Source: Planctomycetota bacterium (lineage in GTDB: Bacteria > Planctomycetota > UBA1135 > UBA2386). From it: a DNA stretch of 55,236 nt. Numbering within the stretch: the stretch's first letter is position 1; each line of letters begins with the position of its first letter. The stretch spans positions 1-55,236 of the forward strand of contig VGZG01000014.1 in NCBI GenBank assembly GCA_016872675.1, in the 5' to 3' direction. Under the pieces are notes generated by a model, which did no database searches, was not told where the DNA came from, and saw nothing but the letters and a program-made list of their open reading frames with translations. The translations under genes and the position numbers were made by a program. Positions 1 to 55,236 of the stretch are shown here, one piece after another.

Positions 1-107
1 GCGCCGGCGCCGCCAGCGCCGCGCCGGCCGGCAAGGGCGGCCGCGACGACACCCCGCGCTGGGCGGCGAGCGTCCGCGGCCAGCGCCAGTGGAGGACCGC
101 ACCGTGA
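1..107 (+). CDS. C-terminal tail of an upstream gene (partial)
   Basis: An open frame enters at base 3 and stops at TGA 105-107. It encodes an Ala/Gly-rich tail ending in WRTAP. The stop overlaps the GTG start of the next gene (GTGA), so the two are probably translationally coupled. Biotin carboxyl carrier genes often follow a biotin carboxylase or carboxyltransferase gene, so this may be one of those. Nothing in the visible 34 residues proves it, and the tail looks disordered. Confidence 0.5.
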   Translation, partial: AGAASAAPAGKGGRDDTPRWAASVRGQRQWRTAP

Positions 108-604
108 AGTACGTCACCAAGCTCGACGGCGTCGAACGCGAGTTCGAGTTCGTGCGCGAAGGCGGCAAGCTCATCGCGCGCTCCGGCGGCCGCGACCAGC
201 AGTTGGACCTCGCGCTGGTCGGCGACGGCGCGACGTTCTCGCTGCTCGTCGATGGCCGCAGCTACGACGTCGTCGCTGACGTTGATCGCGAGAAGGTGTT
301 CGCGCAGGTCCTCGGCCAGCGCTTCGTCGTCGGCGTCGAGGACGAGCGCGAGCGCGCCGCGCACGCGGTCGCCGGCAACAAGGCCGGCGGCAAGCGGGAG
401 TTGCGCGCGGCGATGCCGGGTATCGTCATCGACGTCAAGGTCGCGTCCGGCGACGAGGTCGAGGAAGGTCGCACGCTCGTCGTGCTCGAGGCGATGAAGA
501 TGCAGAATCCGCTCGCCGCCGAGCAGAAAGGCAAGGTGACGCGCGTGCTGTGCATCAAGGGCGAGGCGGTGGCGGCTGGCGCGCTGCTGGTCGAACTCGA
601 ATGA
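104..604 (+). CDS. Biotin carboxyl carrier protein (biotin/lipoyl attachment domain)
   Basis: A protein of 166 residues. The C-terminal ~70 residues form a biotinyl domain with the EAMKM motif, where Lys132 would carry biotin; MPG at 104-106 marks the start of the fold. The N-terminal ~90 residues resemble the beta-rich linker region of acyl-CoA carboxylase alpha chains. The role would be to carry the carboxyl group between the biotin carboxylase and carboxyltransferase of an acetyl-, propionyl- or similar CoA carboxylase. GTG at 104 was chosen because GGAGG at 91-95 lies 8 bases upstream; an in-frame GTG at 89 has no such site. The stop overlaps the next ATG (ATGA). The substrate of the carboxylase cannot be told from this subunit. 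Confidence 0.85.
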   Translation: MKYVTKLDGVEREFEFVREGGKLIARSGGRDQQLDLALVGDGATFSLLVDGRSYDVVADVDREKVFAQVLGQRFVVGVEDERERAAHAVAGNKAGGKRELRAAMPGIVIDVKVASGDEVEEGRTLVVLEAMKMQNPLAAEQKGKVTRVLCIKGEAVAAGALLVELE

Positions 605-1410
605 GCCGCGTCGCGTTCGCGGTGTACGCCGCGCTGGCGCTCGCCGCCTGCGCGCCGTTCGAGGTGCCGCCCGCCGAAGCGACGCTGCGCGAGGAGCGCG
701 GCGACCGGGCGCTGGAGACGCGCACGCGCGCGGCCATCACTGCCGCCGATGCTGCGCCCGCCGACCCGAAGGCGGCGCTCGTCGCCAGTCGCTGGCTGTT
801 TTTCGCCGCCGACTGGCGCATGCAGCGCGCCATCTGCGAGTGGCTGCGCGCGCACCCTGCCGCCGCGCGCGCCGACGTGCTCGCCGCCGACGAGCGCGTG
901 CCCGACGGCGTGCGCAAGGAGGTCGCCTCGCTGTGCCAGCGCGGCCTCGAGTTCGCCGACCGCGCCGCTGCGAAGCTGCCCGGCGACGTCGACGCGCGCT
1001 TGCACCAGGCGCTGCACACGTCGCTGCTGGCGTGGTCGCAGGGCGCGGCGAAGGCGCTCGTCGCCGGCTACGGCCGCACGATCGGCAATGCGGTCGACGC
1101 CGCCGTCGCGATCGACCCGCTCTTCGACGGCGCCGCGCCGCTGCGCCTCGCCGGTCGCTTCCGCAGCCAGGCGCCGTGGCCGTACGGCGACAAGCCGGCG
1201 GCCGAGCGGGCGCTGCGGCGAGCCGTGCAGGCGACGCCGAACCTCGTCAACTGCCTGTTCTATGGCGACGCGCTGGCGGCGTCAGAACGCTTCGCCGAGG
1301 CCGAGATCGAGTGGCGGGCAGCCGTCGGCGCGCGCTCCGACGCGGGGACGCAGTGGACGGGCGAGTTCCTGCGCGAGCAGGCGCGTCGCCGGCTCGGCGC
1401 GCCGCAGTAG
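601..1410 (+). CDS. Lipoprotein with TPR-like helical repeats
   Basis: A 269-residue protein with a lipoprotein signal peptide (LALAAC, lipidated Cys17). The mature part is alpha-helical and Ala-rich, with TPR-like segments near residues 170-260. The general layout recalls the TatT family of TRAP-transporter-associated TPR lipoproteins, but that is only a resemblance. It overlaps the carrier-protein gene by 4 bases, so it is cotranscribed with it. No catalytic motif is visible. It is probably anchored in a membrane facing the periplasm. Confidence 0.6.
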   Translation: MSRVAFAVYAALALAACAPFEVPPAEATLREERGDRALETRTRAAITAADAAPADPKAALVASRWLFFAADWRMQRAICEWLRAHPAAARADVLAADERVPDGVRKEVASLCQRGLEFADRAAAKLPGDVDARLHQALHTSLLAWSQGAAKALVAGYGRTIGNAVDAAVAIDPLFDGAAPLRLAGRFRSQAPWPYGDKPAAERALRRAVQATPNLVNCLFYGDALAASERFAEAEIEWRAAVGARSDAGTQWTGEFLREQARRRLGAPQ

Positions 1411-1455
1411 CGCAGCGATCGCTGCCTGCGGGCCGCACCGGCCCGTCGTGCGACG

Positions 1456-1560
1456 GCCTCCGCACTGTGGAGGCGGTCGGGTCGCAGGCGCTGCGTGGCT
1501 GCGAACGCGGCCACGAGGGGCATACTGGGAGCCCGTAGGACGTTTCCTTCTCGGGCTCTC
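1456..1560. terminator. Two hairpins between convergent genes
   Basis: GCCTCC at 1456-1461 pairs with GGAGGC at 1469-1474 (7-base loop). GAGCCCG at 1529-1535 pairs with CGGGCTC at 1552-1558. They lie between converging genes, where a two-way terminator is expected. There is no T-tract, so the role is inferred from position. Confidence 0.35.
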
Positions 1561-2629
1561 AGCCGGCCCGCGCCGACAGCGTCAGTCGCAGCGTCGCGCG
1601 CGCGCCCGGCGCCAGCGTCCGCGCGGCCTGCTTGACGTTGGCGGTCTCGACGCAACAGAAGCGGAGCCAGTCGTCGGGGCCGAGCCCCGACAGCGTCGAT
1701 GCCTTGGCGGGCCACGGCGACCAGACGATCGCCGAACGGGCTTCGGGCGCCACCAGCGCGACGACGCGGCCGAGCGCCGGCGCGTGCAGCTCGATGCGCG
1801 CTGGCGCGTCCTGGTAGACGCGATCCGTCTCGGCGCGAAAGCGCACCGGCGCGCGCAGGTCGGCGTGCGGGTCTGGCGCCTTGGCGTGTTCGACGCAGTC
1901 GGCGGCTTCGAGACCGTGCACCGAGGCGGTCGTCACGTCGCCGAGCGCGAAGTAGGTGTGCAGCGCCTCCTCGTAGCGCAACGGCGCGTCGCCGCGGTTG
2001 ACGACGGTCAGCGCGAGTTCGAGGCGATCGGCGAGCGCGACGTCGAACGCGAGGTGGAAGCGATGGGGCCACAGCGCCTGCGTCGCCTCGTCGTCGTCGG
2101 CGACGAAGCGTGCGCGCGCACCGGGCCCGAGCGACGCCACGCGCCACATCAGCGTGCGCGCGAAGCCGTGCTGCGGCTTCGTCGGATCGTCCGGATGCGC
2201 GCCGAACCACGGGAACACGATCGGCGCGCCGCCGCGCACGGCCTTGCCGGCGGCGTAGGCCTCGGCGCTGCCGATCCACAGCACGTCGCCGGTGCGGTCG
2301 CGCCACGAAAGAACCTGCGCGCCGAGCTGCGCGACGAGGGCCTCGCCGCACGCTGCCGTCAGGCGCACGGCAGGGCGACCGCCGGGGTCGGTCGTCGCGA
2401 CGGCCGTGCCGTCGGCATCGCCGCAGCCGACCAACGGATCGGGCGTCGTGGCGCAGGCGCGGCAGACGCACGCGCGTTCGACGGCTGCGGGAGGGATCGC
2501 GGCGAGCGTCGCCGGCGCGATGCACACCGCGCCGCACCAGCAGTCCTCGCAGCGGGTCGCGCCGGCGGCGATGGCGCAGGCGGTGGGCTGGCCGCAGAGC
2601 GGGCAGCGGGCGGGATCGACGTCGGCCAC
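1559..2629 (-). CDS. Cysteine-rich CWC domain fused to D-hexose-6-phosphate mutarotase-like protein
   Basis: A 356-residue protein with a GTG start. Residues 1-60 hold ten cysteines (9, 12, 18, 27, 30, 32, 36, 54, 56, 59), including CPLCG and CWCG, in the pattern of the small cysteine-rich CWC family, whose function is unknown. Residues ~70-356 form an aldose 1-epimerase / hexose-6-phosphate mutarotase (YeaD-type) fold, with PIVFPWFG, QHGFAR and the late VETAN segment. The enzyme part would interconvert alpha and beta anomers of a sugar phosphate in the cytoplasm. The two parts share one uninterrupted frame, so this is a real fusion in this sequence. It converges on the lipoprotein gene and lies 31 bases downstream of the next minus-strand gene. 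Confidence 0.82.
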   Translation of the reverse strand: MADVDPARCPLCGQPTACAIAAGATRCEDCWCGAVCIAPATLAAIPPAAVERACVCRACATTPDPLVGCGDADGTAVATTDPGGRPAVRLTAACGEALVAQLGAQVLSWRDRTGDVLWIGSAEAYAAGKAVRGGAPIVFPWFGAHPDDPTKPQHGFARTLMWRVASLGPGARARFVADDDEATQALWPHRFHLAFDVALADRLELALTVVNRGDAPLRYEEALHTYFALGDVTTASVHGLEAADCVEHAKAPDPHADLRAPVRFRAETDRVYQDAPARIELHAPALGRVVALVAPEARSAIVWSPWPAKASTLSGLGPDDWLRFCCVETANVKQAARTLAPGARATLRLTLSARAG

Positions 2630-2660
2630 GCGCGCAGCGTAGGCGTCGCGCGACGGCCCG

Positions 2661-3863
2661 TCAGCCCTTCATCTGCTTGAGCTTGGCGATCGCGCCGAGC
2701 ACGTTCTTGCCGGCGGTGGTGCGCGTGCCGGTCTGGTAGCCGCCGCCGTCATCGACGTTCTGGGCCGCTGGCTCGGCCGTCGTCGTCGCCGCGATTGGCG
2801 TGGCCGTGGCGACGGTCGGCTCCGCTGGCGTCGCCGCCGACGTGGTCATCGCTGGCGCGGCGTTCGTCGGGACGGCGCGCAAGCCGCCGTTCACCGTGGC
2901 GCCGATCTGCGCGACTTGCGTCGCGACGCCGGCCATCTCGCGCTGGACCTCCCGCACGATGGCCTCGAGGTCGCCTAGTTTGCCGTCGCGCAGCCTCGCT
3001 AGGCCGGTCTGCAAGTCGGTCGCGGCGCGGTCGACGCGCGCCGACAGGTCGCCGCCGACCTTCTGCACTGTCTCGCCGCGCTGTAGCGACTCGAGCGCGG
3101 CGTTCGCACGGTCGCTCGCCTCCTCGAGGCGGAAGAGCGACTTGCGCGCTTCGCCGTCCTCGAGGCGCTGCGCCACCGCGGCGACGCCGACCTCGAGGCG
3201 CGCGAGCGCTTGTGCCAATGGGTCGAGGTTGGGCGGGGCGGCGCGGCTGACGAGCGCGCCGAGGCGCTGGTCGAGCTGATCCACGGCGGAGGCGAGCTCG
3301 GTGGTCTGGCCCGAGATCTCCATCAGCGGCGCGCCGTACATCTTCACGGCCTTGGTCAGGTTGGCGATCTTCTCGTCCTGGCGCTGCATCATCAGCAGCG
3401 CCTGGCCAAGGTCGCCGAGCGTCTCGTCGGCGCCGCGCGTCGCGGCCAGCGCTTCGAGTTGCGCCTGCATCGACGCGGCGTCGGCGCGGCGGTCGTCGTC
3501 GAGCGCCGCGAGCCGATCCTGCAGCTTCGCGTTCTGGCGCTGCAGCGCCGACGCGCCGGCGAACGCCGCAGCGCACGCCAGCAGCGCGCCGGTCGAGAAT
3601 CCGAGGGCCGGCAGGTCGGGCACGAACGCGGCCGCCGCGGCGCCGCCGCCGGCGAGGACCGTCAGGAGCCCGGCGAAGCCGCCGTTGCCAGGGCGCGTCA
3701 CCAGGGTCACGGCCGGCTCGTCGGTGACCGTGTCTGCCGCCGCAGTCGCCGCGGCCTTCGCCGCGGTTGCGTCAACCACCGTCGCGGGATCCTGGTCGTC
3801 CAGGAAGGCGGGCAGGGCGGACTCTGGGCGCATGGCCGGCGGCTGGTTCATCGTCGTGCGCAT
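2661..3863 (-). CDS. Membrane-anchored coiled-coil protein, function unknown
   Basis: A 400-residue protein of no recognised family. It has an acidic, Ala-rich N-terminus (~1-70). Residues ~75-105 are two hydrophobic stretches, probably a membrane hairpin. A long coiled coil follows (~105-325: QRQNAKLQDRL, NLTKAVKMYG and similar), then a low-complexity Ala/Thr/Pro segment and a basic end (IAKLKQMKG). ATG at 3863 was chosen because AAGGAG lies 8 bases upstream; a longer frame to 3914 lacks a site. It is transcribed divergently from ptsI. The layout resembles structural or scaffold proteins of the cell envelope, but no function can be assigned. Confidence 0.7.
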   Translation of the reverse strand: MRTTMNQPPAMRPESALPAFLDDQDPATVVDATAAKAAATAAADTVTDEPAVTLVTRPGNGGFAGLLTVLAGGGAAAAAFVPDLPALGFSTGALLACAAAFAGASALQRQNAKLQDRLAALDDDRRADAASMQAQLEALAATRGADETLGDLGQALLMMQRQDEKIANLTKAVKMYGAPLMEISGQTTELASAVDQLDQRLGALVSRAAPPNLDPLAQALARLEVGVAAVAQRLEDGEARKSLFRLEEASDRANAALESLQRGETVQKVGGDLSARVDRAATDLQTGLARLRDGKLGDLEAIVREVQREMAGVATQVAQIGATVNGGLRAVPTNAAPAMTTSAATPAEPTVATATPIAATTTAEPAAQNVDDGGGYQTGTRTTAGKNVLGAIAKLKQMKG

Positions 3864-3947
3864 CAGCGGAACTCCTTGTGGATCGGCAGCGGCGGCCTCG
3901 GCGGTGGAGGGCATGTTGCAATCCGACCGGCCGTCCCTGAAAACGCG

Positions 3948-5720
3948 ATGTCAAGGATGGCTCGCAAGCTCAAAGGCATCGCCGCTGCGCGTGGAGTCGC
4001 GATCGCTCCGATCGTGCGCTTCCATCCGACGCTCGAGCACATCCCGACCTGGAAAGTGGCCGAGGCGGCGATCGACGCGGAGCGGTCCCGCTTCACCAAC
4101 GCCGTCGCCGCCGTCGCCGCCAGCCTGATGGCGCTGCAGCAGGAGATCGCCGGCTCGATCGGCAAGCACGACGCGCGCATCTATGACGCGCAGTTGGCGA
4201 TCCTGCAGGACCCATCGTTCCGCCGCGACGTCGAGGCAGAGGTGCGCGCGCACCAGGTCAACCTCGAGGTCGCGCTGCAGCGGGTCATCGCCCGCTATGA
4301 AGGCGTGTTCGCGGCGATGGAGAACGCGGCGATGCGAGACCGCGCCGCCGATCTGCGCGACATCGGCCGCCAGCTGGTCGGCGCGCTGATGGCGCAGGCG
4401 CGCCAGAAGTACACCTCCAACGGCGCCGACTACCTGTTCGCCGCCGAGGAGTTCCTGCCGAGCGACGCCGGCATCCTCGATCGCGCTCACATCCGCGGCA
4501 TCGTGACCGCGCACGGCGGCAAGTACTCGCACGGCGCCATCCTCGCGCGCTCGCTCGGCATCCCCGCCGTCGTCGGCGTCGACCAGGTCATGCTGGAGTC
4601 GACGACCGGCACGATGGCGATTGTCGATGGCGACGCTGGTCTCGTGCTGCTCGACCCGTCGCCTGACGAGTTGCGCGACTACGAGCGCCGCGCGCGCGAG
4701 CAGCGCGCCATCGACCGGCGCATCGCCGAGGTTCGCTTCCAGCCGTCGGTCACGCCGGACGGCACGCAGGTGCAACTGCTGGCGAACGTCGAGGGCGTGC
4801 GCGACCTCGAGGCGCTCGAGATCGACGCGATCGCGGGCATCGGCCTGTTCCGCACCGAGTTCGCGTTCATGGAGCGTCGCCAGTTCCCGACCGAGGACGA
4901 ACAGATGGCGATGTACCGCCGCGCCATGGACGGCGCGCGCGGCAAGCCGGTGACCTTCCGCACGCTCGATGTCGGCGGCGACAAGCCGCTCGGCTACTTC
5001 AAGATGCCGGAGGAACGCAACCCGGTGCTCGGGTGGCGCGGCATCCGGCTGTGCCTCGACTGGCCGGACATCCTGTACTCGCAGGTGCGCGCGATCCTGC
5101 GCGCCAGCGCGCTCGGGCACGCCCGCATCCTGTTGCCGATGGTCAGCTCGCGGGCCGAGGTCGCGCGCTGCCGCGACGTGCTCGATCAGCTGACTGCCGA
5201 CCTGCGCGCGACCGGCGTGCCCTACGACCCGAAGATCGAACTCGGCGTGATGGTGGAGGTGCCCGTCCTCGTGCCGGTGCTGCCCGAGGTCCTGCCGCTC
5301 GCCGACTTCGTGTCGGTCGGCACCAACGACCTCGTGCAGTACTTGCTCGCCGTCGACCGCGACAACCAGCGCGTCGCGAAGATGTACGACCCGTTCCATC
5401 CGGGCGTGCTGCGCGTGCTGCGCGAGATCGCGGCGACCGCCAAGGCCGCCGGCAAACCCGCTTCGATCTGCGGCGAGATCGCCGGCGACCACTGGTTCAC
5501 GCCGTTCCTCGTGGGGCTTGGCTACCGCGAACTGTCGATGGCGCCCGTGTTCCTGCCGCGCGTCAAACTCATGCTGCGCAGCTTCACCATCGTCGAGTGC
5601 GAGGACCTCGCCGCGCGGGCCATGGCGATGCCTTCGACCGCGGCGGTCCGCAAGCTGGTGCAGGACGAGATCCAGCCGCGGTGGGCGAGCCAACTTGGCG
5701 CCGAGGAGACCCGACGATGA
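3948..5720 (+). CDS. ptsI: Phosphoenolpyruvate-protein phosphotransferase (PTS enzyme I)
   Basis: A 590-residue protein of normal length for enzyme I. The N-terminal part (~1-145) matches the HPr-binding domain. The phosphohistidine motif GGKYSHGAILARSLGIPAVV contains the active His195. The C-terminal TIM barrel has GLFRTEFAFM, VSVGTNDLVQY and the catalytic CGEIAGD. It takes phosphate from PEP and passes it to HPr in the cytoplasm. No HPr or sugar-specific EII gene is in the window, which fits a regulatory PTS. ATG 3948 was chosen; ATG 3957 is an alternative. It overlaps the Myb-repeat gene by ATGA. Confidence 0.93.
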   Translation: MSRMARKLKGIAAARGVAIAPIVRFHPTLEHIPTWKVAEAAIDAERSRFTNAVAAVAASLMALQQEIAGSIGKHDARIYDAQLAILQDPSFRRDVEAEVRAHQVNLEVALQRVIARYEGVFAAMENAAMRDRAADLRDIGRQLVGALMAQARQKYTSNGADYLFAAEEFLPSDAGILDRAHIRGIVTAHGGKYSHGAILARSLGIPAVVGVDQVMLESTTGTMAIVDGDAGLVLLDPSPDELRDYERRAREQRAIDRRIAEVRFQPSVTPDGTQVQLLANVEGVRDLEALEIDAIAGIGLFRTEFAFMERRQFPTEDEQMAMYRRAMDGARGKPVTFRTLDVGGDKPLGYFKMPEERNPVLGWRGIRLCLDWPDILYSQVRAILRASALGHARILLPMVSSRAEVARCRDVLDQLTADLRATGVPYDPKIELGVMVEVPVLVPVLPEVLPLADFVSVGTNDLVQYLLAVDRDNQRVAKMYDPFHPGVLRVLREIAATAKAAGKPASICGEIAGDHWFTPFLVGLGYRELSMAPVFLPRVKLMLRSFTIVECEDLAARAMAMPSTAAVRKLVQDEIQPRWASQLGAEETRR

Positions 5721-6514
5721 ACTCGCGGCCGTTGCGGCGCGGTAACTGGTCGGTGCAGGAACTCGAGCGCTTGCGCCAGTTGCTGCCGGCGCGCGGCGTG
5801 CTGACGACGGCGCAGTTGCTCCGCCGCTCGGCCGTGTGCGTCGAGCGCAAGGCCGCCGAACTGCTGCGCGTGCCACCGCGCCGCGGCGATTGGACGGACA
5901 GCGACGACCAGGTGCTGCAGGACGCATGGGGAGCCGTCGACGCGCGCCTGCTGGCGATGATGCTCGGGCGCATGCCACATGACGTGCGCAAGCGCGCTAC
6001 GGATCTGCGCGAACGGCCGCTCGCCGGCCCGTGGAAGCAACCCGAGCGCCAGCGCCTCAAGCGCCTGTACGGCACGCGCGCCGACGCCGACCTTGAGGTG
6101 TGCTTGCGGCGGCCTGCCGGCGAGGTGCGCGCCATGGCGCAGGCGCTCTGCCTCGCCAAGGACAAGCGCTTCGCTGCCGCGGTTGCCGGCGCGGGCGGCG
6201 TTGCCAGCGCGGTTCGCGCGTTCGCCGGGCGGCCGACGCACATGCCGCGCTGGACCGCGGGCGAGGTCGAGCGCCTGCGCGCGATCTATCCCGACCGCGA
6301 CAACCTCGCCGTGGCGCAGACCCTCGGCCGCACGGTCACTAGCGTCGCCAACAAGGCCAACCAGTTGGGCTTGCACAAGTCACCGGTGCTGCTCGCCGAC
6401 ATCGGCCGGGCCAACGTTTCGCTGCGCTATCGGCCGGCCGATCCGACAACCGCTGTGACGGTTGCTACGCCCGGGCGCGTCGCCCCGATCGAGGCGGCTG
6501 CCCAGGCCCCCTGA
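5717..6514 (+). CDS. Protein with four Myb/SANT-like helix-turn-helix repeats
   Basis: A 265-residue basic protein. Four repeats of about 40 residues are each led by a tryptophan: W11 (11-51), W59 (59-98), W106 (106-146) and W179 (179-219). The last is the clearest: PRWTAGEVERLRAIYPD, then an LGRTVTSVANKANQLGL recognition-helix-like end. This matches the Myb/SANT-like pattern of Trp, acidic helix, aromatic, LGR turn and basic helix. It most likely binds DNA. It overlaps ptsI by 4 bases, so it is made with enzyme I; a link to PTS control is plausible but unproven. The C-terminal 45 residues are disordered. Confidence 0.7.
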   Translation: MNSRPLRRGNWSVQELERLRQLLPARGVLTTAQLLRRSAVCVERKAAELLRVPPRRGDWTDSDDQVLQDAWGAVDARLLAMMLGRMPHDVRKRATDLRERPLAGPWKQPERQRLKRLYGTRADADLEVCLRRPAGEVRAMAQALCLAKDKRFAAAVAGAGGVASAVRAFAGRPTHMPRWTAGEVERLRAIYPDRDNLAVAQTLGRTVTSVANKANQLGLHKSPVLLADIGRANVSLRYRPADPTTAVTVATPGRVAPIEAAAQAP

Positions 6515-6532
6515 CGGCCTCATCCGGCCGTC
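6513..6532 (+). terminator. Hairpin at the end of the ptsI operon
   Basis: GACGGCC at 6513-6519 pairs perfectly with GGCCGTC at 6526-6532 around a 6-base loop, starting inside the stop codon of the Myb-repeat gene. There is no T-tract. The 104 bases between it and the STAS gene show no clear promoter. Confidence 0.35.
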
Positions 6533-6636
6533 GCCACCGCGATTTCGACCGCCCGCCTCAACCCTGGCGCTGCCGTCGGTCGATGGTCCCGCCACGCGAC
6601 GCCAGGAACCGGCGGCCGCGCACACCGAGGTACGCC

Positions 6637-7026
6637 ATGGAAATCGTGGGCAAGAAGAGCCCGGGCCTGTCGGTCACGGCGCTGAAGGACGACAAGACCG
6701 TCATCATCACGTTCAACGACCGTAGCCTGAACTTCTACGTCACCGACGCGCTGAAGGAGCAGTTGAAGGAGGCGATCAACGGCAAGATCGAGGAGGGCTA
6801 CCAGCACTTCGTGCTGAACCTCGACAACGTCAAGATCATCGACTCCTGCGGCGTTGGCCTCGTCATCGTCGCCAACAACGTGACGTCGTCACGCAACTGC
6901 AAGCTCTACCTGAGCAACATCAAGCCATTCATCGTCAAGATCTTCGAGATCATGCGCATCTCGAAGCACCTGGCGATCTTCGAGCGCGAGGACGAGGCGC
7001 TACAGGCCATCAAGGCGGCGAAGTGA
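6637..7026 (+). CDS. STAS-domain anti-sigma factor antagonist
   Basis: A 129-residue single STAS domain of usual SpoIIAA/RsbV length. The motif IIDSCGVGLVIVANN places the phosphorylatable serine at Ser70. Such proteins bind an anti-sigma kinase when dephosphorylated and so free a sigma factor. No anti-sigma kinase or phosphatase gene is beside it. Instead, a histidine kinase and a response regulator follow on the same strand after 78 bases, suggesting a shared signalling role. ATG 6637 was chosen because the domain begins directly after it. Confidence 0.85.
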   Translation: MEIVGKKSPGLSVTALKDDKTVIITFNDRSLNFYVTDALKEQLKEAINGKIEEGYQHFVLNLDNVKIIDSCGVGLVIVANNVTSSRNCKLYLSNIKPFIVKIFEIMRISKHLAIFEREDEALQAIKAAK

Positions 7027-7104
7027 GGCCGCCGGCGGGGCGCCTCCCCGCCGCCTGCCCGTCGCCGTCACCATCGCCAGACGCCGACGGCGCGTGATCC
7101 CGCC

Positions 7105-7335
7105 ATGGCCACGAGCACGACCTTCTCGAACGTCGACTCCGGCGAGCCGCGCGGCGGTTGCCTGCGCGCCGCCATCGCTGCCCCCGGCGGCTGCGCCGGT
7201 CTCGTCGCTGCGGCTCGCGCTGCCGGCGACGAACTGTTGCGTCACCAGGAGCGCGACGCGCGCGTGCGGATGTAGCGCCAGGACGAGCGGCTGCACGATC
7301 ACCAAGAGACCTTCTTCCTCGACCTGTCGCGGCTG
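7105..7335 (+). other. Possible 5' coding extension of the histidine kinase, broken by an in-frame TAG
   Basis: From ATG 7105 the kinase frame is open for 56 codons, hits TAG at 7273-7275, then stays open into the kinase. The residues on either side (RDARVRM, stop, RQDERLHDHQETFFLDLSRLMN) read like one charged helix leading into a PAS domain. A CAG-to-TAG change would explain it. It may be a true nonsense mutation, a sequencing error, or a chance open stretch. Confidence 0.45.
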
Positions 7336-8424
7336 ATGAACATCATCACCAACATCATGGACGGCATCGTGTTCGTCGACCGTGGCGGCAACGTCGCGTT
7401 GATGAACCCGGTCGCCGAGGATCTTCTTGGCGCGAAGTTCTTCGTCGCCATCGGCAAGCCGGTCGTCGCGCTGCAGGGCCGCAAGGAACTGCTGCAGGCC
7501 GTCGCCGCCGACCACGCGCGCATGGACCGCCAGCGCGAGGTGACCCAGACCGTCGAGGTGCATCACGACGCGCAGGACATCATGTTCATCAAGTGCACGA
7601 CCAGCCGCGTGCTCGACTGGCGCGGCCAGCTGGCGGGCGTGCTGACGGCGCTGCGCGACGTCACCGCCGAGCACAAGACCGACCAGCTACGCAATCAGTA
7701 CCTCTCGATCGTCGCGCACGAACTGCGCACGCCGCTGACCGGGATCAAGACGTTCGCCACGATGATGGCCAAGGGCTCGCTGGGCCCCCTCAGCGACCGC
7801 CAGCAGCGTGTCTGTGACGCCATTCGCGAGCAGTCGGTGCGCCTGGAGCACCAGATCGACAAGCTGATCAACCTCGGCAACCTGGAGGCCTGTGAGTACG
7901 GCCAGGACCGCGAATCGTTCCCCGTGGCGGAATTCGCCGCCGGCCTGCTGGCCCCGTTCGAGCAGCCGGCGAGGGACCGTAAGATCGCCTTGACCTTCGA
8001 CGTCGAGGGCGACGACCTGTGGCTCCAGGCCGATCGCGCCGACCTGCGCCGGGCCTGCCAGACGCTGGTCGAGAACGCCGTGAAGTTCACGCGCGATGGC
8101 GGCCACATCGCCGTTGCCATCGAGCTGTCAGGCGCCGGCCTGCGATTCCGTGTCACCGACGACGGCGTCGGCGTCGACCCCCGTTACCACCGCCGCATCT
8201 TCGAGAAGTTCTTCCAGGTCGAGGATCCGCTGACCCGCCACCACGGCGGCGCCGGCCTTGGCCTCTTTGTCGCCAAGGGCATCGTCGAAGCCCACGGCAG
8301 CCGCATCGAGGTCTCCAGCCAGCTGGGCCAAGGTGCCGATTTCTCCTTTGCCCTGCCCGTGCACAAGCAGGGCGTTCCCGTCATCGCTGGAGCCAAGAAC
8401 CCATCGCAGGGAGCGCAACCATGA
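7336..8424 (+). CDS. PAS-domain sensor histidine kinase
   Basis: A 362-residue protein counted from ATG 7336. Residues 1-115 form a PAS domain (DGIVFVDRGGNVALMNPVAE). The HisKA motif YLSIVAHELRTPL puts the phosphoacceptor at His128. The HATPase part has an N box (LVENAVKFTRDGG), DDGVGVD and GGAGLGLFVAKGIVEAHG. No transmembrane segment is seen, so it is a cytoplasmic sensor. It overlaps the response regulator gene by ATGA, its likely partner. The PAS domain starts almost at residue 1, which is unusually abrupt and supports a lost upstream extension. Confidence 0.88.
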   Translation: MNIITNIMDGIVFVDRGGNVALMNPVAEDLLGAKFFVAIGKPVVALQGRKELLQAVAADHARMDRQREVTQTVEVHHDAQDIMFIKCTTSRVLDWRGQLAGVLTALRDVTAEHKTDQLRNQYLSIVAHELRTPLTGIKTFATMMAKGSLGPLSDRQQRVCDAIREQSVRLEHQIDKLINLGNLEACEYGQDRESFPVAEFAAGLLAPFEQPARDRKIALTFDVEGDDLWLQADRADLRRACQTLVENAVKFTRDGGHIAVAIELSGAGLRFRVTDDGVGVDPRYHRRIFEKFFQVEDPLTRHHGGAGLGLFVAKGIVEAHGSRIEVSSQLGQGADFSFALPVHKQGVPVIAGAKNPSQGAQP

Positions 8425-8795
8425 CCAGAACCGTCCTGATCATCGAAGACGAGAAGCTCATCGTCGTCTCCACCCAGATGGTGCTCGAAGCGGGCGGTTT
8501 CCGCGTCGAGTCCGCCGTCAATGGCGAGGAAGGCATCGCGAAGGCGCGCTCAGTCGCGCCCGACTTGATCTTGCTCGACATCATGATGCCGGGCATCGAC
8601 GGCTGGGAGACGCTGACACGCCTCAAGCGCGATCCGGCGACGGCGGGCATCCCGGTGGTGATTTTCACCGCCCGTGAGCACGCCCGCGGCCACCAGCGCA
8701 GCGCCGAGATGGGCGCGGTCGACTACTTCCGCAAGCCGTTCGAGCCGGACGAGCTGATCGCTCTGGTCGAGAAGCACGTCGGTCAGCGCGCCTGA
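8421..8795 (+). CDS. Single-domain response regulator (CheY-like)
   Basis: A 124-residue receiver domain with no output domain. The acidic pocket is IIEDE near residue 10, the phosphoacceptor is Asp53 in LILLDIMMPGIDGWE, and the conserved Lys is in YFRKPFEP. It is presumably phosphorylated by the overlapping histidine kinase and acts by protein contact, perhaps on the STAS/sigma branch encoded just upstream. The start follows from the 4-base overlap. Confidence 0.9.
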   Translation: MTRTVLIIEDEKLIVVSTQMVLEAGGFRVESAVNGEEGIAKARSVAPDLILLDIMMPGIDGWETLTRLKRDPATAGIPVVIFTAREHARGHQRSAEMGAVDYFRKPFEPDELIALVEKHVGQRA

Positions 8796-8941
8796 GTCGC
8801 GAGGGTGACGCCGCGATCCGACCGCCGCGCGTCGGCGAGCCCGACGGAGCCGACTCGCAGCGGCGCCCGGTGTTCCTGCAGCTTCGCCTGCTGCGCTGCT
8901 GGCGCAATGTGCCGGGCCTGCTCGACGACGTTGGGCGCCAT
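8783..8941 (-). CDS. Possible small protein in the convergent gap
   Basis: A 52-residue frame from ATG 8941 (MAPNVVEQARHIAPA and on) overlaps the last codons of the response regulator on the other strand. Its third codon positions are mostly G or C, as in real genes here, but all frames in this DNA tend to be open. It could be a short gene downstream of the exporter operon, or chance. Confidence 0.2.
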   Translation of the reverse strand: MAPNVVEQARHIAPAAQQAKLQEHRAPLRVGSVGLADARRSDRGVTLATQAR

Positions 8942-8984
8942 GCCGTCGCCGTCGTCTTTGACGCCGGCCGCGCCGGCGCTGCGG

Positions 8985-10235
8985 TCACTCGTGGCGTAGG
9001 GCCTCGACCGGGTCCATGTTCGCCGCGCGCCAGGCCGGGTAGAGGCCGAACACGACGCCAACGAGCGCCGAGATGCCGAACGCCATCAGCACGTGCTGTG
9101 GCTGCACGTCGGTCGGCTGCTCGAAGTACTCCTCGATGCCGAGCGGAACCAGCATGCCGAAGCCGACGCCGACGAGGCCGCCGAGCGTCGCCATGACGCC
9201 GGCCTCGACGAGGAACTGCTGCACGATGTGCTTCTTCTTGGCGCCGAGCGCGCGGCGGATGCCGATCTCGCGCGTGCGCTCGGTCACCGTCGCCAGCATC
9301 ACGTTCATGATGCCGATGCCGCCGACCAGCAGGCTGATCGAGGCGATGACGGCGAGCACGAGGCTGAACATGCGCTCGGCGCGCTCCTCCTTGCGCAGCA
9401 GTTCGAGCGGCACCGTGATCTCGGTGTCCTTCTTGTTGCCGTGCGCCGGCTTGAGCATCAGGTCGACGACGCCGGCGGCGGACTCGACCCACTCGGGGCC
9501 GGGCATCTTCACCTTGATCTCGTGCAACTCGATGTTCTCCCAGCGGTTGGTCGACGGGTTGCGGATCGTGTCGCCGAAACGTCGGCGGCTGCTGGTCAGC
9601 GGGATGAACGCGCACTCGTCGAGCGTCGTGCCGTTGGGCGAGGCGGCGCGGCCCTGGTACTCGAGCACGCCGACGACCTCGAAGCGGTCCTCGACGCCGA
9701 TCAGCACCGTCTGTCCGACCGGGTCCTCGAGCGGGAATAGCTGGCGCGCGAGGCTCTCGCCGAGCACGACGCAGTTGGACTGGCGCTGCATGTCGAGCTC
9801 GGTCAGCCACCGGCCCTCGCGCACCTGCATGTTGGTGACCTCGAGGAACGGCGGCTCGGTGCCGATGATCATCGTGCTGGCCCAGTGCTCGCCGTGCACG
9901 ACCCCGCGCTGGAACTCGCGCGAGCGCACCACGAGCCCCTGCGGCAGCAGGTTCTGCACGCGGTCGGCCTCCTGGTAGAGCAGGCCATAGCCGAGCACGC
10001 TCCACATGCTCGACGCGTTTGCGGACTGTTGCGTTTCCTCCGGCTTCTTGCTGCGGATCAGGACGTTGGTCACGCCCATGTCGCGGTACTGCTGCAGCGT
10101 CTCCTTCGAGGCGCCTTCGCCGACGGCGAGCATGGCGATGACCGAGGCGACGCCGAATAGGATGCCGGCGGTCGTGAGCGAGCTGCGCAGCTTGTGCAGC
10201 AACAGGCTCTTCAGCCCGAGCCGGACGATGCGCAT
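8985..10235 (-). CDS. MacB-type ABC transporter permease
   Basis: A 416-residue protein with the FtsX/MacB plan. One N-terminal membrane helix (~15-40) is followed by a large periplasmic domain (~45-285) and three C-terminal helices (~290-400). The diagnostic GIGIMNVMLATVTERTREIG and IRRALGAKK segments are present. There is no fused ATPase; that is the next gene upstream. It is the last gene of the operon TolC-HlyD-ATPase-permease and would drive export of a peptide, lipid or small toxic compound. The substrate is unknown. ATG 10235 was chosen as the start of the membrane-protein sequence. Confidence 0.9.
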   Translation of the reverse strand: MRIVRLGLKSLLLHKLRSSLTTAGILFGVASVIAMLAVGEGASKETLQQYRDMGVTNVLIRSKKPEETQQSANASSMWSVLGYGLLYQEADRVQNLLPQGLVVRSREFQRGVVHGEHWASTMIIGTEPPFLEVTNMQVREGRWLTELDMQRQSNCVVLGESLARQLFPLEDPVGQTVLIGVEDRFEVVGVLEYQGRAASPNGTTLDECAFIPLTSSRRRFGDTIRNPSTNRWENIELHEIKVKMPGPEWVESAAGVVDLMLKPAHGNKKDTEITVPLELLRKEERAERMFSLVLAVIASISLLVGGIGIMNVMLATVTERTREIGIRRALGAKKKHIVQQFLVEAGVMATLGGLVGVGFGMLVPLGIEEYFEQPTDVQPQHVLMAFGISALVGVVFGLYPAWRAANMDPVEALRHE

Positions 10236-10246
10236 CGTGTCGCCGA

Positions 10247-10981
10247 TCACGGCTGGCCACCTGTCGCGGCTACAGCGCGGTTGTCGACCAGAGTCTCGAC
10301 CTGGCCGTCCTTGAGCCACAGGGTGGAGTCGGCGCGCTCGGCCACCCGGGGGTTGTGCGTGACGATCACGATGGTGACGCCGTCCTTCCGGAGGTCGTCG
10401 AAGAGGTCGAGGATCTCGCGTTCGGTGTTGCTGTCGAGGTTGCCGGTCGCCTCGTCGGCGAGCAGGAACAGCGGGTCGTTCATCAGCGCGCGCGCGATGG
10501 CGACACGCTGCTGCTGGCCGCCCGACAGTTCCATCGGCTTGTGATCGAGACGTTTGCCGAGGCCAACGCGGTCGGCGAGGTGCTCGGCCTTCTTGCGCGA
10601 CTCCGGGCCGACGCGGCCCTGGTAGAACAGCGGCACCTCCAGGTTCTCGAGCACCGTCAGCTGCGGGATCAGATTGAACGACTGGAAGATGAAGCCGATC
10701 TCGCGGCCGCGCACGTCGGAGAGCGCGTCGTCGTCGAGCTTGCTGACGTCGCGGCCGCCGACGCGGTACTCGCCGATGGTCGGGCGGTCGAGACCGCCGA
10801 GGATGTTGAGCATCGTGCTCTTGCCCGAGCCCGAGCGGCCCATGATGGCGAGGTAGTCGCCCTTGCGGACCTTCATCGACACGCCGTTGAGGGCGCGCAC
10901 GACGTTAGCCTTGCCCATCACGTAGTGGCGATGCACGTCGACGAACTCGGCGATGATCGGGCGCTCGGTCGTGGCGGTCAC
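10247..10981 (-). CDS. ABC transporter ATP-binding protein (LolD/MacB type)
   Basis: A 244-residue ATPase. The Walker A is GRSGSGKST, the signature LSGGQQQRVAIARAL and the Walker B LFLLADEATGNLD, followed by the switch His in VTHNPR. It powers the permease encoded 11 bases downstream. GTG 10981 was preferred over TTG 10987 because GAGG lies 8 bases upstream of it, inside the end of the HlyD gene. Confidence 0.93.
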   Translation of the reverse strand: MTATTERPIIAEFVDVHRHYVMGKANVVRALNGVSMKVRKGDYLAIMGRSGSGKSTMLNILGGLDRPTIGEYRVGGRDVSKLDDDALSDVRGREIGFIFQSFNLIPQLTVLENLEVPLFYQGRVGPESRKKAEHLADRVGLGKRLDHKPMELSGGQQQRVAIARALMNDPLFLLADEATGNLDSNTEREILDLFDDLRKDGVTIVIVTHNPRVAERADSTLWLKDGQVETLVDNRAVAATGGQP

Positions 10982-10991
10982 GCGCAAGCCC

Positions 10992-13097
10992 TCAGTTGCC
11001 GCCGTTCGGCCGACCGCCGCCGCCTGCGCCGCCGCCGCTGCTGCGGCCGCCCATCATGTTGCGTATCGCCGCGCTGATCTTGTCCTGCTGCGTCTGCGCG
11101 GCGGCGAGGTCGTTGTCGTCGAGCGCCCTGCGCACCGCGGCGATCGCGTCTTCGAGCTCCTTGACCTTGGCCTCCTCCATCCGGTCGCGGAAGCCGTCGA
11201 TCATCGCCGGCATGCCGTCGAGGCGCTCCTTGGCTTGCTGCAGCTCCTCCGGCGTCATCTCGGCGAACTTCTTGCGCGTGCCCATGCCCATGCGGTTGGC
11301 GCGTTGGCCGCCGCCGGCGGCGGCCGCCGCCTGCCCGTCCGTTCGCGGCCCGTCATCCGCCTTCGTCGGCGCCGCCTGTGGGGCGACGGGCTGCTCGAAC
11401 TTGGGCGTCGGCACGCCGGTCGGCGCCTTCAGCCGCAGCACGTCGCCGGCCGCCACGCCCTCGAGGATCTCGACGCGTTCGCTGTTCTGGCGGCCGCACT
11501 TCACCGGCATCGCCACCGGGCCGGTCGGAACCATCTTCCACACGTAGTTGACTGAGCGGTCGCGGTAGACCGCCTGCAGCGGCACTGGCAGCGTGTCCTT
11601 CACGACGTCGACCATGATCGTCACGTTTGCGGCCATGCGCGAGCGCAGACGGCCGTCGGGGTTGTCGGAGTCGAGGTCGACGATCGTCGTGTAGACCTTG
11701 CGGTCGCTGGTCATCCAGCCGCTGTTGCTGTCGGCGACCGGCGCCACATTGGTCACGCGGCCGGTGAACTGCTCGCCCTGGAAGGCTTCGACGGTGACGA
11801 CCGCGACCTGGCCGCGCATCACCTTGTCGACCTGCGCCTCTTGCACCTTGATCAGGCAGCGCATCGTGGTCGTGTCCGGCAGGATGATCAGCTCCTGGCG
11901 CTGGCGCACCTGCACGCCCTCGCGCACGGCCTCGCCGCCGCCGCGATTGCGGTCGATGCGCGCGTAGACGACCGTGCCGGGCGTCGGCGCGTACACGACG
12001 GCGCTCTTGATCTGGCGGTCGAGCGCGTCGAGCCGCTCCTTCGCCAGCTCGAACTCGAGGCGCTTGGACTCCAGGTCGCTGGTCGACTTGATCTCGGCGG
12101 CGCCGTTGGCGCCCTTGACGCGCTCGAGCTCTAGGGCCGCGTTGTCGCGGTCCTGCGTCAACTTGATGCGGTCCTTGGCGAGCGTGTAGTTGATCAGCAG
12201 GTCGAGGTCGTTCCACGCCAGCGAGACCTTGCTCATCTGCGACTGGAACGACAGCTGGTCGGAGTCGAGCTGCGTACGGGTGATGAACTGGCGCTCGGCG
12301 AGGCGCCGGCTGTAGCCGTACGTGTCCTCCTTGACCTTGAGCTCCGACATGGCGACGCGGATGGCGTCGGCCTGCGCGAGGATCTTGTTGCCGATCTCGC
12401 CCATGTCGCGCGCCGCCGCGGCGTCGCGGTCGCCTTCGATGGCGAGCAGCTCGTAGACCCTCTCGACGAGGCCGGCGTAGCTGCGTGGGTCGACCTGCGT
12501 TGCGGCGATGTGCGCCGGGATGGGGGGGATCTCGGCGCCCTTGCCGGTCGCGACGGCGGCCGGCTCGGCGGCCGGCGGGTTCACCAGCGAGAGCAGGCGC
12601 GCGATCATGTCGCCGTTGGTGCCTTCGCCGCCGTCCGACTTGCGACCGAGCAGCTTCTCGAGGTCGAGCTCGGCGATGCGCAGGTTGGACGCCGCCGTGT
12701 TGAGGTTGGTCGTCAACTGCTTCTGCAGGATCTCGAGCTCCTTGCGCGCCTGCACCAGCGCAGCCTCCGCCTTGCCGACGGAGATTCCCTGGTTGGCGCG
12801 CTTCTCGACCAGTTCGCTGACGTCGAGCTCGACCAGCTTCTCGCCCTGCTTCACCTGCGTGCCCTCAGGCACGATGAAGATGATCGTCGTCTGGCCTTCG
12901 ACCTCCGAGCGCACGATGGTCTCGCGCAGCGCCTGTAGTTCGGCGTTCTCGCGCACGGTGATTGGCAGGTCGTCCTTCTTGACCGTGAACAGGTCCGGAT
13001 CCTGGGTCGGGGCGCCGGTGGTCTCGCCGCCGCACGCGGCGAACAGCGCGGCGAGGGTGAGCAGGCGGAGGCGGGCGGTCGTGTTCATCGGCGTCAT
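10992..13097 (-). CDS. HlyD/MacA-type periplasmic adaptor lipoprotein with long C-terminal extension
   Basis: A 701-residue protein, much longer than most MacA proteins. It has a lipoprotein signal (LFAAC, Cys22), a lipoyl half-domain (residues ~65-90), a long two-part coiled coil interrupted by a Pro/Ala-rich insert (~160-210), a second lipoyl half, and a beta-barrel and membrane-proximal region to ~560. The last ~130 residues are a Gln/Ala/Gly-rich linker, a charged coiled coil (EEMTPEELQQAKERL type) and a Gly-rich tail. It links the permease to the TolC-like channel. ATG 13097 overlaps the TolC stop; ATG 13088 is an alternative. Confidence 0.87.
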   Translation of the reverse strand: MTPMNTTARLRLLTLAALFAACGGETTGAPTQDPDLFTVKKDDLPITVRENAELQALRETIVRSEVEGQTTIIFIVPEGTQVKQGEKLVELDVSELVEKRANQGISVGKAEAALVQARKELEILQKQLTTNLNTAASNLRIAELDLEKLLGRKSDGGEGTNGDMIARLLSLVNPPAAEPAAVATGKGAEIPPIPAHIAATQVDPRSYAGLVERVYELLAIEGDRDAAAARDMGEIGNKILAQADAIRVAMSELKVKEDTYGYSRRLAERQFITRTQLDSDQLSFQSQMSKVSLAWNDLDLLINYTLAKDRIKLTQDRDNAALELERVKGANGAAEIKSTSDLESKRLEFELAKERLDALDRQIKSAVVYAPTPGTVVYARIDRNRGGGEAVREGVQVRQRQELIILPDTTTMRCLIKVQEAQVDKVMRGQVAVVTVEAFQGEQFTGRVTNVAPVADSNSGWMTSDRKVYTTIVDLDSDNPDGRLRSRMAANVTIMVDVVKDTLPVPLQAVYRDRSVNYVWKMVPTGPVAMPVKCGRQNSERVEILEGVAAGDVLRLKAPTGVPTPKFEQPVAPQAAPTKADDGPRTDGQAAAAAGGGQRANRMGMGTRKKFAEMTPEELQQAKERLDGMPAMIDGFRDRMEEAKVKELEDAIAAVRRALDDNDLAAAQTQQDKISAAIRNMMGGRSSGGGAGGGGRPNGGN

Positions 13098-14737
13098 TCG
13101 GCGGTCTTGGCCTGCGGCAGCGGCAGGCTGGTGTCGAAGCGGAATCCCTGCGGCGCGAGGCGGATCGCCTCGAGGTCGTTCATCAGCTGGAGCCGCGCGA
13201 TCGAGAACTCGACGATCGCGGTGTTGCGGGCGAGCTGGGCGTTGAGCAGCGAACGCTGTGCGTCGAGCTTCTCCAGCACCTGGATACGGCCGGCGTCGTA
13301 GAGGTCGGTGGTCGCCTCGACGCGGCTCTCGGCGACGTCGACGGCCGTTGACTGGATGCGGTAGGTCTGCAGCGCCGCCTGGATGTTGCGCATCGAGTTG
13401 CGGACGTTGAAGGTGAGCTGGTCCTCGCTCTGCTCGCGGGCGCGGATCGCCTGATCGAACGTGATCAGCGCCGCGCGATAGACGTTGCGCGACGGCACGC
13501 GGTTGAGCGCGAGGTCGAGGTCGAGGCCAGCGCGCCAGTCGACCTTCGACCAGTCGAGGTCGAGGCCCTTGCCCGACTCCGACGGCACGGTGACGTCGGC
13601 CGTCAGGTCGAGCTGCATGTTGAGCGCGTCCTCGGCGACGAAGACCTTGCGGCCGGCGTCGGCGACCTCGTCGATCGTCGTCAGGTGGTCGTAGCGGCGC
13701 GTCAGCGACAGCTCGACCGCGCGGTCCTCGGGCAGGTCGATCGTGCTGACGCCGGCGGCGACCAGGGCGTCGAGCTCGCCGACGTTCAGTGCCAGCAGGG
13801 TCGTCGTCGGCAGGCCCAGCAGCAGCTTGAAGCGGTCGAGCGCGGCCTGCAGGCGGTTGGCCGCCGTCACGCGCTGCGCGTCGGCGGTCAGCACGTCCTG
13901 CTGCGAGCGGCCGAGGTCGGTCACCGTGCGGCGGCCGGCGTCGAACAGCGCCTGCACCTGGGTGCGCAGGTCGCGCAGGCGCACGTAGTTCGCTTCGACG
14001 TTGACGAGGTCGCGCATCTGGCGCGTGATGTTCCAGTAGTCGCTCGCCAGCGTGACGACGAACTGCGCCCGGAAGCGCTCGTAGTCGCGCAGCGCGTAGA
14101 CGACGTTGCGCTCCGACTGCGTCAGCGGCTCGCGCGCGACGCGGCGGCCGGCGCTGCGCAGCAGCGGCTGGGTGATCGTCAGGTCGAGGATCGAGCCGCC
14201 GTCGAAGCTGCCGCCCGAGAGCACCGAGCGCAGGAACGTCTGCGCGAAGCTGGCGACGACGCGTGTGCCGTAGACGCTGTTGGCGCTGCCGCCCAGGTCG
14301 TCGGTCAGGCGGGCGGTGTCGGCGACGTCCGCCTCGCCGTCGAGCGCGGCCGAGCCGCCGCCGGCCCAGCGCCAGGCGAAGTCGTTCTGGCTGCGCGTCA
14401 GGTTGAGGGCGGCGAGGTACAGCCGCTCCTTCTGTGTCTGGTAGTCGCGGTTGTTCTCGGCGGCGACATCGAGGGCCTGCGCCAGGGTCAGCGTGACCTG
14501 GTGGCCATTGGCCTGCAGTTGCTTGCGGAGGGTGTCGACCGGTCGCTCGACCGCAAATGCCCGCTCGGAGCCGGTCAGTTGCTTGGTGGTGTTGCCGAGG
14601 ATGTTGTAGACGTCCTCGTCGGCCGACTGCTTGTTGGGCTCCGGCTGGTAGATACAGCCAGCCAGCGACAGGCCGACCAGGAGTGGGCCAAGGCACGGCA
14701 GCAGCAGGGGGGATAGGCTAGGGTGGGGGCGGCGCAC
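13094..14737 (-). CDS. TolC-family outer membrane efflux lipoprotein
   Basis: A 547-residue protein with a lipobox (LSLAGC, Cys28), so it is a lipid-anchored channel like OprM. Two internally similar halves follow, rich in long helices: LTLAQALDVAAENN opens the first, and FDAGRRTVTDLGRSQQDVL and YDAGRIQVLEKLDAQRSLL are the matching ends. It forms the outer membrane exit duct and leads the operon TolC-HlyD-ATPase-permease. Its start is GTG 14737. A promoter should lie in the 128-base gap shared with coaB. Confidence 0.9.
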   Translation of the reverse strand: MRRPHPSLSPLLLPCLGPLLVGLSLAGCIYQPEPNKQSADEDVYNILGNTTKQLTGSERAFAVERPVDTLRKQLQANGHQVTLTLAQALDVAAENNRDYQTQKERLYLAALNLTRSQNDFAWRWAGGGSAALDGEADVADTARLTDDLGGSANSVYGTRVVASFAQTFLRSVLSGGSFDGGSILDLTITQPLLRSAGRRVAREPLTQSERNVVYALRDYERFRAQFVVTLASDYWNITRQMRDLVNVEANYVRLRDLRTQVQALFDAGRRTVTDLGRSQQDVLTADAQRVTAANRLQAALDRFKLLLGLPTTTLLALNVGELDALVAAGVSTIDLPEDRAVELSLTRRYDHLTTIDEVADAGRKVFVAEDALNMQLDLTADVTVPSESGKGLDLDWSKVDWRAGLDLDLALNRVPSRNVYRAALITFDQAIRAREQSEDQLTFNVRNSMRNIQAALQTYRIQSTAVDVAESRVEATTDLYDAGRIQVLEKLDAQRSLLNAQLARNTAIVEFSIARLQLMNDLEAIRLAPQGFRFDTSLPLPQAKTAE

Positions 14738-14865
14738 GGTTCCGAGATCAGCAATCTGCCTTGTCTTAGGGACGCGGGGGTCTTTTTTCTCCCCTGTGGA
14801 AAGACTGTTACTACACTGCGCGGACTGGCGGTTCCGGTCGGTCTGGACTGGAGCGATCCGGGGGC
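14738..14865. promoter_or_regulatory. Divergent promoter region, exporter operon / coaB
   Basis: A 128-base gap between divergent genes, locally richer in A and T than its surroundings. It holds a GGGG-T6-CCCC stem-loop (14777-14794) and a TACACT hexamer near 14813 that could be a -10 for coaB. No strong -35 pairs with it. Confidence 0.35.
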
Positions 14866-15525
14866 ATGGTTGCGATCCTCATCACCGCGGGGCCGACCCG
14901 TGAGCACCTCGATGACGTGCGTTACCTGAGCAACGGCAGCTCGGGGCGCATGGGGTTTGCCCTCGCCCTGGCTGCCGCGACCGCAGGCCACCAGCCGACG
15001 CTGGTGCTCGGTCCGACCGAACTGCCGCCACCGCCTGGCGTCGCCGTGGTTCGCGTGGTGTCGGCCCTCGAGATGCAGGCTGCCGCCGAACGGGCCTTCG
15101 CCACCGCCGACGTGGCGATCGCCGCCGCCGCCGTCTGCGACTGGCGGCCGGCGCGGCGGGCCCCCGGCAAGCCGCCGAAGCCGGCGGCCGGCGGCGGGCA
15201 GACGCTCGAACTGGTCGCCAACCCGGACATCGTCGCCGGCCTCGCCGCGCGCAAGGGCCGCCGCGTCGTCGTTGGCTTCGGCCTCGAGTCGGCGGCCGCT
15301 GGCATGCCGGCGGCGATCGCCCGCGGCCGCGGCAAGCTGGTCCAAAAGGGCCTCGACCTCGTCGTCGTCAACCTGCACGACGCGATCGGCAGCGACGAGG
15401 CAGGCATCGTGTTGTGTCATGCGGACGGCCGCGACGAGGCGTTGCCTCGCGGTGGCAAGGACCTGGCAGCGGCGAGGATCGTCGCCGCGGCCGTGCAACT
15501 GTGGCGGGAGAGGGCAACGACGTGA
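14866..15525 (+). CDS. coaB: Phosphopantothenate-cysteine ligase (CoaB domain only)
   Basis: A 219-residue protein matching the C-terminal half of bacterial Dfp/CoaBC. The N-terminal motif is ILITAGPTREHLDDVRYLSN with SSGRMG, then AAAVCDWRP and the late VVVNLHD and GKDLAAARI segments. It joins phosphopantothenate to cysteine in coenzyme A synthesis. The flavin decarboxylase half (CoaC) is absent, so it must be encoded separately. The gene overlaps ftsK by GTGA. Confidence 0.88.
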   Translation: MVAILITAGPTREHLDDVRYLSNGSSGRMGFALALAAATAGHQPTLVLGPTELPPPPGVAVVRVVSALEMQAAAERAFATADVAIAAAAVCDWRPARRAPGKPPKPAAGGGQTLELVANPDIVAGLAARKGRRVVVGFGLESAAAGMPAAIARGRGKLVQKGLDLVVVNLHDAIGSDEAGIVLCHADGRDEALPRGGKDLAAARIVAAAVQLWRERATT

Positions 15526-18245
15526 GCAAGAACGACATCAGGGAAGTCGAATCGACGCCGCGCAAGCGCGCCAAGCCGGAAGCTGACCTGCCGCGCGCGC
15601 CGATGTCGCAGCGGGCGCGTGAAGTCGTGGGCCTGGCGCTCGCCGGCTTCGCGCTATTCGCGATGCTCAGCCTCGCGACCTTCCGGCTCGCCGGTCTCGA
15701 TGGCACGATTCCGAGCGGTGGCCTGCAGAACCTCTGCGGCGCCGTCGGCTACTACCTCGCGCACGGCTTCGCGCGCAGCCTCGGCTTCGCCGGCTGGGTG
15801 CCGTTCGCGATGCTGTTCGCGGCGGCGGTCGGCTTGTTCGTTGGCAAGCCGCTGACGCGGCCGACGATCAAGGCGCTCGGCGCCGTTGTCTTCGCCGCGA
15901 TGCTCGCGATCCTGCTCGCCGGCGCCGACGGCCAGGTCGGCCGCACTGCGGCGACGCCGTTCGGCGCCGGCGGCGTGTTCGGCGGCGTCGTCTCGCCGCG
16001 CCTCGAGGCCGGCTTCGGCGGCACCGGCCGCGTATTGATCGTGCTGTTCGGCGCTGCGATGGGCCTGATGATCGCGACCGAATGGCTGTTCTCGCAGCTG
16101 GTCGCGCGCACGGCTGCGGCGATCGATGCGTTGTTCCGCCGCGTGCTGCGGCGGCCCGCCGTCGCCGGTCATTCGTCGGCGTTGGCTGACGACGAAGGTG
16201 AGGAGATGACCGCGCGCAAGCGCCGCAAGCCGGTCGCAGCAGTGGTCGCCGACGCGGGCGAAGCCGGCGAGGGCGCGGTGGCGGACGACGACGCGCCGGC
16301 GAAGCCGGCGCGCGCGCGCCGCGCCGAAGACGCGGCCGACGGCGCCAATGAAGTCGACGACATCGCCGCCAGGGCCAAGGCTGCCGCCGACGCCGAGGAC
16401 GACGGCGAGATCGCGGTCGTCGGTCGCGCTGGCAAGGACAAGGGCGCCGCGAAGGACGGCGAGGCCAAAGCGCGGGCCGAGTTGGACGCGCCGGTCGAAC
16501 CACCGAAGGTCGAGCCGCCGGTCGCCCCGGCCGAGCCGCCGAAGCCGATGATCGTGCTGCAGCCCAAGCCGAGGCCGAAGCCCAGGCCCAAGCCGGTGGC
16601 GCAGAACCTGCCGTTCGAGGAGTACCCGTTCCCGCCGGTTGAGCTGTTCCAGGAGCCGGGCGACCAGGACGCCTCGATCGCCGACAGCATCCTGAAGCAC
16701 AACAGCCAGGCGATCATCGAGAAGCTGGCCAACTTCGAGATCGAGGCCGAGGTCGTCGCTGCTTCCGTCGGCCCGGCCGTCACGCAGTACGAACTGCGCC
16801 TCGGCGCTGACATCCGCGTCAACAAGATCGCCAGCTTCGAGAGCGACCTCGCCGCGGCGTTGAAAGCGGTGTCGGTGCGCGTGGTCGCGCCGATCCCGGG
16901 CAAGGACACGGTCGGCATCGAGGTGCCGAACGCCGAGCGCCAGAAGGTCTACATGCGCGAGCTGCTCGACACGTTCGGGCGCTCGGAAGAGAACGCCATT
17001 CCGCTGTATCTCGGCAAGGACGTCGCGGGCAACGCGATCGTCGAGGACCTGGCGAAGATGCCGCACCTGCTGATCGCCGGCACCACCGGTTCCGGCAAGT
17101 CGGTGTGCATCAACACGATCCTGTTGTCGATCCTGATGACGCGCACGCCGGAGCAGGTGAAGCTCATCCTGGTCGACCCGAAGATGGTCGAGCTGATGTC
17201 GTACAAGAAGGTGCCGCACCTCTGCTGCGACGTCGTCACCAACATGAAGAAGGCCGCCGGCGTCCTGCAGTGGGCCGTCGACGAGATGGAGAACCGCTAC
17301 GCGCTGCTGGCTGCCGCGAGCGTGACCCACATCCGCAACTACAACCGCCTCGGCGCGCAGGAGCTCGAAAAGCGCTTGCAGCGCGAGCCCGACCCCGAGC
17401 GCGTCAAGCTGCCGTACGTCGTCATTGTCATCGACGAGTTCGCCGATCTCATGTCCGTCGCGCAGAACGAGGTCGAGGAGCACATCCAGCGCCTCGCGCA
17501 GAAGTCGCGCGCCGTCGGCATGCACGTCATCCTGGCGACGCAGCGTCCGAGCAGCGAGGTCATCACCGGCATCATCAAGTCGAACCTGCCGACGCAGATC
17601 TGCTTCCGCGTCGCCCGCAAGCTCGACTCGCGCATCGTCATCGACGCCAACGGCGCCGAGAAGCTGCTCGGCCACGGCGACATGCTGTACATGCCGCCCG
17701 GCGGCGGCGCGATGCTGCGCGCGCAGGGCGCATTCGTCACTGACGAAGAGAAGGACAAGGTCGTCGCGTTCCTCGAGGACAAGGGCCAGTCGCCGCGCTT
17801 CACGCCGGAATTGGTGCAGACGCAGTCCAGCTCACGGCCGAAGATCGCCGATCGCGAAGACAAGTACGTCGAGGCCGTCAAGGTCGTGCTGCAGAGCCAG
17901 CGCGGCTCGGCGACCCTGTTGCAGCGCGCGCTCGCGGTCGGTTACACGCGCGCCACACGCCTGCTCGAGCTGATGGAAGAGGACGGCCTCGTCGGCCCGT
18001 TCGCCGGCAGCAAGTCGCGGGACGTGCTGATGTCGTGGGAGGAGTACGAGGCGCGCGAAGCCGCGATAGCCGAGGCCGAGGACGCCGAAGCCGATGCCGA
18101 CGGCGTCGCGGCGACCGACGAACCGACCGAGGCGGACGCCGCCGCTGGCCCCGCCGACGCTGCGGCTGCGGCAGCGCCGGCCACCGTGGCTAGCGACGAG
18201 GACGAGGTGCCGTTCTTGCCGGACGCCAAGGTCGCCGCCGAGTGA
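15522..18245 (+). CDS. ftsK: FtsK/SpoIIIE-type DNA translocase
   Basis: A 907-residue protein. Four or so membrane helices lie in residues 35-195. A charged, Ala/Pro/Lys-rich linker follows (~215-385), with a KPRPKPRPKPK stretch. The alpha/beta motor has Walker A GTTGSGKSV at ~520-528 and a Walker B in VIVIDEFADLM. A gamma winged helix (~778-845, with SATLLQRALAVGYTRATRLLELMEE) reads KOPS-like sites in relatives. An acidic Ala-rich tail ends it. It pumps chromosomal DNA at the division septum. The GTG start overlaps the coaB stop. Confidence 0.94.
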   Translation: MSKNDIREVESTPRKRAKPEADLPRAPMSQRAREVVGLALAGFALFAMLSLATFRLAGLDGTIPSGGLQNLCGAVGYYLAHGFARSLGFAGWVPFAMLFAAAVGLFVGKPLTRPTIKALGAVVFAAMLAILLAGADGQVGRTAATPFGAGGVFGGVVSPRLEAGFGGTGRVLIVLFGAAMGLMIATEWLFSQLVARTAAAIDALFRRVLRRPAVAGHSSALADDEGEEMTARKRRKPVAAVVADAGEAGEGAVADDDAPAKPARARRAEDAADGANEVDDIAARAKAAADAEDDGEIAVVGRAGKDKGAAKDGEAKARAELDAPVEPPKVEPPVAPAEPPKPMIVLQPKPRPKPRPKPVAQNLPFEEYPFPPVELFQEPGDQDASIADSILKHNSQAIIEKLANFEIEAEVVAASVGPAVTQYELRLGADIRVNKIASFESDLAAALKAVSVRVVAPIPGKDTVGIEVPNAERQKVYMRELLDTFGRSEENAIPLYLGKDVAGNAIVEDLAKMPHLLIAGTTGSGKSVCINTILLSILMTRTPEQVKLILVDPKMVELMSYKKVPHLCCDVVTNMKKAAGVLQWAVDEMENRYALLAAASVTHIRNYNRLGAQELEKRLQREPDPERVKLPYVVIVIDEFADLMSVAQNEVEEHIQRLAQKSRAVGMHVILATQRPSSEVITGIIKSNLPTQICFRVARKLDSRIVIDANGAEKLLGHGDMLYMPPGGGAMLRAQGAFVTDEEKDKVVAFLEDKGQSPRFTPELVQTQSSSRPKIADREDKYVEAVKVVLQSQRGSATLLQRALAVGYTRATRLLELMEEDGLVGPFAGSKSRDVLMSWEEYEAREAAIAEAEDAEADADGVAATDEPTEADAAAGPADAAAAAAPATVASDEDEVPFLPDAKVAAE

Positions 18246-18259
18246 CGGCGCCGCCGCGC

Positions 18260-18307
18260 GGCGGGACAGCGGCTGGTCTCCGTGGCTTGTGGTCCCGCTG
18301 TGCCGCC
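18260..18307 (+). promoter_or_regulatory. Hairpin region between ftsK and the next gene
   Basis: Bases 18260-18272 pair with 18295-18307 (13 bp, one mismatch). The inner piece GCGGGAC (18261-18267) can instead pair with GTCCCGC (18292-18298), so two exclusive folds exist. It may be a terminator or an attenuator for the gene at 18375. Confidence 0.35.
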
Positions 18308-18374
18308 AGTAGATTGGCTCCCGATCCGTCCGGTGGTGCCGGACGCCTGCATGGGACTCGCCCGGGAGGGGCGC

Positions 18375-19823
18375 ATGACCACGAACACGCTCGGCTCCGA
18401 ACCCGCATTCCGTCCCAAGCCCGCGACTGCGTGGCTCTTGCCGTTTGCGCCAATGGGCTTCGCCGCCTTCTCGCTGTCGGCGCTCGTCTTCTTCCACCTG
18501 CGCCAGGATGCCTTCGAGGTCCAGTCGTCCCTGCAGCACGTGTATGCCGCGCTCTATCGCGCGATCGGTTTCGCGCCGGCGGTGATGTTCTTCGGCCTGG
18601 TGATCCTGTGGAGCACCATCTGGCTCGTCAACGGCGCGCTGAATCGCCCGCTGCAGCGGCTCGGGCGCCTCGCGGCGATGACGGTGATGCTCGGCGTGCT
18701 GTTGAACCTCGGCGATGGCGGCGTGTCGCCGGCGCTGCACAAGGGCGAACTCGGCGCCGCGGTGGCGCAAGTGCTCGTCAGCAGCATCAACTACTGGCCA
18801 AGCCTCGTGCTGGTGTGGGTGGTGACCTTCGCGTCGCTGCTGTTGGCGACTGACTTCTTCTTCCAGGAGTGCTTCGAACGGCTCTTCGCCAATCCGCCCG
18901 ACGATGCCGCAGGCGAGCGCGACGTCAGCGTCGAAACACTGGCGTCGAAGCGTTTGCGCGAGGTCGACGCCGCGGCTGAGCCTGCCGCTGCGGCTACGCC
19001 GCTGGCGACCAAGGCCGAACCGCCGCGGCGCCGCCACAGCTACGACGAGCGTCGGGCCGAGCGCGAGGCGATGGCGTCGCGCTGGAGCGCGGCCGCTGTC
19101 GCGCCGGCGGCTGAGCCGTCGGCGATGGATCCGTTCGAGTTGAGCGCCGCGCGCGTCGTCGACGCGATCGACGCGACGACCGGCGCAACGGCCGAGGCCG
19201 TGGAGAGCGATGTGGTGGATGCGCTGCAGCGCGGCATGTCGGACGACGGGTACGCGTCGGCGCGCTCGCGCGCGCAGCGCGCGCCGATCGTGTTTCCCGA
19301 CGAAGTGCCGGTTGCCGAGTCGGCGTCGGATGCCGCCGACGATGGCGGCGATGGCCTCGTGGCCGAGCCGACTGCGGACGCTGGCGGCGACCGGGTGACC
19401 GACGATGCGCTCGGTCTCGGCGACGAGGTCATCGTGCTCGCTGATCCCAACGATCCGGGATTCGCCGCCAGCGACGGCGCGGTCCTCGACGGCGACGAGG
19501 CGGCCGCGGACGAGGACGCGCCGACGACCGCTGCCGCCGATGTCGCTGCTGTGGATACGTCGACGCCGGCGCCGACGGCGTCCGACGAGGCCGACGTCGT
19601 CATTCCGCGTCCGGAGCCGACGCCGGACCGCGCCGAACTCGACGAGGGGCTGATCGCGGAGGCCATCGAGTTGGTCACCAGTTCGCGGCGCGCGAACGCG
19701 GTCTTCTTGCAGCGGAAGTTGCGGGTCGACTACCAGGTCGCGGCGGCCCTGCTGGCCGAACTCGCGGCGCGCAGCGTCGTGGCGCTCGACGCCGAGGCCA
19801 CGCACGGCCGCGTGCTGGGGTGA
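18375..19823 (+). CDS. FtsK-like membrane protein with winged-helix end and no motor
   Basis: A 482-residue protein directly after ftsK. Residues 15-185 hold about four hydrophobic segments spaced like an FtsK membrane domain. Residues ~185-420 are a disordered acidic linker. Residues ~425-470 (EAIELVTSSRRANAVFLQRKLRVDYQVAAALLAELAA) match the FtsK gamma winged helix, closely parallel to that of the neighbouring FtsK. There is no Walker A or B, so it cannot translocate DNA. ATG 18375 follows GGGAGGGG at a good distance. It may be a duplicated FtsK that lost its motor, perhaps modulating FtsK or anchoring DNA. Confidence 0.7.
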   Translation: MTTNTLGSEPAFRPKPATAWLLPFAPMGFAAFSLSALVFFHLRQDAFEVQSSLQHVYAALYRAIGFAPAVMFFGLVILWSTIWLVNGALNRPLQRLGRLAAMTVMLGVLLNLGDGGVSPALHKGELGAAVAQVLVSSINYWPSLVLVWVVTFASLLLATDFFFQECFERLFANPPDDAAGERDVSVETLASKRLREVDAAAEPAAAATPLATKAEPPRRRHSYDERRAEREAMASRWSAAAVAPAAEPSAMDPFELSAARVVDAIDATTGATAEAVESDVVDALQRGMSDDGYASARSRAQRAPIVFPDEVPVAESASDAADDGGDGLVAEPTADAGGDRVTDDALGLGDEVIVLADPNDPGFAASDGAVLDGDEAAADEDAPTTAAADVAAVDTSTPAPTASDEADVVIPRPEPTPDRAELDEGLIAEAIELVTSSRRANAVFLQRKLRVDYQVAAALLAELAARSVVALDAEATHGRVLG

Positions 19824-19884
19824 CGCCTACCGGCGGCCCTCGCCGCCGGCGCGTCGCCCACGACTCCTCACACCTTCTGAATAG

Positions 19885-19893
19885 TTGTCCACC
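19885..19893 (+). promoter_or_regulatory. DnaA-box-like site upstream of dnaB
   Basis: TTGTCCACC differs at one base from TTGTCCACA, the DnaA box form common in GC-rich genomes. It is a single copy 57 bases before dnaB, so it may be chance; no cluster marks an origin. Confidence 0.2.
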
Positions 19894-19949
19894 GGGCGCT
19901 CGCTTGCGCCAAGTCTCGCGGTCGCTAAGGGACTGCATGTCACGCGGCC

Positions 19950-21299
19950 ATGGCCGACTTCAAGCAAACCTTCGACGGGCGCGGCGTCCCGCAGAACCTG
20001 GAGGCCGAGCGCTCCGTGCTCGGCGCCCTGTTGCTGCATTCGGACGCCGTTGTCGACGTCACGTTCTTGAAGCCCGACGACTTCTACCTGCCGCGCCATC
20101 AGGTGATCTTCCAGGCGATCGTCGACGCCTACAACGGCCGCCACGCCACCGACCCGATCGTCGTCGGCGAGGAACTGTCGCGCAGCGGGCGCATGCAGGA
20201 GGCCGGCGGCCACGAGCAGTTGCTCGACTTGGTGGAGGCGGTCGTGACCGCGGCCGGCGTCGTCTACCACGCCGAGATCGTCCGTGAGAAGGCGATCCAG
20301 CGTCGTCTCCTGGAGACCTGCCTCGACGTCGCGCGCAAGGCGTACGACAACGAACTCGAGGCGAAGGATCTGCTCGACGAGGCCGAGCGGCAGATCTTCG
20401 AGATCTCGCGCCTCGACAAGTCCGCCGACGCGGTCAGCATCGCCGACGTGCTGCAGAGCACCTTCGAGCGCATCGATCGCCTGCGCGAGCGCGAGGGCCG
20501 GCTCACCGGCCTTGGCACCGACTACTACGACTTCGACGACATGACGGGCGGCCTGCAGCCTGGCGAATTGATCGTCGTCGCGGCGCGTCCGTCGATGGGC
20601 AAGACAACCTTCGCGCTCAATATCACCGAGCGCGTGGCCAGCCTCGGCGCCGGCGTTGCCTTCTTCTCGCTGGAAATGTCCAACCAGCAGGTCATCCAGA
20701 ACATGCTCTGCTGCCGGTCGCAGATCGACGGCGCGGCGATGCGCAAAGGGCGCATCACCGACCAGCAGTACAAGCGCCTGCAGGACGAGGCGGCGAAACT
20801 CTACGAGACGCCGATCTACGTCGACGACACGCCGGGCATTTCTATCACGCAACTGCGCGCGAAGTGCCGCCGGCTCAAGCAGAAGCACGGCATCAGCATG
20901 GTGGTCGTCGACTACCTGCAGCTGATGTCGGGCGGCGGCCGCTTCGAGAGCCGCCAGCAGGAGATCTCGGCGATCTCGCGCGGCCTCAAGAGCATCGCGC
21001 GCGAGCTCTCGGTGCCGGTGATTGCGCTCTCCCAGCTCAACCGCGACGTCGAGAATCGCGACGACCATCGACCGCGCATGAGCGACCTGCGCGAGTCGGG
21101 CGCGATCGAGCAGGACGCCGACGTCATCGTCCTCCTGCACCGCGACGACTACTACAAGCCGACGGAGCAGAATGCCGGCCTGGCGCAGATCATCATCGCC
21201 AAGCAGCGCAACGGCCCGACCGGCGAGGTCGTCCTGCGGTTCTTCCGCGAGTATATGCGTTTTGAGAACTACACCCGCAGGGCCGAACCCATGCAGTGA
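19950..21299 (+). CDS. dnaB: Replicative DNA helicase DnaB
   Basis: A 449-residue protein of standard length. The N-terminal helical domain opens with PQNLEAERSVLGALL. The RecA-like motor has Walker A ARPSMGKTT (212-220), FFSLEMS, the Walker B region VVVDYLQLM, the LSQLNRDVE sensor and RESGAIEQDADV. It unwinds DNA at the replication fork as a hexamer. No intein is present. It starts at ATG 19950 and is followed after 34 bases by the Omp85 gene. Confidence 0.95.
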   Translation: MADFKQTFDGRGVPQNLEAERSVLGALLLHSDAVVDVTFLKPDDFYLPRHQVIFQAIVDAYNGRHATDPIVVGEELSRSGRMQEAGGHEQLLDLVEAVVTAAGVVYHAEIVREKAIQRRLLETCLDVARKAYDNELEAKDLLDEAERQIFEISRLDKSADAVSIADVLQSTFERIDRLREREGRLTGLGTDYYDFDDMTGGLQPGELIVVAARPSMGKTTFALNITERVASLGAGVAFFSLEMSNQQVIQNMLCCRSQIDGAAMRKGRITDQQYKRLQDEAAKLYETPIYVDDTPGISITQLRAKCRRLKQKHGISMVVVDYLQLMSGGGRFESRQQEISAISRGLKSIARELSVPVIALSQLNRDVENRDDHRPRMSDLRESGAIEQDADVIVLLHRDDYYKPTEQNAGLAQIIIAKQRNGPTGEVVLRFFREYMRFENYTRRAEPMQ

Positions 21300-21333
21300 C
21301 GGCCGCGGGCGCCGTCGACCTGGCGGTCGATTC

Positions 21334-23976
21334 GTGCCTGCGCTCGCTCTTGCCGCCGCGCTGGCAGCGGCGACGCCACCGCTGCGCGCGCAGGGGCAGG
21401 AGCCGCCGCCACCCGGCACGCCCGTGGCGCTGCGGCAAGGCGTCGCGAACGACGAGGTTGTCTATCCACAGGAGATCGTCCGGCTCGCCGGCAAGCCGGT
21501 GCGTTCGATCGCTATCGGGCGCTTCGTCGGCAACCGGCTCGAGCGCGTCGATGGCGACGCGGCGGCGCCGTATCTGCGCGGGCTCGCCGTGGCTGTCGGC
21601 CAGCCATTCGAGCCGCGCGCGGTTTCCGAGGACTGCGCCGAACTGTGGCGCGTGCGCCGCATCGTCGTCACCTGCTTCGCCGCGCCCGAGGGCGATGGCG
21701 TCGCTCTGACCTATGTCGTCGCGCGCGAGTCAACCGTGTTCACGGGCATCGAGTACACGGGACTGGACCATCTCGAGCGCGCGACGATTGACGCGCTGCT
21801 CGGCGTCTATCCGGGCGCGCGCATCACCCGCACCGAGGCCGAAGCGATGCGCAAGGCCCTGCTGGCGCGCTATCGCCGCGACGGCTTCGCCCACGCCGAG
21901 GTGACGATCGAGGAATTGTCGTCCGACGCCGTCGGCGACGCGCCAGCCCAGTCCGACGTCAGCGGCCGCGCGCCTGCCCGCCTGCGCTTCCGCGTCGACG
22001 AGGGGCCCAAGGTCACCGTTGGCGAGGTCCGGTTCCTCGGCAATGCCAGCTTCGCCGCCGACCCGGTGTTCGGCATCGTCGGCGCCGACGACTACCTGAT
22101 CCGCGATGCGAGCATCGTCAGCAAGCCGGCGCGCGGCCTGCTCAACGGCGACGCGTACAGCCGCGAACTGGTCGACGAGGACCTCGATCGGCTGCGGCTG
22201 TTCTACCGCAAGCGGGGATTCCTCGACGCGACCGTCGACCTCGCCGACGTACAGTTCTCGTCGGATCGCGACGTCGTCGACCTGACCTTCGTGGTCGTCG
22301 AGGGCGTGCGGTATCGCGTGCGCTCGCTGCGCGTCGAGCACGTCGACGGCGAGGGTGGGCCGTTGCAGGAAGCGCCGTCCCTGCCGCTCGCGGAGGTCCA
22401 GGCGTTGATCAAGGTCACGCCCGGCCAGTTTTACGACAGCGACAAGCTGCAGCGCGACGTGCAGGCGATCCTCGACTTCTACGGCGAGCGTGGTCATCCA
22501 CCGCAGAACTTCCCCGGCATGAGCGCGGTGCGCGGCGGGTGCCGCGTGCTGCCCCCGGTCGAGACGTACTCCGTCGCCAACGAGGTCGATATCGTGCTGC
22601 GCGTCAGCGAGGGCGTGCCGAAGAACCTGCGCGACATCGTCATCCGCGGCAACCGTTTCACCCGCGACCGTGTCGTTCGCCGGCGCTTCCGCATCTTCCC
22701 GGGCGAGCGCATTGACATGGTGCAGGTGCGGCGCTCGCAGCGCCTGGTCGAGCAGACCGGATTCTTCAACGACCCGATTTCGCAGCAGGGGCCGCGGCTG
22801 CAGTTGGAGCCCGTCCCCGGCGACCCTGGCGCCGTCGACGTCGGGCTCGACGTCGTCGACGGGTCCACTGGGCGGCTCAACTGGGGCGTCGGCGTCAGCA
22901 CCGGCCAGGGCGTCATCGGCCGCTTCGAGTTCGGCAAGAACAACTTCGACCTGTGGAAGCCGCCGTCGACGTGGAACCCGGTCACGGGCTTCGTCGAGGT
23001 GCTCGACAACAAGGCCTTCCACGGCGGCGGGCAACGCCTCGACGCCTTGGTCTCGCCGGGCAGCCGCTTCAGCACGTTCTCGCTGACCTGGACCGAGCCA
23101 GACGTCTTCGTGCAGCACCTCGACACGTGGGAACTGCGCGTCGGCGGTCGCAGGCGCATCCAGCTGCTGCCCGACGGCTACACCTCGGACACGTTCGGCG
23201 CTGACGTCGCGCTGTCGCACAACTTCACCGACAACTTCAATGCCGGCCTTGGCGTGCGCGCCGATTCGGTGGAAATCGAGTCGCTGGCGCCCGACGCCAC
23301 GGTGCTGGCGTACGACGCTGAGGGCCAGACGGAGCTGCGGGGCCTGCGGTTGTTCGGCCGCTATCGCGACTACGACGATGTGCTGCGCCCGACCTCAGGC
23401 TTCGAGCTGTCGTCCAACGTCGAGATGGTCGGCGGGCCGCTCGGCGGCGAGGAGAGCCTGACCAAGTTCACGCAGACCGGCAATGTGTACGTGCGCCTGC
23501 GCGAGAACGAGTCGGGACACCCGACGGTGCTGCACCTCGACGCGCTCTTCGGCGTCGCCAACGAGTTCAGCGGCACCGACGACGTTTTCCTGACTGAGCG
23601 CTTCTACATGGGCGGCGCCAACCTCCGCGGCTTCGACTTCCGCCGCGCCGGCCCCAAGCAGTTCGGCCGCCCCTACGGCGGCGAGATCACCGTCACCGGC
23701 ACGGTTGAGGTTTCGTTCCCGCTGGTGGCGACGCGCATGGATGGCGAATTCCGCGACCGCGAGATCCTGCGCTGGCTTGTGTTCACGGACGTCGGCTTCC
23801 TCGGCCTCGGGCCCGACGATCCGACCTTTGGCGAGATGCGTGCGTCGTCGGGCTTCGGCTTTCGTATCGAGCTGCCGTACTTCCAGATCCCTATCGCGCT
23901 CGACCTCGGCTGGCCCTGGCGTTACGAGGAGACGGACACCCGTCGCCAGCTCTGGTTCTCGCTGGGTCAGCGATGA
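21334..23976 (+). CDS. BamA/Omp85-family outer membrane protein
   Basis: An 880-residue protein. The signal peptide MPALALAAALAAATPPLRAQ is cut before a Gln. Several POTRA domains follow (about residues 45-500), with fragments such as EVRFLGNASF, LFYRKRGFLDATVDLADV and IVIRGNRFTRDRVVRRRFRI. A C-terminal beta barrel (~530-880) includes YMGGANLRGFDFRRAGP, like the conserved RGF motif of the lid loop, and ends in ...SLGQR rather than a terminal Phe. It inserts proteins into the outer membrane, as BamA or a close paralogue. GTG 21334 begins the signal peptide; longer versions would lack one. It overlaps the Nudix gene by ATGA. Confidence 0.87.
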   Translation: MPALALAAALAAATPPLRAQGQEPPPPGTPVALRQGVANDEVVYPQEIVRLAGKPVRSIAIGRFVGNRLERVDGDAAAPYLRGLAVAVGQPFEPRAVSEDCAELWRVRRIVVTCFAAPEGDGVALTYVVARESTVFTGIEYTGLDHLERATIDALLGVYPGARITRTEAEAMRKALLARYRRDGFAHAEVTIEELSSDAVGDAPAQSDVSGRAPARLRFRVDEGPKVTVGEVRFLGNASFAADPVFGIVGADDYLIRDASIVSKPARGLLNGDAYSRELVDEDLDRLRLFYRKRGFLDATVDLADVQFSSDRDVVDLTFVVVEGVRYRVRSLRVEHVDGEGGPLQEAPSLPLAEVQALIKVTPGQFYDSDKLQRDVQAILDFYGERGHPPQNFPGMSAVRGGCRVLPPVETYSVANEVDIVLRVSEGVPKNLRDIVIRGNRFTRDRVVRRRFRIFPGERIDMVQVRRSQRLVEQTGFFNDPISQQGPRLQLEPVPGDPGAVDVGLDVVDGSTGRLNWGVGVSTGQGVIGRFEFGKNNFDLWKPPSTWNPVTGFVEVLDNKAFHGGGQRLDALVSPGSRFSTFSLTWTEPDVFVQHLDTWELRVGGRRRIQLLPDGYTSDTFGADVALSHNFTDNFNAGLGVRADSVEIESLAPDATVLAYDAEGQTELRGLRLFGRYRDYDDVLRPTSGFELSSNVEMVGGPLGGEESLTKFTQTGNVYVRLRENESGHPTVLHLDALFGVANEFSGTDDVFLTERFYMGGANLRGFDFRRAGPKQFGRPYGGEITVTGTVEVSFPLVATRMDGEFRDREILRWLVFTDVGFLGLGPDDPTFGEMRASSGFGFRIELPYFQIPIALDLGWPWRYEETDTRRQLWFSLGQR

Positions 23977-24521
23977 CGCGTCCCTTCGAGCGGCTGACGA
24001 GCGAGACGCTCGTCGAGAACCGGTGGCATCGTTACCGCCGCGACCGGTACGCGCAGGCCGACGGCTCGCCCGGCGAGTACTTCTACGTCGACATGCCGGG
24101 CAGCGCGGCGGCGATCCCGTGGTTCGAGGACGGCACGACGGCGCTGGTGCGCGTGCACCGCTACCTGTTTGGTCGCGACCTCTGGGAGTTCCCGATCGGC
24201 GGCATGAAGCCCGGCGAGGAGCCGCTCGCGGTGGCGCGGGCCGAACTCGCCGAGGAGGCCGGTCTCGCGGCGACGCGCTGGGACGCGCTCGGCTCGTTCG
24301 CGCCCTACAAGGGCGTCTCCAACGAGCGCTGCTGGTTCTTCGTCGCCCGGGGACTGTCCGAGGTGTCGCAGCGGTTGGAGGCCAGCGAACGGATCACCGT
24401 GCATCGCATGCCGCTCGAACAGGCGCGCGAACTCGTCGTCGGCCAGGCGGTCGGCGACGGACAGTCGATGGCGGGCCTGATGCTCTTCGACCGCTGGCTG
24501 GCCCGCGGGGGCGCCCGATGA
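23973..24521 (+). CDS. Nudix hydrolase (ADP-ribose pyrophosphatase-like)
   Basis: A 182-residue protein with the Nudix box GGMKPGEEPLAVARAELAEEAG. The usual Arg of the REUXEE core is Ala here (AELAEE), but all metal-binding glutamates remain. The N-terminal beta strands before the box match ADP-ribose/nucleoside-diphosphate-sugar pyrophosphatases (NudF type). It would cleave a nucleoside diphosphate linked to another group. It overlaps both neighbours by 4 bases, so it is cotranscribed with the Omp85 and LOG genes. Confidence 0.87.
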   Translation: MTRPFERLTSETLVENRWHRYRRDRYAQADGSPGEYFYVDMPGSAAAIPWFEDGTTALVRVHRYLFGRDLWEFPIGGMKPGEEPLAVARAELAEEAGLAATRWDALGSFAPYKGVSNERCWFFVARGLSEVSQRLEASERITVHRMPLEQARELVVGQAVGDGQSMAGLMLFDRWLARGGAR

Positions 24522-25129
24522 GCGCCCCGACGCCGGAGCGGCGCTTCCGCGTCACGGTCTACGCCTCGTCGAGCGAGCGCATCGACCCGAAGTGGCACGC
24601 GGTCGCCGAGCGCCTCGGCGAGCAGATCGGCGCCAGGGGTTGGGACCTGGTCTGGGGCGGCAGCCGCTTCGGCCTGATGGGGGCGGTGTCGCGCGGGGCG
24701 CGCCGGGCCGACGCGCGCACGTTCGGCGTCATCCTGCGCCAGTTCGTCGACAAGAACGTCGCCTGCGACGAGGCCCACACGATGGAGTCGCTCGACGATA
24801 TGCGCAGCCGCAAGCGCGTGCTCGACGAGAACGGCGACGCCTTCGTCGCGCTGCCTGGCGGGCTCGGAACCCTCGAGGAACTGCTCGAGGTCATGTCGTT
24901 CAAGCAGCTCGGCTTTCACGACAAACCGATCGTCGTGCTCGACGCCTTCGGCTTTTGGCGGCCGCTGCTCGACATGCTCGACCGCTGCGTTGCCGAGGGT
25001 TTCATCCAGCAGCGCCTCCGTGGCCTCTGGCGCGTCGCCAGCACGCCCGAGGAGGTCGTCGCGCAGATCGCGTCGGCGACGCCGTGGGAGCAACCGCCTG
25101 TCGACCCGCGTGGCGGCAGCACCGGCTGA
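24518..25129 (+). CDS. LOG-family protein (cytokinin-activating phosphoribohydrolase-like)
   Basis: A 203-residue protein with the LOG/TIGR00730 signature: MRSRKRVLDENGDAFVALPGGLGTLEELLE. The SRK and PGGxGTxxE elements form the active site. Members release ribose 5-phosphate from nucleoside 5'-monophosphates; in bacteria this is mostly nucleotide salvage. It ends 6 bases from the stop of the converging CBS gene, with no room for a terminator. Confidence 0.88.
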   Translation: MSAPTPERRFRVTVYASSSERIDPKWHAVAERLGEQIGARGWDLVWGGSRFGLMGAVSRGARRADARTFGVILRQFVDKNVACDEAHTMESLDDMRSRKRVLDENGDAFVALPGGLGTLEELLEVMSFKQLGFHDKPIVVLDAFGFWRPLLDMLDRCVAEGFIQQRLRGLWRVASTPEEVVAQIASATPWEQPPVDPRGGSTG

Positions 25130-25135
25130 CGGCGT

Positions 25136-25503
25136 TCAGGCGTCGGCTAGCGCGCGGCGGAACGCATCGGTGCTGCTGAGCACGCCAATGACCTCGGCGC
25201 CATCCAGCACGGGCAGGCGGCGAACTCGGCTCATCCGCATCAGGTTGATGCAGTCGCGCAGGTTGGTCTGAGCCGGCACGCATATGGCTGGGCGCGTCAT
25301 CACGTCGCCGACGCGCAGTTCGTCGAGCAGCGCGGCGTCGTGCGTGCCGAGCAGGTTGACGATGTCCTTGCTGGTGACGATGCCGGGCAGGTCGGTGTCG
25401 CGCTCGCCGCGCACCAACAGGCTGCGCAGGCCTTGGCGGCCATGCGGCTGCTGACCGCCAACAGGTTCTCAACGGCGTCGCACCACTGGACGTCGCTCGA
25501 CAT
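25136..25503 (-). pseudogene. CBS-domain-pair protein with a -1 frameshift
   Basis: Two frames join into one small CBS protein. From ATG 25503 the first reads MSSDVQWCDAVENLLAVSSRMAAK. The second carries on as LRSLLVRGERDTDLPGIVTSKD, VGDVMTRP, then a second CBS unit ending RRLPVLDGAEVIGVLSSTDAF. The break is at AAGGCCTG (about 25429-25435 on the plus strand); one extra G would restore 122 residues. CBS pairs bind adenosine nucleotides and act as energy sensors. The 35-base gap to the FapA gene suggests one operon. It is either a real mutation or a lost base in the assembly. Confidence 0.72.
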
Positions 25504-25538
25504 GACTTCGCGCGCCTGTAGGTCGCGCAGTTCGCAGA

Positions 25539-26819
25539 TCAGCGGATGTTTTCCTCGGTGATGGTCTCGCTGGCGGCGTCCCAGCGCAGGCGCAGCCCGT
25601 GCCTTGCGGTGTTACAGGTCCAGCTGCGTTCGCCGAAGACGACGCGCACGCCGGGATGGATCGTGCCTTGGATCTCGACGCACGCTTTGGCCAGCGCTTC
25701 GCGCTGGTGGAGGCGCAGCTTGCGGCGCTCCGCGTTGGCCGCATCGTCGCTGTGCAGGTCCGTGCCGCTGCCATGACGCTGCTGGGCGTGCTCGTCGAGT
25801 CGCGCGGCGCCGGTGGCGCGCACCGACTTGGTCGCTTCGGCGAGCACATCGCCGACGACCAGCAGCGTCTCAGCGCCGCCGGGCGATCCGGCGTTGCGCA
25901 CGGTGATGCGGTCGCGGGCGCGCGTCTCGCCGCCGAGCAGGACGCCATGGCGCTCGACCACCTTGACGACGGCGGCGCGGATGTGGCAGTGGGTGGCCTG
26001 GTCGGCGATCGTCACTGTGCCGCCGGCCTCGATGGCGGCGCTGGTCGCGTGGCGGCAGGCGACGTCACCATCAGCGTGCACCACGGCGTGGCGACCAATG
26101 ACACAGCCGCCGATCTCGACGCTGCCGCCGGCGTGAACGGTTCCATCCGTCACCGCGCCCTGCACCTGCACGTCACCGCTGGCGGTCGTGACGAAGCCCT
26201 CGCGCACGTCGCCCTGAACGGCGAGCGAGCCGTCCGTGTGCAGGTTGCCGCTGCTGTAGTCGACGTCGCCGCCGTGCGTGAACAGTGGCACCACGTCGAG
26301 CGTGCGCGCGGTGCGCAGCAGCACGCCGGCGCGCGTGGCCAGCACGCTCGCGCCTTGGACCTTGGCGCCGGCGCCGATGCGGATGGTGGTCGGCTTGCCG
26401 CTCTTCGCCGGCACCGCGCCGCCGTTGACGTCGGTCCCGGGCGTGCCGGCGGTCGGCGGCACGATGCGGCCGAGCTCGGTGCCGACGCTGACGCCGATCA
26501 GGAACAGGCGCTCGCGGTAGTCGATGCTGCCGTCTTCGCGCGGCATGCCAGCCTGCGTGCCGGGTGGGGCGACGCCTTCGATGCGGCCATCCTCGCCGGC
26601 GACCGGCGGCGTGCCGCGCGCGACCAAGGTTTCGCCCCCGAACGTGGCGTCGGCGAGTTTCTGACCGAGCGCGTCGATCACTTCGTCGTCGAGCCCGTGC
26701 ACGATCCGTCCGGCCGCGAGTGCGCTGCGCACGTCGGCCGCGGACATGGCCGTGCCGGCGGTCGCTTGCACGACCGCGACCATGTTGCGGTCGCTGGTGC
26801 GGATCCTGATTCGGGCCAC
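25539..26819 (-). CDS. FapA/DUF342-family protein
   Basis: A 426-residue protein. The N-terminal part (~1-130) matches the FapA region (SIDYRERLFLIGVSVGTELGRIVPPTAGTPGTDVNGG). Residues ~130-320 repeat short strand motifs such as GGDVDYSSGNLHTDGSLAVQGDVREGF and GDVQVQGAVTDGTVHAGGSVEIGG, a right-handed beta helix typical of this family. The C-terminal ~100 residues are charged and end in a basic beta segment. Family members have been linked to flagella, polar localisation and cell shape, so the role here is open. It starts at GTG 26819; no clear ribosome site was seen. Confidence 0.8.
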   Translation of the reverse strand: MARIRIRTSDRNMVAVVQATAGTAMSAADVRSALAAGRIVHGLDDEVIDALGQKLADATFGGETLVARGTPPVAGEDGRIEGVAPPGTQAGMPREDGSIDYRERLFLIGVSVGTELGRIVPPTAGTPGTDVNGGAVPAKSGKPTTIRIGAGAKVQGASVLATRAGVLLRTARTLDVVPLFTHGGDVDYSSGNLHTDGSLAVQGDVREGFVTTASGDVQVQGAVTDGTVHAGGSVEIGGCVIGRHAVVHADGDVACRHATSAAIEAGGTVTIADQATHCHIRAAVVKVVERHGVLLGGETRARDRITVRNAGSPGGAETLLVVGDVLAEATKSVRATGAARLDEHAQQRHGSGTDLHSDDAANAERRKLRLHQREALAKACVEIQGTIHPGVRVVFGERSWTCNTARHGLRLRWDAASETITEENIR

Positions 26820-26830
26820 GCTTTGTCATC

Positions 26831-26845
26831 GGCGCCAGGGGCGCC
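26831..26845 (-). terminator. Short hairpin between the repeat protein and FapA genes
   Basis: GGCGCC at 26831-26836 and 26840-26845 pair around 3 bases. It lies just past the stop of the repeat-protein gene and may reduce read-through into the FapA gene. Confidence 0.3.
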
Positions 26846-26870
26846 TTGGCTCATGCGGATCGGTCGATCG

Positions 26871-28721
26871 TCACTGCGGCCGCAGGGTCGCCAGTTCGGT
26901 CAGGTACGGCGCGTTCGTAGTCGACAAGCACACGGCCTGTAGGCCGAGTTCGGCGCCCAGCAGCGGCCACGCTGACGGCATCGGCAGTCTTGCGACGATG
27001 GTTGCGTTCGCAGCGAGGGTGACCGGGGGTAGCAGCAGGGTGTCGTCTGGCGCCAGCAGCAAGGCGCCGAGGCCCGGAAGCGCGATGGGGCCGGCCGCCG
27101 GTAGCCCGAGGGCGGGCGCGATGAGGCCGCCGCCAGGCGGCGCCGCAGCGAACCAGGTCACCGGCGCGTCAGCTGGCTGAACGCGGCGGAACTCGGGAAA
27201 CTGCGCGAACCAGCCGGCGCCGGCGAGCGCCGACCCCGCGAGGACTTCGTTGGCGGTGGTCAGCCGCAGGCACTCGCTGTTCGCGCGCAAACTGGTCAGT
27301 GGCCCAGACAGGGTCTGTGCGGACCACGCGCCGGTCTGGGCCGCGTAGGCCAGCGCGATGCCGCCGTTGAGCAGCAGCGCCGTCGTGCGCCAGATCTGCG
27401 GCGTCACCGGTCCGGTGGCCGCGAGCGGCCGGCTGACCCAGCGATCGATGCGCGCGTCGAAGGCGTGCACCGAGGTCGCGCCGATCGCGATCAGCGGCGC
27501 GCTGCTCGGATTGCCGGCGAGCTGCGCACCCGGCTCGGCGAGCGCGACGAAGCGACCGGTGCGCGGCGAGAACGCGACGACGCCGGCGGCGGTCAGCGCT
27601 GCGGCGGCGGTCGTGGTCAGCAGCGGGACCGTGAGCCCCGGCGGACCCTCGATCCAGCGTCCGGTGACGGCGCTGAAGAACTGCGGCGCGGCGCCGATGG
27701 CCGGGCGAGCCCAAGCGACCAGGTCGGCGACGCCGCTGCTGGCCGCCTGACCCGGCAACAACGCGATCTCGTTGCGCTCGGCGCTGTAGCCCAGCGTGCC
27801 GGCGGCGTCTGTGAGCAGCGCGGTCGCCCCGCGCGCGCTGATCGACGCGCCGCTTGGCGCCAGCGGCGCGCTCCAGGCGCCGACCAGCGCCGAGAAGGCG
27901 CGGATCGTGGTACCGTCGTCGAAGAGGCCGTACAGGTCCCACAGACTCACGGACAGCAGGCCGCCGGCGTCGCAGACGGCGAAGGCGCCGCGAATCGCGC
28001 TGAATGCGACGGCCCGGCTGGAGCCGCAGAACGCGCCCCAATCATCCCCGCGCGCAAACGCGGCGGCAGCTGGTTCGTTGGTGTCGAGCCACGCGCCGGT
28101 CATCGCCGAGAACGCGTGCACGGTGCCGGCGCCCCAGGCGAAGGCCGCGCTGCCGTCGGCGCTGCATTGCGTCGGCGCCGCGGCGACCGCGTGGTCGTGC
28201 CATGCCGCCGTGGCCGCGTCCATCGCCGACAGCAGCGCGCCTTGCAGCAGCAGCAGCACTTGGCGCTGCACGGTGACCTGGAAGTTCGCGGCGACGGGGC
28301 GGTGGCGCCAATGGCCCTCGGTGGCAGCGAATATGTGCAACAGACCATTGTCGGAGACGGCCAGGATGGCGTCGTTCTGCGCGCCGGCGGCGTTGTGCGG
28401 CACGGCGGTGGGGCCGATGGCCAGTGTGGCGAAGCGGCCGGTGAAGGCCGAGTAGGCCAAACAGTTGCCATTATCGAGCGCGAGCAGGCAGTCGTTGTGC
28501 AGACTGAGCGACGCACTCGGCGCGACCCGGTGGTTGCTCCATGCGCGGGTCACGGCCGACCATGCGTGCAGCGTGCTGCCGTCGCGGTAGATCGCGATCT
28601 TGCCGAGCGACTGGCATTGAGCCGCGATGGCCCCCGACGGCACGGTCAGCGTTGCCCACGGCGACGGCGCCTGCGCTGCGATGGCGGCGGCGAGCCCGGC
28701 GGCGACGAGGAAGCGGGGCAT
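26871..28721 (-). CDS. Secreted protein of 13 short beta repeats (propeller-like), function unknown
   Basis: A 616-residue protein of no known family. The signal peptide MPRFLVAAGLAAAIAAQ is cut before Gln. Thirteen repeats follow with a core HAFSAxTGxW, starting near residues 52, 88, 129, 165, 202, 238, 274, 310, 347, 382, 419, 457 and 494, spaced 35-41 residues. Aromatic and Gly positions suggest one beta-propeller blade or hairpin per repeat. The last ~75 residues carry the C-terminal module shared with three other secreted proteins here (SAWPLLGAELGLQAVCLSTT, ending in Gln). ATG 28721 was preferred over 28736 because it gives a normal signal peptide. Confidence 0.75.
   Translation of the reverse strand: MPRFLVAAGLAAAIAAQAPSPWATLTVPSGAIAAQCQSLGKIAIYRDGSTLHAWSAVTRAWSNHRVAPSASLSLHNDCLLALDNGNCLAYSAFTGRFATLAIGPTAVPHNAAGAQNDAILAVSDNGLLHIFAATEGHWRHRPVAANFQVTVQRQVLLLLQGALLSAMDAATAAWHDHAVAAAPTQCSADGSAAFAWGAGTVHAFSAMTGAWLDTNEPAAAAFARGDDWGAFCGSSRAVAFSAIRGAFAVCDAGGLLSVSLWDLYGLFDDGTTIRAFSALVGAWSAPLAPSGASISARGATALLTDAAGTLGYSAERNEIALLPGQAASSGVADLVAWARPAIGAAPQFFSAVTGRWIEGPPGLTVPLLTTTAAAALTAAGVVAFSPRTGRFVALAEPGAQLAGNPSSAPLIAIGATSVHAFDARIDRWVSRPLAATGPVTPQIWRTTALLLNGGIALAYAAQTGAWSAQTLSGPLTSLRANSECLRLTTANEVLAGSALAGAGWFAQFPEFRRVQPADAPVTWFAAAPPGGGLIAPALGLPAAGPIALPGLGALLLAPDDTLLLPPVTLAANATIVARLPMPSAWPLLGAELGLQAVCLSTTNAPYLTELATLRPQ
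27200..28605 (-). repeat. 13 tandem coding repeats of 36-37 codons
   Basis: The repeats share the protein core (H/V/L)A(F/Y/W)SAxTGxW. They are diverged in DNA sequence, so the array is old and kept by selection rather than a recent duplication. Confidence 0.75.
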
Positions 28722-29130
28722 GGAAACGACCGCCATACTAGCGGCGCCGGCGGCAGCCTGGCGGCGGGGTCGTGGAATACCGTGACGACGCGCCTGCGCC
28801 CGTGCGGTGGGGCGGATCGCGGCGCTTCATGCCCTGGTCCGCGACCAACGAACATTCGCGCGTGTTCGCGCGTCAGATCGCGACCGGCAAGATGAAACTG
28901 CCGCCGCTGCCGCCGACCCCGTCGGAAGCGCTGTCCCTCTGCCACGCTGTCGGAGATCAGCAGCGTCGGCAGCGCCGAGACCGCGGCCCATCGCGTCGCT
29001 GCGCTCGACGTGCTCGGTCAGCTTGCCGCCCGCCAGCAGTCGGCGGTCGGCGGCCCCGCGGGCTAGCGGCCCGCGGACCGGCGCGGATCGCCGTGGCGCG
29101 GCCCGCTCGGTCCGGCATGATTCCGGCCGC
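28722..29130 (+). other. Gap with a possible small gene, perhaps frameshifted
   Basis: A frame from GTG 28772 reads WSATNEHSRVFARQIATGK and then MKLPPLPPTPSEALSLCHAV, with gene-like codon use. After about 28940 the next frame looks better (SEISSVGSAETAAHRVAAL and on) and stops at TAG 29064-29066. The start faintly recalls the entry of HDOD-domain proteins. It is either a broken short gene or chance. The rest of the gap, which must hold the elbB promoter, shows no clear site. Confidence 0.3.
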
Positions 29131-29811
29131 ATGAAGCTGCGGGTCGGCGTTCTTCTATCGGGGTGCGGCTTCCTCGACGGATCGGAGATCCAAGAGTCGG
29201 TCTTCACCCTCCTGTGCCTCGACGAGCTCGGCGTCGAAGCGGTGTTCCTGGCGCCGCGCGGCAACCAGCGGCACGTCGTCGACCATGCGGCGCAGGCGCC
29301 GGTCGGTGGCGAGTGCCGCGACGTGCTGCGCGAGTCGGCCCGTATCGCGCGCGGCCGCGTGCGCGACCTCGCGACCGTGCAGGCCGCCGACGTCGACGCC
29401 CTGATCGTCCCGGGCGGCTATGGCGTAGCGAAGAACCTCAGCGACTTTGCGTTGCAGGGGGCTGACGGGACGCCGCATCCGGAGGTCGCGGGCTTGCTGC
29501 GCGAGGTGCACGCCGCCGGCAAGCCGATCGGCGCGATCTGCATTGCGCCGGCGCTCGTCGCGCTGGCGCTCGGCGCAACGGCGCACCCGACGCTGACCGT
29601 CGGCGACGATCGCGGCGTCGCGCAGGCGATCGAGCGGCTCGGCGCGAAGCACCAGGACTGCCCGGTCGACCAGTGCGTTGTCGACCGCGTGCGGCGCATC
29701 GTCACCGCGCCGGCGTACATGTACGACGCGCGCCCCAAGGACGTCTGCGCTGGCATCCGCAAGCTGTGTGCCGAGGTCGTCGCGATGTGCGGCGCGGGCG
29801 GCGGGCGATGA
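29131..29811 (+). CDS. elbB: ElbB-type DJ-1/PfpI-superfamily glyoxalase
   Basis: A 226-residue protein of usual ElbB length. It opens with VGVLLSGCGFLDGSEIQES and has the nucleophile elbow PIGAICIAPAL with Cys137. The LIVPGGYGVAKNLSDFA and HQDCPVDQCVVD segments are typical. ElbB has weak glyoxalase III activity and was first linked to isoprenoid synthesis. The four-base overlap with the SDR gene suggests a shared role in aldehyde or carbonyl handling. Confidence 0.9.
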   Translation: MKLRVGVLLSGCGFLDGSEIQESVFTLLCLDELGVEAVFLAPRGNQRHVVDHAAQAPVGGECRDVLRESARIARGRVRDLATVQAADVDALIVPGGYGVAKNLSDFALQGADGTPHPEVAGLLREVHAAGKPIGAICIAPALVALALGATAHPTLTVGDDRGVAQAIERLGAKHQDCPVDQCVVDRVRRIVTAPAYMYDARPKDVCAGIRKLCAEVVAMCGAGGGR

Positions 29812-30584
29812 GCGCTGCCCTCGCTGGCAAGCGCTGTCTCGTCACGGGCGGCGGCTCCGGCATCGGCGCTGGCATCGCCGGCGTGCTCGCCGCGCAGGGC
29901 GCGCGCGTGGCCGTGCTCGGCCGCCGCAAGGCGCCGCTCGCCGCGGTGGTGAAGGCGCTCGGCGGCGCCAAGGCGGGCGCGCTGGCCGTCGCGGGCGACG
30001 TCACCGATCGCAAGTCGATGGCGCGCGCGTGCGCCGCGGTCCGCGACGCCTTCGGCGGACTCGACGTGGTCGTCGCCAACGCCGGCGTCGGTGGCCCCAA
30101 CCGCTGCGCCGTCGATGGTCCCGATCGCTGGGACGTCATCCTGCGGACCAACCTCGACGGCCTGTACCACACGGTCACCGCGGCGCTGCCGATGCTCGCC
30201 GACGGCGGCCGCATCGTCGCGATCAGCTCGGTGCTCGGGCGTTTCGGCGTGCCGGGCTACACCGCGTACTGCGCCAGCAAGCACGGCGTGATCGGGTTCG
30301 TGAAGGCGCTGGCCCTCGAACTGGCGCCACGCGGCGTCACGGTCAACGCCATCTGTCCGGGCTGGGTCGACACGGACATGGCGACCGCCGGCCTGCAGTT
30401 GATGGCCGACGGCATGAAGACGTCGTTCGCCAAGGCCAAGAAGCAGGCGATGGCGGTGGTGCCGATCGGCCGGTTGCTGCAGCCCGACGAGATCGGCGCG
30501 ACGGTCGCGTGGCTGTGCTCCGACGGCGCGCGCGGCATGACCGGGCAGGGCCTCAGCCACTGCGGTGGTCAGGTCATGTGGTGA
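29808..30584 (+). CDS. Short-chain dehydrogenase/reductase
   Basis: A 258-residue classical SDR. The cofactor motif TGGGSGIG is at 13-20, NAG at 91-93, catalytic Ser near 140-141, Tyr154 and Lys158 (YCASK). The segment NAICPGWVDTDMA and the C-terminal GQGLSHCGGQVMW match the FabG-like group. The Arg pair at 39-40 suggests NADP(H). The substrate is unknown. It follows elbB with an ATGA overlap. Confidence 0.9.
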   Translation: MSAALAGKRCLVTGGGSGIGAGIAGVLAAQGARVAVLGRRKAPLAAVVKALGGAKAGALAVAGDVTDRKSMARACAAVRDAFGGLDVVVANAGVGGPNRCAVDGPDRWDVILRTNLDGLYHTVTAALPMLADGGRIVAISSVLGRFGVPGYTAYCASKHGVIGFVKALALELAPRGVTVNAICPGWVDTDMATAGLQLMADGMKTSFAKAKKQAMAVVPIGRLLQPDEIGATVAWLCSDGARGMTGQGLSHCGGQVMW

Positions 30585-30613
30585 CGGGGGCGGCAGCGCT
30601 CCTTCGCGTCACC

Positions 30614-30638
30614 GCGGCCCGGCATCAGGCCGGGCCGC
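30614..30638. terminator. Strong two-way terminator hairpin
   Basis: Bases 30614-30623 (GCGGCCCGGC) pair perfectly with 30629-30638 around a 5-base loop, in the 126-base gap between the converging SDR and protease genes. There is no T-tract; position and stem strength support the call. Confidence 0.5.
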
Positions 30639-30710
30639 TGCCGCCGCCGCGCTGGAGCGCGGTAGCTACGATGCCCGCCATTCGGTGCGCGAACGGCGGG
30701 CGCAACCGGA

Positions 30711-33683
30711 TCACTGCGTGAACAGGTTGACGAACGCGTTCGAGGCGACGAAGGTCGTGAACGTCGGGTCGAGCGTCACCACCTGGCTGTAGAAGAACAC
30801 ACCCGTCGTCGACGGGATGTTCGGCGCCAGGAACGAGCTGGTCGACAGGCCCGCGCCGTCCGTGGTGCCGGTGAACAGGTTGATGAAGCCGCCGACCTGG
30901 ACGGTCGGGAAGCCCGGGACCGCCGTCGGGCCTGGCGCGTCGGCGATCGCCAGGATGTAGGGCCACGTCGGCTGCGTCGTCGCGACGGCCAAGTTGATCG
31001 TCGCGCCCTGCTGCGCCTGCTCCGGCAGCATGGTCAGCTCGGCCGGCAGCAGCAATATCTGCTTGGTGCCGAGTTCGATGTCGTCGATGTTCCAGCCGCC
31101 GAGGTTCAGCGCGCCGTCGGTGGTGATGCGGAACTCGACCGTCACGGCGGCCTGGTTGTCGGCCATCGGGATCGCGTACTCGACCGTCGACCACGTCGTG
31201 TCGAGCAGGTTGCCGTTGGCGGGGTTGCCCCAGACCAGCGTGCCGTTCACGTAGATCTCGGCGCGGTCGTAGATGCCTTCCTCGACGGTCAGCCAGCGAC
31301 GGAAGCGCAGGAAGCAGCCGGTGCGGCCGCTGCAGTTGATCGCCGGGCTGCGCAGCCAGTAGCTGCGGCTGGCGTAGTACTGACCGTTCCAGACCGTATT
31401 GCCGAGGTCGGTGCCGTAGATGTTCCCGTTGGCGCTCGCCGCCGTCGGGTCAGCCCACGGGATACCATTCGCTGTGCCGGACTTGCCCGCCGGCGCGCCG
31501 AGTTGCCAGTCCTGCGCGGTGCCGGTGTAATTACCAGCCGTCCAGCCGTTGGCGCCGGCGGTGAAGCCCTCGTTGTAGAAGCCGACGAACGGGCCGGTGG
31601 TGGCGACGTTCGTGGTGTAGGTGAACGTTCCCGTCTGCGGCAGGCGGGTCACCGAGTTGTTGCTGTGCACGGCCTCGAAGTAGTAGGTCGTGGTGCCCGA
31701 GTTGCGGCCCGGGAGCAGAGCGACGTAGCCGTCGGCGACGCCGTTCGGCACCAGGACGCGCGTGACGTTGCCGGCGCCGACGTTGTAGACGACGCGGACC
31801 TGGCTGACCGAGCCGGCGGCGATCGGCGACGCCGACACGTCGACGCGACGCGGCTTCAGCTGCTCGCTCGTGTTGCCGAGCGCCGTGTGCGTGATCGAGA
31901 CCTCCTGCTTGACCGGGTACGGGATCGCCTTGTCGGTCGCCGCGCCGGCGAGGTGGTCGTAGTTCGGCGTGCCGTTGAGCAGGTTGCCGTCGTTGTCGTC
32001 GGCGATGAACACCTCGCGGACGCCGTCCGGACGCGTGCTGGCGTTGGCGAGCAGCGACGAGACGACGATGTCCTGCGAGATCGCGACCGCCTGGGCCGTG
32101 CCGAACGCGGCGCGCAGGCGCTCACGCAGGCGCCACGCGAAGCCCATCCAGACCTGGCCGGCGGCGTGCGGCGACGAGCCCGAGTACGGGTACAGGAACG
32201 TGTTGTCGCCGCGGCGCAGCGCGACGCCGGCCGTCTGGAAGCCGCTGCCCAGCAGCGGCGTGTCCATCAGGTAGCAGCCGAGGATGTCGCCCCAGCCTTC
32301 GCTCATGCCTTCGGCGTTGGTGTTGCTGATGCCACCGTAGCGCTCGTCGATGCCGTGGCCCCACTCGTGCGCCACGACCGTCGAGAAGGCCGTGTTCGAG
32401 CAGCCGCCGCCGGCCTGGTAGAAGTTGATCGTGTTGCCCGTGTAGTAGGCGTTGCACGTCGACGCGATGTTGACCGTGACCGCGACGTTGCTCGCGGTGG
32501 CCAGCTGCGTGCTGTTGCCGAGGATCGTGCGGCACCACTCGTTGGTGCGGTCGACGAAGTAGCTCGTCGACGTGTGCGCGGCTTCGTTGGCCGTCGCCGC
32601 CGCCGTCAGCAGGTCGATCGACGCCGGCACGCCCGGGTTGACCGTGACGTTCGCCGCCGGCGCGTTGGCGCCGCTGATCGGGTTGTGGTGGCGGCCGTCG
32701 AGCGTGCCGATCGAGATCGTCACCGGCGACGCGATGTCGATGGTGAACTGGCCGTTGTTGTCGGTCGTGTAGTTGCCGAGGCCCGGCACCGCGACGACGA
32801 GGCCGGGGATCGGCACGTTGACCAGCGCCGCGAAGGCGTCGATGCCGGTGCGCGTCCAGCCGGTCACCGTCACCGTCGTCGGCACCGGCGGCATCGCCGC
32901 CGTCGTGGCCGGCGCCGCCGCGGGCGCGGCCTTGGCGACGTTGCAGCCGACGAAGCCGCATTCGTGCTTGTCGCTGACGAAGGTCAGCACGGCGCCCGTC
33001 TTGGCGTCGACGAAGAAGCGGCCGATCCTGCCATCGCCCGTGCCGTCGACGTTGCTGACGCTGACTTCCCATGCGAGGTAGAACGGCGCGAGGTTGTCGG
33101 CGTGCGTGTCGCCCCAGATGACGAGGCGCGGCGCGGCAACCGGCGCGGGTTGCTTGACGCCCGTTGGCTGCGCGTCGAGCGCGTTCCACGCGGTCGCGGT
33201 GGCGACGTCGGCGTCGATCGCCGGCGTCGTGTCGAAGTCAGCCGCGATCGGCCAAGCCTTGCTGCCCAGCATCGCGACGACACCGCTCATGTTGATGCGG
33301 ACGTCGGCTCGGCCGTCGATGACCTTGAGGCCGCGGAAGTACTGATCGTAGGTGAAGGTCCAGGAGCGGCCCATGCGGCCGCTGATCGCCTCGCGGAAGT
33401 CGCTCGTGCCGAGGCCAAGCAGCGTGCTCTGGTCGCGCAACAGCTTGTTCGCGTGCGCGCGCGCCGCCGCGAGTGAGTTCTCGGTCCAGCCGCTGATCGG
33501 CATGCCGGTGCCATAGATCGCGCTCGGAGTGCCGGTGGCCGGGTGCCACTGGGCGATCCACTGGCCGCCCTGTTCGGCGCGGAAGGCCTTGAAGGCGCTC
33601 TTTGGCTGGAAGGTCGGATCCTGAGTCTGATCCTGGGCGGGACAGAACGCAGCCAGGGTCGCAACGGTGGCGAGTATTCGCAT
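30711..33683 (-). CDS. Secreted fungalysin/thermolysin-like zinc metalloprotease
   Basis: A 990-residue protein. The signal peptide MRILATVATLAAFCPAQ is cut before Gln. Residues ~25-245 form an FTP/PepSY-like propeptide. A carboxypeptidase-regulatory-like beta insert (~265-355) follows. The catalytic part has HEWGH at 439-443 and the third ligand region EGWGD at 462-466. Residues ~640-900 are beta-rich (fibronectin- and jelly-roll-like). The last ~100 residues are the shared C-terminal module (TTGVFFYSQVVTLDPT, ending in Gln). It probably digests proteins outside the cell or at the surface. ATG 33683 begins the signal peptide. Confidence 0.85.
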   Translation of the reverse strand: MRILATVATLAAFCPAQDQTQDPTFQPKSAFKAFRAEQGGQWIAQWHPATGTPSAIYGTGMPISGWTENSLAAARAHANKLLRDQSTLLGLGTSDFREAISGRMGRSWTFTYDQYFRGLKVIDGRADVRINMSGVVAMLGSKAWPIAADFDTTPAIDADVATATAWNALDAQPTGVKQPAPVAAPRLVIWGDTHADNLAPFYLAWEVSVSNVDGTGDGRIGRFFVDAKTGAVLTFVSDKHECGFVGCNVAKAAPAAAPATTAAMPPVPTTVTVTGWTRTGIDAFAALVNVPIPGLVVAVPGLGNYTTDNNGQFTIDIASPVTISIGTLDGRHHNPISGANAPAANVTVNPGVPASIDLLTAAATANEAAHTSTSYFVDRTNEWCRTILGNSTQLATASNVAVTVNIASTCNAYYTGNTINFYQAGGGCSNTAFSTVVAHEWGHGIDERYGGISNTNAEGMSEGWGDILGCYLMDTPLLGSGFQTAGVALRRGDNTFLYPYSGSSPHAAGQVWMGFAWRLRERLRAAFGTAQAVAISQDIVVSSLLANASTRPDGVREVFIADDNDGNLLNGTPNYDHLAGAATDKAIPYPVKQEVSITHTALGNTSEQLKPRRVDVSASPIAAGSVSQVRVVYNVGAGNVTRVLVPNGVADGYVALLPGRNSGTTTYYFEAVHSNNSVTRLPQTGTFTYTTNVATTGPFVGFYNEGFTAGANGWTAGNYTGTAQDWQLGAPAGKSGTANGIPWADPTAASANGNIYGTDLGNTVWNGQYYASRSYWLRSPAINCSGRTGCFLRFRRWLTVEEGIYDRAEIYVNGTLVWGNPANGNLLDTTWSTVEYAIPMADNQAAVTVEFRITTDGALNLGGWNIDDIELGTKQILLLPAELTMLPEQAQQGATINLAVATTQPTWPYILAIADAPGPTAVPGFPTVQVGGFINLFTGTTDGAGLSTSSFLAPNIPSTTGVFFYSQVVTLDPTFTTFVASNAFVNLFTQ

Positions 33684-33860
33684 GGTGGTCAGTATCCTGG
33701 AGGGGCGGCAGAGGCGCCATGATGGGGCGCTGATGGCGCGTGCGGTGCAGCCGCACACGGTTGGCGGGATGCCGTCAGAAGTATGGCCGCTACGCTGAGT
33801 TGGTCAATGTGCCCCGCAAGGGGAGCATGGCCCGGGTTCCGCTGCTTGCCTTACTACTGC

Positions 33861-33889
33861 GGCGACATCGGCGTTTCGGATGCGTCGCC
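33861..33889 (-). terminator. Hairpin after the pseudouridine synthase gene
   Basis: GGCGAC (33861-33866) pairs with GTCGCC (33884-33889), extended by ATC/GAT with a two-base bulge. It sits 5 bases past the gene end on the minus strand. The rest of the 211-base gap should hold the protease promoter, but none stands out. Confidence 0.4.
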
Positions 33890-33894
33890 GGCCG

Positions 33895-34827
33895 TCAGGC
33901 CGGCCGGAGCGCGTCCAGGGCGGCGACGAAGTCGCCGGGCAGCGGTGCCGACCAGCAGGCGCCGAGGCCGGTGAGGTCGGCGGCGTGCAGCAGGGTGCGC
34001 GGGCCGTCGGCTGGCGCGGCGGTGCCGTCGCGGCGGCGGGCCACCCAGGCGAGGAAGTCCGCGTCCGACCGGCCGTACAGCGGGTCGCCGACCAGCGGAT
34101 GCCCGGCGTGGGCAAGGTGGACGCGCAACTGGTGGGTGCGCCCGGTGCGCGGTCGCAGCCGGACGAGGGCGTGGTGGGCGAAGGACGCGATGACCTCGAC
34201 GGCGGTGACGGCCGGCCGCGCGCCGGGCGCGCCCGCCGGCCAGACCGCCTGCCGCGCGCGCACGGCGGATTCGGTCGCCGGACCGATCGGGGCGTCGATG
34301 GTCCAGGCCGCGGCGGCGGGAACACCCTGCACCAACGCCAGATAGGTCTTGGTGACCGCGCCGGCGGCGAACGCCGCCATCCAGCGCGCCGCGGCTGCCG
34401 GGCGCCTCGCGACGAGCAGCACGCCGCTGGTGCTGCGGTCGAGGCGATGGATCGGTTCCAGCAGCGCGCCGGCGGCGGGCGGGTGACGCTGCGCCAGCCG
34501 CCGCAGGAACGTCCGCCCCGGCCAGCTGCTCGCGTGCTGGACCACCAGACCGGCGGGCTTGTCGATGACCACCACGTCGTCGTCGGCGTGCAGCACGGGC
34601 ACCTCGGGCTCGGCGTCGGCCGAGGTGGGTGGCATGTAGGCGACAACGTCGCCGGCGGCGAGCAACGTCGCCGCGGTCGTCGGTGCGCCATTGCGCTGCA
34701 CCGCACCGGCGGCGATCGCCGCGCGCCAGCCCGCTTCGTCCAGGTACGCGAACTGCGCCGCTAGCCACGCGGCGAGGCGCTGGCCAGCCGCCGCGGCGGG
34801 AACGCGAGAGTGTATGGTTGCCATCAT
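33895..34827 (-). CDS. RluA-family pseudouridine synthase
   Basis: A 310-residue enzyme. Residues 1-65 resemble an S4 RNA-binding domain. The catalytic motif HRLDRSTSG carries the Asp130 nucleophile. VIDKPAGLVVQ before it, and GRTHQLRVHLAHAGHPLVGDPLYG after it, are typical. It converts specific uridines in rRNA or tRNA to pseudouridine; which site (RluC, RluD or TruC type) cannot be told. ATG 34827 (or 34824) was chosen over the longer frame. It is divergent from the PKD protein, 53 bases away. Confidence 0.88.
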   Translation of the reverse strand: MMATIHSRVPAAAAGQRLAAWLAAQFAYLDEAGWRAAIAAGAVQRNGAPTTAATLLAAGDVVAYMPPTSADAEPEVPVLHADDDVVVIDKPAGLVVQHASSWPGRTFLRRLAQRHPPAAGALLEPIHRLDRSTSGVLLVARRPAAAARWMAAFAAGAVTKTYLALVQGVPAAAAWTIDAPIGPATESAVRARQAVWPAGAPGARPAVTAVEVIASFAHHALVRLRPRTGRTHQLRVHLAHAGHPLVGDPLYGRSDADFLAWVARRRDGTAAPADGPRTLLHAADLTGLGACWSAPLPGDFVAALDALRPA

Positions 34828-34880
34828 GCGGGCAAGAGAACCTTCACGATAGTGCTCGCCGCTCCAACCCCCATCGCCCC

Positions 34881-36881
34881 ATGGTCCGACTTTTCGCCGC
34901 ACTCGTGCTCACGACTGGCCTCGTTGCCCAATCGCCGCTGCAGTCCACTTTCGTCGGCGGATTGCAGATTTCGATCCCCGGTCCGGCAGCCGCGACGCAA
35001 CTGTTCGACGTCACGGTCACCGATCCGGCCGGCCTGACGATCCATCGCATCGACACCAACATCAACACCGGCTCCGGCACCAACGGCACGCTCGGCGTCT
35101 GGATCACCGGCGTCGGCGGCACGCTGCTCGGCAACGAACTCAACGCCGCGGCCTGGACCAACGTCGCGACGGCGACCCGCACGCACGCCGGCGGCCGCGT
35201 CACCTGGACCCTGCCGACGCCGTTCTACCTCGCGCCGGGCACCTACGGCATGGCGCTGCACCACGTCTCGGCCAACCCGATCTACACCAATCCGGCGACC
35301 CCGGTGCCGCCGCTGCCGAGCACCTACAGCACGCTCGAGGCGTCGCTCAACATGGTCGCCGCGCGCGTCCGCACGTCGACCGTCGCCAGCGCCTTTGGCG
35401 GCACGGGTCTCGGCAACCTGCGCCACCCCAACATCGCGCTCTACTACGTCAGCGGCGTCACGTTCGTCGACTTCGCCGGCACGCCGACCCGCGGCGCCTC
35501 GCCGCTGACAGTGAACTTCACGGCGCAGGCGTCGTCCGGCAATCCGGGCGGCATCCTGGCCTACGCCTGGGACTTCGACTTCGACGGCGTCACCGACAGC
35601 AACCTCGCCAACCCGAGCCATGTCTACGTCAACTGCGGCAACTACACCGTGTCGCTGACGATCGTCGACAGCCTCGGCGCCTACACGGCGGTCAAGCAGA
35701 ACTACGTGCAGACGGACATCGTCGTGCCGTCGTTCACCAACCAACTGATCGCGCCGAACACGCTGCAGTTCACTGACACCTCGTCGCCGCCCCCGGCGAC
35801 GTGGGACTGGGACCTCGACGGCGACGGCTTGACCGACTCGACCGCGCAGAACCCGACGTTCACGTATCCCGGCAGCTGCGGCGAGGTCAACGTCACGCTG
35901 CGCGTGCAGCGCGCGTGCCAGCCGACGGTGACGCTCAGCAAGCGCATCGCCGTCGCGACGTCGATGGAGACGACGTTCACCGGCGGCACGTTCATCAACG
36001 CGACGGCGCCGGGCGCCGCCAGCTACATGGACGTCAACGTCACCAACCCCAACGGCGTGACGATCTGCGGCCTGCACGTGCACAGCAGCGTCGCCGCCGG
36101 CAGCCCGGTGACGATCAACGTCTGGCAGAAGGCCGGCACGTACGTCGGCGCGGTGCTCGACGCGACGCAGTGGCGCCTCGTCGGCACGTCGGTGACGACG
36201 TCGCGCGGCTTCAACCAGCGCACCTTCGCGCCGCTGGCGGCGCCGGTGCACCTCGCCGCCGGCCTCAACGGCGTCGCGGTCGAGATGCTCGGCGGCTCGC
36301 CGTTCTACAGCAACCTCGGCGCGCTGACGACCTACACCAACGCCGACATGGCGATCACGACCGGCCTCGTGCAGCAGACGCCGATCTTCGGCCCGACGGC
36401 GACGTCGCCGCAGTTCTCGCCGCGCGTCTGGAACGGCGCCTTCCACTACGGGACGACGCAGACCAACAGCGCGCCGGGCTACGGCTACATCGGCGCCGGC
36501 TGCGCCGGCACGCTCGGCGTGCCGGGCAACGTCTCGTCGACGGCGCCGACGCTCGGTGGCGCGGCGAACATCACGGTCAACAAGCTGCCATTCGGCATCG
36601 CCGTCCTGGCCGTCGGCGTCAGCCGCACGTTCTCGGGCATCGGCCCGCTGCCGGTCGACCTCGGCCTGATCGGCATGCCGGGCTGCCCGCTGCGCGTCTC
36701 GTTCGAGGCGACGCTGACGATGATCGGCGCTAGCACGTCGGCGTCGCTGGCGTTCCCGATCCCGCTGACGCCGGCGCTCGTCGGCACGCAGTTGTTCACG
36801 CAGGCGCTGAGCCTCGACCCGACGCTCAACGCGTTCGGCTTCGGCATCTCGGATGCCGCCGTCATGCTCGTCGGCCAGTGA
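34881..36881 (+). CDS. Secreted PKD-domain protein with duplicated flanking domain
   Basis: A 666-residue protein. The signal peptide MVRLFAALVLTTGLVAQ is cut before Gln. A beta domain of ~170 residues starts with STFVGGLQI. PKD domains follow: AYAWDFDFDGVTDSNLANPS and a shorter WDWDLDGDGLTDS unit. A second copy of the flanking domain then starts with TTFTGGTFI. The two copies share GAA..DVxVTxPxGxTI, a VW core and a late FxLAxGxxG. The final ~130 residues are the shared C-terminal module (YIGAGCAGTLGVPG, PLPVDLGLIGMPGC, LVGTQLFTQALSLDPT, final Gln). It is probably an adhesive or structural surface protein. Confidence 0.75.
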   Translation: MVRLFAALVLTTGLVAQSPLQSTFVGGLQISIPGPAAATQLFDVTVTDPAGLTIHRIDTNINTGSGTNGTLGVWITGVGGTLLGNELNAAAWTNVATATRTHAGGRVTWTLPTPFYLAPGTYGMALHHVSANPIYTNPATPVPPLPSTYSTLEASLNMVAARVRTSTVASAFGGTGLGNLRHPNIALYYVSGVTFVDFAGTPTRGASPLTVNFTAQASSGNPGGILAYAWDFDFDGVTDSNLANPSHVYVNCGNYTVSLTIVDSLGAYTAVKQNYVQTDIVVPSFTNQLIAPNTLQFTDTSSPPPATWDWDLDGDGLTDSTAQNPTFTYPGSCGEVNVTLRVQRACQPTVTLSKRIAVATSMETTFTGGTFINATAPGAASYMDVNVTNPNGVTICGLHVHSSVAAGSPVTINVWQKAGTYVGAVLDATQWRLVGTSVTTSRGFNQRTFAPLAAPVHLAAGLNGVAVEMLGGSPFYSNLGALTTYTNADMAITTGLVQQTPIFGPTATSPQFSPRVWNGAFHYGTTQTNSAPGYGYIGAGCAGTLGVPGNVSSTAPTLGGAANITVNKLPFGIAVLAVGVSRTFSGIGPLPVDLGLIGMPGCPLRVSFEATLTMIGASTSASLAFPIPLTPALVGTQLFTQALSLDPTLNAFGFGISDAAVMLVGQ

Positions 36882-37018
36882 GTTTGGATTGCCGCCGGCG
36901 CATGGCGCGCCGGTCGGTCGCCGCGGGGCGGTCGCGCAGGCGCGGCCGCCCCGCGCGCGTTGCTGGACCGTGCTGCGCAGGCTCGTGCCGGCCGCGCCCG
37001 CGGCGTACTGTCACCCGG

Positions 37019-39733
37019 ATGCGCACCGTCCTCGCTTCACTGGTTGTCGTCGCCGCCGCCGCGGCCCAGGTCCCCGATCCCGGTTCGCTGCCGGCTGCGG
37101 GCCCGCTGCTGCCCGACGTCGTCTACGACCCGGCGATCCCGACGCCGGACCGCTTCTTCGGCTTCGCGTGGGGCGACGAGATCACGCTGCACGCCGACGT
37201 CGAGCGCTACCTGCAAGCGCTCGCCGCCGCCGCGCCCGAGCGCATGCGGCTGGTCGAGTACGGCGTCAGTTGGGAAGGCCGCAAGCTGCACGTCGCCGTC
37301 GTCGGCTCGCCCGCGAACATCCGGCGCCTCGACGACGTGCAGGCCGGCATGCAGCGGCTCGCCGACCCGCGCGGGCTCGCCGACGCCGAGGCCGAGCGGT
37401 TGGTCGCGTCGCTGCCGGCGGTGGCGATGCTGGCCAATGGCGTGCATGGCGACGAGCCATCGGGCACCGACGCGGCGCTGTTCGTGCTGCACCACCTGCT
37501 GGCGGCGCGCCCCGACGCGCTGGTGGACGCCGTGCTGCGCGAGTGCGTCGTCATCGTCGACCCGCTGCAGAATCCGGACGGTCGCGATCGCTTCGTCCAC
37601 TCGACGCGCGCCGCGCGCGGCCGCTGGGGCGACGCGACGCCGTTCGGCGCCGAGCACAGCCAGCCGTGGCCCGGCGGTCGGCCGAATCACGCGCTGTTCG
37701 ACATGAACCGCGACTGGTTCGCGCTGACGCAGCCGGAGACGCGCGCGCGCGTGCGGACGTTCCTGCAGTGGTGGCCGCTGGTCTACGTCGACCTACACGA
37801 GATGGGCGGCAACTCGTCGTACTACTTCGCGCCGCCGGCGGCGCCCCTGCACGAGGAGATCACTGCGACGCAGCGGCAGTGGCTCGATCGCTACGGCCGC
37901 AACAATGCGCGCTGGTTCGACCGGTTCGGTTTCGACTACTTCACGCGCGAGTCGTTCGACAGCTTCTATCCCGGCTACGGCGAAGGTTGGCCGACGTTCC
38001 ACGGCAGCGTCGGCATGACCTACGAGATGGCGAGCTCGCGCGGCCTGGTGTTCCGACGCAAGGACGAAAAGCTGTTGCACTACCGCGACTGCATCCGCCG
38101 TCACTTCGTCGCCTCACTCGGCACGCTCGAGACCATCGCCGGCGGCGCCAAGGAGGCGCTGCGGGCGTTCCTGGCGCATCGGCGCGCCGGCATCGCGCGC
38201 GGCGACGGCCCGACCAAGGCCTGGGTTTTCCCGGCGGTCGGCGATCGCACGCGGCTGGCGCGGCTGATGAACCTGTTGGCCGCGCAGGGCATCGAGGTGA
38301 CGCGGCTGCCGGCGGCGTGGTCGTGCGGCGCGGCGACGCCACTCGCCGGCGGCGAGCCGGCGGCGCGCGAGTTCCCCGCCGGCTCGTTCGTGGTGGCGAC
38401 GGCGCAGCCGGCGAGCACGCTGGCGACCGTGCTGCTCGAGCCCGAGGCAAAACTGGAGCCGGCGTTCCTCGCCACGCAGGTGCGGCGCGAGCAGAAGCGG
38501 CGCGACACCGAGTTCTATGACCTGACGGCCTGGGCGCTGCCGCTGTTGTTCGGCGTCGAGTCGTGGCGCATCGGCGACGCGCCGCCTGCCGGGCTCGCGG
38601 CGGTCGCCGCCGGCGCGGCGAGCAGCGGCGCTGCGCCGCTGCGGACCGAGCCGCCCAAGGTCGCGTACGTGGTGGCATGGGGCCAGAACGGCGCCGCGGC
38701 GCTGCTGGCCGAACTGCTGCGGCACGGCGTCAAGGCGCGCATCCTCGACGAGCCCTTCACCCACGACGGCGTGCGCTATTCCGCCGGCTCGTTCGTGGTG
38801 AAAGTTCACGACCAACCGGCCGACCTGCACGCGCGTATGCGCGAGTTCGCCGCCGCGCACGGCGTCACGCCGGCCTGCGCCGATGCGTCGTGGGTCGACG
38901 ACGGGCCCAACTTCGGCAGCAACGACGGCCACGCGCCGAAGGCGCCGCGTGTGGCGATGCTGTGGGATCGCCCCGTCAACGCCAACTCCGCCGGCTGGGC
39001 GCGCTATCTGCTCGAGCAGCGCTACGGCGTGCCGGTCTCGCCGATCCGCACGCACGACATCGCTCGCGCCGAGTTGGAGCGGTTCACCGTGCTCATTCTG
39101 CCCGAGGGCGCGGGCTACCAGCAGGCTCTCGGCGCCGGCGGCGCGTCGGCGATCAAGGACTTCGTGCAGCGCGGCGGCGTGCTGGTGACGCTCGGTTCGG
39201 CGTCGCGCTGGCTGATGGACAAGGACGTGGCGCTGCTCGCCAGCGAGGCGGAGTCGCGGCAGTCGCCGAAGGCCGCCGACAAGCCGAAGGAAGCAGCCAA
39301 GCCAAGCGAAGCAGACGCGCCGACGGCCGCCGACAAGCCGTTCGACTACGACGCCGCGATCCGGCCCGAGAAGGAGGCGCCACCCAGCACGCCCGGCGCG
39401 ATCCTTGCCGTCACCGTCGACCGCGATCACTGGCTCGGCTTCGGCTACGACGGCGCCGCTTCGGTCGTTCACGACAGCGCGCACATCTTCACGCCGCTCA
39501 AGCTCGATCGCGGCACGAACGTCGCGATCTACGAGGCGCCCGAGCGGCTGGTCCGCGCGGGCTTCGTGTGGGAGGCGAGCCGTAAGCAGCTGCCGCGCAA
39601 GGCGTGGCTGGTGCACCAGCCGCACGGCCGCGGCCACGTCATCGCCTTCGCCGAGGACCCCAACGTGCGCGGCTTCGCCGACGGCCTCAACCTGTTCCTG
39701 CTCAACGCCGTGCTCGGCGCCTCCGGGCGCTGA
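37019..39733 (+). CDS. Secreted M14-family zinc carboxypeptidase
   Basis: A 904-residue protein with signal peptide MRTVLASLVVVAAAAAQ, cut before Gln. The M14 domain has zinc ligands in NGVHGDEPSG and the third in VDLHEMGG; NPDGRDR and FDMNRDWFAL are typical of the large M14 proteins of environmental bacteria. The C-terminal half (~530-904) resembles a glutamine-amidotransferase-like fold found in such proteins (LILPEGAGYQ). It is broken by a Lys/Ala/Pro-rich loop near residues 745-785. It would trim C-terminal residues from peptides outside the cytoplasm. It lacks the C-terminal module of its neighbours. Confidence 0.83.
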   Translation: MRTVLASLVVVAAAAAQVPDPGSLPAAGPLLPDVVYDPAIPTPDRFFGFAWGDEITLHADVERYLQALAAAAPERMRLVEYGVSWEGRKLHVAVVGSPANIRRLDDVQAGMQRLADPRGLADAEAERLVASLPAVAMLANGVHGDEPSGTDAALFVLHHLLAARPDALVDAVLRECVVIVDPLQNPDGRDRFVHSTRAARGRWGDATPFGAEHSQPWPGGRPNHALFDMNRDWFALTQPETRARVRTFLQWWPLVYVDLHEMGGNSSYYFAPPAAPLHEEITATQRQWLDRYGRNNARWFDRFGFDYFTRESFDSFYPGYGEGWPTFHGSVGMTYEMASSRGLVFRRKDEKLLHYRDCIRRHFVASLGTLETIAGGAKEALRAFLAHRRAGIARGDGPTKAWVFPAVGDRTRLARLMNLLAAQGIEVTRLPAAWSCGAATPLAGGEPAAREFPAGSFVVATAQPASTLATVLLEPEAKLEPAFLATQVRREQKRRDTEFYDLTAWALPLLFGVESWRIGDAPPAGLAAVAAGAASSGAAPLRTEPPKVAYVVAWGQNGAAALLAELLRHGVKARILDEPFTHDGVRYSAGSFVVKVHDQPADLHARMREFAAAHGVTPACADASWVDDGPNFGSNDGHAPKAPRVAMLWDRPVNANSAGWARYLLEQRYGVPVSPIRTHDIARAELERFTVLILPEGAGYQQALGAGGASAIKDFVQRGGVLVTLGSASRWLMDKDVALLASEAESRQSPKAADKPKEAAKPSEADAPTAADKPFDYDAAIRPEKEAPPSTPGAILAVTVDRDHWLGFGYDGAASVVHDSAHIFTPLKLDRGTNVAIYEAPERLVRAGFVWEASRKQLPRKAWLVHQPHGRGHVIAFAEDPNVRGFADGLNLFLLNAVLGASGR

Positions 39734-39766
39734 GCGCGCCGGCACGGCCGATCAGCCACCGAAGGG

Positions 39767-40996
39767 TCAGTGGGCCGTGCGCGGCAGCAACGTGGCGTTG
39801 GCCATTGCGTAGTTGCCGATGATGCCGAGCAGCTGGTTCAGCACGTTGCCGTCGTACTGGATGGTGGCGTACTGGCCTGCGCCGGAGCCTTGGACGGTGA
39901 CGTTGCCGGTGCAAACGACCGCGCCGCGGATCGTGCTGGTCTCGCGCACCGTCAGGTTGCCATCGACGTAGAGCATGCCGTTGAAGTCCGAGTTGCTGCC
40001 CTGCTGGATCGTCGTGTTGCGCTTCACGATCACCAGCGCTGTGCCGCGCAGCGGCCTGCTGGCGTCGAAGCTGACGGTGTTGTTGGTCTCGATGACGACG
40101 ATGCCGTGCTCGGGCATCGGGCTTGGAATGCTGTTGGTGTCGGTGATCACGAGCGTCGCCATGGCGCGGAGCTGCTCGTAGCTCATGCCGAACACCGTCT
40201 CGTAGCTGTCGTCGTAGTTGTTCGTCGTCGCCAGACGCGGCGTGCCGGTCACACGCTGCGCGTTGTTCGGTCCAGTCGTCGGCGTGCCCGTGCCAGCCGG
40301 GTAGAAGATGCCGGCCGCCGAGCCGCCGATGATGCGACCGTTGGTGTTGATGTGACAGGAGTTGCCGTCGCCGACGTTGATGGCGGCGTTGCCGGGCAGG
40401 GTGAGCACGAGTCGCCGGTACTCGTTGCTCGCCACCTGCGAGGCGATGACTTTGTTCGGGGCCTGGTCGAACGGCACGTTGGGGTCGAACTGCTCGAAGA
40501 TGTAGCCGACGCTGCGCAGCCGCCAGATGGTGCCGGATGCCGGAGCGCCGCGCAGCGACGAGACGTCCTCGCACTCGAACTGCTGGCGCCATGCGCGGCG
40601 CTCGCTGTCCGGGTCGGTGTCCCAGCGCTTCCACACCTCGTAGCGGGCGAAGATCTTCTCGGTGACGCGGAACTCGCGGACCAGCCCGATGTTCGGGTCG
40701 ATGGTATCGAGCACCTGCGGCGAACTGGTGGTGTTGAGCAGCGGCGCGAACGCCGTCACCGGCTGCGAGGTCTGGCGCCGCAGCCAGCTGTGCGCCTCGG
40801 CGAGGCCGGAGCGCGCCACCTGCAGCGCCTGGCTCTTGCTGGCCCACGACGTGCGGTTCTTCTGGATGTGCGAGCGCAGCAGCGTCGTGCCTGTGAGGCA
40901 GATGCCCGCGACGATCATCGTGAACATCAACCCCAGGATGAGCGCGATGCCGCGCTCCTCGGTCCGTGGCGTTGCCGCATTGGGGACGTGGTCCAT
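39767..40996 (-). CDS. PilX-like type IV pilus assembly protein
   Basis: A 409-residue protein. It has a short polar start and one membrane helix, EERGIALILGLMFTMIVAG, in the style of PilX N-terminal domains (a Gly before the hydrophobic stretch after charged residues). The rest is a large beta-rich exported domain of Asn/Thr-rich strands (AVVCTGNVTVQGSGAGQ), resembling a beta helix. PilX-type proteins are minor components of type IV pili or type II secretion pseudopili. No other pilus gene is nearby. ATG 40996 was chosen. Confidence 0.65.
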   Translation of the reverse strand: MDHVPNAATPRTEERGIALILGLMFTMIVAGICLTGTTLLRSHIQKNRTSWASKSQALQVARSGLAEAHSWLRRQTSQPVTAFAPLLNTTSSPQVLDTIDPNIGLVREFRVTEKIFARYEVWKRWDTDPDSERRAWRQQFECEDVSSLRGAPASGTIWRLRSVGYIFEQFDPNVPFDQAPNKVIASQVASNEYRRLVLTLPGNAAINVGDGNSCHINTNGRIIGGSAAGIFYPAGTGTPTTGPNNAQRVTGTPRLATTNNYDDSYETVFGMSYEQLRAMATLVITDTNSIPSPMPEHGIVVIETNNTVSFDASRPLRGTALVIVKRNTTIQQGSNSDFNGMLYVDGNLTVRETSTIRGAVVCTGNVTVQGSGAGQYATIQYDGNVLNQLLGIIGNYAMANATLLPRTAH

Positions 40997-41106
40997 GATG
41001 TCGCGTTTTTCGGCATTGCGCGCGCGCCCGCTGGACGTGGGACCTCCCGTTCCTGGACCCGCAGCGGCTGCGTGCAAGGCGCCCATGCCATCGGCATGAT
41101 GCGGGC

Positions 41107-42111
41107 GTGACGTCCGCTGCCGGAACGCCCGCTGCCGCCCACACCCGCCTTGCCGCGCTGTCGCTGGCTGTCGCGGTGATCCTGTTGGCGGTCAAGTCGT
41201 ACGCGTGGCTGCTGACCGGCTCGCAGGCGATCTTCAGCGACGCCGCCGAGTCGATCGTCAATGTCGTCGCCGCCGCCTTCGCGCTGCGCGTGCTGTCGTG
41301 GGCCGGCCAGCCCGCCGATCGCGAGCACCCGTTCGGCCACGGCAAGATCGAGTTCTTCTCGGCCGCGTTCGAGGGCGGCCTGGTCGTCGCCGCCGCGCTC
41401 GCGATCCTGTGGCAGGCGACCGACGCCCTGATCGACGGCTCGAAGCCGCAGCAACTCGACATCGGCCTGATGCTGACCTTCGGCGCCGGCCTCGCCAACG
41501 GCGCGCTCGGCTGGCTGTTGGTGCGCCATGGCCGCAAGCACCAGTCCGCCGCCATCGAGGCCGACGGCCACCATGTGCTATCGGACTTCGTCACCAGCCT
41601 CGGCGTCGTCATCGGCCTGCTGACGGTCTATGTCACCGGCGTCTGGTGGCTCGATCCGGCGATCGCGGCGCTGATGGGACTGTGGCTGCTGCGCACCGGC
41701 TGGCGGCTCGTCCGCACCTCGGTCGGCGCGCTGCTCGACGAGGAGGATCCGGGGTTCGTACAGCGGCTCGTCACGATGCTGCAACCGCACGTGCGCGATG
41801 GCTTCATCCGCATCCACCAGTTGCGCGCGATCCGCGCTGGTCGCTTCCACCACGTCAGCGCGCACCTCGTCGTGCCGGAGTTCTGGCCGGTGTCGCGGGC
41901 GCACGCCGCGGCCGACCAGCTCGCCGCCAAGGTGCTCGCCGAGTTCGAGGGCGACATCGACTTCCACACCGACCCGTGCGAGCGCAAGTTCTGCGCCGCC
42001 TGCGACCTCGCCGACTGCCCGGTGCGCGCGGCCGCCTTCCGTGGCCGGCCGCCGCTCACGGTCGAGGAAGTCGTCGCGCCGGATCCGGCGTCGCACGTTC
42101 CCGGCGGGTGA
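41107..42111 (+). CDS. Cation diffusion facilitator (CDF) metal exporter with Cys-rich tail
   Basis: A 334-residue protein with six membrane helices in residues ~15-200. Metal-site motifs are FSDAAESIVNVV in helix 2 and DGHHVLSDFVTS in helix 5. A cytoplasmic domain has HQLRAIRAGRFHHVSAHLVVPE. The end carries CX4CX2CX4C (CERKFCAACDLADC), an extra likely metal site. It would export Zn, Fe or Mn in exchange for protons. The start is GTG 41107, divergent from the PilX-like gene. Confidence 0.88.
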   Translation: MTSAAGTPAAAHTRLAALSLAVAVILLAVKSYAWLLTGSQAIFSDAAESIVNVVAAAFALRVLSWAGQPADREHPFGHGKIEFFSAAFEGGLVVAAALAILWQATDALIDGSKPQQLDIGLMLTFGAGLANGALGWLLVRHGRKHQSAAIEADGHHVLSDFVTSLGVVIGLLTVYVTGVWWLDPAIAALMGLWLLRTGWRLVRTSVGALLDEEDPGFVQRLVTMLQPHVRDGFIRIHQLRAIRAGRFHHVSAHLVVPEFWPVSRAHAAADQLAAKVLAEFEGDIDFHTDPCERKFCAACDLADCPVRAAAFRGRPPLTVEEVVAPDPASHVPGG

Positions 42112-42151
42112 TCGCCGCGGCCACCGGTCGCCGGGCTCGTCCGCGCGCCCG

Positions 42152-44245
42152 TCAGTGGCGCGTCGACGCCGCCGACAGCGGCGCGAACGGCTGGCCCGGC
42201 GCGGCCCACTGCAGGTCGAGCGTCGCGCCGCCGCTGGCGTTGAACCAGGCGACCTCGATCGCGTGCAGCCCGGCCGCGAGCGCGACCTCGCCGCGCTTCT
42301 CGGTCGGCGCGTGCAGGCCGTCGTGGTCGATGACCACCTGCCCGTCGAGCCACAGCTTGCTGCCGTCGTCGCTGGTCAGCGCGAAGCGGTAGACGTCGTC
42401 CTGTGGCACGACGAGGAAGCCGCGATAGACGAAGGCCACGCGCTCGCCCACGTCGGTCAGCGGACCGACCGAGCCGACGACCTCGCGGCCGCTCGCCGAC
42501 AAGCTCGCGCGGTCGTCGGGGATCGCCTTCCAGTCGACGGCGAAGCGCTCGGCGACGAGGCCGTCCTTGGTCGGGCGCGCCTTGACCGGCGGCAGCGGCG
42601 TTGCCTGCGTGAACGTCCGCACGACGACCGGCGTGCGGCGCTTGCCCTGCCAGAAGCCGGCGGCCTGCACGGTCGTCGTCGCCGTCACGCGCAGCGGGCC
42701 GCGGACGATCGGCGCGCCGGCGTCGGGCTCGCTGCCGTCGGTCGTGGCCCGCACCTCGATGCGCGGATCGGCGGCTTGGACCGCGACGGCGAGGTCGCGC
42801 ACGAATGCGTCCAACTCAGCGGTGATCGTGGGCGCGCGGAACACCAGCGGCTCGCCGGCGATCTCAAGCGCGACGACGGTGGCGATCGCGTCGATCGCTG
42901 CTGGCGGCACGGCGATCTCGACGCCGGCTTCGGTCGCCGTCGCAGTCAGTTCGCGGTTGGGGTCGCCGAGCAGCCGCGCCGATCGTGGCGTGCCGCCGAG
43001 CCCGGGCACGCGCAGCACGCCGTCGGTCGGCCAGTCGAACACGTGCAGGTAGAGCGTCGTGCGGCCGCCGGCGCGCTTGCTCGTGCAGCGGCCCCACGGC
43101 AGCGCGTCGAACGGGCTCGCGGTCGTGCCGTGGATCGCCTCGCCGTTGGTCCGCATCCAGGCGCCGATCTGAGCGAGACGTTCGACCGATTCCGGCGGGA
43201 ACGTGCCGTCGGCGCGCGGGCCGATGTTGAGCAGGTAGTTGCCGCCCTTGCTCGCGATGTCGATCAGGTTGCGCAGCAGATCCTGCGTCGACTTCCACGC
43301 GCGGTCGGCGGCGTTCCAACCCCAGTGCGAGTTCATCGTCATGCACGACTCCCAGTCGACGCCGGGCAGGCCGGTCGCCGGGATCTCCTGCTCGGGCGTG
43401 GCGAAGTCGCCGACGGCGCCTGCCGCGGTCGAAAAGCCGGCCATGCCGCCGCGGTGCACGTCGACGCGGTTGTTGACCAGCATTCCAGGCGCGAGCGCGC
43501 GGCAGTGCTCGAACAAGCTCACGCCGCGTTCGTGGCTCCACGTCGCTTCCCATTCGCCGTCGAACCACATGACGGACGGTTGGTAGCGCTGCACGAGCTC
43601 AGTCACCTGCGCGCGTAGGTGGCGTTCGAAGCGCGTGAAGTCGGCGCCCTTCGTCGGCCGCGTGGTTTCCCACGGCCGTCGCGGCAGGTAGTCCGGGTGG
43701 TGCCAGTCCATGATCGAGTGGTACGTGCCGAACGCGAGTCCGTGCGCGCGGCAGGCGGCGGCGAGCTCAGCGAGCACGTCGCGGCCGTGCGGCGTGCGGC
43801 CGACATCCCAATCGGTCTCGGCGCTGTCCCACAGGCAGAAGCCGTCGTGGTGCTTGCTAGTGATCACCACGTACTTCATGCCCGCGTCCTTGGCCATGCG
43901 CGCCCATGCGTCGGCGTCGAAAGCGGTCGGGTTCCAGTTCGGCTGGAACTCGGCGTAGACCTCGCGCGGGATGCGCGCGCTGTCGCGGATCCACTCGCCG
44001 TAGCCGGTCTGATCGCGCCACTTGCCGGCGGGGATCGCATAGAGGCCCCAGTGCAGGAACAACCCGAAGCGCGCGTCGCGCCACCACGCCATGCGGTCGT
44101 CGTGAGACGCCGGCGCGCGGAGCGGGTTTGGCGCTGCGGGTGGTGGGGGCGTGGCCGCGCACGCGGCGAGGACGGCGGCGATGGCGAGGGCGCTGGCGTT
44201 GGCTGCGAGGAGGGCGCAGCGAAAGGACAAGCGGGGTGCATTCAT
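42152..44245 (-). CDS. GH29 alpha-L-fucosidase lipoprotein with PA14 domain
   Basis: A 697-residue protein. The signal peptide ends in the lipobox VLAAC (Cys29). The GH29 domain (~45-440) has ARFGLFLHWGLYAIPAGKW, ITSKHHDGFCLWDS and the nucleophile Asp229 in VMWFDGEWEATW. A chitobiase-like C-terminal segment and a PA14 domain (~545-690, with FALTSDDGSKLWLDGQVVIDH) follow, likely binding sugar. It would release fucose from glycans at the cell surface. It is divergent from the Asp-box protein, with an inverted repeat between. Confidence 0.88.
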   Translation of the reverse strand: MNAPRLSFRCALLAANASALAIAAVLAACAATPPPPAAPNPLRAPASHDDRMAWWRDARFGLFLHWGLYAIPAGKWRDQTGYGEWIRDSARIPREVYAEFQPNWNPTAFDADAWARMAKDAGMKYVVITSKHHDGFCLWDSAETDWDVGRTPHGRDVLAELAAACRAHGLAFGTYHSIMDWHHPDYLPRRPWETTRPTKGADFTRFERHLRAQVTELVQRYQPSVMWFDGEWEATWSHERGVSLFEHCRALAPGMLVNNRVDVHRGGMAGFSTAAGAVGDFATPEQEIPATGLPGVDWESCMTMNSHWGWNAADRAWKSTQDLLRNLIDIASKGGNYLLNIGPRADGTFPPESVERLAQIGAWMRTNGEAIHGTTASPFDALPWGRCTSKRAGGRTTLYLHVFDWPTDGVLRVPGLGGTPRSARLLGDPNRELTATATEAGVEIAVPPAAIDAIATVVALEIAGEPLVFRAPTITAELDAFVRDLAVAVQAADPRIEVRATTDGSEPDAGAPIVRGPLRVTATTTVQAAGFWQGKRRTPVVVRTFTQATPLPPVKARPTKDGLVAERFAVDWKAIPDDRASLSASGREVVGSVGPLTDVGERVAFVYRGFLVVPQDDVYRFALTSDDGSKLWLDGQVVIDHDGLHAPTEKRGEVALAAGLHAIEVAWFNASGGATLDLQWAAPGQPFAPLSAASTRH

Positions 44246-44285
44246 GCGGCGGCAATGTCGCATGAGCGAGGGTTTGCGTCGAATA

Positions 44286-44410
44286 CAGGGCGTGTCGACG
44301 CCGCTCCAACTTGGCGGGCGATTCGGCGGGACGGCGCGGGCATGCCGGCGGGCGGGGGCGGGGAGCGCGGCGACGGGCGCTCCGAGTTGGAGCGGCATGG
44401 ACACGCCCTG
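44286..44410. repeat. Imperfect inverted repeat, 27-base arms, in a divergent promoter region
   Basis: Arms 44286-44312 and 44384-44410 are reverse complements at 24 of 27 bases, with a 71-base GC-rich spacer holding a small hairpin (GAGCGC/GCGCTC). The arms begin CAGGGCGTGTC. It could be a dispersed extragenic element, a small mobile relic or an operator pair. The whole gap is 44246-44518; the rest shows nothing clear. Confidence 0.65.
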
Positions 44411-44518
44411 GACCGCCGTGCCTTCTACTTCCCACGTCCTCGCTGCGGTTGCCTTTCGGTTGGTTGCCGTGGCTCGCCGCTGGGTGAAACCCGCCGCCCG
44501 CGCCCTACCATCCACCCC

Positions 44519-47500
44519 ATGACCCGCCGTTTGCGCGCCGCGTCGCCGTTCCCCCAACTTGCCAGCGCACCCATCGCGCTCGCCACCCTCGCCACCCTCG
44601 CCTTCACCGCCCTCCCGGCGCAGGAACCCCGCGGCCCAGTGCCCAACGATCTGCTCGCCACGCTCGACTGGCGGCTCGTCGGCCCCTTCCGCGGCGGTCG
44701 CGTCGCCGCCGTCACTGGCATCGCGTCCGACCGCGACACCTACTACATGGGCGCGTGCGGCGGCGGCGTCTGGAGGACGACCGACAGCGGCAAGACGTGG
44801 CGCAACGTCAGCGACGGCGCGTTCGGCGGCTCGATCGGCGCGGTAGCGGTTGCGTCCAGCGACCCTCGCATCGTCTATGCCGGCGGCGGCGAGAAGACCT
44901 GGCGCGGCAACGTCAGCAGCGGCGACGGCGTGTGGAAGTCGACCGACGCCGGCGCAACATGGTCCTTCGTCGGTCTGCCGGACTCGCGGCACATCAGTCG
45001 GCTGCGCGTGCATCCGACCGACCCGAACACCGTCTACGCGGCGGTGATGGGCCACGTCTCAGGGCCCAACGCCGAGCGCGGCGTCTACCGCACGACGGAT
45101 GGCGGCGCGTCGTGGCAGCGTGTGCTGTTCGCCAACGAGCACGCCGGCGCCGTCGACCTCTGTCTCGCGCCCGATGACCCGCGCACGCTGTACGCGACGA
45201 CGTGGCGCGCGATCCGCCTGCCGTGGACGCTCGAGTCCGGCGGCGAGGGCAGCGGCGTGTGGAAGTCGACCGACGGCGGCGACAGCTGGCAGCCGCTGCA
45301 CAACCAGCCTGGCATGCCCAAGGGCGTGCTCGGCATCGCCGGCATCTGCGCCTCGCCGGCCGATCCCAAGCGACTCTACGCGCAGATCGAAGCCGAGGAG
45401 GGCGGCCTGTTCCGCAGCGACGATGCCGGCGCGTCGTGGCAGCGCGTCAACGACGACCGCAACCTGCGCCAGCGCGCGTGGTACTACACGCGGCTCGTCG
45501 CCGACCCGAAGGCGCGCGACACCGTCTACGTGCTGAACGTCTCGTTCCACAAGTCGACGGACGGCGGCAAGACGTTCACGACCATCTCGGTGCCGCACGG
45601 CGACAACCACGACCTGTGGATCGACCCGCAGGATCCCCGGCGCATGATCGAGGGCAACGACGGCGGCGCGACCGTGTCGAGCGACGGCGGCGCCAGTTGG
45701 TCGTCGATCGACAACCAGCCGACGGCGCAGTTCTACCGCGTCGCCGTCGACGACGACGCGCCGTACCGGATCTACGGCGGCCAGCAGGACAACAGCACGG
45801 TGCGCATCCAGCATCGCAGCCGCGGCGCGGGCATCGGCCAGGGCGACTGGGAAGAAACCGCCGGCGGCGAGAGCGGCTGGCTGGCGCCCAAGCCCGGGCA
45901 GCCCGACGTCGTGGTCGGCGGCAGCTACGGCGGCTACCTCGTGCGTCAGGATCACCGCACCGGCCTGCGTCGCCGCGTCGATGTGTGGCCCGACAACCCG
46001 ATGGGCGCTGGCGCCGAGGCGCTGAAGCATCGCTTCCAGTGGAACTTCCCGATCCTCTGGAGCCGCCACCAGCCGGGCCTGCTCTACACCGCCGCCGAGA
46101 CGCTGTTCGCCAGCCGCGACGACGGCCAGAGCTGGCAGCCGATCAGCGGCGACCTGACGCGCAACGACAAGAGCAAGATGGGACCGTCGGGCGGCCCGAT
46201 CACCAAGGACAACACCAGCGTCGAGTACTACGGCACGATCTTCACGCTCGACGAAGGCCGGCAGCCGGGCGTGGTCTGGACCGGCAGCGACGACGGCCGC
46301 GCGCACGTGACGCGCGACGGTGGCGCGACGTGGACCGACGTGACGCCCAAGGGCCTGCCGGAGTGGGCGCAGATCAACTGCATCGCCGGCGACCCGCACC
46401 GCGACGGCGGCTGCTACCTGACGGCGACGCGCTACAAGCTCGACGACTTCCGGCCGTACCTGTTCGCTACCGACGACTTCGGCGCGACCTGGCGCGAGAT
46501 CCACGGCGGCCTCGACACAGCGTGGTTCACGCGTTGCATCCGGCCCGACCCCGTCGTTCCCGGGCTGCTCTACTGCGGCACCGAGCGCACCGTCTGGTGC
46601 AGCTTCGACGACGGCCGGCGCTGGCAGAAGCTCGCCAACGGCCTGCCGCTCGTGCCGATCACCGACCTCGTCGTCAAGGACGGCAGCCTGATCGCGGCGA
46701 CGCAGGGCCGCTCGTTCTGGTCGTTCGACGGCCTGCCGCAGCTGCGCCAACTCGCGCCCGACCTGGCGTCGCGGCCGTTCGTCGCGTTCGAGCCGATCCC
46801 GGTCGTGCGCGGTGGCGGCGACGACGAGCCCAAGGACGACCTCGGCCGCAATCCGTGCAAGGACCTCGTCGTGCGCTTTTGGATCGGCGGTTCGGCCGAC
46901 CAGCCGGTCGCCGAGCGCGTCAGCATCGAGTGCAAGGACTTCGACGGCAAGGTGGTCTGGTCGCGTGCGACCGACGCGCAGAAGGACGACGAGAAGCTCG
47001 TCGTCAAGCGCGGCATGAACGCCGTGCGCATCGCCTGGAAGACCGACGACGCCAAGATCCTCGACGGCATGATCCTGTGGAACGGGCGCAGCCGCGCGCC
47101 GAAGCCCGCGCCCGGCGACTACCCGATCACCGTCACGTGCGGCGACGCGTCGCGCACGGTGGTTGGCACGCTGCTGCCCGACGCGCGCTCGCCGGCGACC
47201 GCTGCCGAGTTGCAGGCGCGCTTCCGGCTGGTCCGCGACGGCAACGCGATGGTCACCGAGGCGCACGACGCCATCGCCGCGATCCGCTCGCTGCGCACGC
47301 AGACGCAGGCGGTCGTCGACCGCGCCGAGGGCGACGCCAAGGCGCAGCTCGTCGAAGCGCGCAAGGCGCTCGACGCGGCGCTGACGCCGGTCGAGGAGGC
47401 GCTCTACCAGACGAAGTCGAAGAGCGGCCAGGATCCGCTGAACTACCCGATCCAGCTGACCGACAAGCTGCTCGGCGTGCTGTCCGCGGTCGAAGGCGCC

Positions 47501-47653
47501 GAGTTCGGCCCGACGCAGGGCCAGCGCGACGTCGTCGCCGAGCTGTCGGCGGCGATCCGGGCGCAACTCGACGCCTGTGCGGCGAAGAAGGCCGAGCAGC
47601 TGGCGGCGTTCAACGCGCTGGCGCTGCGGCACGCCGTGCCGCACGTGAAGTAG
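44519..47653 (+). CDS. Secreted Asp-box (BNR/VPS10-like) propeller protein
   Basis: A 1044-residue protein with signal peptide ending ALPAQ, cut before Gln. At least eleven Asp-box motifs (S/T-x-D-x-G-x-T/S-W) run from residue ~85 to ~705, e.g. TTDSGKTWRN, STDAGATWSF, STDGGDSWQP and TRDGGATWTD, giving two seven-bladed propellers as in xyloglucanase-like and sortilin-like proteins. A beta domain (~760-880) and a helical tail follow. Proteins of this type (~1000 residues) are common in Planctomycetota and Acidobacteriota and are often called glycosyl hydrolases, but few have been tested. ATG 44519 begins the signal peptide. Confidence 0.83.
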   Translation: MTRRLRAASPFPQLASAPIALATLATLAFTALPAQEPRGPVPNDLLATLDWRLVGPFRGGRVAAVTGIASDRDTYYMGACGGGVWRTTDSGKTWRNVSDGAFGGSIGAVAVASSDPRIVYAGGGEKTWRGNVSSGDGVWKSTDAGATWSFVGLPDSRHISRLRVHPTDPNTVYAAVMGHVSGPNAERGVYRTTDGGASWQRVLFANEHAGAVDLCLAPDDPRTLYATTWRAIRLPWTLESGGEGSGVWKSTDGGDSWQPLHNQPGMPKGVLGIAGICASPADPKRLYAQIEAEEGGLFRSDDAGASWQRVNDDRNLRQRAWYYTRLVADPKARDTVYVLNVSFHKSTDGGKTFTTISVPHGDNHDLWIDPQDPRRMIEGNDGGATVSSDGGASWSSIDNQPTAQFYRVAVDDDAPYRIYGGQQDNSTVRIQHRSRGAGIGQGDWEETAGGESGWLAPKPGQPDVVVGGSYGGYLVRQDHRTGLRRRVDVWPDNPMGAGAEALKHRFQWNFPILWSRHQPGLLYTAAETLFASRDDGQSWQPISGDLTRNDKSKMGPSGGPITKDNTSVEYYGTIFTLDEGRQPGVVWTGSDDGRAHVTRDGGATWTDVTPKGLPEWAQINCIAGDPHRDGGCYLTATRYKLDDFRPYLFATDDFGATWREIHGGLDTAWFTRCIRPDPVVPGLLYCGTERTVWCSFDDGRRWQKLANGLPLVPITDLVVKDGSLIAATQGRSFWSFDGLPQLRQLAPDLASRPFVAFEPIPVVRGGGDDEPKDDLGRNPCKDLVVRFWIGGSADQPVAERVSIECKDFDGKVVWSRATDAQKDDEKLVVKRGMNAVRIAWKTDDAKILDGMILWNGRSRAPKPAPGDYPITVTCGDASRTVVGTLLPDARSPATAAELQARFRLVRDGNAMVTEAHDAIAAIRSLRTQTQAVVDRAEGDAKAQLVEARKALDAALTPVEEALYQTKSKSGQDPLNYPIQLTDKLLGVLSAVEGAEFGPTQGQRDVVAELSAAIRAQLDACAAKKAEQLAAFNALALRHAVPHVK

Positions 47654-47720
47654 CGCGGGGCCTGAGCGCCACCGCCTTCCCGTCGATCTTCGGCCTGGGG
47701 CTGCTCGTGCGTCGCAACAG

Positions 47721-49436
47721 CTACCAGTTCGCCGCGGCAGACCCGCCCGGCCGGCCGCGCCACAGCGACAGCACGGCCTCGACGGTGATCCACACGGCGA
47801 GCGCCAGCAGCAGGATCGCGATCCCCAGCAGCGCGCCGTTCTGCGCCGTGATGATTTGCTGCACCAGCGCGGTCATCGTCATCGCCATCATGAACACCAT
47901 CGGCGCGCCGACGGCGACGCGCAGGCCGAGGCCCTTCTGGCTGCGGGCGAGCCAGAGCGACAGGCCGACCAGCGTCAAGCCGGCGAGCAGCTGGTTGATC
48001 GAGCCGAACAGCGGCCAGACGACGCGGTACGCCGGGATCGCCTTGCCGTCTTGGCCGGTCACCGTCTGCGCGACGAAGTACGCCGGCAGCGCCAGCGTTA
48101 CGATGGTGCCGACCGTGCCGCCGAGCCGCGTCTTCCAGCCGGTGAACTCGGTGAACAGGTGGCGCGCCAGCCGCGTCGCCACGTCGATCGTGTCGTAGAC
48201 GAACGTCGCGAACGCGAGCATGCCGAAGGTCACCGCGAACTGCAGCGGCACGCCGAGCTGGTGCAGGAAGCGGCCGATGCCGACGCCGAAGATCTTGTCG
48301 GCGCTGGCGCCGGCCAGTTCGCTGCCGGGCGCGAGCAGCATCACGCACGCCAGCGCCAGCAGCGCGACCACGCCTTCGAGCAGCATGCCGCCGTAGCCGA
48401 CGAGGTGCGCGTCGGGCTCGCGGTCGATCTGCTTGCTGGTCGTGCCCGAGCAGACGAGGCCGTGGAAGCCGCTGCAGGCGCCGCAGGCGATGGTGATGAA
48501 CAGGAACGGCACCAGCGACTGGCCGTTCTTCGCCGTGAAGCCGGTGAACGACGGCCACTCGGTCGTCGGCTGCGACAGGAACAGGCCGAGCAGGCCGCCG
48601 CCGAGCGTCAGGTAGAGGAAGTAGCCGCCGAGGTAGCCGCGCGGCTGCAGCAGCAGCCACACCGGCAGCACCGACGCGACGCCGCAGTAGGCGAGGATCG
48701 CCCAGGCCCAGTGCAGGTTGGGGATCGGGCCGTCGGCGACGAAGCGCAGCGGCAGCTGCGGACCGAGCCAGATGGCGACGCCGACGAGCGGCACGAACAC
48801 GAGGGTCACCAGCCACAGCGGCGGCCGCAGGAAGCGCACGACGAGCCCCATGGCGACGCTCAGGCCGAGGTAGAGCATCGAACTGCTGGCGACGCCGGCG
48901 CCGTCGACGGCGACGCGCTGGCCGTCGGCGCCCGGCACGGCGACGTCGAGCGCGGTGACGAACGCGCTCGCGGTCGCGTCGGCGAACGCGACGATTACGA
49001 GCACGACCGCGAGCCAGATGTACAGCACGAAGGCCGCGTAGCTGCGGCGGTTGAGGTAACGCTGCACGATCTCGGCGACCGAACAGGCGCCGTGGCGCAC
49101 CGAGCCGACCAGCGCGGCGAAGTCGTGCATCGAGCCGACGAAGACGCAGCCGAGCACGATCCACCAGAACGCCGGCTGCCAGCCGAACTGCGTCGCTGCC
49201 AGGATCGGGCCGAGGATCGGCCCGGCGGCGCTGATCGCCGAGAAGTGCTGGCCGAGCAGGTAGAAGCGCGGCGTCGGCTCGAAGTCCTCGCCGTCGCGAT
49301 GCACGTGCGCTGGCGTGGCTGCCGTGGCGTCGAGGCCGAACCACCGCATCAGCATGCGACCGTAGACGCGGTGGGCGACCCAGAACGTGACTAGGCAGAT
49401 GGCGAGCAGAGCGGCGAGCGACGGCATGGCGGGCAT
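47721..49436 (-). CDS. cstA: Carbon starvation protein CstA-family transporter
   Basis: A 571-residue membrane protein with about 14-16 hydrophobic helices. Typical CstA segments are GPILGPILAATQFGWQPAFW, HDFAALVGSVRHG and ACGACSGFHGLVCSGTTSKQ. CstA and its relatives import pyruvate or peptides when carbon is short. It is shorter than E. coli CstA (701), matching the short branch. Start ATG 49436 (or 49427). It converges on the Asp-box gene. Confidence 0.9.
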   Translation of the reverse strand: MPAMPSLAALLAICLVTFWVAHRVYGRMLMRWFGLDATAATPAHVHRDGEDFEPTPRFYLLGQHFSAISAAGPILGPILAATQFGWQPAFWWIVLGCVFVGSMHDFAALVGSVRHGACSVAEIVQRYLNRRSYAAFVLYIWLAVVLVIVAFADATASAFVTALDVAVPGADGQRVAVDGAGVASSSMLYLGLSVAMGLVVRFLRPPLWLVTLVFVPLVGVAIWLGPQLPLRFVADGPIPNLHWAWAILAYCGVASVLPVWLLLQPRGYLGGYFLYLTLGGGLLGLFLSQPTTEWPSFTGFTAKNGQSLVPFLFITIACGACSGFHGLVCSGTTSKQIDREPDAHLVGYGGMLLEGVVALLALACVMLLAPGSELAGASADKIFGVGIGRFLHQLGVPLQFAVTFGMLAFATFVYDTIDVATRLARHLFTEFTGWKTRLGGTVGTIVTLALPAYFVAQTVTGQDGKAIPAYRVVWPLFGSINQLLAGLTLVGLSLWLARSQKGLGLRVAVGAPMVFMMAMTMTALVQQIITAQNGALLGIAILLLALAVWITVEAVLSLWRGRPGGSAAANW

Positions 49437-49626
49437 CCTGCCGTGGCATCGAACGCGGTGCGAGGGCCCAGCGTCGTCGACGGCCCGGGACGTGGCGGGG
49501 CGCGGCGTGGCAGCGGCGGCTCCCGTCGCATCGCGGGCCGCGCCGGTGGACGGCTCCGGGGATGCGATGGATACTTCCACGCCAGCTCGCCCGCGCCCTG
49601 CCCGCGCCGCGCCCATGCTTACGCCC

Positions 49627-51534
49627 ATGCTCCGCCTGTTCCTCGCCGCGGCAGTGTTGCTGGCTTCGCTGCGCGCGCAGTCGACCGAACTGCGCGGCGT
49701 CTGGGTCGCGCGCGACGGCCTGACCTCGCGCAGCAAGATCGTGCAGACGCTGGACCAGCTCGCCGCCGCCAACGTCAACCTGGTGTGCGTCAACGTCTGG
49801 AGCCGCGGCTACACGATCCATCCGAGCGACGTGCTGTTCGCCGCCTGCGGCGTGCAACAGGACCCGGACTACGTCGGCCGCGATCCGCTACAGGAGTTCG
49901 TCATCGAAGCGCACCTGCGCGGCATCGAGGTGGAGGCGTGGTTCGAGTACGGCTTCATGTTCGGTTGGAGCGGCTGGTACGCCGGGCCGACCGGCATCGG
50001 CCCGGTGCTGACCGCCAACCCGACGTGGATCGGCCGCGACGTGAACGGCAACACGCAGGTCAGCGACGGCGGCACGGGCTACTTCACCTGGGCGAGCCAC
50101 GAGTGCCCGGCGGCGCGGCAGTTCCTGATCGACCTCTGCGTCGAGGTCGCCGACCGGTACGACGTCGACGGCGTCCAGTTCGACCGCTGCCGCTATCCGT
50201 CGACGAGTTGGGGCTACGACAGCTGGACGACGGCGGCCTACCAGCAGGCCACCGGCCAGACGGCGCCGACCAGCAACGTCAACAACGCGCAGTGGAAACG
50301 CTGGCGCGCTGACCGGCTGATCGCGTGGCACACCGCGTTCTACAACGCGGTGAAGGCGCGCCGGCCGGGCCTGCGCATCACCGACGCGCCGACGGTGATG
50401 CCCGGCGCATACGACAACTTCCTGCAGGATTGGCCGCAGTGGGTCGTCACTGGTTCGCTCGACCTCGTCTACCCGCAGGTCTACCGCACGACGGCGAGCA
50501 GCTACGTCACGACGCTCGACCAGCAGCTCGCCTACCTGACGACGGCGCAGCGGCAGAAGGTCGCGCCGGGCATCCGCGCGATCACCGGCACGCCGACCAA
50601 CGAGGTGCTCGCGATGGTCGCTGCCGACCGCGCGCGCAACCTGCCGGGCCACGTGTTCTGGTACGCCGAGGGGCTCTACGACGACCTGCCGTCGCTGACG
50701 GCGCAGTACTTCGCGCAGCCGGCGGCGGTGCCCGGTCGGCCGGCCAACTGGCGGCCGATCCCGACGCGCCGCGACGACGGCGACCCGACGACGACGACCA
50801 CGACCGGCTTCGCGCTGGCGGGGCTGCCGGGTTCGGTCAACCTGCTGTGCCGCGTCGCGCCGGCGACGGCGGCGGCGAGCGACAAGGTGACGTACGCAGT
50901 GCCGGTGCCCGAGGCAGGCCTCTACACGCTGCTGGTCTCGACGCCCGGCGCGCCGGGGTACTGCCCGCAAGCGCCGCACGGCATCGCCACGCCTTCGGGG
51001 CCAGCGACCGTGCGCACCAACCAGGCGGCGCTGCGCGCCGGCTGGACCGAGGTCGGCATGGTGTGGCTGAACGCCGGCGTCGTGCCGGTCGAGGTGCGCG
51101 CGCTGCCGGGCACGCAGGTGATCGCCGATGGCGTCACGCTGATGCGCTCGCGGTTGCGCGGCGGCCAGGCATCGGCAGTCGGCAGCGGCACCGTCGGCGC
51201 GCTCGGCGGCGTGCAGTTGGCGAAGCTCGGCCGCGCGGGACTCGGTGGCACGATCCGCCTGCAGGCCTCGCGCACCGCGCCGCTCACGCCGACGCTGATC
51301 GGCGTCGGCTTCACGCCGACGGCGCTGCCGCTCTTCGGCGGCACGCTCTACGTCGTTCCCGACCTCGTGCAGTTCTTCGTCAGCGACACGCAGGGCTTCG
51401 CCGAACTGCCGATCGCGGTGCCCTTCGTTCCGCCGCTGGTCGGCACGCAGCTCTGGGCGCAGGCGCTCGCGAACGACGCGACCAATCCGAACGGCGTCAC
51501 GCTGTCGCCGGGCATCGCGCTGGTGCTGCAGTAG
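49627..51534 (+). CDS. Secreted GHL10 (YngK/YddW-type) glycoside hydrolase-like protein
   Basis: A 635-residue protein with signal peptide MLRLFLAAAVLLASLRAQ, cut before Gln. Residues ~18-370 form a GHL10 TIM barrel: ELRGVWVARDGL, NVNLVCVNVWSRGYTIHPSD, DVDGVQFDRCRYP and LDLVYPQVYR. Relatives act on cell-wall or surface polysaccharides. A beta region (~385-510) follows, then the shared C-terminal module (LVGTQLWAQALANDAT, ending in Gln). ATG 49627 gives a tight signal peptide; ATG 49615, four codons upstream, is possible. It is divergent from cstA. Confidence 0.82.
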   Translation: MLRLFLAAAVLLASLRAQSTELRGVWVARDGLTSRSKIVQTLDQLAAANVNLVCVNVWSRGYTIHPSDVLFAACGVQQDPDYVGRDPLQEFVIEAHLRGIEVEAWFEYGFMFGWSGWYAGPTGIGPVLTANPTWIGRDVNGNTQVSDGGTGYFTWASHECPAARQFLIDLCVEVADRYDVDGVQFDRCRYPSTSWGYDSWTTAAYQQATGQTAPTSNVNNAQWKRWRADRLIAWHTAFYNAVKARRPGLRITDAPTVMPGAYDNFLQDWPQWVVTGSLDLVYPQVYRTTASSYVTTLDQQLAYLTTAQRQKVAPGIRAITGTPTNEVLAMVAADRARNLPGHVFWYAEGLYDDLPSLTAQYFAQPAAVPGRPANWRPIPTRRDDGDPTTTTTTGFALAGLPGSVNLLCRVAPATAAASDKVTYAVPVPEAGLYTLLVSTPGAPGYCPQAPHGIATPSGPATVRTNQAALRAGWTEVGMVWLNAGVVPVEVRALPGTQVIADGVTLMRSRLRGGQASAVGSGTVGALGGVQLAKLGRAGLGGTIRLQASRTAPLTPTLIGVGFTPTALPLFGGTLYVVPDLVQFFVSDTQGFAELPIAVPFVPPLVGTQLWAQALANDATNPNGVTLSPGIALVLQ

Positions 51535-51629
51535 CGTCCGCGGGGGGGCGTCGGCGCCGTGCGGCGACTTGGCGCGGGCCGGTGGCGGTCAGCGCGCCTG
51601 CCCGGCCGGGCGCGGACGAGGTCCGCGCG

Positions 51630-51652
51630 GCGGCCCGCACGCTGCGGGCCGC
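51630..51652. terminator. Strong hairpin between convergent GHL10 and efp genes
   Basis: Bases 51630-51639 (GCGGCCCGCA) pair perfectly with 51643-51652 around 3 bases. It is 9 bases from the efp stop and can serve both strands. Confidence 0.5.
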
Positions 51653-51661
51653 GGCGACGCG

Positions 51662-52210
51662 TCACTTCGCGATGCGTTCCTTGAACTCCTGCGTCTCCGT
51701 GTCGATGCGCACCTTGTCGCCGACGTCGCAGAGCAGGTTGACCTTCACCTTCATGCCGTTCTCCAGCACGGCTTCCTTCTGGCCGCTGCCGGCGCCGCGG
51801 ATCGGCGGCGAGGTGTCGGTGATCGTCAGGATCGAGTGCTTGGGCGGAAACACCGCCACGAGCTGGTCGTCGACGAAGAAGCCGACGTAGGCCTCGGACG
51901 GCCACTTCAGCGCCTCTTCGGACGCGGCGATCGGGCAGCGCACCTCGTCGCCTGACTCGGTGAAGAACACCTCGACCTGGCCGTCGCGGTAGCTGTGCGA
52001 CAGGTCCTTCTCCTCCTTGTCGAGCACCTCCCACTTCGAGTCGGTGTGTTCCTTCAGTTCCTGGACGCGACCGCTCTGCAGGTCCTTGATGCGCATTTGC
52101 ACGAAGGCGCGGCGGTCGTTGCGAAGGATGTTCCACCACAGCACGCTGCACATGCGTCCTTCGTGGCGCACGAGCATGCCGGGGCGGAGTTCATTGGCGG
52201 CGACGTTCAT
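51662..52210 (-). CDS. efp: Elongation factor P, atypical tip loop
   Basis: A 182-residue protein of normal EF-P length with the three beta-barrel domains; the last has TGQ-region equivalents and ends IDTETQEFKERIAK. EF-P enters stalled ribosomes at proline runs and reaches the P-site tRNA with a modified Lys or Arg in a PGKG-type loop. Here that loop reads LRNDRRAFV, so Asp32 aligns with the usual Lys34 and both the Pro and the Gly are gone. It may be an unmodified or divergent EF-P or a paralogue. ATG 52210. Confidence 0.88.
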   Translation of the reverse strand: MNVAANELRPGMLVRHEGRMCSVLWWNILRNDRRAFVQMRIKDLQSGRVQELKEHTDSKWEVLDKEEKDLSHSYRDGQVEVFFTESGDEVRCPIAASEEALKWPSEAYVGFFVDDQLVAVFPPKHSILTITDTSPPIRGAGSGQKEAVLENGMKVKVNLLCDVGDKVRIDTETQEFKERIAK

Positions 52211-52279
52211 GGGGCGAGGAGGCTAGCGGCGCGCGCGGCGGGTCGCCACCCCCGGGCTGATCCGGTTCGTCGGGCGCGC

Positions 52280-52308
52280 TTGCAACGGCGCGTGGTGGCA
52301 TCCACACT
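52280..52308 (+). promoter_or_regulatory. Possible promoter of the tRNA-Sec gene
   Basis: TTGCAA (52280-52285) and CACACT (52303-52308) are 17 bases apart and end 12 bases before the tRNA. Matches to -35/-10 are 4 of 6 and 3 of 6. Confidence 0.35.
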
Positions 52309-52320
52309 GCGTGTGATCAC

Positions 52321-52419
52321 GGGAGTGCATCCGAGCTGGTGTTCGGCCTGGTCTTCAAAACCTGTGGGGTTCCTCCTCGCGAGGGGCCCGGTGGGTTCGA
52401 TTCCCATGCATTCCCGCCA
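52321..52419 (+). tRNA. selC: tRNA-Sec (anticodon TCA)
   Basis: The 99-base gene has the special selenocysteine layout. The acceptor stem has 8 bp (GGGAGTGC with GCATTCCC) and the T stem 5 bp (GTGGG with CCCAT, loop TTCGATT). The D stem has 6 bp (CCGAGC with GTTCGG, loop TGGT). The anticodon loop CTTCAAA at 52353-52359 gives TCA at 52355-52357. The variable arm is long (about 52367-52389). The discriminator is G52416 and CCA is encoded. The anticodon stem has one T-T mismatch. It inserts selenocysteine at UGA with SelA, SelB and SelD, which are not in the window. Confidence 0.94.
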
Positions 52420-52448
52420 CTCCGCCCGCGATCGCGCGGGCGGAGTGG
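52417..52448 (+). terminator. Terminator stem of the tRNA-Sec gene, including its CCA
   Basis: Bases 52417-52430 pair perfectly with 52435-52448 (14 bp, loop ATCG). The left arm starts with the tRNA's own CCA end, so the terminator and the mature 3' end overlap. Confidence 0.6.
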
Positions 52449-52488
52449 GCGCGGGCGCGGGCCGCGCGCTTGCCGCCGAGGCGCTGGA

Positions 52489-53424
52489 TCATCGCGCCAA
52501 CCGCAGCGTCGCCGCGACCGGCAGATGGTCGCTGCCGAACGACGCGCCGACCGCGCAATCGGCGACCGCGACGCCGTCGCTGACGAGCACGTGGTCGATC
52601 GGGATGCGCAGGAACCACGGCAACTTGCTCGGCCACGTCGGCTGCCAGTTGCCGTTGTCCGCCCGCCGCAAGCCGGTCGCTGCCAGCATCGCGCGGAAGC
52701 CGGAGTTCCACGGCGTGGCGTTGTAGTCGCCGAGCACGACGCGGCGCGCCGGCAGCGGTGTCAGCGCGTCAGCGACCGCGGCGAGACCGAGGTCGCGCGC
52801 TTCGCATGCGTCGCGCAAACCGGGACGCGGCGGGTGCACGCCGAGCACGCCGAGCGGCCCGTGCGGTGTCGTCACTGTCGCGCGTATCGCTGGCGTCCAG
52901 TCGAACGGCAGTGGCCAGACGTCGGCAGAAGCGAGCGGCCAGCGACTGAACAGCGCGACGCCGAAGTAGCCCGGGTCGGGCCGCGCGCGACGGTGGGGCA
53001 GGTGCGCGAGCGCGGGCTCGAGGCACGCCAGCCACTCGGCCGTGACTTCGCTGCAGAACAGCACGTCCGGGTCGCTGGCTTGGATCGTCGCCAGCGCGGC
53101 AGCGGCCGCGACTTCGTTGCCGCGTAGCAGGTTGAGCGCGAGCACGCGCACGGTCGGATCGCCGTCAGCGCCGCGCGCGGGAGCGCGCAGCCATGCCGGC
53201 GCGAGCGCCGCGACTGCCGCTAGCGCGAAGCCGAGCAGCAGCACGAACGAAGCGCGGCCACCGCACAGCAGCGTGAGCACGGCGAACAGCAGGCACCACG
53301 CCCCAGCCTGCGCCGGGAAGCAAGCGAGCAGGTCGAGGGTCCAGTGCGGCGACGCGAGGTGCGGCGCCAGCGCCACCGGGGCGGCGAACAGGCCGAGCAG
53401 CAGGAATACGCGGCGCCAGCGCAT
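52489..53424 (-). CDS. Endonuclease/exonuclease/phosphatase-fold membrane protein
   Basis: A 311-residue protein. Three hydrophobic segments lie in residues 5-80. The catalytic domain (~90-311) has the EEP motifs VLALNLLRGN, the Glu in CSEVTAEW, LGDYNATPWNS, IDHVLVS and the closing SDHLPV. Members cleave phosphodiesters in DNA, RNA or lipids. The active site should face the periplasm or outside if the helices act as an anchor. ATG 53424 was chosen as the start of the first helix. Confidence 0.8.
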   Translation of the reverse strand: MRWRRVFLLLGLFAAPVALAPHLASPHWTLDLLACFPAQAGAWCLLFAVLTLLCGGRASFVLLLGFALAAVAALAPAWLRAPARGADGDPTVRVLALNLLRGNEVAAAAALATIQASDPDVLFCSEVTAEWLACLEPALAHLPHRRARPDPGYFGVALFSRWPLASADVWPLPFDWTPAIRATVTTPHGPLGVLGVHPPRPGLRDACEARDLGLAAVADALTPLPARRVVLGDYNATPWNSGFRAMLAATGLRRADNGNWQPTWPSKLPWFLRIPIDHVLVSDGVAVADCAVGASFGSDHLPVAATLRLAR

Positions 53425-53781
53425 CGATGCCGGGCAGCGAACGGCGGCGCCGCGTCCGGGGCAAGCGCGTAGGTGATCCCTTGGTAGAGGATCGGGCGCA
53501 GCGGGATGAGATCGAGCGGCGACCAGGGCGGTCTGTCCGTGGTCGCGCTGCGCTCGCTGTGTCGCGGGGCCCGGCGCAGGCAGCGTCGTCGGCATGCGGC
53601 CAGCGCGCGAGGTGATGTGGCGGCCGAGGTTTTCGACCGCAATCGGGCGATCCGCAGTCGGGAGGTCGGAATGGACCCATGTTGTGGCCCCACAGATATT
53701 TCGGAGGAGCGGAAACACCGCCCAGCCGGCCGCCAGAACCCGCGCGCTCCTTCGCCGTTCCCCCGCACGCGGACCATCGGC
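53425..53781. other. 357-base gap between divergent genes
   Basis: Open frames here are poor and no gene is convincing. A small stem (TGTGG 53683-53687 with CCACA 53690-53694) lies just before an AT-richer patch (ATATTTC), a possible promoter for the acyl carrier gene. Confidence 0.3.
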
Positions 53782-54066
53782 ATGATCCCGCGCCCGCCGA
53801 TGCCGTTTGCTCCGCCGCCCGACCGCACTGCCGTGCTCGCCGAGTTGCGCGCCTTCGTCGCCAACTGGTTTCGCGACGGCCGCGACGACGGGCTGCTGCC
53901 CGACACGCCGCTGGTCACGTCGGGCATCGTCGATTCGGCGGGCGTCATCGAGGTGGTCGAATTCGTCGAGCGGCGCTTTGGCGCCCGGTTCGAGGACGCG
54001 GACCTGTCGCTGGCCAACTGCAACACGTTGTCCGCGCTCGCCGACCTCGTGGTGCAGCGCCGCTGA
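53782..54066 (+). CDS. Stand-alone acyl carrier protein-like domain
   Basis: A 94-residue protein. The carrier motif LVTSGIVDSAGVIEVVEFVE contains Ser52, the likely phosphopantetheine site; the residue after DS is Ala rather than the usual Leu. A proline-rich start precedes the domain, so ATG 53800 is an alternative start. It looks more like carrier proteins of nonribosomal or specialised pathways than fatty-acid AcpP. No synthase or ligase is next to it. Confidence 0.72.
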   Translation: MIPRPPMPFAPPPDRTAVLAELRAFVANWFRDGRDDGLLPDTPLVTSGIVDSAGVIEVVEFVERRFGARFEDADLSLANCNTLSALADLVVQRR

Positions 54067-54090
54067 GGCGGCGCCCGGACAGCGTTTTTT
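54061..54090 (+). terminator. Intrinsic terminator after the carrier-protein gene
   Basis: CGCTG (54061-54065) pairs with CAGCG (54080-54084), followed at once by six T residues (54085-54090). This is the only hairpin in the window with a proper T-tract. Confidence 0.5.
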
Positions 54091-54103
54091 GTGCGCCGCG
54101 CGA

Positions 54104-54127
54104 CTCGCATGCGAGCACCGTGCTCGC
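54104..54127 (+). promoter_or_regulatory. Overlapping palindromes before nqrM
   Basis: CTCGCATGCGAG (54104-54115) is a perfect palindrome. Its right half also pairs with GCTCGC at 54122-54127. A TATCCT hexamer follows at 54128-54133. The site may bind a regulator of the nqr operon. Confidence 0.35.
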
Positions 54128-54157
54128 TATCCTGCTTGCGCCATTTTTCGGCATCCG

Positions 54158-54337
54158 GTGACGAACGTTCTCCTTCCCATCCTGGTGATCACCGTCCCCG
54201 TGCTGGCGATCGCGCTGCTCGCGGTTGGCGGTCGGAAGCTGTCGGGTTCGTGCGGTGGCATGAATCCAGACGGCAGCTGCCAGCGATGCGGCAAGCACAC
54301 GGGCGAGCCGGAGCCCGAGGGCGCCTGCTCGCGGTGA
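54158..54337 (+). CDS. nqrM: Na+-NQR maturation protein NqrM
   Basis: A 59-residue protein from GTG 54158. One membrane helix (~4-23) is followed by RKLSGSCGG and further cysteines (Cys32, 41, 44, 57), the layout of NqrM (DUF539). NqrM is needed to load iron in the membrane part of the sodium-pumping NADH:quinone oxidoreductase. It lies 40 bases before nqrA; in many genomes it is instead at the end of the nqr operon. The frame is short, but the motif and neighbour agree. Confidence 0.8.
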   Translation: MTNVLLPILVITVPVLAIALLAVGGRKLSGSCGGMNPDGSCQRCGKHTGEPEPEGACSR

Positions 54338-54377
54338 AATCGCGCGGCGCCCGGACCGAATCCAGGCCAGCGAACGA

Positions 54378-55236
54378 ATGACCACCTACACGATCAAGAA
54401 GGGCTTCGACCTCCGACTTGCCGGCAAGCCGGAGTCGGTCCTCGTCGACGCTGCGGAGCCGGCGCGCGTGTGCCTGCAGACCGCGGAGTTCCCCGGCATC
54501 AAGCCGAAGGTCCTGGTCAAGGAAGGCGACATGGTCGTGACCGGCCAGCCGCTGTTCCTCGACAAGACCGACCGCGATCTGGTGTGGTGCTCGCCGACGA
54601 CCGGCACGGTCGCGCGCATCGACTTCGGCGAGCGCCGCTTCCTGCTGCGCCTCGTCATCGACAACGCGGCGGCGACCGGCGGCAAGGAAGAGTTCGCCGC
54701 GATGGCGAAGCCCGCGGGCGACCGCGAGGCGCTGATCAAGGCGATCAAGGGCGCAGGCCTGTGGCCGCTCTTCCGCCAGCGCCCGGTCGGCAAGATGGCC
54801 AACAGCAGCAAGACGCCGGTCGCGATCTACGTCAACGGCATGGACACGGCGCCCAACGCCGCCGATCCGGTCGTCGCGTGCAAGGGCCAGAAGGACCTGC
54901 TGCAGGCGGGCGTCGACCTGCTGAAGAAGCTGTGCCCGACCGTCCACCTGACGCTGCGCGCCGGGGCCGACGCCGGCGACCTGCGCGGGCTCGCGGGCGT
55001 GACCACGCACGAGTTCGCCGGCCCGCACCCCGCCGGCCTCGTCGGCACGCACATCAGCCGCATCCAGCCGCTCAAGCCCGGCGAGGTCTGCTGGGCGCTG
55101 GCCGCGCAGGACGTCGCCCGCCTGGGCGATTGGGCCAAGACCGGCCGCTACCCGGCGAAGGTCGTCGTCGCCGTCGGCGGCAGCGCGGCGACCAACCGCA
55201 AGCACTATAAGGTGCGCCAGAGCGGCCACGTCGGCG
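54378..55236 (+). CDS. nqrA: Na+-NQR subunit A (partial, 3' end outside the window)
   Basis: The frame from ATG 54378 stays open to the window end, giving 286 residues of about 450. It starts MTTYTIKKGFDLRLAGKP and continues with the barrel-sandwich segment KVLVKEGDMVVTGQPLF, then GLWPLFRQRPVGK, NGMDTAPNA, HISRIQPLKPGEVCWALAAQDV and VVVAVGGSAATN, all typical of NqrA. NqrA is the cytoplasmic quinone-linked subunit of the pump. The remaining nqrB-F genes should follow. Confidence 0.93.
   Translation, partial: MTTYTIKKGFDLRLAGKPESVLVDAAEPARVCLQTAEFPGIKPKVLVKEGDMVVTGQPLFLDKTDRDLVWCSPTTGTVARIDFGERRFLLRLVIDNAAATGGKEEFAAMAKPAGDREALIKAIKGAGLWPLFRQRPVGKMANSSKTPVAIYVNGMDTAPNAADPVVACKGQKDLLQAGVDLLKKLCPTVHLTLRAGADAGDLRGLAGVTTHEFAGPHPAGLVGTHISRIQPLKPGEVCWALAAQDVARLGDWAKTGRYPAKVVVAVGGSAATNRKHYKVRQSGHVG

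Follow-up and report, generated by a model that had tools for sequence, protein, structure and literature searches.

In propeller proteins, strand a is the inner strand. PQQ repeats carry the core DGxLYALDAxTGxxxW in proteins with 8 repeats, and Kelch repeats have the spacing DPxTNxW. Long unbroken series of blades have also been described, with the 14 consecutive blades of WRAP folding as 7+7 and a series of 15 modelled as 7+8; the same 2022 work names a 12-bladed, oligomeric propeller as the largest (PMC9218822).

We analyzed a window of 55,236 nucleotides from a Planctomycetota bacterium, in which a gene at 26871-28736 on the minus strand, with an ATG start and a single copy in this genome, encodes a 621-residue protein containing 13 repeats. 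Initial annotation had given the span as 26871-28721. The open reading frame itself reaches 28736, while 28721 corresponds to an internal ATG (Met6), and the alignment places the beginning of close relatives at this codon as well (MPR..., MPRYCL..., MPRPFL...). Since close relatives start at the same place, Met6 is probably the start site rather than Met1 (28736). A signal peptide, MPRFLVAAGLAAAIAAQA, was read by eye, and relatives are similarly hydrophobic at the same place, in agreement with the proposal that the protein is secreted. From the N-terminus, the protein consists of the signal peptide, repeats 1-13 (residues 27-507), a conserved tail (509-519), and the module that ends the chain (519-621). 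The features are listed below, with the boundaries of the repeats set by the register of their cores.

28671-28721, minus strand: signal peptide, residues 6-22 (MPRFLVAAGLAAAIAAQ), from the sequence and the alignment with relatives
28542-28658, minus strand: repeat 1 (residues 27-65)
28434-28541, minus strand: repeat 2 (66-101)
28311-28433, minus strand: repeat 3 (102-142)
28203-28310, minus strand: repeat 4 (143-178)
28092-28202, minus strand: repeat 5 (179-215)
27984-28091, minus strand: repeat 6 (216-251)
27876-27983, minus strand: repeat 7 (252-287)
27768-27875, minus strand: repeat 8 (288-323)
27657-27767, minus strand: repeat 9 (324-360)
27552-27656, minus strand: repeat 10 (361-395)
27441-27551, minus strand: repeat 11 (396-432)
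27327-27440, minus strand: repeat 12 (433-470)
27216-27326, minus strand: repeat 13 (471-507), with a conserved RANSE motif (484-488), from the register of cores and family conservation
27180-27212, minus strand: conserved tail WFAQFPEFRRV (509-519), from family conservation (P514 98%, F516 82%)
26874-27182, minus strand: C-terminal module (519-621) of about 100 residues, common to many proteins of the genome and the phylum
25539-26819, minus strand: neighboring FapA-like gene with FapA and FapA_N domains, 51 bases downstream in the same orientation

The 13 cores start at residues 57, 93, 134, 170, 207, 243, 279, 315, 352, 387, 424, 462, and 499, with successive spacings of 36, 41, 36, 37, 36, 36, 36, 37, 35, 37, 38, and 37. 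A loose form of the core pattern occurred 11 times, whereas 2000 shuffles contained it 0.1 times on average and never more than twice, and a strict form occurred five times, compared to 0.001 in shuffles. Autocorrelation of the family profile peaked at 36, followed by 109 and 73. When the 13 repeat alignments were compared profile to profile, the median probability over 78 pairs was 88.7, whereas column-permuted controls in the same comparison (n = 156) gave 0.24, with none of the 156 reaching 50. A single-repeat HMM detects 13 repeats in the query, and the copies are spaced 35-41 residues apart, as initially annotated; the repeats are real and homologous. The core AFSAxTGxW proposed at the same time holds as a consensus (roughly W..lpv...a.v....nd.alv.DG..lhaFSAxtGxW for the whole repeat) but not as an exact string, since several repeats deviate from it, such as R8 (LGYSAERNEI) and R13 (LAGSALAGAG). 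In mean profile similarity by offset, neither 6 nor 7 stood out clearly as a superperiod, which would have marked a half-protein duplication.

A search with the protein alone matched 33 of 101 genomes, comprising the window's genome and its relatives. With the family profile, matches were found in 35 of the 154 genomes of the class, among them 25 of the 34 genomes searched from the window's own family, and full-length copies are also present in four genomes of another class. We aligned 50 sequences (the window's protein and relatives) from two planctomycete classes, equivalent to about 45 effective sequences at 62% identity. No complete member of this set lacks any of the 13 repeats; in 38 of the 50, the single-repeat HMM detects 12-14 repeats, with lower counts in the most divergent members, where the repeats are still aligned. 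The 26 relatives in the core alignment are 605-638 residues long and 20-54% identical to the query. The window's protein shows all the features by which we define the family, namely, the signal peptide, 13 ordered repeats, an AQFPEFRRV-like tail, and the C-terminal module. Viral, phage, and plasmid collections yielded no relatives, and a single-protein scan of genome contigs, an exact-pattern scan that makes up the whole of our coverage outside Planctomycetota, found only the sister species. One genome harbors two divergent paralogues of the 13-repeat protein in tandem (L076, G086:C1, about 3400980-3404865). Together, these findings establish a conserved, real repeat family, present in 13 copies in secreted planctomycete proteins.

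Short, secreted-looking relatives with 3-4 repeats are found elsewhere in the phylum (L070-L075; G385, G429, G245, G184, G416, and G435). These include open frames of 174, 193, and 207 codons, some are fused to a coiled-coil-like region, and none of the three tested had a Pfam match above the cut-off. Related repeat proteins thus exist, as had been anticipated, but at 13 repeats and in these 3-4-repeat forms rather than across a spread of 6-14. Since three blades cannot close as a monomer, it is conceivable that the short proteins form oligomeric rings, and they offer a natural series on the growth of propellers from single blades.

The initial annotation also described a shared C-terminal module, and a search with just this module yields 27 matches in this genome and further ones in many proteins from other classes of planctomycetes. 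No relative was present in Pfam, and comparison with PDB sequences gave nothing convincing (best E 0.24). This module of about 100 residues, which is without a Pfam model, is a candidate export or anchoring domain, while the conserved tail that precedes it could be the last outer strand or a plug. Elsewhere in the window, the module matches 51286-51486 (plus strand, E 4.6e-6) and 36654-36827 (plus strand, E 3.8e-4). In addition, the large secreted protein encoded at 30711-33680 (minus strand) gives a weak M36/M4 metallopeptidase signal and contains an HEWGH motif, and its C-terminal region resembles the shared module by eye.

To describe the repeat unit, we used two AlphaFold2 models, both built from a two-sequence alignment. 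The model of the full protein had a mean pLDDT of 49, with R2-R5 at about 80 and the others, including R8-R13, at low confidence; in its well-predicted part, DSSP assigned four strands per repeat. R1-R7 modelled alone reached a pLDDT of 82.5 and a pTM of 0.77 (with pLDDT falling to 47.3 across the five models), again with four strands in most repeats, while the first strand (W27ATL) was unpaired and of low confidence. In Foldseek, the R1-R7 model matched 670 PDB chains at E < 0.001, and blade-level matches to WD40 propellers had E values of 1e-6 to 1e-8. Since the chains listed are largely WD40 or other propellers, the models support a propeller-type blade of four antiparallel strands as the repeat unit. 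On the other hand, R1-R7 is not predicted as a closed 7-bladed ring, because the query-normalized TM was 0.23-0.36 against the listed PDB chains and at most 0.40 against viral models, with an rmsd of 9-19 A, and the W27ATL strand was left unpaired. The mismatch with 7-bladed rings may reflect a larger true ring, open blades, or a misleadingly shallow alignment. The propeller reading of the initial annotation therefore stands at the level of the blade, with about four strands per 36 residues, but its closed propeller or pair of stacked propellers is only a candidate arrangement, with a TM of at most 0.40 for R1-R7 against closed rings. Given the low confidence of R8-R13, we did not use the Foldseek superposition of the full model (rmsd about 20 A) to judge ring number.

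In line with the view that the core belongs to no named family, Pfam and NCBIfam returned nothing above the cut-off for the protein or for 27 family members, and we found no description of the repeat in the literature. The Kelch or WD40 match at high score that would have overturned this view did not occur. Sub-threshold matches to MelC1, PEX6, SusE, and others were dismissed as chance, and we also rejected the PDB sequence matches (all E > 0.09), whether the query was the whole protein, the family profile, or a profile of one repeat. We regard it as rather unlikely that the repeat is instead a divergent offshoot of Kelch or PQQ and not a family of its own. Its consensus, DGxxLHAFSAxTGxW, resembles both the PQQ core and the Kelch spacing, and sub-threshold matches to Kelch were seen in two to three relatives (best E 0.014) and to PQQ in one (E 0.042). 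In a reference set of planctomycete PQQ, Kelch, and WD40 proteins, one Kelch protein (L099) scored 26.5 bits in total over five places with the single-repeat HMM; however, its alignment sets FSA against the Kelch FGG strand, contrary to the modelled register, and the match is possibly either an evolutionary link or a chance resemblance. The remaining references stayed near the level of reversed controls, at most 2.3 bits for 14 other Kelch proteins (control 3.3), 5.5 bits for 14 PQQ proteins (control 4.6), and 1.8 bits for WD40 (control 2.6), and hhalign probabilities were at most 1% for all three families (0.4% for PQQ). Moreover, neither the GG doublet nor the roughly 50-residue repeat of Kelch is found here, and neither a WD40 model above the cut-off nor a GH...WD signature is present. 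Because the library tests fail and the references other than this one Kelch protein score near reversed level, we would not file the repeat under PQQ, Kelch, or WD40.

To test for ring closure, we applied mean-field direct coupling analysis to the 50 sequences for each pair of blades, with a template learned from adjacent blades, which were themselves above background (mean z about 0.9-1.4). We give an even chance to two consecutive, linker-free propellers of 7+6 or 6+7 blades, like the 7+7 of WRAP. Apart from this precedent and the modelled 7+8, many of the best Foldseek matches of the full model are tandem WD40 proteins, such as Utp21 and IFT-A, conservation is lowest in repeats 7-9, as it would be at a junction, and the R13 to R8 coupling that would close a second ring is sometimes raised (z 0.1 to 1.8). 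However, the modelled R1-R7 leave the ring open, with the W27 strand unpaired and a low TM to 7-bladed rings, and the corresponding R7 to R1 coupling is missing in most settings, being near zero or negative in the direct coupling analysis and high in one of three settings with mutual information. If the 7+6 arrangement is true, the protein would be a linker-free pair of propellers with unequal rings.

An open superhelical array of blades with no closure is unlikely in our estimate; it would explain why the confident R1-R7 model fails to superpose on closed rings and would accord with 3-4-repeat relatives that cannot close as monomers, but an open array could simply stem from modelling with two sequences, and a count fixed at 13 argues for a closed unit. 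The same fixed count across the family is consistent with a ring of 13 blades in a single chain, as is the high pTM of an R1-R7 model that does not match 7-bladed rings. With 20 or 40 of the best template cells, the R13 to R1 coupling had a z of 2.2-2.7 and ranked 1-4 among 132 non-adjacent pairs, but it fell to 1.2-1.4 with 80 cells and was 1.4-1.7 with mutual information, where R7 to R1 was also high once. Because the roughly 45 effective sequences form a small, related set and we examined several settings, we take the coupling as a weak hint of an R13-R1 contact, and precedent speaks against more than 12 blades in view of the 12-bladed oligomer named as the largest. We therefore consider a 13-blade ring distinctly unlikely; if true, it would be the largest single-chain propeller known to us. 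More doubtful again is the combined picture of such a ring, made from an undescribed blade family, together with 3-4-blade proteins that may oligomerize.

To search for a binding site, we compared, for each register position, conservation within the column to conservation pooled over the repeats. Register positions -12 and -11, in the a-b turn, had 2.27 and 1.98 bits within the column, compared to 0.63 and 0.52 bits when pooled, with repeat-specific residues K46, N81/D82, D122, R158, D232, R450, and S487/E488. Register position -27 was also repeat-specific, because the structural W of the preceding repeat slips in register there. Covariation, ranked by mutual information, was strongest for pairs that involve the a-b turn positions, along with tail residues 512 and 517. 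Since strand a is the inner strand of a propeller, the a-b turn residues would surround the central opening at its rim, and conserved polar residues that differ from repeat to repeat are as expected of a candidate composite binding site, although they could also be purely structural, in a network like the WD40 tetrad.

We slightly favor a model in which the protein is an extracellular scaffold of blades whose inner rim binds a ligand, with the shared C-terminal module serving for its display. Each of the 13 repeats would be a compact four-stranded blade with strand order d-a-b-c and FSAxTGxW as the c-d turn, and the blades would be joined without linkers into a propeller-type structure, in which a-b turns with differing, strongly conserved polar residues may build a single composite binding surface along the inner rim. 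The C-terminal module, which many other proteins of the genome also have, would export or attach the protein. The role would then be that of an extracellular binding scaffold rather than an enzyme of a known class, with a ligand that is probably a glycan or an envelope protein. The gene neighborhood, including the FapA-like gene, offers no functional clue. The adjacency of the 13-repeat and FapA-like genes is maintained in eight relatives, and the sister species shares the order M36-type peptidase, SDR, ElbB-like, 13-repeat gene, FapA-like, LOG-like, and NUDIX-like, where SDR, ElbB, LOG, and NUDIX were assigned by eye from sequence.

Altogether, these findings describe a repeat family that has no model and escapes Pfam, NCBIfam, and sequence searches of the PDB, with a copy number fixed at 13 across two planctomycete classes, which is unusual for a propeller. 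They also point to a secreted protein, conserved in planctomycetes, on which a candidate binding site is mapped. Compared to known systems, the repeat is similar to PQQ repeats (BamB type, PF13360 and relatives) in its blade length, its DG turn, and its occurrence in exported proteins, and the cores at the c-d turn resemble each other (LHAFSAxTG here and LYALDAxTG in PQQ); however, the spacing to W is shorter (TGxW compared to TGxxxW), there are 13 repeats rather than 8, and no HMM matches above the cut-off. Kelch repeats (PF01344, PF13964, and PF24681) share the spacing from core to W and give weak sub-threshold matches but differ in length, at about 50 residues compared to about 36 here, and in their GG doublet, which the consensus lacks, with nothing above the cut-off. 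The tandem WD40 propellers (Utp21; WRAP, with 14 blades as 7+7) correspond in their four strands per repeat, blade matches in Foldseek, and long unbroken series, whereas here there is no sequence match and ring closure is only a candidate. Finally, the Ph1500-type 12-bladed oligomeric propeller (PMC9218822) is a different protein from this chain of 13 repeats, yet it sets a precedent both for rings of large size and for the assembly of a ring from short chains.
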